Of a DNA stretch of 64,000 nucleotides, positions 1 through 64,000 are shown piece by piece. The notes below the pieces were generated by a model. That model had not been told where the DNA came from and searched no databases. It was given only the letters and a program-made list of their open reading frames with translations. A program made the position numbers and the translations under genes. Source of the stretch: Arcobacter sp. (lineage in GTDB: Bacteria; Campylobacterota; Campylobacteria; Campylobacterales; Arcobacteraceae). The stretch's first letter is position 1; each line of letters begins with the position of its first letter. The DNA is taken from contig PKUJ01000002.1 in NCBI GenBank assembly GCA_002869565.1, forward strand, positions 1 through 64,000. Direction: 5' to 3'.

Positions 1-37
1 AACGTAAGCCGCTGCCAGCTTTGAGTATTCTTTCTTA

Positions 38-88
38 AGCTTTACCTTTATCTACTTTTTTAGTAGCTAATGGTAAAGCTTTTTTTTT
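38..88 (+). terminator. Rho-independent terminator
   Basis: AGCTTTACC (38-46) pairs perfectly with GGTAAAGCT (72-80), an inner CTAC/GTAG pair extends the stem, and eight T follow. It ends a gene entering from the left edge. The only open frame there ends with a TAA at 36-38 and leaves about 11 residues, too few to identify. Confidence 0.8.
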
Positions 89-196
89 GCACTTTTTTAG
101 ATTTCTCTTTTTTTCTTTTATAATTGTATATAATTTAAGCTAAAATGTAATCCAATTGAAATTTATTTCATATATAATTATTATGAAAGGATAAAT

Positions 197-319
197 ATGA
201 AAACAATAAAAGATAAACAATATGTTTCAATGATTCAAGATAAAGAAGAAAAACATAAATTTTATATTATGTTAGATGGTTATGTGATTGGTGTACAATA
301 TAATATAGGTTCTAATTAA
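197..319 (+). CDS. Small hypothetical protein, 40 aa
   Basis: An ATG frame of 40 codons (MKTIKDKQYVSM...) with an AAGG ribosome-binding site 6 bases upstream, followed by a hairpin terminator. The C-terminal half (KFYIMLDGYVIG) looks like a short beta hairpin. No signal peptide or membrane segment is visible and I do not recognise a family. The ribosome-binding site, codon use and terminator favour a real gene; its function is unknown. Confidence 0.5.
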   Translation: MKTIKDKQYVSMIQDKEEKHKFYIMLDGYVIGVQYNIGSN

Positions 320-330
320 TTCTTATAAAT

Positions 331-360
331 AAGACAAGCAATAAAACTTGCCTTATTATT
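331..360. terminator. Convergent terminator
   Basis: AAGACAAG (331-338) and CTTGCCTT (347-354) form a stem with one A-C mismatch on the plus strand; on the minus strand the same position is a G-T pair. T/A-rich tracts flank it, so it can serve both the small plus-strand gene and the minus-strand cyclophilin gene. Confidence 0.55.
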
Positions 361-364
361 TTAT

Positions 365-868
365 TTAATCTCTTTTTTCTAGGATTTCTATAGATACTAT
401 TTCATCTTTTTGCTTTATTAAATCTAAAGTCTCAAAACTTTCTTTGTCGTTTTCTTCAATTGCACCAAATACTGTATGTCCACCATCCAAATGAGGGCAA
501 GAAACAAAACATATAAAAAATTGACTGCTACCTGTATCTTTTCCTGCATGAGCCATTGATAGTGAACCTCTATTATGTACTTGTTTATCAGCATTTGTTT
601 CACAAGCTATGCTATTTTCTGCACCACCCATTCCTGTACCATCTGGACATCCCGCTTGTGCCATAAAACCAGGAATTACTCTATGGAAAATTAATCCATT
701 ATAAAAGCCATCATTTGCTAATGTTGCAAAATTTGCAACTGTATTTGGTGTTTCTTCATGAAAAAGTTTTTCCCAAATCACTCCATTTGAAGTAGATATT
801 TTTGCATACTTAAATTTACTTAACTCCTCTTTTGAGTAATTATATTCTTTTAGTTTTCTTCCAAACAT
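365..868 (-). CDS. ppiA: Peptidyl-prolyl cis-trans isomerase, cyclophilin type
   Basis: A cyclophilin-type proline isomerase of 167 aa that speeds protein folding. The core signature FHRVIPGFMAQAG lies at residues 61-73, with the catalytic Arg63 and Gln71; SQFFI and HLDGGHTVFG follow at about 115-135. The active-site tryptophan of eukaryotic cyclophilin A is replaced by His, as in many bacterial forms. There is no signal peptide, so it should be cytoplasmic. It has a good AAAGGA site and starts 14 bases after the ftsI stop, so it is probably the second gene of an ftsI-ppiA unit. Confidence 0.93.
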   Translation of the reverse strand: MFGRKLKEYNYSKEELSKFKYAKISTSNGVIWEKLFHEETPNTVANFATLANDGFYNGLIFHRVIPGFMAQAGCPDGTGMGGAENSIACETNADKQVHNRGSLSMAHAGKDTGSSQFFICFVSCPHLDGGHTVFGAIEENDKESFETLDLIKQKDEIVSIEILEKRD

Positions 869-882
869 TTCTATCCTTTACC

Positions 883-2757
883 TTATTTTTTTAAAATTAT
901 ATCGTTTTTTGGTGTAAGATAGTTTAATTTAACTAAATTATTAATTACTTCTTTAAATACAGGAACAGCTGACCAAGATGCATAATGATAATACCAATTC
1001 TTTCCAGTTGATATAGGATTCATTACGGTTACACCAATTGTATATGAGTTATTTCCATCATTAACAAAACCAAAAAATGAAGAAATATATTTTTTTAAAT
1101 ATTTACCACCTCTTGCAATTTGAGCAGTTCCCGTTTTGCCTCCAATTTCAAGACCTTCAATTTTTGCTGCTTTCCCTGTTCCTTGTTCAACTGTTTTTAT
1201 GAGCATACGTTTTATTTCATTGGCGGTTTTTTTTGTTATGATTCTTTTGTTGATCAAAAGATCTTCTTTATATTTATCATTATTTATTTCTATATAGGAG
1301 ACAATTTTTGGAGTTACTGCAATCCCTTCATTATTAAATATTGAATATGCTTTTAAAATCTGCATAAATGTTGAAGTCATACCTTGTCCATATGAAACGG
1401 TAGCCTTAAATACATTATCTTCATTTTTTTTATCATTGGCAGAAAATTGCCATATTTTTGGCATTACACCTTTTTTTTCATATGGTAAATCTATTCCTGT
1501 TTTTCTAGTAAAGCCAAATCTTTTCATACCTTCAAAAAACTCTGCCCCACTTAACCTTTGGGCTAATTGTAAAGTTCCTATATTTGATGAGTAAATAACT
1601 ATATCATCTACAGTTAAATAATGTTTTTTGAAACGGTGATCATCCTTAATAGTAAATCTTCCAAGTTTATATCTACCTCTAGGAAATTCACCTTTTTTAT
1701 TAGCTTTTCCTTTTGTATTATTTGCAAAAAAAAGTTCATTTTTTTTGATTCTATTTTTATCCATTACTAAAGCAATAGAAACTGGTTTAATAACTGAACC
1801 AGGCTCAAATTGGTATTCTATGGCATTTACATTTAATGATGGAATATCTTTTTGATATATCTTTTCCGGGTTAAATCTATTTGATGATGCTAGTGATAAT
1901 ATCTTTCCTGTTTTACTATCCATTACTGAAACAATAACTTCATCAGCTACAAGCTTCTTTTTATACATATCTAATATCATTTCATTATTTTTTTGTAGTT
2001 TTAATGGTATATTAAGAACTATATCTGCCCCATCAATTCTTTGTTTGATTGTTGATTCTTTATTAAAAGAGATATATGATAAAACATCCCTTTTCCCACT
2101 TAAAATCCCATCTTTTGTATTATTTAAAAGTTCATTAAAGTTTTTTTCCAAGCCTTTAATTCCTTTTACTTTTGTTTTCCCTTTTTCTGATTCAAATTTC
2201 GATATGTAACCTACAACTGGAGTCAAAGTATTATTATATGAATATATTCGTTTTTCACCACTTTCAACAACATTAAGTCCTCTAAGTATTTTCCCTCCAG
2301 GTACTTTTACTGATTTAAATACTTTCAGCTTACGTAGTTTAAAACCTAATTCTTTTAAGTTTTTTGCAGTTCTTGAATCAATATTATATGAGAGAACTAG
2401 ATTTCCAGGATTATTTAACGATTCTTCAATTTTTTTCGATATTTTTTTCGAAGGGATATTACTATATATTGAAAACAATTTTATGAAGAGTTCTTTTTTG
2501 TTTGCATCAAGATTTCTAGTATCAATTGATGCTTTATATATTTTTTTTGATGTAGTGATTTTAAAGTTATCAGAACTTATAATATTACCACGCACAGATA
2601 ATTCTTTTTTTGAATTTTCTAATGATGGTAATCTTCTATAACTTTTCATTGTATCAAACACTGAAATTAGTAAGATTGCAAGTAAAAAAAGTATGAAGAG
2701 AAATAAAATCACAATTTTTTTGACTTTATTATCTTTTTCTTCTGAAATGGGAGACAT
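883..2757 (-). CDS. ftsI: Penicillin-binding protein 2/3, division transpeptidase FtsI-like
   Basis: A class B penicillin-binding protein that cross-links septal peptidoglycan in the periplasm. One N-terminal membrane anchor (about residues 15-34) is followed by a dimerisation domain and the transpeptidase domain. The catalytic serine is in EPGSVIKP (Ser321, Lys324), then YSSN and the KTGT box in GGKTGTAQ. I chose the ATG at 2757 (624 aa) because GGA lies just upstream; the longer frame to 2799 would begin inside the ftsW coding region. It is divergent from ftsW, its usual functional partner. Confidence 0.92.
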   Translation of the reverse strand: MSPISEEKDNKVKKIVILFLFILFLLAILLISVFDTMKSYRRLPSLENSKKELSVRGNIISSDNFKITTSKKIYKASIDTRNLDANKKELFIKLFSIYSNIPSKKISKKIEESLNNPGNLVLSYNIDSRTAKNLKELGFKLRKLKVFKSVKVPGGKILRGLNVVESGEKRIYSYNNTLTPVVGYISKFESEKGKTKVKGIKGLEKNFNELLNNTKDGILSGKRDVLSYISFNKESTIKQRIDGADIVLNIPLKLQKNNEMILDMYKKKLVADEVIVSVMDSKTGKILSLASSNRFNPEKIYQKDIPSLNVNAIEYQFEPGSVIKPVSIALVMDKNRIKKNELFFANNTKGKANKKGEFPRGRYKLGRFTIKDDHRFKKHYLTVDDIVIYSSNIGTLQLAQRLSGAEFFEGMKRFGFTRKTGIDLPYEKKGVMPKIWQFSANDKKNEDNVFKATVSYGQGMTSTFMQILKAYSIFNNEGIAVTPKIVSYIEINNDKYKEDLLINKRIITKKTANEIKRMLIKTVEQGTGKAAKIEGLEIGGKTGTAQIARGGKYLKKYISSFFGFVNDGNNSYTIGVTVMNPISTGKNWYYHYASWSAVPVFKEVINNLVKLNYLTPKNDIILKK

Positions 2758-2785
2758 ATTTATCCATAATATAATATAATAAAAG
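2758..2785. promoter_or_regulatory. Divergent ftsI/ftsW start region
   Basis: Only 28 bases separate the two start codons. They are almost purely A/T, with overlapping TATAAT-like hexamers readable on both strands (about 2768-2779). A GGAT site serves ftsI; ftsW has no clear Shine-Dalgarno sequence and may be translated from a leaderless or very short leader. The promoter call is an inference from sequence. Confidence 0.4.
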
Positions 2786-4018
2786 ATGCATTCTAACAAA
2801 AATCAAATTAAAAATAACAATAATAGAAAATCTATTTTTGAAGCTGACTATGTACTTTTTTTATTGGTCTCTTCTCTTATCATAATTAGTATTATTTTTT
2901 CTTATTCATTATCCATCTACACTGTTGAATATTTTGGATATACCCAATTCCATTTTTTTATAAGACAGCTTTTTGTTGGATTATTGTCAATACTTATTAT
3001 GTGGTTGTTCTCAAGAGTTGAACCAGAAAAAATTGTAAATAGTATGGGAATGGGTTTATTTATTTTCTTTTTTATTCTTATGGCAATAATGCCAGTTCTT
3101 CCTAGTTCTTTAGTAACAGCTTCAGGTGGTGCAAATAGATGGATTAGATTACCTGGTTTTTCTCTATCTCCTGTAGAATTTTTTAAAATAGGATTCATAT
3201 ATTTCCTTTCATGGTCTTTTCACAGAAGATTAATTGAAGTTCCTAAAAGAATAGGATTAAAACAAGAATTTTTACTTTTAGCTCCATACTTTTTAACTTT
3301 TTTTGTTGTTGTATTTATTATTGCATTTTTACAAAAAGATTTAGGGCAAGTAGTTCTTTTAGCAGGAATATTATTTATATTACTAATTTTTGCAAATAGA
3401 AGTTATAAAGTTTTTGTATCTTTAGGTCTAATTGGATTTTTTACTTTTATTGGGCTAATTGTTGCTGCACCTCATAGAATTCAACGTATTTATTCTTGGT
3501 GGGCAATGGTTCAAGATGGGATTTTATCTGTTCTTCCTGATTGGGCAGATAGCTATTTAAGAATTGATGAATTACCTGAACCGTATCAGGTCTCTCATTC
3601 ATTAAATGCTATGCATAATGGTGGAATATTTGGGCAAGGTATTGGCCTTGGAAATATTAAACTTGGTTTTTTAAGTGAAGTACATACAGATTTTGTTCTA
3701 GCTGGTATAACTGAAGAGTTAGGTTTAATTGGTTTAATATTTATTACAATTATTATGATTTTAATAATATTACGAATTTTTAAAATTAGTGGAAGAGTTG
3801 AAAATAAGATTTATCATCTTTTTACTATTGGAGTTGCTTTAATGATAATTATCGCTTTTTTAATTAACTCTTATGGTATTTCAGGAATGATTCCAATTAA
3901 AGGTATTGCTGTTCCACTATTAAGTTATGGAGGTTCATCTATGCTTTCAATGTCAATAGCAATAGGGCTTGTACTTTCAATAAGTAAATCTGTAGATATG
4001 AGTAAAAAGGTTAGGTAG
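2786..4018 (+). CDS. ftsW: Septal peptidoglycan polymerase FtsW (SEDS family)
   Basis: A 410-aa polytopic membrane protein of the FtsW/RodA/SpoVE family, the glycosyltransferase that polymerises lipid II at the septum together with its class B PBP partner. About ten hydrophobic segments are visible. SEDS signatures include ASGGANRWIRLP near residue 115, the long loop with QVSHSLNAMHNGGIFG, TDFVLAGITEELG and the C-terminal PLLSYGGSSM. It is followed after 3 bases by murG, which makes its substrate lipid II, so the two are almost certainly cotranscribed. Confidence 0.93.
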   Translation: MHSNKNQIKNNNNRKSIFEADYVLFLLVSSLIIISIIFSYSLSIYTVEYFGYTQFHFFIRQLFVGLLSILIMWLFSRVEPEKIVNSMGMGLFIFFFILMAIMPVLPSSLVTASGGANRWIRLPGFSLSPVEFFKIGFIYFLSWSFHRRLIEVPKRIGLKQEFLLLAPYFLTFFVVVFIIAFLQKDLGQVVLLAGILFILLIFANRSYKVFVSLGLIGFFTFIGLIVAAPHRIQRIYSWWAMVQDGILSVLPDWADSYLRIDELPEPYQVSHSLNAMHNGGIFGQGIGLGNIKLGFLSEVHTDFVLAGITEELGLIGLIFITIIMILIILRIFKISGRVENKIYHLFTIGVALMIIIAFLINSYGISGMIPIKGIAVPLLSYGGSSMLSMSIAIGLVLSISKSVDMSKKVR

Positions 4019-4021
4019 AAT

Positions 4022-5050
4022 ATGAGGGGTTCAATTGTTATTACAGGTGGAGGAACAGGTGGGCATTTAAAAGTTGCTGACGCATTTATTGAAGAGTTTA
4101 ATAAAAGAGGAATAAAACCAATTTTTATTGGCTCTATTAATGGGCAAGATAAATCTTGGTTTGAAAATGACAAAAGATTAAAAAAAGCAATTTTTTTAGA
4201 CACAAAGGGTGTTGTAAATAAAAAAGGCTTTGGAAAAATTTCTTCATTATTTCAAATTTTTAAAGCTATGAATCAATGTTTTAACATTTATGATAAATAT
4301 GAGGTCAAGAGTGTTATTAGTGTAGGTGGATTTTCAGCAGCACCTGCAACTTTTGCTTCTATATTATCATGGGGATGTAAATTATATATTCATGAACAAA
4401 ACTCAGTAATGGGTAAATTAAATGAAATTACTTCAAAATTTGCAACATACGTTTTTTCTTCATTTGATGATAAATCACCAATAAAAGATTATCCTGTGTC
4501 TGAAGAGTTTTTTGAAGACGCAAGAATACGAGATGAATTTAAAACAATAATTTTTTTAGGTGGTTCACAAGGAGCTCATGCAATTAATGATTTTGCCATA
4601 AAAGTAGCCCCAAGATTAGACAAGTTAGGTTTAAAGATAATTCATCAAACTGGGGGTTCTGATATTGAACGTGTTCGCGAAGCATATGAAAACTTAGGAA
4701 TAAAAGTAGATGTTTTTGATTTTACAAAAGAGTTATCAAAAAAAATGAGTGAAGCTGATTTTGCAGTTAGTCGAGCTGGCGCTTCAACTCTTTGGGAACT
4801 TTGTGCAAATTCACTCCCAACTCTTTTTATTCCTTATCCCTATGCTGCAAAAGATCACCAATATACAAATGCTAAATTTATTGAAGAAAAAGGTCTTTGT
4901 TATATTTCAAGACAAGATGATTTAAGTGAAGAATTATTAATTGATATTCTAAAAAAAGATAACTTTTTAGTCAGTAAAAAATTAGTGAGTTCTATAAAAT
5001 GTGATGCAGTTGAGTCAATAGTGGATATTATCTTACATAATAATAAGTAA
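4022..5050 (+). CDS. murG: UDP-GlcNAc:lipid I GlcNAc transferase MurG
   Basis: A 342-aa GT28-family transferase that adds GlcNAc to lipid I on the inner membrane face, giving lipid II. The N-terminal glycine loop TGGGTGGH lies at residues 8-15; the second glycine motif [10 protein letters not shown] sits at about 180, and the UDP-sugar-binding stretch [11 protein letters not shown] at about 250. It begins 3 bases after ftsW. Its last 18 bases overlap the end of the convergent uppP gene. Confidence 0.94.
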
Positions 5051-5800
5051 GATAATACCGAATAGAATTCTATATATTCCAAAGGCTACAAATGTAAAGT
5101 TTTCTAAAAATTTTAGAAAAATTTTTATTGCTAAGTATGCAACAATAAACGAGATGATAAAACCAACAGTTAGATTTAAAAGATTAGTATGAGAAAACAA
5201 TTCATTATAATGTTTTAACAAATCATATGCTGTTGTTGCACACATAACTGGAAATGCTAATAGAAATGAAAATTCTGCACTAGCTTTTCTATTAAGACCT
5301 ACTAACATTGCTCCTATGATTGATGAACCTGCTCTTGATGTGCCAGGGATTAGAGCAAAAATTTGTGCAATTCCAATATATAGGGATTGTTTATATGTTA
5401 CATCTTCAACATCACTTGTTGTATGTTTTGATTCATCATAAAATTTTTCAACTATTAAAAATACTATTCCTCCAACAATAAACATTATTGCAACAATTTG
5501 AAGAGAGAACATTGCTTTAACTTGTGTTGAAAAAAGAAAACCAATTGCGGCAATTGGTAAAAAAGCAATAAATATCTTTGTCCATAAATCAATATGCTTA
5601 AACGTAAATTTACTTGGATAATTTAAAATAACAGCTAGAATTGCTGCAAATTGAATAATCACCTCATACGCTTTTGTAACACCTGTTTGATCTATCCCTA
5701 AAAATTCACTTGCAACAATTAAATGTCCTGTTGATGAGATTGGTAAGAATTCTGTAATACCTTCTATAATACCTAAGATAATTGAATCAAAAATTGTCAT
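5033..5800 (-). CDS. uppP: Undecaprenyl-diphosphatase UppP (BacA)
   Basis: A 255-aa integral membrane phosphatase that regenerates undecaprenyl phosphate, the lipid carrier for wall synthesis; its overexpression gives bacitracin resistance in other bacteria. Family signatures are [15 protein letters not shown] at residues 13-27 and [10 protein letters not shown] near 155, with about eight hydrophobic segments. The start overlaps the mqnA stop by one base (TAATG), so it is translated from the mqnA-uppP message. Its 3' end overlaps murG. Confidence 0.94.
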
Positions 5801-6459
5801 TATAAACCTTTGTTTTTTGTTAGTTGAAGAAATTTTTTTAAAGCTCTTTTTTCTTGAATATTTATTTCATAATCTATTTTTTTTAGGTATTGAATAATAT
5901 GTTTGTTTGATATTCCTGACCTTTTTGAATAATAGTTTAAAATATATTGTGGAATTTTAATATGTTTTTTATTAAAACCTTTAATAATTTTATTTAACAT
6001 TTTTCCATTTTTCGAGTAACAAAGAGTAGCAAAGACAAAAGGTAAGTTATATTTATCATTCCAAGCTTTTGCTAAATCAATAAAATGGGTATTAGGATTA
6101 TCATGAAAATATTTTAGAGCTTTATCTCCAATTAAGACTTTTCCTTTCAAATTTAAAACTTTTGCTAGTGCATTTGAAGTCTCACTTTGAAAATCACTTT
6201 CATCTTCACCAGGGATTAATATAACTGATTGTACATCTTTTTTTGCAATAATTCCAAGATTTAACTTTTTTTCATGTCGTGAGGCAATTGATGATATAAA
6301 AGCAGAGTCTACTTTTCTTTTTTTAAATTTTTTATTTATATCAGCAGGATATGATTTTTTATATTGAATAATTGATTTGATTTGATTTGATTTGATATTT
6401 CTTTTTATATAAACATGAAATGGTAATAAATTGATAAAATCTATTTTTGCGAAAATCAT
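5800..6459 (-). CDS. mqnA: Chorismate dehydratase MqnA (futalosine pathway)
   Basis: A 219-aa protein related to MqnA, which dehydrates chorismate to 3-enolpyruvylbenzoate in the first step of the futalosine route to menaquinone, the route used by Campylobacterota. Supporting segments are the N-terminal [22 protein letters not shown] at about residue 52, [11 protein letters not shown] and [17 protein letters not shown]. The fold resembles periplasmic binding proteins but there is no signal peptide. It is slightly shorter than typical family members. Its 5' coding part contains five exact copies of a pentanucleotide (listed separately). Confidence 0.82.
6372..6396. repeat. Five TTGAT pentanucleotide repeats inside mqnA
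   Basis: Five exact copies of TTGAT in a row, within the first 30 codons of mqnA (reading ATCAA on the coding strand). A change of one unit would shift the frame and inactivate the gene. The tract is short for a contingency locus. Confidence 0.9.
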
Positions 6460-6494
6460 TGATTGAGGTCATCCTAACATTAAATTAAATTTGA

Positions 6495-6500
6495 TATAAT
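6495..6500 (+). promoter_or_regulatory. -10 element for the moaD operon
   Basis: TATAAT preceded by TTTGA, in the AT-rich gap between divergent mqnA and moaD. AAAGGG lies shortly before the moaD ATG. The T-rich extended -10 fits the epsilonproteobacterial sigma-70 pattern. Confidence 0.55.
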
Positions 6501-6530
6501 ACAGAAAAATATGTAAATAAAGGGTTAATT

Positions 6531-6752
6531 ATGGTAAAAGTTGAATTCTTAGGCCCAATTAATAAAAATGATATGGATGTAGAGATAAATAATTTAAGTG
6601 AGCTTAGTTCTATTCTTAAAAATGATAGTGAAGTTTCTACTTGGTTAGAGACTTGTGCAGTCGCAATTAATGATACTTTAGTTAGTACTAAAGATATAAA
6701 ATTAGAAGATGGTGATAAAATTTCTTTACTTCCTCCTGTATGTGGTGGTTGA
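6531..6752 (+). CDS. moaD: Molybdopterin synthase small subunit MoaD
   Basis: A 73-aa ubiquitin-like sulfur carrier. Its C-terminal glycine is thiocarboxylated and donates sulfur to convert precursor Z to molybdopterin. The hallmark Gly-Gly terminus is present (LLPPVCGG), following DGDKISLLPP. It is followed directly by moaE, the catalytic partner. Confidence 0.92.
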   Translation: MVKVEFLGPINKNDMDVEINNLSELSSILKNDSEVSTWLETCAVAINDTLVSTKDIKLEDGDKISLLPPVCGG

Positions 6753-6753
6753 T

Positions 6754-7197
6754 ATGAAAAAGTTGCTTTTATTTGATGGGCCTTTAAATGTAAATGAAAT
6801 TAATTCAAAATGGTTTAATGAATTTAAAGATTCAAATTTTGGAGCGATTATTACTTTTAATGGAGTAGTTCGTGATGAAGATGGAATTGATGGTTTAAGT
6901 TTTGATATATATGAACCAATTTTAAGTAAATGGTTTAATTCTTGGCAAGAAAAAGCAAAAGAAAAAAATGCAATTGTTTTAATGGCTCATAGTAAGGGTG
7001 ATGTTTTAAATCATGAAAGCTCATATATTGCTGCTGTATGTTCTCCAAAAAGAAGAGTTGCTTTAGAGATGATAGACGAATTTGTTGAGGATTTTAAGCA
7101 AAGTGCTCCTATTTGGAAATATGATATTATTGAAGGTGAAAGAGTTTATGCGGAAGACAGAAGCACTGCAATTAAAGGTGCGGGGATTTTATCTTGA
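6754..7197 (+). CDS. moaE: Molybdopterin synthase large subunit MoaE
   Basis: A 147-aa catalytic subunit of molybdopterin synthase. Family features are FGAIITFNGVVRDEDG near residue 28, the conserved HSKGDVL region, the AVCSPKRRVALEM helix and the active-site-like APIWKYD near the C-terminus. The start at 6754 lies one base after the moaD stop; a longer frame from 6709 would overlap moaD and is less likely. The stop overlaps the TTG start of the next gene. Confidence 0.92.
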   Translation: MKKLLLFDGPLNVNEINSKWFNEFKDSNFGAIITFNGVVRDEDGIDGLSFDIYEPILSKWFNSWQEKAKEKNAIVLMAHSKGDVLNHESSYIAAVCSPKRRVALEMIDEFVEDFKQSAPIWKYDIIEGERVYAEDRSTAIKGAGILS

Positions 7198-8009
7198 GTT
7201 TAAATAGAATACGAGTAGATTTACATAATCATACAACTCTTTGTAACCATGCTGAGGGTACAATGGAAGAGTATGTAAAAAAAGCAATTCAAGAAGGAAT
7301 TGATATTTTTGGATTTTCTGAACATGCTCCAATGGATTTTGATCCAAAATATCGTATGAATATTGGTGAAAAATCTTTTTATGAAAATGAAGTGAAAAAT
7401 TTAAAAGAAAAATATAAAAATGATATTGAAATTTTATTAGCCTATGAAGTTGATTTCATGCAAGATAACAAATTAATGATGGATGAGATATTAAATGCAA
7501 AAGTTGATTATTTAATTGGTTCAGTACACTTTATACAAGAAAAAAATTCTGAGCTTTGGGGATTTGATAATCCTGAATTCATAGGAAAGTATAAAGAAAA
7601 AAATATTGATGAAATCTGGGTTGATTATTTTGATGCCATAGAGCAACTTGCAAAATCAAATTATTTTGATATTGTAGGGCATTTTGATTTAATAAAAGTT
7701 TTTAAATATTTACCTAAAAAAGATATAAGATTAATAGCTAAAAATGCTTTAAAAGCTATAAAAAAATCTAATATGGTTTTAGAAATAAATGCTGCGGGAT
7801 TAAGAAAACCTATAAAGGAACCTTATCCTTCAAAAGAACTGCTTGAAGTTGTTTATGAATTAGATATTCCTATAACTTTTAGTTCTGATGCTCACTCTGT
7901 TGAGCAAATTGGATTTATGTATGATGATGTAACAAGTTTTGCAAAAAAAATTGGCTTTACAAAATGTACATATTTTAGAAAAAGAGATAAGCAAGTAGTT
8001 ACTTTTTAA
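7194..8009 (+). CDS. PHP-domain histidinol-phosphatase (HisJ/HisK family)
   Basis: A 271-aa PHP-family phosphohydrolase, most like histidinol-phosphatase, which removes phosphate from histidinol phosphate in histidine synthesis. Metal-binding motifs are visible: DLHNHTTLCNHAEG near residue 9, GFSEHAPM near 42, a GSVHF motif near 110, and SSDAHS near the C-terminus. Translation starts at a TTG whose bases overlap the moaE stop (TTGA), so it is coupled to moaD-moaE. A related phosphoesterase role cannot be excluded from sequence alone. Confidence 0.82.
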   Translation: MSLNRIRVDLHNHTTLCNHAEGTMEEYVKKAIQEGIDIFGFSEHAPMDFDPKYRMNIGEKSFYENEVKNLKEKYKNDIEILLAYEVDFMQDNKLMMDEILNAKVDYLIGSVHFIQEKNSELWGFDNPEFIGKYKEKNIDEIWVDYFDAIEQLAKSNYFDIVGHFDLIKVFKYLPKKDIRLIAKNALKAIKKSNMVLEINAAGLRKPIKEPYPSKELLEVVYELDIPITFSSDAHSVEQIGFMYDDVTSFAKKIGFTKCTYFRKRDKQVVTF

Positions 8010-8095
8010 ACAATTTTCTTCATATTTTCTTATAAAAAATATTGTGATGTATATTTTTTATACATTTTATTTAGCTTACATTTTTTTTATTTTGA

Positions 8096-8101
8096 TACAA
8101 T
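8096..8101 (+). promoter_or_regulatory. -10 element of glnA
   Basis: TACAAT preceded by a T-rich run and TTTTGA, 29 bases before the glnA start, with AAGGAG as ribosome-binding site. A short AT hairpin (about 8044-8064) before it may terminate the upstream operon. No sigma-54 GG/GC promoter is seen. Confidence 0.5.
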
Positions 8102-8130
8102 AATTGATAATAATTTTAAGGAGTTTATAC

Positions 8131-9558
8131 ATGGGTAAATTTGTTAACAATACGGAAGAGTTTTTTAAATATTGTGAAGAAAATGAAGTAAAATTTGTAG
8201 ATTTTAGATTTACAGATATGAAAGGAATGTGGCATCACATTTCGTATATGATGAGTGCTGTTACTGAAAATCAATTAGAATTAGGTATGCCTTTTGATGG
8301 ATCATCAGTTGATGCATGGCAACCAATTAATAAATCAGATATGTTATTAAAACCAGATGTTGGAACTTCGTTTTTAGATCCATTTACTGCTGATTCTACA
8401 ATTATCATGATTTGTGATGTTTATGATATTTACAAAGGTCAAATGTATGAAAAATGTCCAAGATCTATTGCTAAAAAAGCATTAACTCATTTAACTGAGT
8501 CTGGTGTTGGTGATGTTGCTTACTTTGGACCAGAAAATGAATTCTTTATTTTTGATGATGTAAAAATTGTTGATAATATTAATGAATCTTACTACAAAGT
8601 AGACTCAGAAGAGGGTGAATGGGCTTCATCAGCTGATTACGAAGGCGGAAATATGGGTCATAGACCTGGAACTAAAGGTGGGTATTTTCCAGCGCAACCT
8701 ACAGATTCAATGGTAGATTTAAGAGCTGAAATGATGTTAGTTCTTGAGCAAGTTGGTCTTGAAGTAGTATTAGGACACCACGAAGTTGCACAAGCACAAG
8801 GTGAAATTGGTATTGTATTTGGAGATTTAATTGAAGCTGCTGATAACGTTCAAAAATATAAATATGTTTGTAAAATGGTTGCACATTTAAATGGTAAATC
8901 TTGTACATTTATGCCAAAACCACTTTATGGTGATAATGGTAATGGTATGCACGTACATCAATCAATTTGGAAAGATGGTAAAAACTTATTCTATACAGAA
9001 GGTGAATATGGAAATCTTTCAGAAATGGCTAGACATTATGTTGGTGGAATTTTTAAACACGCAAGAGCAGTTGCTGCATTTACTAACCCTTCAACTAACT
9101 CGTACAAAAGATTAATTCCAGGATTTGAAGCTCCTTCAATCTTAACATACTCTTCTCAAAATAGATCAGCTTCTTGTAGAGTTCCTTATGGAGCAGGTGA
9201 GAAAGCAACTAGAATTGAAATGAGATTCCCAGATTCAACTGCTTGTCCTTACTTAGGATTTGCAGCAATGTTAATGGCTGGACTTGATGGAATTGCAAAT
9301 AAAATTGAACCAATTGGTCCAATGGATGAAGATTTATTTGAAATGCCTTTAGATGAAATTAGAGAAAGAAATATTCCTCAAATGCCTCATACATTAAGAG
9401 GATCTTTAGAAGCATTAATTAGAGATAATGATTTCTTGCAACCAGTATTTACAAAAGATATGGTTGATTGTTATCAACACTATAAATTTGAAACTCAGGT
9501 TCATCCTGACGAAGCTAGACCAACAGCATTTGAATTTAAAACAACTTATTCTTGTTAA
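8131..9558 (+). CDS. glnA: Glutamine synthetase type I
   Basis: A 475-aa dodecameric enzyme that condenses glutamate and ammonia with ATP, the main nitrogen-assimilation step. It has the beta-grasp [18 protein letters not shown], the ATP-binding [10 protein letters not shown], and a [10 protein letters not shown]-type substrate loop. At the site where adenylylated enzymes carry NLYDLP, this protein reads DLFEMP, with Phe in place of the modified Tyr. Start 8131 is chosen over an upstream ATG because AAGGAG lies 9 bases before it. A strong terminator follows. Confidence 0.96.
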
Positions 9559-9585
9559 TAATTTAACAAATATAATAAGACAAAT

Positions 9586-9622
9586 AAAAAAGGCTAGTCC
9601 AGTTTGGACTAGCCTTTTTTTT
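9586..9622. terminator. Bidirectional terminator between glnA and PBP1A gene
   Basis: GGCTAGTCC (9592-9600) and GGACTAGCC (9606-9614) form a perfect 9-bp stem with a 5-base loop, with six A before and eight T after. It can stop both the plus-strand glnA message and the convergent minus-strand operon. Confidence 0.92.
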
Positions 9623-9631
9623 ATTTCCTTA

Positions 9632-9663
9632 GAAACAATAGAGTTTTAAAACTCTATTGTTTC
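9632..9663. repeat. Perfect 32-bp palindrome over the PBP1A stop codon
   Basis: Two 16-base arms (GAAACAATAGAGTTTT and its exact complement) with no spacer. The left arm forms the final codons and stop of the minus-strand PBP1A gene. It lies just beside the glnA terminator but has no T tract of its own. Confidence 0.95.
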
Positions 9664-11643
9664 TCCATCTAGATTTTGAGGAGCAATAGGAATTCTTATT
9701 TCCGGTAATGGTGAAGTATCTGTATAATACTCTTTCTTTCCATTTATTATTGATGTTTTAACATTATCAGGCATTTTAAAATTTCTTTCAATTTCAGGAT
9801 GTATTTCCAAATATTTTTTGAAAAAATGTGAAAATGCAGGAGCGGCAGTAGATCCTCCTCCTTCACTTCTTCTCATCGGAGTATTGTCGTCATTCCCAAA
9901 CCATGCAATAGTTTGAATAGTAGGAGAAAAACCACAAAACCACGCATCAACATTATCATTAGTAGTCCCAGTCTTACCTGCTAATTCAATTCCTTGAACT
10001 GCTGCTCTTCTTCCTGTTCCTCTTGTAACAACATCCTGTAAAATAGATTTACCTAAGAAAATTTGCTCAGGAGAGTCCACATATTTTTCAATTGGTTCAA
10101 AGTTTGTGATTTCTCCTTTACTATTAGTAATACTATTAATCATATATGGTGTTACTTGGATACCGTTATTAGAAAATACACTATAGGCTTTACTTAAATC
10201 TAGTGGCGAAATAGAAAATGAACCTAGAGTAATAGACAAATCTCTTGGAACATTTGTTATTCCAAATGATTCTAATCCTTTATACATATCTGCAATACCA
10301 ACTTCTGTTACTAAATTAATGGTAGCTAGATTTCTAGATTTTGTTAATGATTCTCTTAATGTAAGGATACCTTTAAACTTCCCTCCATAGTTTTTAGGTT
10401 GCCATTTTTTCTTTTCTCCATTTACTTCATAATCATAAGTTCTTCCAATATCAACAAGTTGTGATGCTGGAGAATAACCTAAATTTAAAGCTGTTTGATA
10501 TAAAAAAGGTTTTGCTGCAGAACCTGGTTGTCTTCTACTTTGCACAACCCTATTAAAAGGAGATTTTTTATAGTTAATTCCACCTACAAGAGCTAAAATT
10601 TTACCTGTATTATTCTCCATTGAAATTATTGCTCCATTTAAACTATTAACAAAGTATCCTTCCTCAACAGGATTTTTATTAGAGTCAACATTATTTAATT
10701 TATTTTTTTGTAATTTTGCATCTCTTTCTAAAATTCCATCGTATCCCACTTTTAGAGATTCTCTCGCAATTTCTTGCGCATCTAAGTCAATAGTAAGATT
10801 AATTTTATATCCACCTGTTCTTATATTTGGAATATCAGGTCTTAAAATTTTAAGCGCATAATCTATGATATATGGTGCTTTATTTTGAGTTAAAGTCTCA
10901 TCGTATACAGTTGGGATATAACTAACTGCACTTTCATACTCTTCTTTGTTAACCCAACCTAAAGTATTCATTCTTTTAACAACTTGGTTAGCTCTAGATA
11001 GTGTAAATTTAAGGTTTCTTGTTGGATCATAAAAACTTGGTGCTTTTGGTAAGCCAACTAATATTGCAACTTCTTTTATATTTAATTCATATAAATCTTT
11101 TTTGAAATATCCCCACGCTGCAGTTTTAATTCCATAATAACCATGTCCAAAATAAACCTGATTTAAATATCTCTCTAAAATTTCTTCTTTTGTTAAAATT
11201 GTTTCAAGTCTTATGGCTAAAAGAGCTTCTTTTATTTTACGTAAAAGTTTTTTTTCTCTACTAAGTATTAGTGTTTTAATTAATTGTTGCGTTAAAGTAC
11301 TAGCTCCCTCAACTAATTTCATTGCTTTAATATCTTTTATAATAGCTCTTGAAATTGCATCTGGATTTATACCATTGTGTTCAAAAAATTGAGTATCTTC
11401 AATTGCAACTAGAGCTTCAACAACTCTTGCAGGGATATCTTCATATTTTACATAAAGTCTATGTTCTTTATCAAAAATATTTGCAATAAGTTTTCCATTT
11501 TTATCATAAAACTGCGTTGTTTTAGGAGGATTGTAATTTACGACTGTATCAATATCATGTCTAATATCTGAGTAAAGTTGTAAAAGCCAAGCTGCAAGTC
11601 CTACTGCAACGATTAGTATTAAAGTAAAAATGTATTTCATCAT
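9646..11643 (-). CDS. pbpA: Penicillin-binding protein 1A, bifunctional transglycosylase/transpeptidase
   Basis: A 665-aa class A PBP that polymerises and cross-links peptidoglycan. It has an N-terminal membrane anchor (residues 4-22), a GT51 transglycosylase domain with EDTQFFEHNGI (catalytic Glu82) and TLTQQL, and a transpeptidase domain with RQPGSAAKPF (catalytic Ser near 365), SRN and AGKTGTTND. It is the last gene of a gpmI-ABC-PBP1A unit, starting 3 bases after the ABC gene stop with an AGGAAA site. The start could be either of two adjacent ATG codons. Confidence 0.94.
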   Translation of the reverse strand: MMKYIFTLILIVAVGLAAWLLQLYSDIRHDIDTVVNYNPPKTTQFYDKNGKLIANIFDKEHRLYVKYEDIPARVVEALVAIEDTQFFEHNGINPDAISRAIIKDIKAMKLVEGASTLTQQLIKTLILSREKKLLRKIKEALLAIRLETILTKEEILERYLNQVYFGHGYYGIKTAAWGYFKKDLYELNIKEVAILVGLPKAPSFYDPTRNLKFTLSRANQVVKRMNTLGWVNKEEYESAVSYIPTVYDETLTQNKAPYIIDYALKILRPDIPNIRTGGYKINLTIDLDAQEIARESLKVGYDGILERDAKLQKNKLNNVDSNKNPVEEGYFVNSLNGAIISMENNTGKILALVGGINYKKSPFNRVVQSRRQPGSAAKPFLYQTALNLGYSPASQLVDIGRTYDYEVNGEKKKWQPKNYGGKFKGILTLRESLTKSRNLATINLVTEVGIADMYKGLESFGITNVPRDLSITLGSFSISPLDLSKAYSVFSNNGIQVTPYMINSITNSKGEITNFEPIEKYVDSPEQIFLGKSILQDVVTRGTGRRAAVQGIELAGKTGTTNDNVDAWFCGFSPTIQTIAWFGNDDNTPMRRSEGGGSTAAPAFSHFFKKYLEIHPEIERNFKMPDNVKTSIINGKKEYYTDTSPLPEIRIPIAPQNLDGETIEF

Positions 11644-11646
11644 ATT

Positions 11647-12345
11647 TTATTTCCTAAATTCTTTGTTTTCAAAAGTTGAATCTATAAGTTCTTTTGTATA
11701 TTTGTCTTTTGGATTTTTTAAAACTTCCAAAGTTTTTCCTGATTCTATTATTTTCCCATTTTTAATTATAACAATTTCTTCACAAATATTTTTAATTGAA
11801 TTTATATCATGGGTAACAAACAAAATTAAAATATCTAATTTTTTTGATAAACTGTTTATTAAATCAAGTATAACATTTTTTGATTTTTCATCTAAAGCTG
11901 TTGTAGGTTCGTCAAGAAGTAAAAGTTTTATGTCATTACTCAAGGCTATAGCAATTACAACTCTTTGAAGTTGTCCTCCACTTAATTCACTTGGGAATCT
12001 ATCTAAAACAAAATTTTCAAGCCCTACAAGTTGTAATAACTCTAGTTTTTTTTCATTGGAACAAAAAAATTGTTTTTTTATTTTTGTCATAGGAGAGAGT
12101 GACGTAAAGGGATTTTGAGGAATAAAACCAATATTTAAACTATTTAATTCAAAATCAGATTTAACATCAAATATTAAATCTAGATTTGAGGGAAGTAAGT
12201 TTAAAATAGATTTTAAAGTCAAAGATTTCCCACTTCCACTTTGCCCTATTAAAGCTGTAGAACTAGTTATTGAGAGATTAATATCTACTAGTTTTTTATT
12301 CTCAACACTTATTTGTAGTTTTTTTATATCTACAGCTTTAGGCAT
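11647..12345 (-). CDS. Orphan ABC transporter ATP-binding protein (oligopeptide/nickel type)
   Basis: A 232-aa ABC ATPase with Walker A GQSGSGKS (residues 34-41), the Q-loop IPQNPFTSLSP, signature LSGGQLQR, Walker B LLLLDEP and the switch His in THD. The Q-loop sequence and length resemble the DppD/OppD/NikD class. No permease or binding protein is encoded nearby, so its transport partner is unknown. Its ATG follows the gpmI stop directly (TAAATG) and it lies 3 bases before the PBP1A gene, so it is translated as part of that operon. Confidence 0.85.
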   Translation of the reverse strand: MPKAVDIKKLQISVENKKLVDINLSITSSTALIGQSGSGKSLTLKSILNLLPSNLDLIFDVKSDFELNSLNIGFIPQNPFTSLSPMTKIKKQFFCSNEKKLELLQLVGLENFVLDRFPSELSGGQLQRVVIAIALSNDIKLLLLDEPTTALDEKSKNVILDLINSLSKKLDILILFVTHDINSIKNICEEIVIIKNGKIIESGKTLEVLKNPKDKYTKELIDSTFENKEFRK

Positions 12346-13821
12346 TTAGATTAATTCCTCATCCATTTCTATTGGTTTTTCTAAATCCATCAGTTTTAAA
12401 ATTGTTGGTGCGAGATTATTTAAGCTTCCATTTTTAACTTCTTTTACATTTTCTGCTATAACGAAGCAATAAACATCACCTACCGTATGATTTGTAAGAA
12501 CTTTTCCCTCTGCATTTTTCATCATTTCACAATTTCCATGATCACTTGTTAAAACTAAACTATAATCTTGTTCTTTTGCTTTTTCTATAATAAGTCCAAG
12601 TTCATGGTCAACTGCTTCAACAGCTTTTATTCCTGCTTCATAAACTCCTGTATGTCCAACCATATCACCATTTGCAAAGTTAACAACAATAAAATCAGTA
12701 TTTGAATCCATAGCTTTTCTAACTTCAATTCCAACTTCAGGGGCACTCATTTCAGGTTTTAAATCATATGTTGCAACAGAAGGTGAGGGTATTAAAACTC
12801 TAGTTTCATTTAATACAGGTTCTTCTACTCCTCCATTAAAGAAAAATGTAACATGTGCATATTTTTCAGTTTCTGCTGTGTGAAGTTGAGATAATCCTTC
12901 CTTTGAAATTACTTCTGCTAGAGTATTTTTTGGAGTCTCTTTTGGGAACATTATAGGTAGAGGAAGATTTTTATCATACTGTGTTATTGTAGCAATGTTT
13001 AAATTTTCTGTAAACCTAGGAAATTCGCTAAATTTTTCATTTGCAATTACATTTGAAATCTCTCTCATTCTATCACTTCTAAAGTTACAGAAAATAATTC
13101 CATCATTTTCTTCAAAGCCATTATAAGTATCAAATGCAGTTGGCATTAAAAATTCATCAAAAATGTCTTCTTTATATGAATCTTCTATGTATGTTAAAAC
13201 ATCTGTATCAGTTTTAGGCTGTGCAAAGGCAAGTGCATCATGACCTTTTTGAACTCTATCCCATCTATTATCTCTATCCATTGTATAATATCTTCCTGCA
13301 ATAGTTGCAATCTTAATATCATCATCACAAACATCTATTAATTGTTTAACATATTTAGCTGAGCAATCAGGAGCTACATCTCTACCATCTGCAATTATAT
13401 GAAAAAAAACTTTTTTACCTTTATTTTTTGCAATTTTTGCAATGGCAATAATATGATTAATATGAGAATGAACTCCACCGTCGCTGATTAAACCTAAAAG
13501 ATGAATATTATTCGACTTATTAATTGTATTTTTTAGAACTTCATTATCTTTTAATGTATCTTCTTCAATTTCAATATTTATTTTTACCAAATCTTGATAT
13601 AAAACTCTTCCTGAACCTATTGTCATGTGTCCAACTTCACTATTCCCCATTTGCCCATCTGGAAGACCAACGTGTTTTCCATATGTATGAATTAAAGAGT
13701 AAGGCACATTTTTAAATAGATAATCATAAGTTGGAGTATTTGCATTTGAAAATGCATTAAAACTATTTGATTCATTGTGTCCAATACCATCTGTGATAAC
13801 CAAGATTGCTTTTTTACTCAT
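12346..13821 (-). CDS. gpmI: 2,3-bisphosphoglycerate-independent phosphoglycerate mutase
   Basis: A 491-aa manganese-dependent mutase that interconverts 3- and 2-phosphoglycerate. The alkaline-phosphatase-like metal site is visible: DGIG with Asp11, the catalytic serine in QMGNSEVGH (Ser61), GDMVGHTG and SDHGNCEMM toward the C-terminus. It is the first gene of a three-gene minus-strand unit with good promoter and AAGG signals, divergent from mraY, an arrangement known from other Campylobacterota. Confidence 0.96.
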   Translation of the reverse strand: MSKKAILVITDGIGHNESNSFNAFSNANTPTYDYLFKNVPYSLIHTYGKHVGLPDGQMGNSEVGHMTIGSGRVLYQDLVKINIEIEEDTLKDNEVLKNTINKSNNIHLLGLISDGGVHSHINHIIAIAKIAKNKGKKVFFHIIADGRDVAPDCSAKYVKQLIDVCDDDIKIATIAGRYYTMDRDNRWDRVQKGHDALAFAQPKTDTDVLTYIEDSYKEDIFDEFLMPTAFDTYNGFEENDGIIFCNFRSDRMREISNVIANEKFSEFPRFTENLNIATITQYDKNLPLPIMFPKETPKNTLAEVISKEGLSQLHTAETEKYAHVTFFFNGGVEEPVLNETRVLIPSPSVATYDLKPEMSAPEVGIEVRKAMDSNTDFIVVNFANGDMVGHTGVYEAGIKAVEAVDHELGLIIEKAKEQDYSLVLTSDHGNCEMMKNAEGKVLTNHTVGDVYCFVIAENVKEVKNGSLNNLAPTILKLMDLEKPIEMDEELI

Positions 13822-13851
13822 TGTTTAAACCTTTTAAAACCTATATTGTAT

Positions 13852-13870
13852 TATAATCAACGCGATTATA
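13852..13870. promoter_or_regulatory. Divergent gpmI/mraY promoters
   Basis: TATAAT at 13852-13857 on the plus strand (toward mraY) and TATAAT at 13870-13865 on the minus strand (toward gpmI, preceded by TTTGG). The two -10 elements are 7 bases apart, so polymerase binding is likely mutually exclusive. Confidence 0.6.
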
Positions 13871-13889
13871 CCAAATTGAAGGTTTAAAT

Positions 13890-14951
13890 TTGTTTTATTG
13901 GTTTTATAGACATTTAGATATTAATATTTTTCAGTACATTTCTGTTCGTGCAGGTATCGCATTTTTTATTGCATTTTTTATGACCATGTTTTTATTACCA
14001 AAGTTTGTTAGCTGGGCAAAGAAAAAAAACGCTTCACAACCTATTTATGAACATGCCCCTGAATCTCATCAAGAGAAAGCTGGCACTCCAACAATGGGTG
14101 GAGTTGTATTTATCTTCTCCACTATTATTGCTACAATTTTAACAATTAAATTAAACAATTTTTATGTAGTAGGTGGACTTGTAACCTTAGGAATTTTTTC
14201 TTTGATTGGTATTCAAGATGATTATTCAAAAATTACGAAAAATGCAAATAATGCAGGTTTGAGTTCAAGAGCAAAGTTGCTATTACAATTCTTTGCAGCA
14301 TTTATCGTTGCGGGTATTTTGATAATGTATAATCATACAACAACTTTATATACACCATTTTATAAATACCCAATTTTTGACATGGGCTTTTTTGCTTTAG
14401 TTTTTTGGATGTTGGTGATGGTTGCCGCTTCAAATGCTGTAAATCTTACTGATGGTCTAGATGGATTAGCTACTGTTCCCTCTTTAATGGCTTTTTTTAC
14501 ACTTTCTGGCATAGTGTATATTACTGGACATGCTATTTTCTCTTCATATCTCTTACTTCCAAATATAAAAACTGTAGGAGAATTAGCCATTATTGGAACT
14601 GCTATTATTGGATCTCTTCTTGCCTTCCTTTGGTATAATTGTCATCCTGCACAAGTTTTTATGGGAGATAGTGGTTCTCTACCAATTGGCGCATTTATGG
14701 GATATATGGCAATTGTAGGAAAATCAGAAATTTTATTAATTATAATTGGTCTAATTTTTGTTATTGAAACAGTTTCTGTAATTCTCCAAGTAGGCTCTTA
14801 TAAATTAAGACAAAAAAGAGTTTTTCTAATGGCTCCTATTCATCATCATTTTGAAGAAAAAGGGTGGAAAGAAAATAAAATCATTGTTCGCTTTTGGATA
14901 ATCTCATTTATGGCCAATCTTGTGGCTCTAATGAGCCTTAAAATTAGATAG
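13890..14951 (+). CDS. mraY: Phospho-MurNAc-pentapeptide translocase MraY
   Basis: A 353-aa polytopic membrane enzyme that transfers phospho-MurNAc-pentapeptide to undecaprenyl phosphate, forming lipid I. Signatures are the cytoplasmic IQDDYSKI (Asp-Asp pair), [21 protein letters not shown] and the histidine loop [12 protein letters not shown]. Translation starts at TTG with GAAGG 7 bases before. murD follows after 10 bases. Confidence 0.95.
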
Positions 14952-14961
14952 AGTTATTTTT

Positions 14962-16122
14962 ATGATAAGAGTACTTGGAAAAGGCATAACTGCGCAAGCA
15001 ATTAAAGATAATTTTGATGATGTAATATTATATGATGATAAGGATTTTGAAAATTATGATTTAAATTCAAACGATGTTACTGTTGTTAGCCCTGGAATCC
15101 CACCTTTTAATGAAATGGTAAAAAAAGCAAATAACAAACAAAGTGATTACGACTTATTTGCTGATGACATGCCTTTCTCTATTTGGATATCTGGAACAAA
15201 TGGAAAAACAACAACTACTCAAATGATTCAGCATATTCTAGAAGAAAAAGGCAGTGTCTGTGGTGGTAATATTGGAACATCTATTTCTAACTTGGATAAA
15301 AATGCACCAATATGGATATTAGAGACATCTTCTTTTACATTTCATTATACTAATAAAGCTAAGCCCAATTTGTACATATTACTTCCTATTAGTGAAGATC
15401 ATATCTCTTGGCATGGTTCATATGACTAATATAAGAAAGCTAAACTAAAACCTCTTAATATGATGATTGAAGGTGAGATTGCAATTATCCCTGAAGAGTT
15501 TAAAGATTATCCTACAAGTGCTTATAAAATTACATATAAAAATTCTGATGATTTGTGTGAGTTCTTTGATATAAAAAAAGAAAAGATCAAATTTAAGGAA
15601 CCTTTTTTACTGGATTCTCTTTTAGCTCTTGCCTCTAAGAAAATTTTATTTGATGAGATTGATTATGAAAGAATGGAAACATTTACAATCGATGAGCATA
15701 AAGTAGAAGAGTTTAAAGATTCACAAAATAGATTGTGGGTTAATGATTCAAAAGCTACAAATGTTGATGCTACTGTTAATGCCTTAAGTTCATATTTAGA
15801 TAAAAAGATTTATTTAATACTTGGAGGTGATGATAAAGGTGCAAATCTTGAACCATTATTTGATTTTATAAAAAACTTAAATATTGAAGTTTTTGCCATA
15901 GGAAGTAATTATAAAAGAATTATTTCTTATTGTAAAGAAAATAAAATAAAATTTAATGAATCAAAATTTTTAAAAAATTCAGTGCTTGATATTGCATTAA
16001 AGCACGATAATAACAGCGTTGCAATGCTATCCCCAGCAGCAGCTTCTCTTGATCAATTTCCATCATACAAGATTAGAGGAAATGAATTCAAACAATTCGT
16101 ATTTGGTTTAAGCTTAAATTAA
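14962..16122 (+). pseudogene. murD: UDP-MurNAc-alanine:D-glutamate ligase MurD, interrupted by an in-frame TAA
   Basis: An open frame of 387 codons that would encode MurD, the cytoplasmic ligase adding D-Glu to UDP-MurNAc-Ala. The ATP loop GTNGKTTTT lies at residues 78-86, then GNIGTSI, a SEDHISWHGSYD region, the C-terminal VNDSKATNVDA and GGDDKGANLEP. Codon 156 (15427-15429) is TAA, immediately after HGSYD; the same frame resumes with YKKAKLKPL and runs to the natural stop. No base is inserted or lost, so one substitution from AAA, GAA or CAA explains it. MurD is normally essential and no second copy is in the window. Read-through, a true null rescued elsewhere, or a sequence error are possible. 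Confidence 0.85.
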
Positions 16123-16140
16123 TTGTTCTATGTGTATAAT
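16107..16140 (+). promoter_or_regulatory. Promoter of the tRNA cluster
   Basis: TTTAAGCTT (16107-16115) in the -35 position followed by TGTGTATAAT with TATAAT at 16135-16140. The TTTAAG element and T-rich spacer match the epsilonproteobacterial sigma-70 pattern. It overlaps the murD 3' end and starts about 40 bases before tRNA-Phe. Confidence 0.5.
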
Positions 16141-16179
16141 TTCACTCCAATTTAAGCAGGACACGTTTTAAACGTTAAT

Positions 16180-16255
16180 GGCTCGGTAGCTCAGTCGGTA
16201 GAGCAAAGGACTGAAAATCCTTGTGTCGACGGTTCGATTCCGCCCCGCGCCACCA
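16180..16255 (+). tRNA. tRNA-Phe (GAA)
   Basis: A 76-base cloverleaf with anticodon loop CTGAAAA and encoded CCA. Two stem positions do not pair: acceptor position 4 is T opposite C, and the T-stem pair 50-64 is A opposite C (GACGG against CCGCC). All other stems are sound. The gene is probably functional, but the two mismatches are unusual and may be substitutions or sequence errors. Confidence 0.93.
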
Positions 16256-16270
16256 CTTAAATTTTTGGAT

Positions 16271-16347
16271 GCTGGTGTAGCTCAGTTGGCTAGAGCAGCT
16301 GATTTGTAATCAGCAGGTCGGGGGTTCAACTCCCTTCACCAGCTCCA
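16271..16347 (+). tRNA. tRNA-Thr (TGT)
   Basis: A 77-base cloverleaf with loop TTTGTAA, acceptor GCTGGTG/CACCAGC and encoded CCA. The T stem closes with two adjacent G-T wobbles (GGGGG against CCCTT). Second gene of the tRNA cluster. Confidence 0.95.
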
Positions 16348-16412
16348 TTTTTACATTTTGTCGAACGTTGTCTTTAAGACCAGCGCTTGACCAGAACAAT
16401 AATATTTTCAAC

Positions 16413-16497
16413 GGGAAGGTTGGAGAGTGGTCAAATCCTGCGGATTGTAAATCCGCCGCCTACGGCTTCGAAGGTTCGAGTCCTTCTCTTCCCACCA
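16413..16497 (+). tRNA. tRNA-Tyr (GTA)
   Basis: An 85-base class II tRNA with a long variable arm, anticodon loop TTGTAAA, acceptor GGGAAGG/TCTTCCC and encoded CCA. Third gene of the cluster. Confidence 0.95.
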
Positions 16498-16508
16498 CTA
16501 AGATGAGC

Positions 16509-16585
<77 letters not shown>

Positions 16586-16616
16586 TTTTTTATTTATTTA
16601 TTGTTTACTGGGAGCT

Positions 16617-16655
16617 GAGTTATAACGCGAAATCAATTATAACTCCTATTTTTAT
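16617..16655 (+). terminator. Hairpin after the tRNA cluster
   Basis: GAGTTATAA (16617-16625) and TTATAACTC (16637-16645) form a perfect 9-bp stem, followed by CTATTTTTAT. It probably ends or attenuates the tRNA transcript before tuf. Confidence 0.6.
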
Positions 16656-16755
16656 ACAAATAACTCCCTTTAATGTATTTTTTAGTATTTTTTAAGTAAA
16701 ATACCAATCCACAAAATATATCGCTATATTTTTGTGCAATTTTTATAAACAAATC

Positions 16756-16797
16756 CCCTCTGAATAGAGAAGCTAGTGGGCTTATCTACTCAGAGGG
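16756..16797 (+). promoter_or_regulatory. Long hairpin in the tuf leader
   Basis: CCCTCTGA (16756-16763) pairs perfectly with TCAGAGGG (16790-16797); inner AGAGAAGC and GGCTTATCT segments extend it. A TATAAA hexamer at 16744-16749 precedes it, and the tuf ribosome-binding site AAGGGG starts 24 bases after it. It has no T tract, so it is more likely an RNA stability or translational control element than a terminator. Confidence 0.55.
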
Positions 16798-16832
16798 CAA
16801 TAACCAAAACAAAATTTTTTAAGGGGATTTTT

Positions 16833-18041
16833 ATGGCAAAAGAAAAATTCGAGCGAAGTAAACCGCACGTAAACATTGGTACTATTGGTCACGTTGACCA
16901 CGGTAAAACTACATTAACAGCTGCAATCACTATGGTTTTAGGACTTAAAAATGGTCAAGCAACTATGGATTATGATCAAATTGATAATGCTCCAGAAGAA
17001 AGAGAAAGAGGAATTACAATTGCTACTTCTCACGTTGAGTATGAAACAGAAACTAGACATTATGCACACGTAGATTGTCCTGGTCACGCCGATTACGTAA
17101 AAAATATGATTACTGGTGCTGCTCAAATGGATGGTGCTATTTTAGTTATTGCTTCAACAGATGGTCCTATGGCTCAAACAAGAGAGCATATCTTATTATC
17201 TAAACAAGTAGGTGTTCCATACATCGTTGTTTTCTTAAACAAAGAAGATCAATTAGATGATGAAGATAAAGAAGAGATGTTAGAATTAGTTGAAATGGAA
17301 GTAAGAGAATTACTTTCAGAATACGAATTCCCAGGTGATGATACTCCAATCGTTGCTGGATCTGCATTCCAAGCATTAGAAGAAGCTAAAGCTGGTACAG
17401 CTGGTGAGTGGTCAGAAAAAATCTATAAATTAATGGATGAAGTTGATTCATATATTCCAACTCCAGTAAGAGATACTGAACAAGATTTCTTAATGCCTGT
17501 TGAAGATGTTTTCTCAATCTCAGGAAGAGGTACAGTTGTAACTGGTGCTATTTCTAAAGGTACTATTAAATTAGGTGAGCAAATTGAAATCGTTGGTCTT
17601 AAAGACACTCAAACAACTACTGTAACAGGTATTGAGATGTTTAGAAAAGAGATGGAATTTGCACAAGCTGGTGATAATGCTGGTATTTTAGTTAGAGGTA
17701 TTAAAAAAGAAGACGTTCAAAGAGGACAAGTTCTTATTAAGCCAGGAACAATTACTCCACACACTGAATTCAGATGTGAAGTGTATATTCTTTCTAAAGA
17801 GGAAGGTGGTAGACATACTCCATTCTTCTCAGGATATAGACCACAATTTTATGTAAGAACTACTGACGTTACAGGTTCTTGTACTTTACCAGAGGGAACT
17901 GAAATGGTTATGCCTGGTGACAATGTAGAAATGACAGTTAAACTAGTTGCTCCTATCGCTCTTGAAAAGGGAACTAAGTTCGCTATCAGAGAAGGTGGAA
18001 GAACTGTTGGTGCTGGAGTTGTTGCAGAAGTTCTAGTATAA
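16833..18041 (+). CDS. tuf: Elongation factor Tu
   Basis: A 402-aa GTPase that brings aminoacyl-tRNA to the ribosome. G motifs are GHVDHGKT (19-26), DCPGH, and NKED. Start 16833 is set by AAGGGG 6 bases upstream; an upstream frame extension is spurious. Compared with most bacterial EF-Tu, it reads VVTGAISKG where GRIE(R/K)G is expected, and DGPMAQT where DGPMPQT is usual. The rest, including EGGRHTPFF and the C-terminal [12 protein letters not shown], is standard. This looks like a lineage-specific form rather than a damaged gene. Confidence 0.97.
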
Positions 18042-18050
18042 GGATTAATG

Positions 18051-18221
18051 ATGGGTAACGGAGTTAGCATCAAAATTGGACTAAAATGTGAAGAGTGTGG
18101 TGATATTAATTACACTACTTATAAAAACCCAAAAACTCATACTGAGAAAATGGCAATAAAAAAATATAGTCCAAGATTAAAAAAACATACAATTCATAAA
18201 GAAGTTAAGTTAAAGTCGTAA
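18051..18221 (+). CDS. rpmG: 50S ribosomal protein L33
   Basis: A 56-aa ribosomal protein located 9 bases after tuf (an adjacent ATG at 18048 would add one residue). The first zinc-type pair CEEC is present ([16 protein letters not shown]), but the later cysteine usual in KKYCPRLKKHT is Ser here, so zinc binding is probably lost. It ends in KEVKLKS. The start has an extra MGNGVS stretch before the common core. A hairpin overlaps the stop codon. Confidence 0.93.
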
Positions 18222-18240
18222 GACTTTAGCTTAACCTTTA
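18204..18240 (+). terminator. Hairpin over the rpmG stop codon
   Basis: A 14-bp stem (18204-18217 with 18222-18235, one G-T wobble) with loop GTAA that contains most of the stop codon, followed by CTTTATTATCTT. It likely ends the tuf-rpmG transcript or separates it from tRNA-Trp by processing. Confidence 0.6.
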
Positions 18241-18251
18241 TTATCTTAAGT

Positions 18252-18327
18252 AGGTCAGTAGCTCCAATGGTAGAGCGCCGGATTCCAAATCCGATGGTTG
18301 TGGGTTCGAGTCCCTCCTGGCCTGCCA
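18252..18327 (+). tRNA. tRNA-Trp (CCA)
   Basis: A 76-base cloverleaf with anticodon CCA inside ATTCCAAAT, acceptor AGGTCAG/CTGGCCT with one G-T pair, discriminator G and encoded CCA. It sits between rpmG and secE, the conserved order in this phylum. Confidence 0.96.
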
Positions 18328-18398
18328 CTAAATTTTTTTAAAAGTAGTTTCGACTTTTTTTAAAAGAATTTATAAGCTTAAAATTTTTGGAGTCGATT

Positions 18399-18581
18399 GT
18401 GAACAAATTTAAAACATATTATAAAAATGCTAAAGAAGAATTATTTAAAGTAATTTTTCCTATTAAAGAACAAATCAGATCTGCTTATTTATCTGTATTT
18501 GTAGTAGTAACTGTAATTTCATTATTCTTAGCATTAATCGATGCAATTATGTCTCTAAGCTTATCAGCTGTAATGAACTAA
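18399..18581 (+). CDS. secE: Preprotein translocase subunit SecE
   Basis: A 60-aa single-span membrane protein that stabilises SecY in the translocon. The N-terminal amphipathic part contains KNAKEELFKVIFP, matching the SecE signature, followed by one transmembrane helix (about 33-52). I chose the GTG at 18399 because GGAG lies 6 bases before it; a TTG 12 bases upstream overlaps that site. nusG follows after 11 bases. Confidence 0.92.
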   Translation: MNKFKTYYKNAKEELFKVIFPIKEQIRSAYLSVFVVVTVISLFLALIDAIMSLSLSAVMN

Positions 18582-18592
18582 GGAAAAAATTA

Positions 18593-19120
18593 ATGTCACA
18601 ACAATGGTATGCAATTCAAACTCACTCTGGAAGTGAATTAACAGTAAAAAGAGCTTTAGAAAGATTAGCTGAAGAAATGGCTGATGGTAAAATATCACAA
18701 GTACTAGTTCCTACTGAAGATTTAATAGAAGTTAAAAAAGGTAATAAAACTATTGTTGAAAGACCTTTATATCCAGCTTATGCATTTGCTGAAATTGATT
18801 TAGATACTGCTTTATGGCATAGAATTCAATCAATGCCAAAAGTTGGAAGATTTATTGGTGAATCAAAAAAACCAACTCCATTATCAAAAAAAGATATTGA
18901 TTCAATTTTAGACAAAGTTAATAACAGAGCAGCTGCAAAACCAAAAATTTCATTCGAAGAAGGTGAAATGGTTAGAATTAATGAAGGTCCTTTCTCAAAC
19001 TTTAACGGTATTGTTGAAGACTTCGATATGGCATCTGGAATTTTAAAACTAAATGTTTCAATTTTTGGAAGAAATACTCCAGTAGAAATCGCTTATACTC
19101 AAGTAGAAAGAGTAGTTTAA
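18593..19120 (+). CDS. nusG: Transcription termination/antitermination factor NusG
   Basis: A 175-aa elongation factor that binds RNA polymerase and links it to ribosomes or Rho. The NGN domain begins with QWYAIQTHSGSE and carries YPAYAFAEI; the C-terminal KOW domain contains EGEMVRINEGPFSNFNG. Length and position between secE and rplK are standard. Confidence 0.96.
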   Translation: MSQQWYAIQTHSGSELTVKRALERLAEEMADGKISQVLVPTEDLIEVKKGNKTIVERPLYPAYAFAEIDLDTALWHRIQSMPKVGRFIGESKKPTPLSKKDIDSILDKVNNRAAAKPKISFEEGEMVRINEGPFSNFNGIVEDFDMASGILKLNVSIFGRNTPVEIAYTQVERVV

Positions 19121-19134
19121 CATAAAATATAACT

Positions 19135-19185
19135 AGACATTAGGCAATAAAACTAGCTTCTATATAGTTTTCTTGCCTAATGTCT
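19135..19185 (+). promoter_or_regulatory. Long hairpin between nusG and rplK
   Basis: A perfect 13-bp outer stem (19135-19147 with 19173-19185) contains an inner perfect 7-bp stem (AAAACTA/TAGTTTT). No T tract follows, so it is more likely an RNase III-type processing or stability element than a terminator. Confidence 0.65.
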
Positions 19186-19222
19186 AAATCATTAAAAAAC
19201 AATATAATTTAAAGGAAGCACG

Positions 19223-19648
19223 ATGGCTAAAAAAGTAGACGGTATATTAAAACTTCAAATACCTGCTGGTGCGGCAAATCCATCACCACCTGTTGGTCCT
19301 GCATTAGGGCAAAGAGGTATCAATATCATGGAATTTTGTAAAGCATTCAACGAAAAAACAAAAGATAAGGCTGGATTTACAATTCCAGTAGAAATTTCTG
19401 TTTATTCAGATAAAAGTTTTACATTTGTATTAAAGCAACCACCAATGACAGATTTAATTAAAAAAGTTTCTGGAGTTAAAAAAGGTTCAGATAATCCACT
19501 TAAAAATAAAATTGGAAAATTAACAAAAGATCAAATCTTAGAAATCGTAGATATGAAAATTGCAGATTTAAATACTGATGATAAAGAACAAGCAGCTAAA
19601 ATTGTTGCAGGATCTGCTAGATCAATGGGAATTGAAGTAGAATTATAA
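19223..19648 (+). CDS. rplK: 50S ribosomal protein L11
   Basis: A 141-aa ribosomal protein of the GTPase-associated centre. It has the N-terminal [20 protein letters not shown], the proline-rich hinge, and the rRNA-binding C-terminal domain with [14 protein letters not shown] lies 7 bases before the ATG. rplA follows. Confidence 0.97.
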
Positions 19649-19749
19649 AATTCTATTAGAATCTAGCCTTACCACCAGGCTTTAAAAGGCGGTAGCAAAA
19701 TAAGGGAACAAGTTTCCTTGAGTAAAAAATAAAAATTGCGGAGAATAAA

Positions 19750-20448
19750 ATGGCAAAAATTTCAAAAAGATATAAAACGTTATCAGAAAAAATTGAAGAT
19801 AAAAATTACTCTTTTGCAGAAGCTTGTGCTACTGTTAAAGAATTAAAATCAGCTAAATTTGACGAGAGTGTAGAAGTTGCACTTAATTTAAATGTTGACC
19901 CAAGACATGCAGACCAAATGATCAGAGGTGCTGTTGTACTTCCTCATGGTACAGGTAAAACTGTAAGAGTTGCAGTATTTGCTAAGGGTGCAAAAGTTGA
20001 TGAAGCAAAAGCAGCAGGTGCTGATATTGTTGGAAATGATGATTTAGTTGAAACAGTACAAGCAGGGAACATAGATTTTGATGTTTTAATTGCAACTCCT
20101 GATTGTATGGGACTAGTTGGAAAATTAGGAAGAATTTTAGGACCAAAAGGTTTAATGCCAAATCCTAAAGTAGGAACTGTAACTATGGATGTAACTAAAG
20201 CAGTTACTGATGCTAAAGGTGGTCAAGTTGCATATAGAGTTGATAAAAAAGGTAACATGCAAGCTGCAGTTGGAAAAGTATCTTTTTATGAAGAAGCTAT
20301 TAAAGAAAATGTTGCAGCATTTATTGGCGCTATCAATAAAGCTAAACCATCAACTGCAAAAGGTAGATATATTACTAATGCAGCAATTTCATTAACAATG
20401 TCTCCATCAATTAAGATGGATGTATTAGAATTAATGGATATTAAATAA
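19750..20448 (+). CDS. rplA: 50S ribosomal protein L1
   Basis: A 232-aa protein of the L1 stalk and usual autogenous repressor of the rplK-rplA message. Signatures include [28 protein letters not shown], and [15 protein letters not shown]. The 101-base gap before it contains short GC-richer segments that could fold into an L1-binding site, but I cannot define it with confidence. Confidence 0.97.
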
Positions 20449-20471
20449 GGGTTTAACCCTTATTTAATTTA

Positions 20472-20612
20472 ACATTCAACAATGAAGATATTTTAATCTT
20501 TATGATTGAGTGTTATTCAAAGCACTACACTAAAAACTGAAGATAGCCGGTTAAATACAACTCCTGTATTTTGTAAAACCTGCCGAAGTTGGATGTTTTG
20601 AAAGGAGATATA
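20472..20612 (+). promoter_or_regulatory. Leader of rplJ-rplL with L10-type regulatory structure
   Basis: The 167-base gap holds a small stem at the rplA end (AAGGGTTTAACCCTT), a long hairpin at about 20472-20517 (AACATTCAACAAT with ATGATTGAGTGTT, inner AAGAT/ATCTT), then a G/C-richer segment with GCCGG and CCTGCCGAAG before AAAGGAG. Position and size fit the L10 leader that binds the L10-L12 complex. The assignment is by position, not by a covariance match. Confidence 0.5.
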
Positions 20613-20615
20613 TAA

Positions 20616-21104
20616 ATGAATAAACAACAAAAAGCTGAAGTTATTGATTTTTTAACTTCAGAATTCAAAGAATCTCAAGCTATTGTAGTTTGTGATTATA
20701 ATGGTCTTACTCATAAAGAATTAGAATCTTTAAGAAAAGACGCTAGAGAAAATGGAACTAAAGTTCAAGTTGCTAAAAATACATTAGTTACAGTTGCTGT
20801 AAAAAATGCTGAATTAGGTGATGTTGAATTAAGTGGAACAAATATTTTCTTATGGTCAGAAGATCAAATTTCTGCTTGTAAAGTTGCTGATAAATTCGCT
20901 TCATCTATGAAAGATAAATTCGAGATTAAATCAGGTATTATTGAAGGTGAAATTGCTGATCTTGCAACAGTTAATGCATTTGCTAAATTACCATCAAGAG
21001 AAGAACTTCTTGGTATGCTTGCTGCTACTTGGATGGCACCACTTACAAACTTTACGATTGGGCTTGATGCTCTTAGAAAGAAAAAAGAAGAAGAGGCTGC
21101 TTAA
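20616..21104 (+). CDS. rplJ: 50S ribosomal protein L10
   Basis: A 162-aa stalk base protein. It has AIVVCDYNGLTHKELESLRK and VAKNTLVTVAV in the rRNA-binding domain, and a C-terminal helix for L12 dimers ending KKKEEEAA. AAAGGAG is 9 bases before the ATG. rplL follows after 50 bases. Confidence 0.96.
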   Translation: MNKQQKAEVIDFLTSEFKESQAIVVCDYNGLTHKELESLRKDARENGTKVQVAKNTLVTVAVKNAELGDVELSGTNIFLWSEDQISACKVADKFASSMKDKFEIKSGIIEGEIADLATVNAFAKLPSREELLGMLAATWMAPLTNFTIGLDALRKKKEEEAA

Positions 21105-21154
21105 TAGCTTAAGCAATTAATAAATTAAAAATAAAAATTATAAGGAAAATTGAA

Positions 21155-21523
21155 ATGGCAATTTCTAAAGAAGACGTATTAGAATATATCTCTGGTTTAT
21201 CTGTACTTGAATTATCAGAATTAGTTAAAGAATTTGAAGAAAAATTTGGAGTATCTGCTCAACCTGTTGCAGTTGCTGGTGCTGCTGTAGCTGTTGAAGC
21301 TGCTGAAGAGCAAACAGAATTCAACGTTATTATTAAAGACGCTGGAGCTAAGAAAATTAATGTTATTAAAGCAATTAGAGCATTAACTGGTCTTGGATTA
21401 AAAGAAGCAAAAGCAATGGCTGAAGAAGCTGGTGCAGTTGTTAAAGAAGGTGTTTCTAAAGAAGACGCTGAAGCTGCAAAAGCTGAATTAGAAGCTGCTG
21501 GAGCATCTGTAGAATTAAAATAA
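21155..21523 (+). CDS. rplL: 50S ribosomal protein L7/L12
   Basis: A 122-aa acidic stalk protein that recruits translational GTPases. The N-terminal dimerisation domain is followed by an Ala/Val hinge and the C-terminal domain with [20 protein letters not shown] and [11 protein letters not shown]. Confidence 0.97.
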
Positions 21524-21545
21524 TTACCAACTTGTAATTATGCTG

Positions 21546-21638
21546 TTATACAAGGCCATTGTGCCTTGTATAAAGACTAGCATCTTTGAAGGCTAAGGTT
21601 AGAATTTGATCAAATTCTAACCCTATCCTTTAAGGATG
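21546..21638 (+). promoter_or_regulatory. Two tandem hairpins between rplL and rpoB
   Basis: First, TTATACAAGGC and its exact complement (21546-21573, 11-bp stem, 6-base loop). Second, a 26-base perfect palindrome at 21597-21622 nested inside an outer CATCTTTGAAGG/CCTTTAAGGATG stem (21581-21638, with G-T pairs). The position matches the attenuator/RNase III site between rplL and rpoBC of E. coli; the sequence itself is different. Confidence 0.65.
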
Positions 21639-21670
21639 CTTTTGCGCTTTATATACAAAGCTAAAAGTAA

Positions 21671-30365
<8,695 letters not shown>

Positions 30366-30366
30366 A

Positions 30367-30390
30367 ACATTAGGGGTAAACCCCTAATGT
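30367..30390 (+). terminator. Hairpin after rpoC
   Basis: ACATTAGGGG and CCCCTAATGT form a perfect 10-bp stem with loop TAAA directly after the stop. There is no T tract, so termination may be partial and the next gene, 7 bases further, may be read from the same message. Confidence 0.6.
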
Positions 30391-30396
30391 AATATT

Positions 30397-30786
30397 ATGG
30401 ATGTAATCTCATTTTTTTTTATTTTTATAGCTATTGAGCTTTTTGAATCAAATTGGCAAAAATCAGATACATTATATGGCTTCTTATCTAATAATTATTC
30501 TATCTACAAAACAAATATATTTTTATACTTTCTCCTAAATTTTAGTTTTATTTATTCAATTTTTCTTGTAATATATTTACAAAATAATTCATTTCTAATG
30601 TTAAGTATCATAGGAATAAAATTTTTAGACATAGCATTTAAACTTAATATAATGACAAAAATTAGGGATAATATAGCCCTAGAAGAAATCATGCCAAATA
30701 TAAAAATGAATTTCCTTTTCAGATATATGAATGCAATTATATATCCAATAACCTTTTTATTTGCAGTTGGTTATATAAATTATTGA
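30397..30786 (+). CDS. Hypothetical membrane protein, 129 aa
   Basis: A hydrophobic protein with about four predicted membrane segments (residues 2-17, 40-62, 67-85 and 110-127). It has no recognisable domain and no clear ribosome-binding site; the ATG lies just behind the rpoC hairpin. I do not recognise a family. Base composition fits its neighbours. It may be translated from the end of the rpoC message. Confidence 0.6.
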   Translation: MDVISFFFIFIAIELFESNWQKSDTLYGFLSNNYSIYKTNIFLYFLLNFSFIYSIFLVIYLQNNSFLMLSIIGIKFLDIAFKLNIMTKIRDNIALEEIMPNIKMNFLFRYMNAIIYPITFLFAVGYINY

Positions 30787-30848
30787 TTCTTTCATATACT
30801 TTTCATATTAAAATGTTATACTTGCTTTAACAAAAAATAGGAGTTGCC

Positions 30849-31136
30849 ATGCAATATTTAGTAATCGCATACGATAATGAAGGCGTATTAGAAAAGAGAT
30901 TAGAAGTTAGAGAAGCACATATTGAGGGTGCTCGAAAAATGATTGCCGAAGGTAAAATTATTAGTGTAGGTGCTCTTATAGAAGATGATCAAATGGTTGG
31001 TTCAACTGCATACGTAAACTTCGAAAATGATGATGAAATCAATGAATGGTTAGAAAAAGAACCATATGTTGTAAATGGTGTTTGGAATATGGAAGAATTC
31101 CAAATCGTGCCTGTGAAGCTACTTCCTAAAGATTAA
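30849..31136 (+). CDS. yciI: YciI-family protein, integration target of the island
   Basis: A 95-aa YciI-like protein of ferredoxin-like fold (MQYLVIAYDNEG..., R-AHIEGARKMIAEGKI, GALIEDDQMVGS). Members are small cytoplasmic proteins, some with dehydratase-like or hydrolase-like activity; the role here is unknown. A TATACT -10 (30817-30822) and AGGAG site precede it. Its last 14 codons are supplied by the island: the original 3' end, encoding EFQIVPVKLLPQD, is found 15 kb away at 46033-46073. The protein is left intact with only one residue changed near the end (PKD against PQD). Confidence 0.88.
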   Translation: MQYLVIAYDNEGVLEKRLEVREAHIEGARKMIAEGKIISVGALIEDDQMVGSTAYVNFENDDEINEWLEKEPYVVNGVWNMEEFQIVPVKLLPKD

Positions 31137-31143
31137 TAAATAA
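31095..31143 (+). repeat. attL: island copy of the yciI 3' end
   Basis: A 49-base block matching 46033-46081 at 45 positions. Identical runs include TTCCAAATCGTGCC (14 bases) and AAGCTACTTCCT (12 bases), either of which could hold the crossover. Confidence 0.88.
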
Positions 31144-31150
31144 TCACAAA

Positions 31151-31182
31151 AAACCCTATAAAATCGATACTTTGTAGGGTTT
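31151..31182. terminator. Hairpin inside the left island end
   Basis: AAACCCTA and TAGGGTTT form a perfect 8-bp stem with a 16-base loop. The T tract is on the minus-strand side, with only a short TTT on the plus side. On the integrated chromosome it takes the place of the yciI terminator, now at 46086-46115. Confidence 0.55.
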
Positions 31183-31240
31183 GAAACTGCAAATCAATAA
31201 CAATCAATTACAAACTTTTTAGAATAATTACAGTATTTTT

Positions 31241-31287
31241 ACGGTACTATTGACGGTACTGAGAAACTTTTAGAAAGTGAGTACCGT
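31241..31287. promoter_or_regulatory. Left integrase arm-type sites
   Basis: ACGGTACT at 31241-31248 and 31253-31260 (12 bases apart) and an inverted copy AGTACCGT at 31280-31287, just before the integrase ATG. A pair with the same 12-base spacing lies inside the right end at 45958. They may be integrase arm sites, integrase-gene operators, or both. Confidence 0.6.
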
Positions 31288-31293
31288 AATAAA

Positions 31294-32514
31294 ATGGCAA
31301 AAACCGTTAAACCCCTGAATGATACGCAACTTAAAAATGCTAAAGCTAAAGAAAAAGATTACAAACTAAGTGATGGAGAAGGTCTTTATTTTGTAGTTAA
31401 AAAAAATGGAACAAAATCATGGAGATATGACTTCTCTTATGGTGGAAAAAGAAAATCTATGTCTTTTGGTATTTATCCTACTGTATCTTTAAAAGATGCA
31501 AGAACAAAAAAAGATGAGGCTAAGTACTCACTAGCTAATAATGCAAACCCTATATCAATTAAAAAAGCTAAAAAGACATCTGAAACAATAACTTTAAGTG
31601 ATGTAATAGAAGAGTGGTTAGAGTTAAGAAAAAAAAGTAAATCAGAAGCTACAATTACTCAAAATAATAGAATATTAAAAAATATCACTATATGGTTAGG
31701 TAATATAGCAATAAAAGATATTAGAAGAATAGATATTATAAATGCTTTACAAAAGTATCAAGAAAAAGGTGTAATTGAATCTGCTCATAGATTACTAGCT
31801 TTAGTAAATAAAATATATATGTATGCTGTAACAAATGAATATATAGAGCATAATATAATTGCTGATATAGATAAAAAATCAATTCTTGTACCAAATAAAA
31901 AAGATGCACATCTTCCTGCACTTATAGAACCAGAAGATATTAAACAGTTGCTTATTGATATAAATTCAATAAGTGAAAAATATAGAAGTGATATAAGTAC
32001 TATATTTATCTTTAAACTACTTCCTTATGTATTTGTTAGAAGTGAGAATATAAGATTAATGAGATGGAATGAATTAAATTTAGAAGAGGGGTATTGGGCA
32101 ATACCAAAAGAGAAGATGAAAATGAATATAGAGTTTGTTTGTCCTTTGCCTCATCAAACTATTAAACTTATAAAAGAAATAGAGCCATATTCAAGACATA
32201 GAAGTGAGTTTGTATTTCCATCACCTCAAAAAAGTGATAGAGGAGTATCAGGTGCAACTCTAAGTGATACATTAGTAAGACTAGGATATCAAAATAGACA
32301 TACAGTACATGGCTTTAGAAGTATGTTCTCAACTACTGCACATAATCTTTATAAAGAGCATGGTTTTCATTCTGATATTATAGAAGCTTGTCTAGCTCAT
32401 AAAGAAAGAAACAGAGTAAAAGCATCATATAATAGGGAGTCTAAATTTAAGTACTTTGAAGAGAAGAGGGAGCTTATTCAATGGTATGCTGATTGGTTAG
32501 ATAGGTTAAAATAA
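31294..32514 (+). CDS. int: P4-type tyrosine integrase
   Basis: A 406-aa site-specific recombinase that inserts and excises the island. The N-terminal DUF4102-type arm-binding domain (LSDGEGLYFVVKKNGTKSW near residue 26, SFGIYPTVSLKDAR) is followed by a core-binding domain and the catalytic domain: Arg in RSENIRLMRW, HGFRSMFST (His-x-x-Arg), His in CLAHKE and the nucleophile Tyr in ASYNR. All five catalytic residues are visible. It faces into the island, 150 bases from attL. Confidence 0.95.
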   Translation: MAKTVKPLNDTQLKNAKAKEKDYKLSDGEGLYFVVKKNGTKSWRYDFSYGGKRKSMSFGIYPTVSLKDARTKKDEAKYSLANNANPISIKKAKKTSETITLSDVIEEWLELRKKSKSEATITQNNRILKNITIWLGNIAIKDIRRIDIINALQKYQEKGVIESAHRLLALVNKIYMYAVTNEYIEHNIIADIDKKSILVPNKKDAHLPALIEPEDIKQLLIDINSISEKYRSDISTIFIFKLLPYVFVRSENIRLMRWNELNLEEGYWAIPKEKMKMNIEFVCPLPHQTIKLIKEIEPYSRHRSEFVFPSPQKSDRGVSGATLSDTLVRLGYQNRHTVHGFRSMFSTTAHNLYKEHGFHSDIIEACLAHKERNRVKASYNRESKFKYFEEKRELIQWYADWLDRLK

Positions 32515-32518
32515 AGAA

Positions 32519-32588
32519 GTGTTAAAAGTCTCATATCAATCTGATAAAATGGGAGTGTTAGAAATTTTGTGTCAGTCTGATAGAATTT
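32519..32588 (+). repeat. Left ends of the IS256-type element, two tandem copies
   Basis: GTGTTAAAAG at 32519 and GTGTTAGAAA at 32555, each followed by TCA and a CTGATA box (32541-32546 and 32577-32582). The 36-base periodicity holds across both boxes. Confidence 0.7.
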
Positions 32589-32609
32589 ATAATTCTAAAG
32601 GATTGAACA

Positions 32610-33812
32610 ATGAATCAAACATTTGATTTAAATGAAGCACTTGAACAAATAAAAGCAGGTTCAAAAATAGATGGTAAAGATGGAGTCTTAGTTCCTCTTA
32701 TTAAACAACTTACAGAAGCTGTATTACAAGCTGAACTTGAGTCTCATTTAACTTCTGAGATAAATAAAAACAGAAAAAATGGTAAATCTATTAAAACTAT
32801 GAAAAGTAGTGTTGGTGAATTTGAACTTGATGTTCCAAGAGATAGAAATGGTTCTTATGAGCCTCAAATAGTTAAAAAACATCAAACTCATATGTCAGAT
32901 AATATAGAACAAAAAATTCTATCTTTGTATGCTTTAGGAAATAGTTATAGTCAAATATCTGAACATATTGAAGAAATGTATGGAATGAGTTTTTCTAAAG
33001 CTACAATAAGTGCTGTTACTGATAAAGTTATACCATTATTAAAAGAGTGGCAACAAAGACCACTTGAATCAGTCTACCCCTTTGTGTGGCTTGATGCAAT
33101 ACACTATAAGATTAAAGATAATGGAAGATATATATCTAAAGCTGTTTATACTGTTTTAGGAGTTGGATTAAATGGTAAAAAGGAGATATTAGGATTATAT
33201 CTATCAGAAAATGAAGGAGCTAATTTTTGGTTACAGGTTTTAACTGATTTAAATAATAGAGGAGTAGAAGATATACTTATTGCTTCAATAGATGGTTTAA
33301 AAGGATTTCCAGAAGCTATAAATGCTATATTTCCTAATACTGAAATACAACTATGTATTGTTCATCAAATTAGAAATTCAATTAGATATGTTGCTTCAAA
33401 AAACCAAAAAGAGTTTATGAAAGATTTAAAACTTATTTATCAAGCTATTTCAAAAGAATCAGCAGAAGAAGCATTAGTTCAACTTGAAAATAAGTGGGGT
33501 AAAAAATACCCTATTGTAATTCAATCTTGGAAAAACAAGTGGGAAAACTTATCTGCCTATTTTAAATATCCTGAAGATATTAGAAGAATTATCTATACTA
33601 CAAATATTATTGAATCAATACATAGGCAATTTAGAAAGCTTACTAAAACTAAAGGAGCTTTTCCAAATGAAAATTCACTTTTAAAACTATTGTATATGGG
33701 AATTCAGAATGCAAATAAAAAATGGACTATGCCAGTTAGGAATTGGTCTCTTACAATCTCTCAACTTACAATATTTTTTGAAGGTAGGTTAGATAATCAA
33801 TTGAGTATTTAA
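32610..33812 (+). CDS. IS256-family (mutator-type) transposase
   Basis: A 400-aa DDE transposase that appears full length. The catalytic residues fit Asp in VWLDAIHYK (near 163), Asp in SIDGLKGFPEA (near 230) and Glu in TNIIESIHRQFRK (near 335), the last being the IS256/MULE signature. AAAGGATTG precedes the ATG. Intact frame and intact catalytic residues suggest it may still be active. Confidence 0.95.
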   Translation: MNQTFDLNEALEQIKAGSKIDGKDGVLVPLIKQLTEAVLQAELESHLTSEINKNRKNGKSIKTMKSSVGEFELDVPRDRNGSYEPQIVKKHQTHMSDNIEQKILSLYALGNSYSQISEHIEEMYGMSFSKATISAVTDKVIPLLKEWQQRPLESVYPFVWLDAIHYKIKDNGRYISKAVYTVLGVGLNGKKEILGLYLSENEGANFWLQVLTDLNNRGVEDILIASIDGLKGFPEAINAIFPNTEIQLCIVHQIRNSIRYVASKNQKEFMKDLKLIYQAISKESAEEALVQLENKWGKKYPIVIQSWKNKWENLSAYFKYPEDIRRIIYTTNIIESIHRQFRKLTKTKGAFPNENSLLKLLYMGIQNANKKWTMPVRNWSLTISQLTIFFEGRLDNQLSI

Positions 33813-33827
33813 AACTATAAGTATAAT

Positions 33828-33857
33828 AGCCATCTTTTTTAGATGGCTACTTTAATT
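33828..33857. terminator. Convergent terminator between transposase and permease
   Basis: AGCCATCT and AGATGGCT form a perfect 8-bp stem with a five-T loop, followed by a T-rich tract. It can stop both convergent genes. Confidence 0.85.
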
Positions 33858-34895
33858 TTTTTTTGAAGATATAGTCTTAATCCATTGCTTACCAACAAAA
33901 TAAAACATAGTGACTAAAAATATAATAGCACCACCTATATCAAGTATTGATTTTGATTCACTTTCTAAACTATCTAATGTATAAACAAACCATTCTTTTG
34001 GAAATGCAAAATCAATCATTAATGCAAATGAAACAGTGACTACAATAATTGAGATAAGATATATTATTAAGACATCATTTCCAAGAATTTTCTTTATAAT
34101 CCCTGCTGTAATGATATTTGTAGCAGGAGCTGCTGCTAAAAAAATAAAAGCTACTCCAGGACTTACTCCAACTGCTAACATTGATAAAGCAATAGGAATG
34201 GCTGAAATAGAGCATACATATAAAGGTAATGCAACTAAAAAAACTAATGCATAAGCGATAAACAAATTATCATTTAAAAATTCAACCCCATTATTTGGAA
34301 TTAAAAGTAAAAATAAAGTTGCTAATATTAGCCCATAAAACATTGGTTTGGCTAAATCACTAAAAACTTCATTCATTGCATAATCATATGCTTTTTTAAA
34401 TTGACTCTCTTTTACTACTTCATTAGAAGAAGAACCACAACAAGAAGAACTACAACAAGACTTTTTCTCTTCTTCTTGAATGTCATCATATGATTCTTTT
34501 ACAAAACTACCAGCAACAACTCCACTAATGAAACTTGAAATAACTCTAATTATTGCCATTGGAAGACCAAATACTCCATATGTAGCTATAATTGAATCAA
34601 TTCCAGTCATTGGAGTAGTAATATAAAAACTTGTCACAGCTTTTTTAGAAGCACCTTTTTGTCTTAAACTTGTAGCCAAAGGTATTACACCACAAGAACA
34701 AAGAGGAAGAGGAATACCATATAATGCCCCTTTTAAAGCACTATATTTATTATCTTCACCTAAATGTTTTTTAATCCAATCTTCTGAAATATATAGGTGG
34801 ATTATTCCTACAAAAATTAATCCAATTAAAACATATAGACCTATCATTACTGATAGTTCCCAAAAGCTTTGCAAAAAATTTAATATAAATTCCAT
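33852..34895 (-). CDS. Metal-efflux permease of the ArsP/SO_0444 (DUF318) family
   Basis: A 347-aa permease with about eight to ten membrane segments. The conserved PLPLCSCGVIPLA (near residue 60) and TTPMTGIDSI are family hallmarks of DUF318 permeases, which include ArsP and the SO_0444-type Cu/Zn efflux proteins. A cytoplasmic Cys-rich stretch (KKSCCSSSCCG, near 150) looks like a metal-binding loop and favours the Cu/Zn branch. It starts 2 bases after the arsR-type gene stop, forming a regulator-transporter pair. The metal is not certain. Confidence 0.82.
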   Translation of the reverse strand: MEFILNFLQSFWELSVMIGLYVLIGLIFVGIIHLYISEDWIKKHLGEDNKYSALKGALYGIPLPLCSCGVIPLATSLRQKGASKKAVTSFYITTPMTGIDSIIATYGVFGLPMAIIRVISSFISGVVAGSFVKESYDDIQEEEKKSCCSSSCCGSSSNEVVKESQFKKAYDYAMNEVFSDLAKPMFYGLILATLFLLLIPNNGVEFLNDNLFIAYALVFLVALPLYVCSISAIPIALSMLAVGVSPGVAFIFLAAAPATNIITAGIIKKILGNDVLIIYLISIIVVTVSFALMIDFAFPKEWFVYTLDSLESESKSILDIGGAIIFLVTMFYFVGKQWIKTISSKKN

Positions 34896-34897
34896 AC

Positions 34898-35257
34898 TTA
34901 TTCCTTGAATAAAAATATTTTTTCTAATAAACCTATTAAATCAGGGTTATTCACTTCATCAATAAAATAGTAAATAGTTAAACCTTCTCTTGATTTATTC
35001 AATATTCCACCATCTTTTAATTTTCTAAGGTGTTGTGAAATTGCAGATTGATTAACTTCTAATATTTCACCAATGTCACATACACAAAGTTTATTGAAGT
35101 TTTTAAGTAGTAATACAATTTTTAGTCTAACACTATTTGACAGTAGTGCTAATTTTTCTGATTCTTTTTCTATCTGTAAATGATTATCAGAAATAAAACT
35201 CTTAGCTTTTTCAACTTCACTGATATTACTTGACTCTCTATAACATTCTTCACTCAT
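34898..35257 (-). CDS. ArsR/SmtB-family metal-sensing repressor
   Basis: A 119-aa winged-helix repressor. The recognition region reads VNQSAISQHLRKL, preceded by LCVCDIGEIL: the two cysteines match the ELCVCD metal site of CadC/ArsR-type sensors. The wing (GLTIYYFI) follows. It is predicted to repress itself and the downstream permease until metal binds. A perfect 22-bp palindrome lies 18 bases upstream of its start. Confidence 0.9.
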   Translation of the reverse strand: MSEECYRESSNISEVEKAKSFISDNHLQIEKESEKLALLSNSVRLKIVLLLKNFNKLCVCDIGEILEVNQSAISQHLRKLKDGGILNKSREGLTIYYFIDEVNNPDLIGLLEKIFLFKE

Positions 35258-35274
35258 ATAAACTCCAATATAAT

Positions 35275-35296
35275 TATATTAGAATATTCTAATATA
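35275..35296. promoter_or_regulatory. Candidate ArsR operator
   Basis: A perfect 22-base palindrome with half-site TATATTAGAAT, directly upstream of the arsR-type gene and overlapping its likely promoter. Size, symmetry and place fit an ArsR/SmtB operator. Confidence 0.7.
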
Positions 35297-35375
35297 ATAA
35301 AATATGTTTGTCAAGTTGATTTATTATTAGTGGAATTAAATTTACAAATAATTATGAATATGATATAGTTTTATT

Positions 35376-35455
35376 CAACTATCAGGATTTGACACAAAAC
35401 TCTAAACAGTCTCGATAAAATATTAAAGATTGACACGGAATTTCTAACACTCCCA
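35376..35455 (-). repeat. Right ends of the IS256-type element, two copies
   Basis: The outer copy (35431-35455) holds TGACAC and AATTTCTAACACTCCC. The inner copy (about 35380-35408) holds CTATCAGGATTTGACAC and TCTAAACA. Both read as complements of the left end. Confidence 0.65.
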
Positions 35456-35463
35456 CTTATGTA

Positions 35464-36507
35464 TTATTTTTCTTTGAAAGTTAAGTATTGTTTGATCTTT
35501 TTATACTTCATATTTATTATGTATTGTGCCATATAATGATAATCTGGTTCTTCTTTATTATTAATTGGTAAAAGTATTTTTTCTCTCGATATTCTTTTAT
35601 CGTTGATTTCTCTATTAAAATTATATTTTCCAGATAATCTGCTAGTTAATGTAGATATAAATAAATATATATATTCATTAAAGTCTTCATTTTTTAAATG
35701 TGTAATATGATCACTTGCTACAAACTCATAAGAATGATAAAAACTTGCTCCGACACTACCACTATTTGCCAAACTTAGACAATTACTAAATATTCTAACT
35801 TTTTCTTTATTCCCTATGTAATTATCAACCCCATTATTTGCCCCAGAAGAAGAAACATAAGGCATAGCTCCTTTTATTTGATTTGCTTTTGTAAGTCTTT
35901 TACCTCTTTGTATTTGTGTAAATATTTCTGTTAAAAAAAACTCTTTCCACTCTTTATTCTCTAATTTATCTATTTCTTTATATTCAATTTTATTTAAAAT
36001 ATCTTCTATGTATTTTTTGTATTTATCTAATTTATTCTTTAATAACTGTTTAGAATATTTTTCCATTAATTCAAAATCAGGTTTTTTATTTTTAGTAGGC
36101 AAGTTTATTGTTTCATTTTTTAATCTTCCATCATTTCTTTTATAACCATAATCATAAATCGTTTTATTCATATCAAGAGATGTTGTCAGAAATAAACCAT
36201 TAAATTTATTTAGATTTTTATTACTGCCTGTTTTTAGTGTAGTAGAACCTATAAAATCTTCATATTTATATATTGAATAACCTACTGAACCTTGTCCATC
36301 GCATATAAAAACTATTTTATTACCTTTTGACTGTAATTTATCATTATGATCTACAAAGTTCATTATTCCATTATTCTTATTTGTTGCGCCAATATATGGA
36401 ATTAAACCTTTTTCTAAATCACCTGCTTTTTTACACTTACATTTTTCTATTTCAAATAAATCATTTACCTTAAAATGTTTCCATTTTATATTTTTAAAAT
36501 CAATCAT
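35464..36507 (-). CDS. BcgI-like type IIB specificity subunit
   Basis: A 347-aa DNA-specificity protein with two repeated halves, each beginning with a W-x-x-F type segment (IKWKHFKVNDLFEI at the start and KEWKEFFLTEIFTQI near 187) and containing IPYIGAT-like or MPYVSSS target-recognition motifs. This matches HsdS-type subunits, and its size matches the B subunit of BcgI. I chose the ATG at 36507, which overlaps the stop of the upstream gene; GTG 3 bases earlier is possible. It would determine both halves of a bipartite site. Confidence 0.85.
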   Translation of the reverse strand: MIDFKNIKWKHFKVNDLFEIEKCKCKKAGDLEKGLIPYIGATNKNNGIMNFVDHNDKLQSKGNKIVFICDGQGSVGYSIYKYEDFIGSTTLKTGSNKNLNKFNGLFLTTSLDMNKTIYDYGYKRNDGRLKNETINLPTKNKKPDFELMEKYSKQLLKNKLDKYKKYIEDILNKIEYKEIDKLENKEWKEFFLTEIFTQIQRGKRLTKANQIKGAMPYVSSSGANNGVDNYIGNKEKVRIFSNCLSLANSGSVGASFYHSYEFVASDHITHLKNEDFNEYIYLFISTLTSRLSGKYNFNREINDKRISREKILLPINNKEEPDYHYMAQYIINMKYKKIKQYLTFKEK

Positions 36508-38407
36508 CACTATTCTCAAATAAATATTCTCTATTTTGCATTATCATAGAAAATTCAAATGTTAAGTAGTCACCTATTGTTTTTTCAAAATCTTCTTCTG
36601 TTGGTATCTCGTCATTAAAATAATAAAAACTATGCAACCACTCATCTTCTGCTTCAACTGTTGTATTTACACAAAACTTAGTTTCTGCTTCAATTCTATC
36701 AAACCACACATCTAATAAGTGTTGTTTTCTATCTTTTGCTTGTTCTGTTTCTACTAAACCAATATGAGGACTTACTTTAAAACCATCTTCTCTGTAATCA
36801 ATAAACTTACTAATTTTATCTTTTGGGTGTGGTGTTCCAGTTGTAAATACTGCAATACAAGGCATAGTTCCAACGCCATAAAATGTATCTTTATTAAGTG
36901 TAATAACGCCCTCTAATGTATGTTTTTTTAGTATATTTTCTTTTATTGATTGCTCTTCTTTTGTTTTACCAGTCATTGAAGATTGAGGGATAATAACTAT
37001 TGCTCTACCATCCTCAACTAAACTATCTAATAAGTGTTCTGTAAATGATATTTCATATAAATCTGGGTTTTGTTTAGAACCTTGAGAGTAAGGTGGATTC
37101 ATCATTCCCACTGTTGCTTCTGTTGCTAATTGTAATTTACTAGGTTCTTGTTTTAAAAAGTTTTCATTAATTAGATTACTTTTTCCATCCCCTCTTAAAA
37201 TCATATTTGTTGTAGCAATAGTAAACATATCAGCTCTTTGTTCTATTCCATGAAGTTGTTTTTGTCTGATACTTTTCTTAACATTTTCATTATCTGTCTG
37301 GATTAGCATATGGTGCATTGCTGCAATTAAAAAACCTGCTGTTCCTGCACACGGGTCTAAAACTATATCTTCTGTTTTAATATTTACTAATTCACAAAAT
37401 AAATCTGTAATATGTTTAGGAGTTAATACAATACCTAATGTTTGACCATCTCCACCAGAATAAGACATAAATTCACCATAAAATCTACCTATATAATCTT
37501 CTGATGATTTAGAGTATTTAATACTTTTATAAATTTTTTTATTTAAAAATTCTGTATAGTGCTTTAAAGGTGTTTTGTTCAATGTATCATTGATTTCATT
37601 AAGTACTTGTTCACTTTTAAACATGCCAAATTGACTTAGTATTTTATCTCTTTTAACTTCTGGAGAAACTTTTGATCTTCTTAGATTTGACTCAATTGCA
37701 TGATAGATTTTATCTCCATCTGTATTTATTTCATCCCCTGTTAAGTCCTCTATAGAAAAGTTTTTAAATTCTGTTTCTCTTAATGCTAATAATATTCCTG
37801 AAACTATAATGGGTTTATGAATATCCTTTAAATTACCATAGTTTCTTAAGTCCTCATGCAGGTCACTAGCATCTTTTAAAATTTCTGACAACTCTTTTTC
37901 TTTATCAGTTTCTTCTTGTAGAACTTCTCTTACATAGTATTCATCAATATTATCTTTGTTAAATGAAATAAGACTCTCAACTTCTGGTAACTCCCTATAA
38001 AATTTAGTTTCATCTATAAATAGTGGGCTTATTTTGTGTTTCTTTTCATCTCCAGATATACCAAATGCAATAACTTTATTATAAGTTGTATTTTCAACTA
38101 AATGTTTTCCATAAAATAAAGCTCCATTAACTGCATAGTCTTTAATATCTTTTACATTATCACTAATAACTTTATCTTTTAACTTAATATGTTTATCAAC
38201 AGATGCTTTATTTTCTATAACTAATATAAAATCTTTTACAACACCAACATATTCAGGAAATCCAACTTTACCAGTTCCCCCTTTTGAAGCTGTTTTTAAT
38301 GCTTCATCAATCTCTTTTATTGAACTACCTTGGGGATCTAAATCTATATTAACTTCTTTTAATAATTCATATACCCATAAATCTGTTTTAACTTCTTTTT
38401 TTGCCAT
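36500..38407 (-). CDS. BcgI-like type IIB restriction-methylation subunit
   Basis: A 635-aa protein combining nuclease and adenine methyltransferase. An N-terminal PD-(D/E)xK-type site is visible: Pro51-Glu52, then IENK with Glu65 and Lys67. The methyltransferase has motif I DPCAGTAGFL and motif IV NPPYSQG (N6-adenine class). In BcgI the A subunit is of nearly the same length and has the same PE...E-x-K nuclease pattern, and it pairs with a single specificity subunit. Such enzymes methylate and cut on both sides of a bipartite site. There is no separate HsdR, which supports IIB rather than type I. Confidence 0.82.
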   Translation of the reverse strand: MAKKEVKTDLWVYELLKEVNIDLDPQGSSIKEIDEALKTASKGGTGKVGFPEYVGVVKDFILVIENKASVDKHIKLKDKVISDNVKDIKDYAVNGALFYGKHLVENTTYNKVIAFGISGDEKKHKISPLFIDETKFYRELPEVESLISFNKDNIDEYYVREVLQEETDKEKELSEILKDASDLHEDLRNYGNLKDIHKPIIVSGILLALRETEFKNFSIEDLTGDEINTDGDKIYHAIESNLRRSKVSPEVKRDKILSQFGMFKSEQVLNEINDTLNKTPLKHYTEFLNKKIYKSIKYSKSSEDYIGRFYGEFMSYSGGDGQTLGIVLTPKHITDLFCELVNIKTEDIVLDPCAGTAGFLIAAMHHMLIQTDNENVKKSIRQKQLHGIEQRADMFTIATTNMILRGDGKSNLINENFLKQEPSKLQLATEATVGMMNPPYSQGSKQNPDLYEISFTEHLLDSLVEDGRAIVIIPQSSMTGKTKEEQSIKENILKKHTLEGVITLNKDTFYGVGTMPCIAVFTTGTPHPKDKISKFIDYREDGFKVSPHIGLVETEQAKDRKQHLLDVWFDRIEAETKFCVNTTVEAEDEWLHSFYYFNDEIPTEEDFEKTIGDYLTFEFSMIMQNREYLFENSDD

Positions 38408-38528
38408 AAGTCTTAATATCTCCCAACAATAATAATACTTGTATTTTTATTGTGGATATTGTATCTAACTTATTATTCTACATCGTTTATATAATGTAAA
38501 CAAACTTGTTATAAAATAAAATATTATA

Positions 38529-38960
38529 TTAATTAGGTTTTGATCTTTTTTTATTATCACTCTTTAATTTCATTAATTCTAATTTCAATTCTTCTAATGA
38601 TAAATTCAGTTTTATTATTTTTTCATTTTGTTTTTTCTCTTTAATAACATCATCAATAACAAATTTACTTTGTGCCATATATAGTGGAAGTGTAAAAAGT
38701 ATTAAAAAAGCACTTACCAATAATTTAACCCAAAAATTACTTTTTTCAAAAAAAGTTTGAAGGACTGTATATCCTAATAGTATTCCTGAGAAGAGAATAG
38801 TTAGGTAAAAATTATGATTAATATCATAGTCTTTATTCCCTGGATAAATTATAGTCCAAGTATCACTAGAAAAATATTTAGAGAGTTCATCTTTTAATAT
38901 AAGTAAAATTATACACATTATTATAACTGGCAATATATTTTCAATTAATTTAATTTTCAT
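38529..38960 (-). CDS. Hypothetical membrane protein with coiled-coil tail
   Basis: A 143-aa protein with an N-terminal membrane segment (about 9-24), two more (about 53-67 and 79-95) and a charged C-terminal helix rich in Lys, Glu and Leu that may form a coiled coil. No known domain is recognised. It lies just upstream of nothing obvious on its strand; the gap to the restriction gene is 121 bases with its own AT-rich promoter-like sequence. Confidence 0.55.
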   Translation of the reverse strand: MKIKLIENILPVIIMCIILLILKDELSKYFSSDTWTIIYPGNKDYDINHNFYLTILFSGILLGYTVLQTFFEKSNFWVKLLVSAFLILFTLPLYMAQSKFVIDDVIKEKKQNEKIIKLNLSLEELKLELMKLKSDNKKRSKPN

Positions 38961-38989
38961 TTTATTAGTCCTTTTTTATTTTATGATTA

Positions 38990-39391
38990 TTATATATACA
39001 AATAAATATCAACTTCCATTTCATAACCTCTATCACTCTGTTCTGTTAAATCAGATTCTTCTAATTCAATCTCATATCCATACCTATCTAAATAATTAGT
39101 TTGTTCTAAGTACTTATCTGAAAATGCAAATAAAGTAGGATCTTTAATCATTCGTTCTGATTCAGCTAATAAATCAATAAGTAAGTCAACTTTTTGATTA
39201 GGTTCTAATCTAATTAACTCTTTAATGTCATCAAATTGTTCCATTGCTTCATCAAGAAACATTGCTAATCTAAATGGACATTTATATTTTTTTATTTCAT
39301 CAATAAAATACTCATTTCCAGTTTCATAGTAGAATGTCGCACAATCTCCAACTGGCTCTACTGGTTTTCCTAATTTTAATTCAATAATCAT
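38990..39391 (-). CDS. Hypothetical acidic protein
   Basis: A 133-aa acidic soluble protein (MIIELKLGKPVEPVGDC...). The start at 39391 is favoured by AAAGGAAAA 3 bases upstream; a longer frame to 39550 crosses the divergent gene and lacks a site. It contains helical segments (RLAMFLDEAMEQFDDIKELI, NQKVDLLIDLLAE) but no recognised domain. It is followed on the same strand by the small membrane protein after 29 bases, so the two may form a pair. Confidence 0.55.
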   Translation of the reverse strand: MIIELKLGKPVEPVGDCATFYYETGNEYFIDEIKKYKCPFRLAMFLDEAMEQFDDIKELIRLEPNQKVDLLIDLLAESERMIKDPTLFAFSDKYLEQTNYLDRYGYEIELEESDLTEQSDRGYEMEVDIYLYI

Positions 39392-39489
39392 AGTTTTCCT
39401 TTTTAAATTTGAATATAGAAACTTTACGATTATATTTATTAAGTAGTGATTATATATAATATTATAAATAATCATTATTTGGAGAAAAA

Positions 39490-39783
39490 ATGGAAGATTT
39501 TTCAGCACAGAATATTGACAAAATATCCCATAATATTGCCTCTTTATCAAAGGATATGTATGAGATAAAAAAGACTATTTTATCAAAAGAAAAAGATAAA
39601 GAAAAATTATCTAAAAAAGATAAAAGAAGAAGAGAAAGTCTAAAAAAGGCACAAGCAAAGTTTAAAAATGTATCTACAAATCTTAGTACTAAAGACTATG
39701 AGAACTTTGAAAAAAGGTTTAAAGAATTAAAAATGAGTAAATCTGCTTATTTAAAAAAATTGATTATGGATGATTTATCATAG
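39490..39783 (+). CDS. Putative ribbon-helix-helix / MobC-like protein
   Basis: A 97-aa very basic protein. The C-terminal part (STKDYENFEKRFKELKMSKSAYLKKLIMDD) fits a ribbon-helix-helix fold of the kind found in plasmid mobilisation (MobC) and partition proteins; the N-terminal half is a Lys-rich probable coiled coil. GGAG precedes the ATG. A relaxosome accessory role is plausible because a relaxase gene is on the same island, but it is 3 kb away. Confidence 0.5.
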   Translation: MEDFSAQNIDKISHNIASLSKDMYEIKKTILSKEKDKEKLSKKDKRRRESLKKAQAKFKNVSTNLSTKDYENFEKRFKELKMSKSAYLKKLIMDDLS

Positions 39784-39806
39784 TAGTGTATTATATATTT
39801 AACTTG

Positions 39807-40229
39807 TTAACTCAGTTTGATTCCAATAACAACTACTATCATTATTGCGATTATTAGAAAAGCTATTTTGTTCATTTTGTTTATACTTTTATAATGACTA
39901 TAATCGTAAACTTCACCATCAACTGTTTCAAATTTTCTTCCAAACTTTTTTACTATCCTTGACATTACATTACCAATTATTAAAATAGATATTGAAAAAG
40001 CTATGATATATACCAAAACTAAGTTATTATCATTGATAAGGTTCATCTCTTCAAAGAAACCACCTACACCAATAGCTATTACTATTGCTAAAAATACTCC
40101 TACAAAAGAACCACCTAATTTTTCTAAAGAGTTTTTTAAACCATCTTCAAGATTTTCTCCACATTGTGGGCAAGTTTTAGCATTTGTAGATACTACATTT
40201 TCACATTCAGGACATTTAATTAATGCCAT
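39807..40229 (-). CDS. Zinc-ribbon membrane protein
   Basis: A 140-aa protein starting with a double zinc ribbon knuckle (CPEC at 6-9 and CPQC at 20-23), followed by three hydrophobic segments (about 41-57, 70-85 and 123-138). Proteins of this plan are common in bacteria and mostly uncharacterised. Its start overlaps the end of the upstream 89-aa gene by 14 bases, which implies coupled translation. Confidence 0.6.
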   Translation of the reverse strand: MALIKCPECENVVSTNAKTCPQCGENLEDGLKNSLEKLGGSFVGVFLAIVIAIGVGGFFEEMNLINDNNLVLVYIIAFSISILIIGNVMSRIVKKFGRKFETVDGEVYDYSHYKSINKMNKIAFLIIAIMIVVVIGIKLS

Positions 40230-40485
40230 TGTTTCTTTCCTTATAAAATTGTGTTAATACTTTAGATAGTTCTATCATTTCATCTTTATCGTTTTGATCA
40301 TCATTTATATAAAAGACTTGTTTGATTTCGTAATGATCTTCTACAAAATCAAATTCAAATTTACCAAATTTTATATCTGCTGGGAGTTCATTTTCTTGTA
40401 ACTTATCTTTGAACTTTTGATCTGTTATTTGCATATACTCTTTTAAAGCATTTTGAAATGATTTGATATCTATTTTTTCTTGCAT
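40216..40485 (-). CDS. Hypothetical 89-aa protein
   Basis: An acidic soluble protein (MQEKIDIKSFQNALKEY...) with no recognised domain. Its end overlaps the zinc-ribbon gene by 14 bases, so the two are probably one operon and may act together. Confidence 0.5.
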   Translation of the reverse strand: MQEKIDIKSFQNALKEYMQITDQKFKDKLQENELPADIKFGKFEFDFVEDHYEIKQVFYINDDQNDKDEMIELSKVLTQFYKERNNGIN

Positions 40486-40581
40486 TTTATTATTCTTTCA
40501 TATTGTATTCATCTATAGCTGAATGATTTAAATATTCTATATTGATAGACTTTAAAAAATAATTAACCATTAGGTGAATAA

Positions 40582-40818
40582 TTGAATAAACTCTATGAAG
40601 ATGCAGAAGAATTTTATAAATTAGTATCAAAAAATGTAAAAAAATACCGCCAAGAGAAAGGCGAATCTCAATTAGAATTTTCACAAAATGTAGGATTTAA
40701 TTCTGTTAGTTTTTATTGTGATTGTGAGAATAATAAAAATGGTAAGCATTTTAACTTATTACATGTGGTTAGGATTGCAGATTATTTAAAAATTGATATT
40801 AATACTATTATAAATTAA
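40582..40818 (+). CDS. XRE/Cro-type helix-turn-helix regulator
   Basis: A 78-aa protein with a helix-turn-helix (VKKYRQEKGESQLEFSQNVGFNSVSF, about residues 19-44) and the typical end VRIADYLKIDINTII. Translation starts at TTG with AGGTGA upstream. It is divergent from the two-gene unit at 39807-40485, which it may regulate. Small Cro-like proteins often control island maintenance genes. Confidence 0.7.
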   Translation: MNKLYEDAEEFYKLVSKNVKKYRQEKGESQLEFSQNVGFNSVSFYCDCENNKNGKHFNLLHVVRIADYLKIDINTIIN

Positions 40819-40943
40819 TATTTATAATACAGAGCATCAAGTTTACTCGGAGTTTTGTGCCAAAAATTACAGGTTTTGGGATTTATTTTATAATAATAAA
40901 TTAATTTATTGTTATATCAATACTCTTTAAAATTTGCATAATC

Positions 40944-41822
40944 CTATTTAATTAAATAAATAATCACAGGTAGTAAAAATAGTATAGCAACTGTACTTGA
41001 TGCAGTCATAACAGCTACTTCTTTGTCTGGACCATTAAATCTAAAGGCAAAGAGATAACTTGTAGTTGCAACTGGCATTGAATATTGAATAAGTAAAGTT
41101 GCAATAATTATATGTTCAAAATCACCAAAGATATATGCAATATAAACTACTAAAAAACCAATTATTACTCTTGCTATACCCATTCTAATTGCTTTTAGAT
41201 TCTCACCAATTTTTATACCAACAAGTGAAGAACCAAATGCGATAAGCATTAGTGGAATAACTATTCCACCAAGCATTTTACAAACATCTTCTATTACAGA
41301 TGGAACTTCGGTATTAGTACCTTTAAATAAAAGTGCTGCAACAAGAGCATATAATACAGGTGTTTGAAGTGCTTTTTTAATATTTAGTGAATTATTTGCT
41401 AACCATAAACCAATAGTAAAGTGGTAAATATTGATTAAAGTTGAAAATGTAATAGCATATACAAAGGCCGTCTCACCAAGTAATACATAAACAATTGGAA
41501 TACCTAGACCTCCTGTATTTGGAAAAATAAAACTTTGTAAAAAAGGTTTTACTTCTTTACCTTCAATTTTTAAATAAACTGTTGTCAGTATAGTACATAC
41601 AATAATTAAAGATGTACCATAAATAAGAATTGTTAGCATATTATCTACTGTTAAATCTTTGTTGTTAATTGATGCTATTAAAAGGGCTGGAGTTCCAAGA
41701 TTCATAAGAAGTGAGCTAATCATATCTTTATCAAATGGTAGCTCTTTTTTCTTCCAATAAAATCCAATAGCAATAAGTATAACTATTGGCATTAGTTTAG
41801 TAAATAATAAATCAATCAACAT
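40944..41822 (-). CDS. AEC (auxin efflux carrier) family transporter
   Basis: A 292-aa membrane transporter of the AEC family with about ten hydrophobic segments in two halves, including NLGTPALLIASI and FPNTGGLGIPIVYVLLGE, which is the family-typical region. AEC members export small organic acids or related compounds; the substrate is unknown. It is divergent from a LysR gene, a usual transporter-regulator pairing. Confidence 0.85.
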   Translation of the reverse strand: MLIDLLFTKLMPIVILIAIGFYWKKKELPFDKDMISSLLMNLGTPALLIASINNKDLTVDNMLTILIYGTSLIIVCTILTTVYLKIEGKEVKPFLQSFIFPNTGGLGIPIVYVLLGETAFVYAITFSTLINIYHFTIGLWLANNSLNIKKALQTPVLYALVAALLFKGTNTEVPSVIEDVCKMLGGIVIPLMLIAFGSSLVGIKIGENLKAIRMGIARVIIGFLVVYIAYIFGDFEHIIIATLLIQYSMPVATTSYLFAFRFNGPDKEVAVMTASSTVAILFLLPVIIYLIK

Positions 41823-41896
41823 AAATCCTTATATTTTTTGAAACTATAAACTATTTACTATATAATGTCAAATAATATAAAGTTATAAACTATATA

Positions 41897-42730
41897 ATGG
41901 ATAGATATATGGAAACATCACTGTTAAAAGTTTTTGTAGCAGTTGCAAATAAAAAAAGTATCTCTTTAGCAGCAGTTGATTTAAACTTTACACAATCAAA
42001 TGCAACTAATAGAATTAAGCAATTAGAAAAGAGTTTAGGATACCTCCTTTTTCATAGAGTGCCATCTGGTGTTATTTTGACAAAAGAGGGAGAAAAACTC
42101 TATCCTATGGCTGTTGAGATTATAAAAAAAGTTGAAATAGCACAATATAAAATGCAAAATATAACTCATCAAGAAACACTTCGTATTGGCTCTGGTCAAG
42201 CAAATGTTGCATTAAGATTATTACCCTTTATAGATAAATTAAATAAAAAATATCCAAATATGCAATTAGAACTATATGCAGACGCAAACCCTCAAATATT
42301 AGAAAAACTATTAGGTTATAAACTTGATATTGCATTTATTACAGGCGCTCCAAATCATAAAGATTTAATGATTTTAAATAGTTTTGATGATGATTTGTAT
42401 ATGGTAGAACCCAAAAAACAAGATTATACTAACTGTTTATTTGGATACAAGAAAGATAGTACACACTATAAATTTTTAGTTGAATATGAAAAAAATAGAG
42501 GTAATGAAAATTTTAAAACAATTTTTATTGAAAACTATGAAGTAATGCTTGGTTGTGTGAAAAATGGAATGGGGAAAGCATATCTATCAAAAAGAATTAT
42601 TAATAAATATGATTATTCAAATGATTTAATCCTTACAAAGCTTCCAAATGAGTTAAAGACATTCTTGATTTGTAGAAAAGATTATATACCAATAATAAGT
42701 GAATATTTGAAGAGAGTTAAACTACATTAA
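41897..42730 (+). CDS. LysR-family transcriptional regulator
   Basis: A 277-aa LysR regulator. The N-terminal helix-turn-helix is SISLAAVDLNFTQSNATNRIKQLEKSLGYLLFHR, followed by the substrate-binding domain (LRIGSGQANVALRLLPFI). It is slightly short for the family but ends naturally. An alternative ATG at 41909 has GGAT closer and may be the true start. It probably controls the divergent AEC transporter; the 74-base gap holds AT-rich inverted ACTATA/TATAGT-type sites that could be LysR boxes. Confidence 0.9.
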   Translation: MDRYMETSLLKVFVAVANKKSISLAAVDLNFTQSNATNRIKQLEKSLGYLLFHRVPSGVILTKEGEKLYPMAVEIIKKVEIAQYKMQNITHQETLRIGSGQANVALRLLPFIDKLNKKYPNMQLELYADANPQILEKLLGYKLDIAFITGAPNHKDLMILNSFDDDLYMVEPKKQDYTNCLFGYKKDSTHYKFLVEYEKNRGNENFKTIFIENYEVMLGCVKNGMGKAYLSKRIINKYDYSNDLILTKLPNELKTFLICRKDYIPIISEYLKRVKLH

Positions 42731-43016
42731 TTAAAATATAATAAATAATTTAGGTCATATGAACTTCCTATTATTCCTTTTTGAGTAGGAACTTAGAATA
42801 TTAAGACTTTATAGGACATAAGTTCTTAATAATCTTTTTCTAAACCTCTAAATTTTAGAACAAAATTAGAAAATATAACTTACTGACTTTATAACCTTTA
42901 TTTAGAGATATAATTTGTTCCAAAAAGTGTTCAAGAAGTAGAATTTAGAAATTCTCTCAAACCCTTAGGACTTTTTGAACAACAAAAAAATCTTTTTAAC
43001 CTATGGCTTTAAAGAT
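42731..43016. other. Non-coding segment with several inverted repeats
   Basis: No supported gene. GAACTTCCTA and TAGGAACTT face each other near 42762-42795. TTGTTCCAAAAAGT (42915-42928) faces ACTTTTTGAACAA (42970-42982), close to the 3' end of the relaxase gene. It could be a replication or transcription-end region of the island. Confidence 0.45.
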
Positions 43017-44498
43017 TCACTTTAATTTATTATGATTTATCTTTCCCCTTTTATTTTCATTTCTTGTATATTTAGCAATTTTTGAAACTATAACTTCTAG
43101 ATTATCTTCACATTTAAGGTAGTTACTTATTTTTGTAAATGCTTCATCCATTCGTTGATGCTCTTCTTGCATAATATCAAGGTTATGTAGTTTGATTTTA
43201 AGGTCTTTAACTTCATCTCTTAACTTTTTATTCATACCAAAGTATGATTTTGATTGTTCAACTTTTAAATTTAGCTCTTTAGATAAAGTTTGTTCTTGTT
43301 GCAGTTGCTCTTCTAGGTTTCTATTCTCTCCTAAAAGCTTGTAATATCTTCTCTTGGTTACATAGTATGTATTTATATTGTTTTGTTGATTTAAGAGGGT
43401 TGTATTTTCTTCTATTAGCTTTTTATTTTCAAGTAGTAAATCTTGTGGATGATTTAGTCCATTCATTGAATCAATAAACTCATTATACTTATGTAGGTGT
43501 TTAGCATAGAAGTCAAGGTACTGTTTTAGTCTATCTTCATCTAACTTTGTAAAACCTAGCTTAGTAGTGATACATTCACCTAATATTTCATCGGTATCAT
43601 AAACTTTAGTTGGTTTTATATCTATGGTTGGTTTATCTTCTTTTATGGTATGGATTGTAGTTTCAAGTTCCTCTTTTTCTTTTGTAAGTGACTCTAGGGT
43701 TAAGCTTTCATTCTTGAGCTCTAACCTCGCTTTTTTAATAGAACTATCAATGCTATCAAGTTCACTCTTTAACTGTTTCTTATCTTCTACCGTTTTTTTT
43801 AGGTTCTTCTTTTGAGATTGAAGTTGTTTGATATGGTCTTGAATATCTTTTTTAAGTTGTTTAATCTCTTCTTCATGCATTTGTCTAACTGATAAATGTT
43901 TTGCAGTTGATTTTCTATCACCTCTTTCAAGTCCTATATCTTTAAAGGTAGATGCTACTATATCTTGAAACTCTGATAGTCTTCCACTTTTTCTTAGGTT
44001 ATACCATACAGCTTCACCATTTTTAGTGTGGTTGTTAAATGCAAAATGCATATGAGGTGTCTTCTCATCATAGTGGATTACATAATGAGATAACTTAATG
44101 CTATCATCACCTAAGATGGTATGTATCTTATCTTGGATTAATGGTACTGAGTCTGTAAAAGATTTTTCTAGTTGCTCTTTGGTTACTTTACCTTGTTTTA
44201 TCCATTCATTTATAATAGGACTTAGGGTAATAACTCCTGTTAGATGATCTGATTGTTTACTTTTTTGTAAGTTTCTATGATGTTTGTTTTTATATAATTG
44301 ATTATATTCATCAAAGCTTTTTTTAGCTTGTTGTTTTAATTGTTTTGGATCATACCCAAAGTAGATATTATCAAACTTGTTGTGATACATATTATGTCTT
44401 AGGTAATTGGGTTTAGCAATTCTAAAGTCATGGTTTATGCTTTGAATAGTTTTACTAGTAGTTGCAAAACGAACTTGTACTTTTCTTTTTTGATTCAA
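43017..44498 (-). CDS. MobV-family relaxase (Pre/Mob)
   Basis: A 493-aa relaxase that would nick the island DNA at its transfer origin and pilot it during conjugation driven by a helper. The metal-binding histidine motif is HYDEKTPHMHFAF (about 149-161), as in MobV proteins, within the N-terminal catalytic domain. Residues about 220-470 are a long Lys/Glu-rich coiled coil. No type IV secretion genes are present, so transfer must depend on another element. The transfer-origin-like region lies directly upstream. Confidence 0.9.
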   Translation of the reverse strand: MNQKRKVQVRFATTSKTIQSINHDFRIAKPNYLRHNMYHNKFDNIYFGYDPKQLKQQAKKSFDEYNQLYKNKHHRNLQKSKQSDHLTGVITLSPIINEWIKQGKVTKEQLEKSFTDSVPLIQDKIHTILGDDSIKLSHYVIHYDEKTPHMHFAFNNHTKNGEAVWYNLRKSGRLSEFQDIVASTFKDIGLERGDRKSTAKHLSVRQMHEEEIKQLKKDIQDHIKQLQSQKKNLKKTVEDKKQLKSELDSIDSSIKKARLELKNESLTLESLTKEKEELETTIHTIKEDKPTIDIKPTKVYDTDEILGECITTKLGFTKLDEDRLKQYLDFYAKHLHKYNEFIDSMNGLNHPQDLLLENKKLIEENTTLLNQQNNINTYYVTKRRYYKLLGENRNLEEQLQQEQTLSKELNLKVEQSKSYFGMNKKLRDEVKDLKIKLHNLDIMQEEHQRMDEAFTKISNYLKCEDNLEVIVSKIAKYTRNENKRGKINHNKLK

Positions 44499-44823
44499 AA
44501 TACTTCTCCTTAGAGTATAGAATAACGGGGATTTTTAAGGGTGGCGACTGTACCCCTTGAACTTACAACCTAACACAAAGTGAGAGGTTAGTAAGTTGTA
44601 TTTATGGTTTACCTAAATACATGGTACATAGGCACACAGTGCATACGTACTTCTTATGTTTTTAAATTAAATAGTTTAAAATATATTTGTACGTAAAATC
44701 AATAATTTTTTTAGGTGGCACGATTTTTTTATCTTATTTAATTTATTAAGTTTTATCCAAAAACTATTAGATAAAAAAATGTGCGTACTGCGTATCAAAT
44801 ATTGGATAGCATTTAAAAATAAA
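44499..44823. other. Candidate origin of transfer region
   Basis: A 325-base gap upstream of the relaxase gene without a supported gene. It holds a hairpin at 44560-44597 (AACTTAC-AACC with GGTT-A-GTAAGTT, loop with AACACAAAGTGAG), a GGGG...CCCC pair around 44527-44556, and an imperfect palindrome at 44623-44651. MobV origins usually lie just upstream of the relaxase gene and contain such a hairpin; the nick site cannot be fixed from sequence alone. Confidence 0.5.
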
Positions 44824-45402
44824 CTAAGCAGTATCATGAGCAGTTGATTTGGTTGTTCTTGGTTTCTGTGTGTAAGCTCTTGATTTTTTCTTTTTTTCTT
44901 TTTCTACTTCATACATACATATCAAAGCATCCCAATTAGTATATTCTAAATCTGATTCTGTCTCTTTTTCTATATCTGGCTCTATCTCTATTGGACTTTT
45001 TTGGACACTTGATGGACAATGTCCAATTTGTTTATTTTTAGCACGTTGATTTCTTTTTAGTTCCGCCCATTTTGTCTCAGAACCTACCATGTTTTGGGTT
45101 TCTATCATAAATAGTGTGCCATCATCCCATCTTTCCATTAATTTAAGTTCTATAAATAAATTAACTGCAACTTTTACTGTATCAATTGATGTATCTGTTA
45201 TCGTTGCTAGCATATCAGGGGAATATGGAATTGTATTTCTAAAAAAGAGTTCTCCTTCACTTTCTACACTTTTAAGTAAAAGTTTCAAGTAAAATATAAT
45301 GTAATCTTTTCCATTTTGCTGATTTTCGATTATTTTGATTTCTTCTCTATCAAAAAAATCATTCTTTAGTTTTAACCAAAAAAACTTTTTGTTGGTATGC
45401 AT
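44824..45402 (-). CDS. Phage-type replisome organiser (replication initiator-like)
   Basis: A 192-aa protein whose N-terminal 120 residues match the phage replisome organiser domain: KFFWLKLKNDFF, IIENQQNGKDYIIFYLKLLL, SEGELFFRNTIPYSPDMLA. The C-terminal part is hydrophilic and Lys-rich. Proteins of this type open an origin and recruit host helicase. In this island it may support replication after excision. AAAGG lies before the ATG. Confidence 0.75.
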   Translation of the reverse strand: MHTNKKFFWLKLKNDFFDREEIKIIENQQNGKDYIIFYLKLLLKSVESEGELFFRNTIPYSPDMLATITDTSIDTVKVAVNLFIELKLMERWDDGTLFMIETQNMVGSETKWAELKRNQRAKNKQIGHCPSSVQKSPIEIEPDIEKETESDLEYTNWDALICMYEVEKEKKKKSRAYTQKPRTTKSTAHDTA

Positions 45403-45465
45403 TATTTACCTTTAATATATAATTAAAAGTTAAATAATCATGTGCAATTTATAATATGTTATAAT

Positions 45466-45541
45466 GCAAATGATTAAAACCTATCTTGGGATTTAATTAA
45501 CGCTCTCTCTTGGACTCGGCAAAGTATTAAGAGAGAGTTTT
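45466..45541 (+). ncRNA. Candidate small RNA with terminator
   Basis: Two TATAAT hexamers (45450-45455 and 45460-45465) are followed about 40 bases later by a perfect 9-bp stem, CTCTCTCTT (45503-45511) with AAGAGAGAG (45529-45537), and TTTTATATA. That would give an RNA of about 65-75 bases. It lies between the replication organiser and the excisionase gene. The promoter hexamers might instead serve the minus-strand gene. Confidence 0.4.
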
Positions 45542-45740
45542 ATATATTTCTATATTTATTTTTTTGTGAGTTTACCCATTCTATTACTTCTTTTTGTGAG
45601 TAAAGTTTTGTTTTTGTGTTTTCAAAGCTGAAGCTTTTTGGAAAGCTTTCATTTATTTTTATATTCTCATAGAACTTTCTCGTTGATACATTTAGCAACT
45701 CACATACTTCTTTAATTTTTAGTAATCTGTCTTTTTCCAT
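45540..45740 (-). CDS. AlpA-like excisionase / DNA-binding protein
   Basis: A 66-aa winged-helix or MerR-like DNA-binding protein: RLLKIKEVCELLNVSTRKFYENI, FPKSF and YSQKEVIEWVNSQK match AlpA-family regulators, which control or assist integrase-mediated excision. Start 45740 is set by AAAGGAAA 8 bases upstream; the longer frame to 45791 has no site. Location at the end opposite the integrase fits an excisionase. Confidence 0.8.
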   Translation of the reverse strand: MEKDRLLKIKEVCELLNVSTRKFYENIKINESFPKSFSFENTKTKLYSQKEVIEWVNSQKNKYRNI

Positions 45741-45957
45741 TTGATTGTTTCCTTTGCTTTTTGATTGAATTACTTGCGTTATTATAAACAAAAAACTCTA
45801 TTAAAGTCAAGAGGTAAAATAGCCACAAAGCACTATTTTATGGTGTCTGTAGCTTATAAAGGAAGTTTGATTTTATTTAATATTAATTAATATATAATCT
45901 AGGGAAAGATATACTATTAAATTACTTTTTCTTAAAAATTGGAAAGATAAATTTATT

Positions 45958-45977
45958 ACGGTATTATTAACGGTACT
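45958..45977. promoter_or_regulatory. Right integrase arm-type sites
   Basis: ACGGTATT (45958-45965) and ACGGTACT (45970-45977), 12 bases apart, as in the left pair. They lie 56 bases inside attR. Confidence 0.6.
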
Positions 45978-46032
45978 ATAAATATTTAAATTTATAAAAA
46001 GTCCATATTTTGGGACTTAAATTAGTATAATT

Positions 46033-46081
46033 GAGTTCCAAATCGTGCCAGTAAAGCTACTTCCTCAAGATTAATAAATAA
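46033..46081 (+). repeat. attR: original yciI 3' end
   Basis: Matches 31095-31143 at 45 of 49 bases. Read in frame it gives EFQIVPVKLLPQD and stop, i.e. the displaced natural end of yciI, and is followed by the original terminator. Confidence 0.88.
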
Positions 46082-46085
46082 ATCA

Positions 46086-46115
46086 AATAAGCCTATATTA
46101 TAGGGCTTATTTTTG
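46086..46115 (+). terminator. Original yciI terminator
   Basis: AATAAGCC and GGCTTATT form an 8-bp stem followed by five T. It lies directly after the displaced yciI 3' end. Confidence 0.75.
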
Positions 46116-46295
46116 AAATTATTCTTCATATCTAATCATAAAAATCAAGCTAAATCAAGTTTCTTTCATGCACTAGATTTATTTATTTTAATTGTGCAGC
46201 TAAGTGATTTTCATGACACGATGTTTGATATTAAATGTTAAATTAGCTTTGTGTTAACTATTGATTATGCATTAGTTAATAGTATACTAGTATGA

Positions 46296-46418
46296 TTTTT
46301 ATATAACTTAAGAAGAAGTGTGAATCTTCTTAAAAAGTTTAAAAGCTGCGAACTTTTAAACTTATAAAATTTGTTTCCTTGTGTGAAAAAAGCTTCTTGA
46401 AAAAGAAGCTTTTTTTTT
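46296..46418 (+). ncRNA. Candidate three-hairpin small RNA
   Basis: Three consecutive hairpins: TTAAGAAGA/TCTTCTTAA (46308-46333), an 11-bp AAGTTTAAAAG/CTTTTAAACTT (46335-46363, loop CTGCGAA), and a terminator GCTTCTT/AAGAAGC with loop GAAA and nine T (46386-46418). A TTGATT -35 (46261-46266) and TATACT -10 (46283-46288) with a 16-base spacer lie just upstream. No open frame fits. The arrangement is that of an independent sRNA of about 120 bases. Confidence 0.65.
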
Positions 46419-46511
46419 GCCCAATTAATTTTTTATAACTAATCTTTTTATTGTCTTTATATTTTAATTATTAAGCTATACTGATTATATAATTCAAAGA
46501 AAGGAGTTAAA

Positions 46512-46613
46512 ATGGCAAAAGGAAAAGATGTACAAAAGTCAGCTAAAACTGCACCTGCAAAATCATTAAAAGAAAAAAGAGCTGATAAAAAAGCAAAGAA
46601 AGATTCTAAGTAA
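46512..46613 (+). CDS. Small Lys/Ala-rich protein, 33 aa
   Basis: A 33-aa very basic protein (MAKGKDVQKSAKTAPAKS...DKKAKKDSK) with AAAGGAG 6 bases before the ATG. Similar small Lys/Ala-rich proteins are annotated in related genomes from memory, but no function is known. Its charge suggests nucleic acid or ribosome binding. Confidence 0.6.
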   Translation: MAKGKDVQKSAKTAPAKSLKEKRADKKAKKDSK

Positions 46614-46732
46614 TATTTAATTTATTTCATAAAATAATGCTCTTATTTTGAGCTTTTACTTAAATATTGAAAATATTATCTTGATAATAAAGTATTAAAC
46701 TATAATTTTAAGTGAGTAAAAGGTTTTGTCTT

Positions 46733-46966
46733 TTACTCATCAAATTCTTGATATCTTTGTTTTGAATTAAGAAAATCACTATCATCATAATCGTCATTAT
46801 CATCAAAATCATCATAATCAATTGTAAAAATTTTGTCATAACCTAATTTTACAAGTTCTAAATCAAGATTTTCTTCAGATACTCTATTTTTGACTTTAGA
46901 TATTATTAGCTCAATATCTTCTTCTTTGACATCGTTAGCTCTTAATTCATATATAATCGAATCCAC
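46733..46966 (-). CDS. Hypothetical protein with acidic tail, 77 aa
   Basis: A 77-aa soluble protein with a helical N-terminal half (YELRANDVKEEDIELIISKVKNR) and an Asp-rich C-terminal stretch (DYDDFDDNDDYDDSDF). Translation starts at GTG with AGGAG 8 bases upstream. No family is recognised. The first half resembles small helical adaptor domains only in general composition. Confidence 0.55.
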   Translation of the reverse strand: MDSIIYELRANDVKEEDIELIISKVKNRVSEENLDLELVKLGYDKIFTIDYDDFDDNDDYDDSDFLNSKQRYQEFDE

Positions 46967-47348
46967 TTAACATACTCCTATATAAAAAACTAAATTTAAG
47001 TGTTAGTATAAAAGTACTCTAATAATAAGAGTACACCATGATTTCTGAAAACTCTAAAAAAATACACGGCCAAATGCTTTGATGGGTTTTCACAAATACT
47101 CAATCTCTAAATATAATTATAAACTATAAAAAAAGAAAAAAGCTAAAAAAAATCTTAAAATAATTTATAAGTAGCTATTGAGCCGATTTTTAGGGATTTG
47201 TCACAAATGAAATTTTATATAAGTATCTATACATTTTTATTAATTGAATAAAAAAATCACAAAATTTGTCAAGAAATTGTCAATAAAACTTACCTTTATA
47301 ATTTAACAATTTCCTTTATACTTCTCTTATAAGAAAAAAGGAGAAGAA
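46967..47348. promoter_or_regulatory. Intergenic region with candidate response-regulator site and cytochrome promoter
   Basis: No supported gene in 382 bases. A hairpin GTACTCT/AGAGTAC lies near 47008-47031. TTGTCA occurs at 47198-47203 and, as a direct repeat with 11-base spacing, at 47266-47271 and 47277-47282, just upstream of TATAAT (47297-47302). AAAGGAG precedes the first cytochrome gene. An 11-base direct repeat is typical of OmpR/PhoB-type binding sites. Confidence 0.5.
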
Positions 47349-47753
47349 ATGAAAACGATAATATTAGTATTTTTAGCTGTAACTTTTAACTATGCTTCAG
47401 TAGTTAGTGAATATTTAAATTCATTAGAAAGTGAAGTGAAGAAAGAGAATCCAAGTTTTAAAGGATTTGATATTCAAAGAGGTGAAAAAATATTTACTTC
47501 AAAGCATATTGGAAAAAAAGGCAAAGAAATTTCATGTGTATCTTGTCACACAAATAACTTTAGCCAAAATGGTGAAAACTTTTTTACGGGAAAAGTAATT
47601 AAGCCACTTTCTCCAGTTGCAAATCCTAAAAGATTTTCTAAACTAAAAGATATTAAAAAATGGTTGAGAAGAAATTTTAATGATGTTTATAAAAGAGAAG
47701 GTACAGCACTTGAAAAAGGTGATGTTGTAACATATATATTGAGTAAGGATTAA
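47349..47753 (+). CDS. SHP-like monoheme cytochrome c (DUF1924)
   Basis: A 134-aa exported cytochrome with a signal peptide (about 1-16), one heme site CVSCH and downstream KPLSPVANPKRFSKLKDIKKWLRRNF, typical of DUF1924/sphaeroides heme protein. SHP-type proteins bind oxygen and nitric oxide at the heme. The next two genes encode DHC-type and b561-type partners, matching the known shp-dhc-cytochrome b gene set of other proteobacteria. The gene order suggests an electron chain from quinol through b561 and DHC to SHP. Confidence 0.83.
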   Translation: MKTIILVFLAVTFNYASVVSEYLNSLESEVKKENPSFKGFDIQRGEKIFTSKHIGKKGKEISCVSCHTNNFSQNGENFFTGKVIKPLSPVANPKRFSKLKDIKKWLRRNFNDVYKREGTALEKGDVVTYILSKD

Positions 47754-47756
47754 AAA

Positions 47757-48284
47757 ATGAAAAAAACAATTTTATTAGCAGTAATTTTACTTGCAAGTAG
47801 TTTTTCAATATTATCAGCAAGTGACTATAAAAATTACAAAAGAAATATTAACGTAGAGACAAATCAGACTTATGTAAATGAGTGTGCTTCATGTCATATG
47901 GCTTTTCAAGCACAATTTTTACCTAAACGTTCTTGGAATAAAATGATGGATACCTTAGAAAATCATTTTGGTGTAGATGCAACTTTGGAAAAAGTTGATG
48001 AAGATAAGATAAGAAAATATCTAGTTGACAATTCAAGTGATTCAAAATTTGCATATGGTGAGATGGCAGAGTTTGCAAATTCTATAAGTAGATCATCAAC
48101 ACCATTAGCTATTAGTGAGGTTCCAAAATTCAAAAGAGAACATAGAAAAATCTCTAAAAGATTAATTTCTCAAAAAGAAGTAAAATCTATAAGTAATTGT
48201 CTTGCATGTCATACAGATGCAAAAGAAGGATTGTATAGAGAAAGAAATATTTTAATCCCAAATTACGGAAGATGGGATGACTAA
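47757..48284 (+). CDS. Diheme cytochrome c (DHC)
   Basis: A 175-aa periplasmic diheme cytochrome with signal peptide (about 1-21) and heme sites CASCH (near 45) and CLACH (near 153). Between them lies FLPKRSWNKMMDTLENHFGVDATL, a segment that is repeated almost unchanged in the C-terminal domain of the next protein. It would pass electrons to the SHP-like protein. It begins 3 bases after the previous gene. Confidence 0.88.
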   Translation: MKKTILLAVILLASSFSILSASDYKNYKRNINVETNQTYVNECASCHMAFQAQFLPKRSWNKMMDTLENHFGVDATLEKVDEDKIRKYLVDNSSDSKFAYGEMAEFANSISRSSTPLAISEVPKFKREHRKISKRLISQKEVKSISNCLACHTDAKEGLYRERNILIPNYGRWDD

Positions 48285-48295
48285 AGGAATATAAA

Positions 48296-49414
48296 ATGAT
48301 GAAGTCATATATTTGGTCAATACCCACGCGGGTATTTCATATACTTTTTGCATTATTTATTTTATTGGCATTTTTAACTGGTGATGAGGATAGATTTTTA
48401 AATTATCATGCAGTTATAGGATATTTTGTATTTATTCTTTTATCTTTTAGAATTATTTGGGGATTTTTTGGACCTAAACATTCAAGATTTAAAGATTTTC
48501 CTTTGTCAATAAAGAAAGCAAAAGATTTTATGTTAACTATTTTTGAAAAGAAACAAAACTATGTTGGACATAATCCTATGGCTTCATATGTAATGGTGGC
48601 GATGCTAGTTGTCACCTTTCTTATAATTTTATCAGGGGTTTTAACTTTTGGAATACAAGAAGGAAAGGGTCTCTTTTCTTATTTAAATTCTAGCATGTTT
48701 AAAGAAATGGATTTATTCAAAGAGATTCATGAAATTTTATCTAATCTTTTAATTGCCCTTATTGCAGCTCATCTTGGTGGAGTTGTTTTTGATAGATTGT
48801 TTCATAAAAAAGATGAAACTTTAAATTCAATTGTAACAGGATATAAAGTTACAAGTGAAGATAATAGTATTTCATTAAATATGTTTCAGAAAACTATATT
48901 TATTTTCTTTGTACTTTTATTTGTAGGCTTTGTTATATTTAATATCAATCAACCTAAAAATCTTTTAGTTGCATCGGTTTATACTCCCATAGACTATAAA
49001 GTTCAAAATGAACTTTTTGTTACTGAATGTGGATCATGTCATACTTTGTATACTCCTAATTTATTGCCAAAAAAATCTTGGCGGTTGATTATGTCGGATT
49101 TAGAAAATCATTTTGGAGATGATGCTTCTTTAGAAAAAGAAGATAATATTAGTATTTTGAATTTTCTTCTTAAAAATTCGGCAGAAGAGTCTACAAAAGA
49201 AGTTAGTTTTAAGATATTAGATTCAATAAAAAATAAAGATATAATAGCAATTAGTGATACAGTATTTTGGAAACATACCCATAAAGATATTCCTAAAACA
49301 CTATTTTCACATGAACAGATAAAAAGTAAAGCTAATTGTAAAGCGTGTCATTTAGATATTGAGAAAGGACTTATAGAAGATGAAAATATTAAAAGTATTG
49401 ATAGTTTTAAGTAG
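48296..49414 (+). CDS. Cytochrome b561 fused to a DHC-like diheme domain
   Basis: A 372-aa membrane protein. Residues 1-185 form a four-helix cytochrome b561 domain with IWSIPTRVFHILFA and the histidines of YHAVIGY and AAHLGG. After another membrane helix (about 198-218), residues 230-372 form a periplasmic DHC-like domain with CGSCH and CKACH and LLPKKSWRLIMSDLENHFGDDASL, nearly the same as the preceding DHC gene. The fusion joins quinol oxidation and a diheme relay in one chain, and suggests duplication of the DHC gene. It overlaps the next gene by 35 bases. Confidence 0.88.
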   Translation: MMKSYIWSIPTRVFHILFALFILLAFLTGDEDRFLNYHAVIGYFVFILLSFRIIWGFFGPKHSRFKDFPLSIKKAKDFMLTIFEKKQNYVGHNPMASYVMVAMLVVTFLIILSGVLTFGIQEGKGLFSYLNSSMFKEMDLFKEIHEILSNLLIALIAAHLGGVVFDRLFHKKDETLNSIVTGYKVTSEDNSISLNMFQKTIFIFFVLLFVGFVIFNINQPKNLLVASVYTPIDYKVQNELFVTECGSCHTLYTPNLLPKKSWRLIMSDLENHFGDDASLEKEDNISILNFLLKNSAEESTKEVSFKILDSIKNKDIIAISDTVFWKHTHKDIPKTLFSHEQIKSKANCKACHLDIEKGLIEDENIKSIDSFK

Positions 49415-49790
49415 TTTATTTATCTATTCACTATCTTTTGCTGATGATGATGAAAAAAAATCCCATAATCATAAAAAAAATCATTTTTATAAAAATTTGG
49501 ATTTTTTAGATTTAGATAAAAATCAATATAATGAATTACGAACTATTTTGATTGATTATAAATCTGACTATAAAAAATATTATAAATATAAAAAAAATGA
49601 AGAAGAAGAACTTGTTTTAATAATGAGAGAAGAAGTTTTTGATACTGAAAAATATATTAATATTTTAAAAAATATAAAAAATAGAGGGATTCAATTGGAA
49701 GTGGATAATCTAAAAAAGATTCATTCAATTTTAAACAAAAAACAAAGAAAATTGTTTTCACATTATTTAGAGGATTGGGAAGTTGATTAG
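49380..49790 (+). CDS. Periplasmic CpxP/Spy-like protein
   Basis: A 136-aa exported protein with signal peptide (about 1-21, ending in FADD) followed by a His/Lys-rich segment (KKSHNHKKNH) and a helical domain with LDLDKNQYNELRTILIDY and ILNKKQRKLFSHYLEDWE. The helical plan and paired Q-x-x-L motifs resemble CpxP/Spy/LTXXQ proteins, which sense or buffer envelope stress. Position before a two-component system fits a periplasmic accessory sensor. Metal binding by the His-rich stretch is an inference. Confidence 0.6.
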   Translation: MKILKVLIVLSSLFIYSLSFADDDEKKSHNHKKNHFYKNLDFLDLDKNQYNELRTILIDYKSDYKKYYKYKKNEEEELVLIMREEVFDTEKYINILKNIKNRGIQLEVDNLKKIHSILNKKQRKLFSHYLEDWEVD

Positions 49791-50448
49791 AAAAGTATTA
49801 TTAATAGAAGATGATATTCAGATGCAAACTTTTATCAAGGAGTATCTTCAAGATTATAATTTCGATTGTATAGCTTTCTCAAATCCTAGAGAAGCTCTTA
49901 CTGAGTTGGAGCAAAACAAGCAATTTGATATTATTATTTTGGATTTAATGCTCCCTGAAATTGATGGATTTGATGTGTTTAAAAGAATAAAAAAAATACA
50001 AGATATTCCAATCATTATTTCATCTGCAAGGGGAGATATTGGTAATAAAATTCATGGTTTTGAATTAGGAGCAGATGATTATCTTTCAAAACCATACGAA
50101 CCAAGAGAACTAGTATTAAGAATTGAACATATATTAAAGAAAATTAAGAATCATATACAAACTATAAGTGATTTTAAAATAGATAGAGAAAATAGAAATA
50201 TATTAATAGATGGATATTCAATTGATTTTACAAAAATTGAATTAGAAATTTTTCTATTTTTAATAGACAATATAAATAAAATATCTTCAAGAGAACAAAT
50301 TATAAATGCCACTTCATTAGAAGATGGAACAAAAAATAGAACAATTGATATGCATATCTCTAATATTAGATATAAAATTGGCGATGATTCAAAAGAACCT
50401 AAATACATTAAATCTGTTTGGGGTATTGGATATAAATTTTTAGGATGA
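49783..50448 (+). CDS. OmpR-family response regulator
   Basis: A 221-aa regulator with a receiver domain (EDD near residue 8, phosphoacceptor Asp in LDLMLPEIDG near 52, Lys in SKPYEP near 100) and an OmpR-type winged helix ending in YIKSVWGIGYKFLG. It begins at a TTG overlapping the end of the upstream gene by 8 bases. It is paired with the kinase 5 bases downstream and probably controls the cytochrome operon through the TTGTCA repeats at 47266-47282. Confidence 0.93.
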   Translation: MIRKVLLIEDDIQMQTFIKEYLQDYNFDCIAFSNPREALTELEQNKQFDIIILDLMLPEIDGFDVFKRIKKIQDIPIIISSARGDIGNKIHGFELGADDYLSKPYEPRELVLRIEHILKKIKNHIQTISDFKIDRENRNILIDGYSIDFTKIELEIFLFLIDNINKISSREQIINATSLEDGTKNRTIDMHISNIRYKIGDDSKEPKYIKSVWGIGYKFLG

Positions 50449-50453
50449 AATAG

Positions 50454-51653
50454 ATGTCGATTTTCAAAAAAATTACAATTCTTTTTATAATAAGTTTCTC
50501 ACTTATGACTGTTATAGGTCTATGGATAGATAATATTAATTCCAAAAGAATTGAAAATTTGATGAAAGACAAGTATATTAAAGTTGGTAATGAAATATTA
50601 AATAATATAGACAATAAAGAAGTTCTTTTTGGCATAACTAGTAAATATAATTTAAACTTGTATAAAATTAAAAAAGATGAAGATTATATACTTTTATATA
50701 AAAAAAAGCACACTTTTGGATTTATATCAATAAGCAAAGAATCTCTTGATAACGAATATATATTAGAAGTACAATATTTAGATGAATATATAGTTTTAGT
50801 TACAAAAGAACAAGAAAATATTAATGACAAGTTGATTTTAAATGTGCTTATATTTATAGATATAATTGTACTTGTGTTGATTTTTTTGTATATTTTAAAA
50901 TTGCTTTCTCCTCTTAAAACAATTGCAAATAAGATTACAGATTTTTCAAATGGAAATTTAAAAAGTCGTATAGATATAGATTCTAATGATGAGATTGGAA
51001 TATTATCTAACTCTTTTAATAAGATGGCTTCAAGGTTAGAAAAGCTCATAAAAACAAGAGAAGAGCTTTTAAGAGATATTGGGCATGAATTAAGAACTCC
51101 TATTGCAAAAGGAAAGTTTGCGATAGAAAAAATTGATGATTTCTCACAAAAAGAGTTGTTGAGGAAAATATTTCTTGATTTAGAACTTTTGACAAATGAT
51201 TTAATTGAATTAGAAAAATTAAATTCAAATGAACTTGATTTTACTGTTTTTGATATTGAAACATTAATAGTTGAGTCTTTGCAAAGGCTTCACATTGAAG
51301 ATGAATCTACAATAGATATAGATATAGCTGATAATTTTAAACTTAATGGCGATTTACATTATTTGATAATTGCAGTTAAAAATTTAATCGACAATGCTTT
51401 AAAATATACTACTAGACTACCTATTAAAATTTCAACAAAAAATGAATCTATTTTTATATCTAGTAGTGGAGAAAAATTGAATAAAGATTTAACATATTAT
51501 TTACAACCTTTCACTCAAGAATTAGCTCAAAGAGATGGTTTTGGATTGGGATTAAGTATTGTGAATAAGATTGTTACAAAACATGAGTTTATACTTTCTT
51601 ATGCGCATAAAAACCAAGAGAATATTTTTATTATTGATTTTAAGAAAAGATAG
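50454..51653 (+). CDS. Sensor histidine kinase
   Basis: A 399-aa membrane kinase: first membrane segment about 7-25, a periplasmic domain of about 100 residues, second segment about 127-149, HAMP, HisKA with IGHELRTPIAK, and an ATPase domain with NLIDNALKYT and GFGLGLSIVNK. Partner of the response regulator just upstream. The CpxP/Spy-like protein and cytochromes in the same cluster suggest an envelope or redox signal. Confidence 0.93.
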   Translation: MSIFKKITILFIISFSLMTVIGLWIDNINSKRIENLMKDKYIKVGNEILNNIDNKEVLFGITSKYNLNLYKIKKDEDYILLYKKKHTFGFISISKESLDNEYILEVQYLDEYIVLVTKEQENINDKLILNVLIFIDIIVLVLIFLYILKLLSPLKTIANKITDFSNGNLKSRIDIDSNDEIGILSNSFNKMASRLEKLIKTREELLRDIGHELRTPIAKGKFAIEKIDDFSQKELLRKIFLDLELLTNDLIELEKLNSNELDFTVFDIETLIVESLQRLHIEDESTIDIDIADNFKLNGDLHYLIIAVKNLIDNALKYTTRLPIKISTKNESIFISSSGEKLNKDLTYYLQPFTQELAQRDGFGLGLSIVNKIVTKHEFILSYAHKNQENIFIIDFKKR

Positions 51654-51675
51654 ATTTATCATATAAACTAACATG

Positions 51676-51710
51676 AAACCCATACCAAAAAAACATAGGT
51701 CTATTATAAT
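51676..51710 (+). promoter_or_regulatory. Promoter with CCATAC box, copy 1
   Basis: AAACCCATAC (51676-51685), 19 bases, then TATAAT (51705-51710), before the DUF523-photolyase-FAD-lytS-lytT operon. The same arrangement occurs at 57167 and, more loosely, at 58563. Confidence 0.65.
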
Positions 51711-51737
51711 AACACTATTATAATCAAAGGATATGTT

Positions 51738-52688
51738 ATGAAAATAGGTGTCTCTTCTTGTCTTTTAGGAAATATGTGTCGTTATGATGGTGCCCATTCA
51801 AAAGATCAATTTATTGTAAGTACTTTGAAAAACTATTTTGAATTTGTTCCTTATTGTCCTGAGAAAATTATATTTTCTACTCCAAGGGAAGCTATTAGAT
51901 TAGTGCAAGAGGGTGAAGATATAAAAGTAATGACATCTAATACAAATAAAGATGTCACAAAAGAGCTTTCTGATATTTCAAAAAAATGTGCAAATCAAAT
52001 ACAAGAGGATGAATTATGTGGTTTTATTTTAAAATCTAAATCGCCAACTTGTGGACTAGAGAGAGTAAAAGTTTATCAAAATCAAAATGCACCTAGCGAA
52101 AAAAAAGGCATTGGGCTTTTTGCAAAAGAAATAAAAGAGAAATATCCTCTTCTTCCTTTAGAAGAAGAAGGCAGATTAAATGATGCTTGGCTTAGGGAAA
52201 ATTTTCTTATGCAAATATTTTCATATAAACATATTTTTGAGTTTTTGAAAACAAATCCATCATCTAAAGATTTAGTTGAGTTTCATACGTCATACAAATA
52301 TCTTATCTATGCAAAGTCTCATGAAGCATATAAACATCTAGGTAATATTGTAGCAAATCATCAAAAGAGAGAGTTGGAATTTGTGTTAGAAGAGTATAAA
52401 GTTGCTTTCTTAGAAGCTATTAGTTTAAAAGGGAGTATTTCAAATACTTATAATATTCTTCTTCATATTTTTGGATATTTTAAAAAACTCATTACAAAAG
52501 AAGAAAAAGCAGAAATCTTAGAATCAATTGATGAGTTTAAAGATGAAATAATCCCTTTGATAGTTGTAATAAAACTTTTAAATTTATACACAAAAAGATT
52601 TGATATTCAGTATCTAAAAGTACAAAAGTTTTTAAATCCTTATCCAAAGGAATTAGCTTTACGTTCAACGGTAAAGGCTTATAAATGA
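51738..52688 (+). CDS. DUF523-DUF1722 protein (YbgA-like)
   Basis: A 316-aa two-domain protein. The N-terminal DUF523 domain has GVSSCLLGNMCRYDGAHS and KSKSPTCGL with conserved cysteines; the C-terminal DUF1722 domain has FHTSYKYLIYAKSHEAYKHLG and the end LNPYPKELALR. Such proteins commonly accompany photolyase genes and are thought to act in light or UV stress, but their biochemistry is not settled. Its stop overlaps the photolyase ATG (ATGA). Confidence 0.87.
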   Translation: MKIGVSSCLLGNMCRYDGAHSKDQFIVSTLKNYFEFVPYCPEKIIFSTPREAIRLVQEGEDIKVMTSNTNKDVTKELSDISKKCANQIQEDELCGFILKSKSPTCGLERVKVYQNQNAPSEKKGIGLFAKEIKEKYPLLPLEEEGRLNDAWLRENFLMQIFSYKHIFEFLKTNPSSKDLVEFHTSYKYLIYAKSHEAYKHLGNIVANHQKRELEFVLEEYKVAFLEAISLKGSISNTYNILLHIFGYFKKLITKEEKAEILESIDEFKDEIIPLIVVIKLLNLYTKRFDIQYLKVQKFLNPYPKELALRSTVKAYK

Positions 52689-54031
52689 GTCAAATACTTT
52701 GGTTTAGAAGAGATTTAAGAATCACAGATAGTGCAATATTATCAAATGCAAAGCATAAAGTGCTGCCTATTTTTATATTTGATAAAAATATATTAAAAGC
52801 TCTTCCCAAAGATGATAAAAGAGTAACTTTTATTTATAAATCTGTTTTAGATTTAAAAAATAGACTAAAGAGTATAGGTTTAGATTTAGCAATATTTTAT
52901 GACGAACCAATTAATGTTTTTAAAAACTTAAAAGAAAGAGGATTTGATGAGGTTTTATGTTCCATTGATTTTGATAATTATGCAAAAAAAAGAGATAAAG
53001 AGATAGAAAAAATATTACCAATGAAAAGATTTATTGATTCTTTTATTTTAAATCCCCTTGAACATTTAAAGAGTGATAATACTCCATATAAAGTATTTAC
53101 TCCTTTTTATAAATCTTTAAATATAATCAGCAAGTCTAAGAGTATCGAAACTTTTAAAAGAAATGAAAACTTAGAGAAAGTAGATTTTGATTATGATTTT
53201 ATTCCTAGTTTAAAAGAGCTTGGTTTTGAAGAACAAAGACAAGAGAGTTTTTTACAAAAAGATGGAATCATACTTTTAGATGAATTTATAGAAAAAATAG
53301 AAAACTATAAAGAAGATAGGGATTTCTTTTATAAAGATGCAAGTTCCAAACTATCAGTGCATTTACGATTTGGATTAATATCTGCTAAAGAGGTTTTTAA
53401 TTATTTAAAATCTTTTGATAATATAGATTGTGAGTTTTTTATAAGAGAGCTTTTTTGGAGAGAATTTTATAATTATATCTTATTTCATTTCCCTAAATCT
53501 GAAATAGAAAATTTTAACAATATAGAAATTGAATGGAACGATAATGAAGAAGATTTTCAAAAATGGTGTGATGGAAAAACAGGTATTCCTATAATAGATG
53601 CAGCAATGAAAAATTTAAATGAAACAGGAATGATGCATAACCGTCTAAGAATGGTAGTTGCATCATTTTTGACAAAAAATTTATTTATAGATTGGAAGAA
53701 AGGTGAAAAGTATTTTGCCTTGAAATTATTGGATTATGAAGCTAGTTCAAATATTGGTTCTTGGCAATGGAGTGCCAGTACTGGTGCAGATGCTAGTCCA
53801 TATTTTAGAGTTTTTAATCCATATATCCAGTCCAAAAAGTTTGATAAAGAGGGGATATTTATTAAAACTGTTTTCCCTGAGTTGAAACATATAGATTCAA
53901 AACTATTTCATACAGAAAATGGTGTTTCATCAAATTTATTTGTAGAGTATCCAAAAAGCATAGTAGATATTTCTTTGTCAAGAAAACAAGCTATTGAAAA
54001 GTTTAAAAGAGCCAGAAATGAAAACTTATGA
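52685..54031 (+). CDS. phr: Deoxyribodipyrimidine photolyase
   Basis: A 448-aa FAD enzyme that repairs UV pyrimidine dimers using light. The N-terminal antenna-binding domain starts with QILWFRRDLRITDS; the FAD domain contains REFYNYILFHFP, the WCDGKTGIPIIDAAM region and WQWSASTGADASPYFRVFNP. It resembles class I CPD photolyases. It is translationally coupled to the upstream DUF523-DUF1722 gene, and its end overlaps the next gene by 14 bases. Confidence 0.93.
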   Translation: MSQILWFRRDLRITDSAILSNAKHKVLPIFIFDKNILKALPKDDKRVTFIYKSVLDLKNRLKSIGLDLAIFYDEPINVFKNLKERGFDEVLCSIDFDNYAKKRDKEIEKILPMKRFIDSFILNPLEHLKSDNTPYKVFTPFYKSLNIISKSKSIETFKRNENLEKVDFDYDFIPSLKELGFEEQRQESFLQKDGIILLDEFIEKIENYKEDRDFFYKDASSKLSVHLRFGLISAKEVFNYLKSFDNIDCEFFIRELFWREFYNYILFHFPKSEIENFNNIEIEWNDNEEDFQKWCDGKTGIPIIDAAMKNLNETGMMHNRLRMVVASFLTKNLFIDWKKGEKYFALKLLDYEASSNIGSWQWSASTGADASPYFRVFNPYIQSKKFDKEGIFIKTVFPELKHIDSKLFHTENGVSSNLFVEYPKSIVDISLSRKQAIEKFKRARNENL

Positions 54032-55433
54032 TATAGCAGTAGTTGGCTCAGGAATTGGAGGTTCTTTAATTTCTGCACTAAATAGAGATAAAGATTTAAT
54101 TCTTTTTGAAAGAGATAAAAACCTTGGGGGCTGTGCAAGTACTTTTAAGAAATTTGGGGATTTATATAATGCAGGAGCTACAACTTTTGTGGGATATGAA
54201 AATAATCACCCAATCAAAAATATTTTTGATAAAGTAAATTTTATACCAGATATTAAAAAAAGCGAAATAGCTATACGAATAATGCAAAACAATAAGATAG
54301 TAGATAGGGTAAAAAATTTTGATATTTACTTGGATAATCTGAATGAAATCTATCCCCATAAAAACAATAAACTATTTTGGAAAACTATTAAAAGTATTGA
54401 TGAAAAGTTTTGGAACTTAAAAAAACTTCATTTTGCAAAATATAGTTTGAACTCTTATTTAAAAACTACAAACTCTATTTTTGAGCTTTTTTCTGTTTTT
54501 GGATTTGATTTATTAAAAAGTGCAGATAAATATATTGAAGAAGTATTACCTAATATATCAAAAGAGTATAAGGCTTTTATTGATGCTCAACTTTTAATAA
54601 CTTTACAGACCACTACAAAAGATATATCTTTATTGTCTTTAGCCTTAGGGCTATCATACCCTTTTCACGGTGTTTTTTATGTAAACGGTGGAATGGGAAC
54701 TCTGTTTGATGGTATATTAAAAGATATAGATGTGCATAATAAAGAAGAGATTATAAAAGTTATAAAAGAGCAAGATAGCTATAGAGTTTTATAAAATAAA
54801 AATGAGTATCTTTCAAAACAAGTTATACTAAATAGTTCTTTATATAATACATCTTCTTTATTTGATGATGAAAAAATTAAAAAATATTATGACAGTTTTT
54901 CTTTTTCTGATCAAAGTGCTTTCGTAACTTATCTCACTCTTGATTCAAAAGAAGATTTTCTACACCATTATCAAATCATATTAGAAAAAGAGATTCCAAA
55001 CTCTATCTCAAACTCTTTTTTTATATCCATTAGCTCTAAAGATGATCTTAAGTTATCAAAAAATGGATACAGTATTACAATCTCAACTCATACAAAAGCC
55101 TCTTTTTGGAAGAATCTTTCAAGAGATGAGTATGAGAAACAGAAAAAAATCACTGAAGATTTTATAATAAATCATTTTTTAGATAATTTTGAAACAATAA
55201 AAAAAGAGGATATAATTAAGAAGTTTTCGGCAACTTCTAAAACCTTTAAAAGATATATAAATCGCTATAATTGTGGAGGAAGAGCAATAAGTTTAAAAAA
55301 TATTTTACAAACTCCCTCTTCTACAACACCTTTTAAAGGTTTATACAATATAGGGGATACTGTTTTTGCAGGTCAAGGTTGGCCTGGAATTGCAATTGGT
55401 GTTCAAGTTTTAAATAAGGAATTAAATGACTAG
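54018..55433 (+). pseudogene. FAD-dependent oxidoreductase (phytoene-desaturase-like), interrupted by an in-frame TAA
   Basis: A frame of 471 codons plus stop for an NAD(P)/FAD oxidoreductase of the carotenoid desaturase/isomerase type. The dinucleotide fold is VVGSGIGGSLIS (near 7-18) with NLGGCASTFKK at about 41; the C-terminal FAD motif is YNIGDTVFAGQGWPGIAIG. Codon 259 (54792-54794) is TAA after SYRVL; the same frame goes on with NKNEYLSKQVIL to the natural TAG at 55431-55433, which overlaps the lytS start. One substitution explains the break. Function in light or carotenoid chemistry is inferred from context only. Confidence 0.85.
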
Positions 55434-56415
55434 CGTGAAGCTTAAAATTTCAATAAAAGATTGGTTATATATTATTATAATAGGGGCATTATTTGGCTTT
55501 TTTTTATCACTTTTTATATATTTTATAAATATTAATTTAAAAGAAATATCTACTATTGTTTTTGGCACAATAAGTGCTGTTTTTATCTCATTTAGTGCTT
55601 TTATTTTAATTACAATATCTAATGATTTTATCTTGCCAAAAGTAAATGAACGTTTTTGGTATATTATTAGTTTTATATTCTCTTTCTTATCAGGTTTTTT
55701 AGGGTTTTTATTTAGTTTTATTCTTTTTTCTTTTACTAATTTTATCATTATAGATTTTATAAGACCATTTTGGCTTTATATTTGTATAGTTCTTGGTTTT
55801 CTTACCTTTTTAATTGGATTAATTCTTCATCAATTTGTATCAATGAAATATAGAAATGAATCAATCAAAAATGAAGTCTTGGAGACAAAAATAAAAGCTT
55901 TGGAAAATGAGTTAAATCCACACTTTTTGTTTAATGCTCTAAACTCAATATCTGAACTTATCTATTTAGATCAAAAAAAAGCAGAAAAGGCAACACTTGA
56001 TTTATCTGCTTTTTTACGAAATGCAATTACAAAAGATACTTTGATTTCATTAGAAAATGAAATTAAAATGGTTCAAACATATTTAACAATTGAAAATATA
56101 AGGTTTGAAGATAATATAAAAATAAAACTTCATATAACAAGTGCTGATTATGAGATTATGGTTCCAAAATTTTCTATACAATTATTAGTTGAAAATGCCA
56201 TAAAACATGGCTATCTTCAAAAAGAATTAAATATAGATATAAGAGTTAGAAATAATAAAATAGAGGTTTCAAATGATGGTTTGATTACTAAGGATTTTGT
56301 CTTTGGTACGGGACTTAGTAATTTAGCCAATAGATTAAGACTTTTAAAGATTGGAAAATTAGATTATAAAATTGAAGAAGATAAAATGATTTTTGTTATA
56401 AATTTAAAGGATTAA
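55426..56415 (+). CDS. LytS-type sensor histidine kinase
   Basis: A 329-aa kinase of the LytS/YehU class with four membrane segments (residues about 12-32, 42-65, 80-104 and 112-133) and a His_kinase domain with NELNPHFLFNALNSISELIY, where the first His is the phosphoacceptor, followed by a reduced ATPase domain (LLVENAIKHG, GTGLSNLANRL). Its ATG overlaps the FAD gene stop and its stop lies 1 base before lytT. No extracellular sensory domain is evident, so sensing would involve the membrane part. Confidence 0.92.
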   Translation: MTSVKLKISIKDWLYIIIIGALFGFFLSLFIYFININLKEISTIVFGTISAVFISFSAFILITISNDFILPKVNERFWYIISFIFSFLSGFLGFLFSFILFSFTNFIIIDFIRPFWLYICIVLGFLTFLIGLILHQFVSMKYRNESIKNEVLETKIKALENELNPHFLFNALNSISELIYLDQKKAEKATLDLSAFLRNAITKDTLISLENEIKMVQTYLTIENIRFEDNIKIKLHITSADYEIMVPKFSIQLLVENAIKHGYLQKELNIDIRVRNNKIEVSNDGLITKDFVFGTGLSNLANRLRLLKIGKLDYKIEEDKMIFVINLKD

Positions 56416-56416
56416 A

Positions 56417-57139
56417 ATGAAAGTACTTATAGTTGATGATGAGAAGCTTGCTTTATCACGTTTAAAAAGAATATTAACAGAAGAGGGAATCTCAGATATT
56501 ACTGAGTGTAATAATCCAATAGATGCTATTAAAGAGTTTTCAAAAAGTAAATTCGATGTAGTTTTTTTAGATATTTCAATGCCTACAATGACTGGTTTAT
56601 AAGTAGCAAATACTTTTTTAGAAATAAATCCTAACATATTTATTATCTTCCAAACTGCTTTTGAAGAGTATGCCTTAGAAGCTTTTAAAAGTGGAGGAGT
56701 AGACTATATTTTAAAACCTATTTCAAATGAATCTATACAAAAAGCTTTACAAAAAATAGAAAAATATATTAAAAATTCAGATACTACAGGAAAAGAGAGT
56801 TCAAAAAAAATAGTTGCAAAAAGAGGAAGTAAAATATATATGATAGATATTAATGATATTTATTATGTAAAAGCAGATCTTGATGAGGTAATTATCAAAA
56901 TTAAAGAGACAGATGCCTATGTAAGAAAAAAAATGCAAGATATGCAAGAACTTCTAAAAGGTAAGAACTTTTTTAGAATACATCGGTCATATATTGTAAA
57001 TGTAGATAAAATCAAATCTATGCAAAGTGTGGAACAATCAAAATTAGAAATATCATTCAAAGATATCGATGATATAGTAACTAGTTCTAAAGATGGAGCA
57101 AAAGAGTTTAGAGAATATATAGAAGAAAGAACTTTATAA
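56417..57139 (+). pseudogene. LytTR-type response regulator, interrupted by an in-frame TAA
   Basis: A frame of 240 codons for a regulator with receiver domain (LIVDDEK at 4-10, phosphoacceptor Asp in FLDISMP near 55, KPIS near 105) and a C-terminal LytTR DNA-binding domain (FRIHRSYIVNVDKI). Codon 62 (56600-56602) is TAA, just after MPTMTGL, where related proteins usually have Glu or Gln before V; the frame continues with VANTF. If real, the kinase upstream would lack its partner. A start at an internal ATG (56840) could give a free 99-aa LytTR domain. Confidence 0.87.
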
Positions 57140-57166
57140 ATCTAGTTAAAACTTTTAATTAACATA

Positions 57167-57201
57167 AAACCCATACAAATAATATATACTTGCATTATAA
57201 T
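57167..57201 (+). promoter_or_regulatory. Promoter with CCATAC box, copy 2
   Basis: AAACCCATAC (57167-57176), 19 bases, TATAAT (57196-57201), before the TIGR01777 gene. AAAGGAG lies just before the ATG. The box and spacing equal copy 1. Confidence 0.65.
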
Positions 57202-57236
57202 AGTACATAAATATAGTAATTATAAAGGAGTATTCC

Positions 57237-58091
57237 ATGAAAACTGTATCAATAACAGGTTCAAGTGGATTTGTTGGAACAAATTTAATAAGAACATTTG
57301 AATCAAAAGGATTCAAAGTAATTGGAATAAAAAGAGAAGATTTAAAAGATATTCAAAAACTAACATCAATTATTGAGCAAACAGATTTACTTATAAATCT
57401 TGCTGGTGCAAATATCATAAATAGATGGACAGATAAATATAAAAAACTTTTAAGAGATAGTAGAATAGATACGACTAAAGCCCTAATATCTGCAATCTCG
57501 AAGGCTAAAAGTAAACCAGAGCTTTTTATTTCCACATCAGCAGTTGGCATATATAAAAATCTTACTTGTTATGATGAAGAGTATTATGATTATTCAGATG
57601 ATTTTTTATCAAAACTTTGTAAAGATTGGGAAAATGAAGCTTTAAAAGCAAAAGAGTTTGATGTAAGAACTGTTATTTTTAGATTTGGAATAGTTCTAGG
57701 TAAAGGTGGAGCTTTAGAAAAAATGATTACACCTTTTAAATTTGGAGTAGGTGGAACAATTGGCGATGTTAGCCAAGCTTTCTCTTTTATTCATATTGAT
57801 GATTTAACTAGTGCATATGAGTTTGTATATGAAAACCCAACTTGTGCCGGAGCTTACAATTTAACAGCACCTGTGCCTACTACAAACTACGGACTTACAA
57901 AAGCTTTAGGAAATGTCTTGAGTAGACCAACTATTTTGCCTGTACCTGAGTTTGTATTAAATTTAATATTTAGTGAAGGTGCTAAAGTTTTAACTGATGG
58001 ACAGTGTGTTAAACCAAAAAGATTATTGGATTGTGGTTTCACTTTTAAATTTGAAACTATTGAAAATACCATATCTAATTTAGTAAAATAG
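57237..58091 (+). CDS. TIGR01777-family SDR (NAD-dependent epimerase-like)
   Basis: A 284-aa extended short-chain dehydrogenase-like protein. The nucleotide fold is ITGSSGFVGTNLIR (6-19); NLAGANIINRWTDKYKKLLRDSRI is the family-specific segment, with a serine-rich ISTSAVGIYK and a C-terminal DUF1731-like region. Members are often encoded with photolyase and stress genes; the substrate is unknown. It is cotranscribed with the SRPBCC gene 8 bases downstream. Confidence 0.9.
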   Translation: MKTVSITGSSGFVGTNLIRTFESKGFKVIGIKREDLKDIQKLTSIIEQTDLLINLAGANIINRWTDKYKKLLRDSRIDTTKALISAISKAKSKPELFISTSAVGIYKNLTCYDEEYYDYSDDFLSKLCKDWENEALKAKEFDVRTVIFRFGIVLGKGGALEKMITPFKFGVGGTIGDVSQAFSFIHIDDLTSAYEFVYENPTCAGAYNLTAPVPTTNYGLTKALGNVLSRPTILPVPEFVLNLIFSEGAKVLTDGQCVKPKRLLDCGFTFKFETIENTISNLVK

Positions 58092-58099
58092 GAGTTATA

Positions 58100-58552
58100 A
58101 TGAAAACTTTTGAGAAAACTTCTTTTATCAATTGTGATATAGAAAAACTTTTTTCTTTTCATTTAGATATGAAGAACCTCAAAGCAATTACTCCTTTAGA
58201 TACTAAAGTTGAGTTGTTAAATAAAGATTTTATTCCCCATGAAGGAGGAATAATAAAAATCAAAACAGTAAAGAATTTTATTCCAACTACTTGGGAAGTT
58301 AAAATAGAAAAGTTACAAAAGCCAAATTTATTGGTAGACGTTGCTATAAAATCACCATTTAAGTACTGGGAACATTCTCATGTCTTTTCAAAAAGAGGAA
58401 GTATGTGCGAACTTAAAGATATTGTAAAATATGAACTTCCTTTTGGAAAGTTTGGTGGATTATTTGATTTTTTTATAAAAAAAGAATTACAAAAGATGTT
58501 TGATTATAGACATAAGATTACAAAAGGCCTTTTAGAGGAACGAAATATATAA
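58100..58552 (+). CDS. SRPBCC-superfamily ligand-binding protein
   Basis: A 150-aa START/Bet v 1-like protein: FINCDIEKLFSFHLDMKNLKAITP at the start, TTWEVKIEKL, FKYWEHSHVFSKRGSMCELKDIVKYELPFG and a C-terminal long helix. The fold forms a cavity for hydrophobic ligands. In several proteobacteria a similar gene stands next to a TIGR01777 SDR. The ligand is not known. Confidence 0.8.
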   Translation: MKTFEKTSFINCDIEKLFSFHLDMKNLKAITPLDTKVELLNKDFIPHEGGIIKIKTVKNFIPTTWEVKIEKLQKPNLLVDVAIKSPFKYWEHSHVFSKRGSMCELKDIVKYELPFGKFGGLFDFFIKKELQKMFDYRHKITKGLLEERNI

Positions 58553-58562
58553 AAGGACAAAA

Positions 58563-58597
58563 TTTCCATACAAACAAACCCTAAATATTAATAAAAT
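58563..58597 (+). promoter_or_regulatory. Promoter with CCATAC box, copy 3 (variant)
   Basis: TTTCCATAC (58563-58571), 20 bases, then TAAAAT (58592-58597), before hemH. The box core is identical to copies 1 and 2; the spacing is one base longer and the -10 weaker. Confidence 0.5.
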
Positions 58598-58616
58598 ACT
58601 CTAAAAAAGGAATATC

Positions 58617-59555
58617 TTGAAAAGAGCAATTGTATTAATGAATATGGGTGGTCCAAATAATTTAGACGAAGTTGAAGTTTTTTTGAAAAATATGTTTAAT
58701 GATAAATATATAATTGGCGCTCCTCAACCAATAAGGTCTATGATAGGACTTTTAATAACTACTTTAAGAAAAAAAGAGGCAAAAGAAAACTACAGAAAAC
58801 TTGGAGGAATGTCCCCTATTGTAGGACATACTAAAAGATTAGTTAGAAGATTAAACAAAATTGTCGATGCGGATGTTTTTTATGAAATGAGATATACTCC
58901 TCCTTTTGCTAAAGATATTATGTCTAAGCTTAGAAATTATGATGAGATTTATGCATTGCCTATGTATCCACACTATTCATCTACAACTACAAAATCCTCA
59001 ATTGAAGACTTTGAAAAGTATGCAAAGAAATTTGGGATAAAAGCACCTATTAAGACAATAGATTCATATTATGATGATATAAATTACAATAAAGCAATAG
59101 TTGAGAGAATAAAAGAGTCTTTAAATGGTGAAAATCCGTCGGATTTTGAACTCATTTTCTCAGCTCATGGTCTAACTCAAAAAATTATTGACAAAGGTGA
59201 TTTATATCAAAATCATATTTTAGCAAATGTTGAGTGTGCGAAAAAAGAGTTAGCAGAACAAAATATATGTTTTAGAAATATCCATGTGGCTTATCAATCA
59301 AGGCTTGGTCCAATGGAGTGGTTAAGACCATATTTAGATGATAAGTTAAAAGAGATAGAACATGATAAAGTGATTATTTATCCAATCTCATTTACAGTTG
59401 ATAATTCAGAAACAGAATTTGAGTTAGATATAGAGTATAAAGAGATTGCTGATGAGTTAGGATATCAAGAATATAGAGTATCAAAAGCTCCGAATCATCA
59501 TCCTTCTTTTGTTAAAACTATTGAAAATATATATAGTAATTTAAAAAGCCAATAA
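58617..59555 (+). CDS. hemH: Ferrochelatase
   Basis: A 312-aa enzyme that inserts Fe(II) into protoporphyrin IX, the last step of protoheme synthesis. Signatures are the N-terminal LMNMGGPNNLDEV, the metal-ligand His in FSAHGLTQ and Glu in SFTVDNSETEFELD. Translation starts at TTG with AAAAGG upstream. It is somewhat short at the C-terminus, as many proteobacterial forms. Control by the CCATAC-box promoter would tie heme synthesis to the stress set. Confidence 0.94.
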   Translation: MKRAIVLMNMGGPNNLDEVEVFLKNMFNDKYIIGAPQPIRSMIGLLITTLRKKEAKENYRKLGGMSPIVGHTKRLVRRLNKIVDADVFYEMRYTPPFAKDIMSKLRNYDEIYALPMYPHYSSTTTKSSIEDFEKYAKKFGIKAPIKTIDSYYDDINYNKAIVERIKESLNGENPSDFELIFSAHGLTQKIIDKGDLYQNHILANVECAKKELAEQNICFRNIHVAYQSRLGPMEWLRPYLDDKLKEIEHDKVIIYPISFTVDNSETEFELDIEYKEIADELGYQEYRVSKAPNHHPSFVKTIENIYSNLKSQ

Positions 59556-59575
59556 TTTTATTGGCTTTTTATTCT
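59543..59575. terminator. Convergent terminator hemH/lipocalin
   Basis: AAAAAGCCAATAA pairs with TTATTGGCTTTTT (59543-59570), a 13-bp stem that includes the A and T tracts, so it works in both directions. It overlaps the hemH stop codon. Confidence 0.9.
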
Positions 59576-60081
59576 TGAATAGTCCAGATTAGTGATTTTT
59601 CATCATATCCATAGTTGGGTAGTTTATTTAATATCTCTTTTTTTAGATTTTTATCTAATTGTTTTTCTCTTGATAAAATCCAGAAATATTTTCTCGAAGG
59701 TTCACCAATAAGTGCATAAGTGTAATTCTCATCAATATCTAAAATCCAATAATCTCCATAAAAAGGCCAGAAGAAAGAGACTTTTAGTTTTGAATTTGTT
59801 TCATCAATACTATATGCTGATCCTATAGCTTTTTTTGTTTTATTAGTTTTCATATTGGTACATTGGTTGATAACTTTTATTTCATTATCCTTTTTTAGTG
59901 AATAGTTTGCAGAAACATTTTTACAATCTTTTTCAAAAGAGTGTTCATATCTAGCTATCTCATACCAAGTTCCTAGATACTTATTTATATCAATTTTTTG
60001 TACTGTATTTAATTCAGGATTTTTTGAGCTACATCCAATTAAAAAAAATAGACTCATCAGTAATAATAAATATTTTTTCAT
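59569..60081 (-). CDS. blc: Outer-membrane lipocalin (Blc-like lipoprotein)
   Basis: A 170-aa lipoprotein with lipobox FLIGC at the end of the signal peptide. The lipocalin signature NKYLGTWYEIARYEHSFE lies near residue 37, and YWILDIDENYTYALIGEPSRKYFWILSR is the typical C-terminal strand region. Blc-type lipocalins bind lysophospholipids or fatty acids and are induced by envelope stress. The start at 60081 is 2 bases past the stop of the upstream chelatase gene; an upstream ATG at 60096 is possible. Confidence 0.92.
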   Translation of the reverse strand: MKKYLLLLMSLFFLIGCSSKNPELNTVQKIDINKYLGTWYEIARYEHSFEKDCKNVSANYSLKKDNEIKVINQCTNMKTNKTKKAIGSAYSIDETNSKLKVSFFWPFYGDYWILDIDENYTYALIGEPSRKYFWILSREKQLDKNLKKEILNKLPNYGYDEKSLIWTIQE

Positions 60082-60082
60082 C

Positions 60083-60463
60083 TTAACTTTCTCCATCTTT
60101 TAAGTATGAAGATATATCTTCAATGATAATATTACTTATTTTATTTGATTTTCCAAAATGGCTTAATAATCTAAATTCCATTAATGGATAATCCTCTTTT
60201 AGTTTGTTAATTATATTTGGTAAATCAACACTTACATGTTTCCCTGAATTTAAAAAATATGGATAGAAGTATATTTCGCGAATACCATTTTCTATAAAAG
60301 TTTTAACTACTGTATTAATATTTGGTGTTGCAAACTCCAAAAATGCAGCTTCAATTTTTGCAAATTTTTTATCTTTATTTTCTACTTCACTTACTAAATC
60401 TAGAAATTCATTATTTGACAAACTTCTTTTACTACAATGAGCTATTAGAATTAAGCCTTTCAT
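60083..60463 (-). CDS. CbiX/SirB-family chelatase-like protein
   Basis: A 126-aa single-domain class II chelatase-like protein. ILIAHCSKRSLSNNEF holds the usual metal-binding His near the N-terminus and IYFYPYFLNSGKHVSVDLP the second conserved His. Small CbiX proteins insert cobalt or iron into sirohydrochlorin. The lipocalin gene follows immediately. The metal and the tetrapyrrole are not certain. Confidence 0.85.
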   Translation of the reverse strand: MKGLILIAHCSKRSLSNNEFLDLVSEVENKDKKFAKIEAAFLEFATPNINTVVKTFIENGIREIYFYPYFLNSGKHVSVDLPNIINKLKEDYPLMEFRLLSHFGKSNKISNIIIEDISSYLKDGES

Positions 60464-60535
60464 TTAAAACCTTTTTATTTAATTATAGTTATTTAAAATA
60501 ACAAAAATTTTCAATATTTATATTAAAAAAATAAA

Positions 60536-61075
60536 TTACTTTTTTTCATCTTTTATTATAGTAATAACTAATTCACCTACAACGAAACCAAATTTCTTCA
60601 TTTTTGAATGATTTATTATTACGCCATCTTCTTGTAAATGAAGCCAATCTTTAACACTGATATTTATTGTAGAATTATTATATGGAACTTCCATTACATA
60701 ATCAATCATTACTGTATTTCCATTTGCAATCATTTTTGCAGTTCCGATAATATCCCCTGCTGTGGCATCAAATGTTTTTTTGCCTGTTGGTTTTAATTTC
60801 CATACTCTAGTTAATTTTTCACCATCATCATAAACAAATTTCTCATCCAAGGTTCCAATACCATTTTCATCCCATGAGCCTACTAATTCACCTTTGAAAG
60901 TTCTGATAATTTTTCCACTTCTATCTTTAACTAATCCATAGGCAGTCATTTTCCCATTAAAATACTCTTGTGGAATAAATTCAGGCTTTTTATTTGTAAA
61001 ATCTTCTATTTGCATTTTTGAACATCCTGTAAAAATTAAAAATATAATTGTTAAAAAAAAGATATTTAGTTTCAT
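60536..61075 (-). CDS. DUF3833 lipoprotein
   Basis: A 179-aa lipoprotein with lipobox IFTGC and DUF3833-type features: EYFNGKMTAYGLVKDRSGKI, FDENGIGTLDE-like and GTAKMIANGNTVMIDYVMEVP. The family is lipocalin-like in strand pattern and almost always found next to cfa-DUF1365-amine oxidase clusters. Function is unknown; a role in handling membrane lipids is inferred. Its ATG overlaps the stop of the upstream cfa-type gene. Confidence 0.87.
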   Translation of the reverse strand: MKLNIFFLTIIFLIFTGCSKMQIEDFTNKKPEFIPQEYFNGKMTAYGLVKDRSGKIIRTFKGELVGSWDENGIGTLDEKFVYDDGEKLTRVWKLKPTGKKTFDATAGDIIGTAKMIANGNTVMIDYVMEVPYNNSTINISVKDWLHLQEDGVIINHSKMKKFGFVVGELVITIIKDEKK

Positions 61076-62298
61076 GCTACTAGTCCTTTATTTAAATTCA
61101 TATTTTGATATCTTGTAAATGCAATTTGTACTAGATTTATATTTCTAGTTAAAAAAGCAGCTTCACAATAACATAGATACATTTTCCACATTCTAATAAA
61201 GTATTCATCAAATCCTAACTCTTTTACATGTTCTAATTTTTTATTAAAATTGTCATGCCAAATATTTAGTGTTTTTGCATAGTGTTCTGTATACTCTTCC
61301 ATATGAAGAAGATTTAATTTTGTATTCTTAGTAGTAACTTCAAGTATTTTTCCTACACTTGGAAGATGACCTCCTGGGAAGATATACTTTTGAATAAAAT
61401 CAGTTCCCTTACAATATGAATCGTACCTTTGATCTGGCATTGTGATAATTTGCATCACAAGTATTCCACTTGGATTTAATAAGGATTCACATTTTTTAAA
61501 GAAGACATCAAAATATTCACGTCCAACTGCTTCAAACATTTCCACTGCAATTACTGCGTCAAATTCACCTTCCATATCTCGGTAATCTTTTAACATAATA
61601 TTTACTGATTCTTCTATATTATGCTCTTTAAATCTATCTTCACATAGTTTCTTCTGTTCTTTTGATAAGGTCAAAGTTGTAACTTCACAACCATACTCTT
61701 TTACTAAGTGCATAGCCATAGCACCCCATCCTGAACCTATTTCTAAAACTTTTGAACCTTTTTGAAGATTAAGTTTTTTTGCTAAAAGGTCTATTTTTCT
61801 TTTTTGGGCTTCATATAAAGATTCATTAGCTTCTTCAAAAACAGCAGATGAGTACATCATGGTATCATCTAAAAAAAGTTTAAAAAATTGATTAGATAAA
61901 TCATAATGTTCTGATATATTTTTTTGTGATCTTGTTTTTGAATTTTTTCTCAATGTATGTTTTATTTTATTAAATATTGGAAAGAGATTATATAGACTAA
62001 AACTTTTTTCATCTTCACTTTTTGTTTGCAATGAGTTAGAGTTTATTATTGCAATTTTGATTAGTGAAGTTAAATCCTCACACTCAAAATCCTTATCCAT
62101 ATAACTTTCTGCAAATCCTATATCTCCAAATAGAGTTAATCTTCTAAATAAATCTGCATTATTTAATACAAGTTTAGCTTTTGGCTCTTGCCCATTTCCA
62201 TATTTTTTAACTGTTCCATTACAAAACACTACTTCTAAATCACCTTCTATTATTTTTGATAAATATTGATTTCCTAATTTATTCCATAGAGCTTCCAT
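61072..62298 (-). CDS. cfa: Cyclopropane-fatty-acid synthase-type methyltransferase
   Basis: A 408-aa SAM-dependent methyltransferase of the CFA family. The SAM site is VLEIGSGWGAMAMHLVKEYG (near 181-200); SEHYDLSNQFFKLFLDDTMMYSSAVF and FIQKYIFPGGHLPS are typical CFA segments. It would modify unsaturated phospholipid acyl chains, either to cyclopropane or, as proposed for clusters with FAD partners, to methyl-branched or furan-type fatty acids. It starts 2 bases after the DUF1365 gene in a four-gene operon. Confidence 0.91.
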   Translation of the reverse strand: MEALWNKLGNQYLSKIIEGDLEVVFCNGTVKKYGNGQEPKAKLVLNNADLFRRLTLFGDIGFAESYMDKDFECEDLTSLIKIAIINSNSLQTKSEDEKSFSLYNLFPIFNKIKHTLRKNSKTRSQKNISEHYDLSNQFFKLFLDDTMMYSSAVFEEANESLYEAQKRKIDLLAKKLNLQKGSKVLEIGSGWGAMAMHLVKEYGCEVTTLTLSKEQKKLCEDRFKEHNIEESVNIMLKDYRDMEGEFDAVIAVEMFEAVGREYFDVFFKKCESLLNPSGILVMQIITMPDQRYDSYCKGTDFIQKYIFPGGHLPSVGKILEVTTKNTKLNLLHMEEYTEHYAKTLNIWHDNFNKKLEHVKELGFDEYFIRMWKMYLCYCEAAFLTRNINLVQIAFTRYQNMNLNKGLVA

Positions 62299-62300
62299 TT

Positions 62301-63041
62301 TTATGCCCTCCTTATTTGATCTTGAGCTATTGGCTTATTCCATTTTAAGCCTTTTGATTTTAGTTTTAAACTTTGCCAAATTGTCCTTGTTACTACCCAA
62401 AATGTAAGTAGGGTATGTCTAAAAAAGAGTGAGAGAAGGTTATGTTCATTAAAAACAAGACTTTTCCCTACAAAAGTTGAAGTCAACATTTTGGTATCAT
62501 TTTCAAAGAGATTTATACCTATTGAAAATTGATTATCTGTGTATGTTAAATCAAATTCGTATCTTCCAACTCTATTAAAAAAAGGAGAAACATACATATC
62601 TTTAGTCGTTTTTCCTTTATAATGTTTTTTATCATTTGATTCCAAAGTTATAGGGTATATAACTCTTCCTCCATTGTAATTATGAACTTCTGCAATCATA
62701 TGTGTTGGTCTATTTTTATCAAATAGTATTAATACACTAATAGGATTAAAAACATATCCTAATATCCTAGGTAAAGTTACAAATCTCATTTTACTTGTTG
62801 CTTCAATAGAGTATTTCTTTAATAGGGTTTTTATATTTTCTTTAAAATCTTCACTATTTCCAAAATGATCTTTTGAATTAAATTAAAATAGATTAAAACT
62901 ATTTTGTGAGAAATAGCTATTGTCTAATCTTTCAAAAGATGACATATCGATGTCAAGCATAAAAAACTTATATTTAAATTCATGTTTCTTAGGACTAACT
63001 CTTTTGTGATAAATTGTCCCTTCTAAAAATTTATGGCTCAT
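62301..63041 (-). pseudogene. DUF1365 protein, interrupted by an in-frame TAA
   Basis: A frame of 246 codons for a DUF1365 (COG3496) protein: MSHKFLEGTIYHKRVSPKKH at the start, then FKYKFFMLDIDM and the later LPRILGYVFNPISVLILFDK and EVHNYNGGRV. Codon 53 (62885-62883) is TAA, after FNLF; the frame continues with FNSKDHFGNSED and stays open to the natural stop. Its ATG overlaps the stop of the amine oxidase gene (ATGA) and cfa follows after 2 bases, so the operon structure is normal. An internal ATG at 62789 could give a truncated 162-aa protein. One substitution explains the break. Confidence 0.85.
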
Positions 63042-64000
63042 AATTCACATCCAAATTCATAAGCTATTGTATTAGCACTGTATAAACCATCTTCATGGAA
63101 ACCATATCTCCAATATGCCCCTGCAAAATAGGTGTTGTTTTTACCATTTATTATATTTCTTTTACTTTGGGTATTTATTGTTTTTAAATCAAATTGGGGA
63201 TGTTCATAAGAAATTTTTTCTATTACTTGTTCTAATTCTTCTGTTTCATTTAATGAAACAAAATACTCTTTTTTTGAGTTTAAATTTTGCAATCTATTAA
63301 TCCAGTATGACAATGTCACATTTTTTTCTTGACCATCTGTTTTATAATTCCATGCTGCATAAACCTCTTTATTTGGGTATAAAGCTTTTGTATCATTGTG
63401 TAGTACAGCATTGTTTTCTTTATATTCAAAGGCTGACAAAATTCTAAGTTCATCTAAACTTGGTTCATCAATTAATTTAAGTGCATCAGGTGCATGCATT
63501 GCAAATACAACTTTGTCATAAACTGAATGAGTATTATCTTGGTGAACAAGAATGATTTTATTCTCTTCTCTTTTTACACTTATAACATCGCTGTTTAATA
63601 TAATTTTTCCCGAGATATGTTGAGAAATTTTTTCAACATAATTAATAGAACCACCACTAACTGTTAGCCATTGATGTTGAGTATCAACACCTAATAGTCC
63701 ATGGTTTTTGAAAAATTGCAAGAATGTTCTTGCTGGGAATTCACTCATTTTATCTGTAGGTGTTGACCAAATAGATGAACCCATTGGAATAATATATCTA
63801 TCTATAAAGTATTGTGAAAAATCATTTAGGTAATCTCCTAAAGATAAATCTAAACATGTATTATTTGTTTCTAAATCTTTGTTTGCCTTTTTATTAAACT
63901 TTAAAATATCTAAAATCATTCTGTTGTGAGAATATGAAAATATATTTTTCTTTTGGAAAAACATTCCTTTTAGAGATTCTCCATTATAAGCAATATCACT
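63038..64000 (-). CDS. FAD-dependent amine oxidase-like protein (COG2907), partial
   Basis: The 3' part (at least 321 residues) of an FAD oxidoreductase; the frame remains open at the window edge, so the true N-terminus with the FAD fold is outside. Segments include the YIIPMGSSIWSTPTDKM region, HQWLTVSGGSINYVEK and the C-terminal NTYFAGAYWRYGFHEDGL, typical of COG2907 proteins. These are encoded with DUF1365, CFA-type methyltransferase and DUF3833 in light- and singlet-oxygen-response clusters. It is the first known gene of this minus-strand operon. Confidence 0.9.
   Translation of the reverse strand, partial: SDIAYNGESLKGMFFQKKNIFSYSHNRMILDILKFNKKANKDLETNNTCLDLSLGDYLNDFSQYFIDRYIIPMGSSIWSTPTDKMSEFPARTFLQFFKNHGLLGVDTQHQWLTVSGGSINYVEKISQHISGKIILNSDVISVKREENKIILVHQDNTHSVYDKVVFAMHAPDALKLIDEPSLDELRILSAFEYKENNAVLHNDTKALYPNKEVYAAWNYKTDGQEKNVTLSYWINRLQNLNSKKEYFVSLNETEELEQVIEKISYEHPQFDLKTINTQSKRNIINGKNNTYFAGAYWRYGFHEDGLYSANTIAYEFGCEL

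Follow-up and report, generated by a model that had tools for sequence, protein, structure and literature searches.

Positions 46243-46418 of the window, as the 64,000-nucleotide stretch of Arcobacter sp. DNA analysed here is called, most likely form a stand-alone small-RNA gene with a conserved structure and a terminator. The conserved unit starts near 46243 and lies between open reading frames at 45540-45791 (- strand) and 46512-46613 (+ strand), in the gene-free setting described by the earlier note on this DNA. That note had proposed a small RNA with three hairpins and of no recognised family, and the proposal is supported by the evidence overall; its hairpins, terminator and gene-free setting stand, whereas the promoter that it named does not. 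The features of the locus are:

46243-46281, + strand: four TTA-type boxes (TTAGCT at 46243, TTAACT at 46254, TTATGC at 46265, TTAATA at 46276), from the promoter alignment
46291-46296, + strand: -10 element TATGAT, aligned with TATAAT of other copies
46303-46418, + strand: small RNA of about 116 nt, its start placed from the -10 element and its end from the T run
46308-46333, + strand: hairpin 1, 9 bp, loop AGUGUGAA; most other copies have a GCGAA-type loop
46335-46363, + strand: hairpin 2, 11 bp, loop CUGCGAA, from the fold, the copies and covariation
46373-46385, + strand: single-stranded GUUUCCUUGUGUG, the putative pairing strand, conserved in the family and complementary to ribosome-binding sites
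46386-46418, + strand: intrinsic terminator, a 13-bp hairpin (46386-46415) with a GAAA loop and nine T

Both perfect stems claimed for the locus are present, the first of 9 bp (TTAAGAAGA/TCTTCTTAA, 46308-46316 with 46325-46333) and the second of 11 bp (AAGTTTAAAAG/CTTTTAAACTT, 46335-46345 with 46353-46363), as are the terminator hairpin and its nine T at 46410-46418, although this terminator was missing from the output of a consensus terminator scan. Folding of the + strand of 46261-46418 gave a z of -5.4 and none of 200 shuffles folded as well; the - strand also folds well (z -7.7), so that the strand of the RNA is not given by folding alone. Coding potential is absent as claimed, with no small protein gene on the transcript strand of 46290-46418 when open reading frames of at least 20 amino acids were sought, and a single one of 20 amino acids with a TTG start on the - strand. 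Nor did any Rfam 15 family reach its gathering score across the small-RNA stretch, the only matches at that level in the whole window being tRNAs. The best match below threshold was Phe_leader, on the terminator (E 0.014, 28.9 bits against a gathering score of 55); this, STnc370, PyrR and others that appeared at a loose threshold were rejected, each being under its own gathering score.

The open reading frame downstream (46512-46613, + strand) would encode a lysine-rich product of 33 amino acids (MAKGKDVQKSAKTAPAKSLKEKRADKKAKKDSK), has a good ribosome-binding site and found no Pfam or NCBIfam match. Further on, a gene run at 47349-51653 (+ strand) comprises DUF1924, two dihaem cytochrome c proteins, one of them fused to cytochrome b561, a small exported protein and an OmpR-type two-component system, and is possibly a redox-sensing operon.

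The earlier note had named a lack of stem conservation in relatives as one observation that would refute a small RNA; in 25 copies from the genus the stems proved to be conserved. A covariance model was built from six copies and refitted to these 25, and the pair counts accordingly lean towards that structure: in the fitted alignment standard pairs made up 96.3% of 788 pair cells and changes on both sides were found in 16 of 33 pairs, with such changes in 5 of the 8 modelled pairs of helix 1 and 6 of the 12 of helix 2. None of 500 shuffles reached any of the five measures used, and sliding the partners lowered every measure. An alignment from sequence only was discarded, since MAFFT misplaced the stems and RNAalifold recovered the terminator only. 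Minimum-energy folds, computed independently, gave this hairpin plan for most of the 27 copies; L009, L012, L013, L017 and L021 were among those that departed from it. The strand GUUUCCUUGUGUG is conserved as strongly as the loops.

A DNA search of 60 genomes found a match in 20, and all 16 searched genomes of the window's genus carry the small RNA. Outside it, G027, from a different genus of the family, matched clearly, and three further genomes matched only in part, over short runs of 31 to 69 bases. With the copies that the conserved core added later, six genomes have between two and four, and the window's own genome (G000) has three, the window copy and two on contig C20. Exact matches to the core pattern numbered 25 stretches, of which eight were titled Arcobacter, Malaciobacter, Halarcobacter (a genus in Arcobacteraceae, Campylobacterota) or Campylobacteraceae; the other 17, which include two from a single Vibrio contig, were regarded as chance matches. 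The two Vibrio matches (L301 and L310) are 1.9 kb apart and may be chance or a repeated segment. A structure model run on 298 genomes sampled from the class matched five at E<=1e-5, the window's genome and four of one other genus of the family, which indicates that this type of RNA is narrowly spread.

When the loci around 13 other copies were compared with positions 44001-49500 of the window, the match was confined to about 46238-46467, the small-RNA unit. A cis-acting leader, or a remnant, of a downstream gene such as the 33-amino-acid frame at 46512 would, like the unit, stand upstream of a frame with a good ribosome-binding site, but the unit ends in a terminator and its neighbourhood varies, as this comparison demonstrates, and such a reading is highly improbable. 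Some copies are in tandem and the neighbourhoods change from copy to copy, as would be expected if the unit were a repeat propagated by transposition that played no part in regulation; invariance at 21 of 70 promoter columns, covarying stems and a conserved pairing strand argue against this, and make it extremely improbable. In two loci (L052 and L317) copies stand upstream of a gene for a UvrD/PcrA-like helicase, identified by eye, and this place is possibly the ancestral site of the small RNA.

The promoter proposed in the earlier note, TTGATT-16-TATACT, exists as sequence, yet it is not the promoter conserved in 27 related copies. A stretch of 2 kb gave 27 promoter-like matches, this one among them, where shuffles gave 14.8; its TTGATT overlaps an array of 11-bp repeats, and the conserved -10 element TATGAT sits 8 bp downstream of its TATACT. 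The aligned promoters (n=27, from 17 genomes) are gapless across the 70 columns, with TTA or TT at columns 9, 20, 31 and 42, in steps of exactly 11 bp, and the -10 element at columns 57-62, while the letters from box 4 to the -10 element vary among copies. No conserved -35 hexamer was seen in the 27 aligned promoters. Direct repeats with 11-bp steps that replace a -35 element are typical of OmpR/PhoB-type activators, and the four boxes are a putative binding array for an OmpR-type response regulator. Sought with up to two mismatches in the window's genome, the box pattern matched 35+33 times and its reverse 37+25 times, which is no signal at this tolerance; the full promoter model alone was used.

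The same four-box array, at the same step to a -10 element, was found before degP in 20 of 21 loci (the 16 of the genus and four of five further ones), where it was the sole match to the pattern within each locus. In all 16 genus genomes degP is directly followed by genes for an OmpR-type regulator and a kinase, the arrangement of a CprRS/ArsRS-type regulon, in which regulator and kinase stand next to htrA/degP. The small RNA thus has the promoter box of an envelope-stress gene, degP, and putatively its control. DegP of the window's genome passes the Do-family cut-off; a fragment of the kinase reached 230 bits against the ArsS family, for which the cut-off, set for the whole protein, is 250, and the regulator's top NCBIfam scores (CreB, BaeR) are under their cut-offs, its best solved relative being BaeR. 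Among genomes of the family a promoter match (E<1e-4) was found in 26 of 29 with a close relative of the regulator (E<=1e-60) and in one of eight without, a difference (p 8.5e-5) that is indicative only because the genomes are related. The exception, G018, has a strong promoter match and no close regulator relative was found in it; its assembly is in about 280 contigs and the stretch with degP ends right after the gene.

Because the boxes are shared, the small RNA is likely to be controlled by the CprRS/ArsRS-like system of the degP operon. Another candidate would be the window's own two-component system (49783-51653), which also pairs an OmpR-type regulator with a kinase and lies beside the cytochrome genes only 3.4 kb downstream of the RNA. 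Its control of the RNA is very unlikely, as the box recurs before degP and its regulator in the 20 loci mentioned and the comparison with the 13 other copies' stretches shows nothing in common but the small-RNA unit.

A promoter-only model trained on the 27 copies of the window's type (type A) revealed further RNAs under the same box. In the window's genome five sites scored E<1e-4, three of them copies in the training set and two, C25:201485 (L053) and C21:3131 (L054), further RNAs outside it, which share the plan of the copies, have GCGAA or GUGAA in their loops and carry other C-rich pairing strands (UUCUCCU and UUCUCCG). Across the 60 genomes 39 were matched at E<=0.01, 33 of 37 within the family and 6 of 23 outside, and sibling small RNAs with the same box are found in other genomes (L126-L148). 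Of 61 promoter places read, 46 were judged by the author to stand before small-RNA-like sequences, two of them the type-A copies of G027, and 15 before protein genes. DegP/HtrA accounts for seven of these 15 (one by Pfam, four by homology and two by N-terminal likeness); an EF-hand protein and two proteins that are Spy/CpxP-like by eye were also found. Of the 44 RNAs that are not type A, 33 contain TCTCC, which was counted 42 times against 2.5 in mononucleotide shuffles. One short RNA-like unit under the box, L156 (G025:C1:905838, UUUUUCUCCUCCU), has no GCGAA loop; its genome is complete and belongs to a different genus of the family.

Two genes, prs and one of OmpA type, have ribosome-binding sites complementary to the strand GUUUCCUUGUGUG. 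Whether this extends past the Shine-Dalgarno core was assessed by keeping the core UUUCCUU and shuffling its flanks, a score having to exceed 95% of the shuffles; ompA passed in 15 of the 16 genus members and prs in 13, against 1/16 for degP, 4/36 for starts in the window and 6/57 for other starts. Within the genus the RNA thus has, in ompA, the complementarity to the start of an outer-membrane protein mRNA that marks the MicA/RybB/OmrAB class. In a second comparison each species' own RNA was scored against a background of 251 Shine-Dalgarno-bearing starts from mixed species, with starts containing CACAAGGAA left out. Against it prs was in the best 5% in 14 of the 16 genus members and ompA in 13. 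The counts of the two comparisons are not independent, since a pattern search guided the choice of targets and the species share ancestry. In the window's genome prs beat all 251 starts (-20.1 kcal/mol), while 28 of them did at least as well as ompA; in G020 and G017, from two other genera, neither gene stood out against the background. Taken together the flank shuffles and the background scores make ompA and prs supported candidates in the genus.

The target list may be wider than these two. In 11 genus genomes CACAAGGAA-ATG had 60 matches, against 40 for the reversed pattern, a weak excess. The pattern with a start codon marks prs (in five genomes), ompA, mlaA and a DUF3373 gene, and also TonB-dependent receptors, a CsgG-like gene, thioredoxin-like lipoprotein genes and three cytosolic-looking families, the names being from Pfam with one example each and a frame of 70 amino acids receiving none. 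On the author's reading six of the ten gene families with matching starts are exported. The control used the list of non-CAC sites for G006; from its first 43 entries 40 were fetched and three passed over (223696, together with 672170 and 673179, where ompA and prs begin). Gene starts were present in 19 of the 40 stretches, and seven of the 19 look exported. The difference between 6/10 and 7/19 is not significant (p 0.27), and enrichment of exported proteins is therefore not claimed. In five loci read (L200, L203, L204, L213 and L238) the ompA-type gene comes next after prs, and the leaders of the two genes look alike there, as if the control region had been duplicated.

Another recurrent feature of these RNAs is the GCGAA loop. 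Of the 44 siblings that are not type A, 29 carry GCGAA, with 49 occurrences in all against 1.3 in mononucleotide shuffles, and 41 of the 49 are unpaired in the predicted fold. Hfq, on which the class of MicA, RybB and OmrA/B depends, was not found in the window's genome (no PF17209 match), in a search whose control gave a signal in 5 of 14 known genomes; with no detectable Hfq the RNA would act alone or with another protein, for which the GCGAA loops are a candidate contact site. Both observations would suit an RNA whose function is to be loaded on, or to act as a decoy for, a protein that recognises GCGAA hairpins, pairing with mRNA being secondary. Yet conservation is no weaker in the pairing strand than in the loops, the strand matches the starts of ompA and prs, the window copy has GUGAA in hairpin 1 and 15 of the 44 siblings have no GCGAA, so that such a function is distinctly unlikely.

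The gene unit, its structure, its copies, the box that it shares, the layout of the operon and the complementarity are all computed properties of the genomes. They are best accommodated if the OmpR-type regulator of the degP operon drives the small RNA in envelope stress and the RNA lowers translation of the OmpA-type gene and prs without Hfq, which is probably the case. Envelope damage would lead the kinase to activate the regulator, most likely the product of the CprRS/ArsRS-like degP(htrA)-regulator-kinase operon, which would occupy the four boxes 11 bp apart that stand in for a -35 element. It would then raise degP and its own operon and at the same time switch on the small RNA and its siblings. 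The RNA of about 116 nt would fold into two hairpins with GCGAA-type loops and the terminator, leaving GUUUCCUUGUGUG exposed to cover the ribosome-binding sites of two mRNAs, that of the OmpA-type gene and that of prs, which lies directly upstream of it, and this pairing would lower translation, and with it outer-membrane protein synthesis, with no need of Hfq. Transcription, binding by the regulator, induction by stress and repression are the steps that we infer. That prs is not an envelope gene counts against this reading. A bolder version, in which Arcobacteraceae have an Hfq-free envelope-stress response built on a modular superfamily of small RNAs, with one regulator box common to all, GCGAA hairpins in most on which an RNA-binding protein docks and an exchanged anti-Shine-Dalgarno strand, such that GUUUCCUUGUGUG, UUCUCCU and UUCUCCG would send siblings to different mRNAs, is tentative and unlikely.

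This is a real RNA family, apparently undescribed, whose functional kind is known and some of whose features are unusual. In C. jejuni htrA adjoins cprRS. The degP operon, where an OmpR-type regulator and its kinase are likewise tied to htrA and to further genes of the envelope, appears analogous to that system, and the available texts describe CprR as an essential OmpR-like regulator (PMC9449129) and CprRS as taking part in regulating htrA along with other genes of the envelope (PMC4518328). No description of a small RNA within the CprRS regulon was found in the literature searched, nor was one of an envelope-stress small RNA of this kind in this bacterial branch, and none of this RNA family, its box or its circuit was found in Rfam or that literature. 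Those envelope-stress small RNAs found described, in the available part of PMC7602753, are Hfq-dependent and gammaproteobacterial. MicA and RybB of E. coli and Salmonella are stress-induced, sigma-E-driven and Hfq-dependent, and pair with the 5' regions of major outer-membrane protein mRNAs, including ompA (PMC7602753). The Arcobacter RNA would resemble them as a stress small RNA with predicted pairing to such 5' regions, and differs in having a putative response regulator in place of sigma-E, no Hfq found in its genome and no match to any Rfam family. OmrA and OmrB, near-identical siblings, and CpxQ belong to the OmpR/CpxR envelope regulons, and the Arcobacter RNA would likewise be part of a two-component envelope regulon; OmrA/B, however, are Hfq-dependent and pair through the 5' end, whereas the strand proposed here lies just before the terminator (PMC7602753).

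If the proposed circuit is true, a multi-copy, regulator-driven and Hfq-free family in Campylobacterota would be an independent solution to the envelope-stress problem. The circuit is testable, with one regulator, degP, several sibling RNAs and the predicted targets ompA and prs, and the recurrent GCGAA hairpin could act as bait for an RNA chaperone in these bacteria. Within the same phylum CjNC1 and CjNC4 of Campylobacter are also paralogous non-coding RNAs, set apart by their description in the available text as sigma-28-dependent and investigated for flagellar assembly (PMC4626219). Stav et al. (2019) analysed Arcobacter sp. L and, in the available text, left most of the remaining novel intergenic motifs, which were confined to Arcobacter, unnamed (PMC6429828); one of these may be the present RNA family or a sibling of it.
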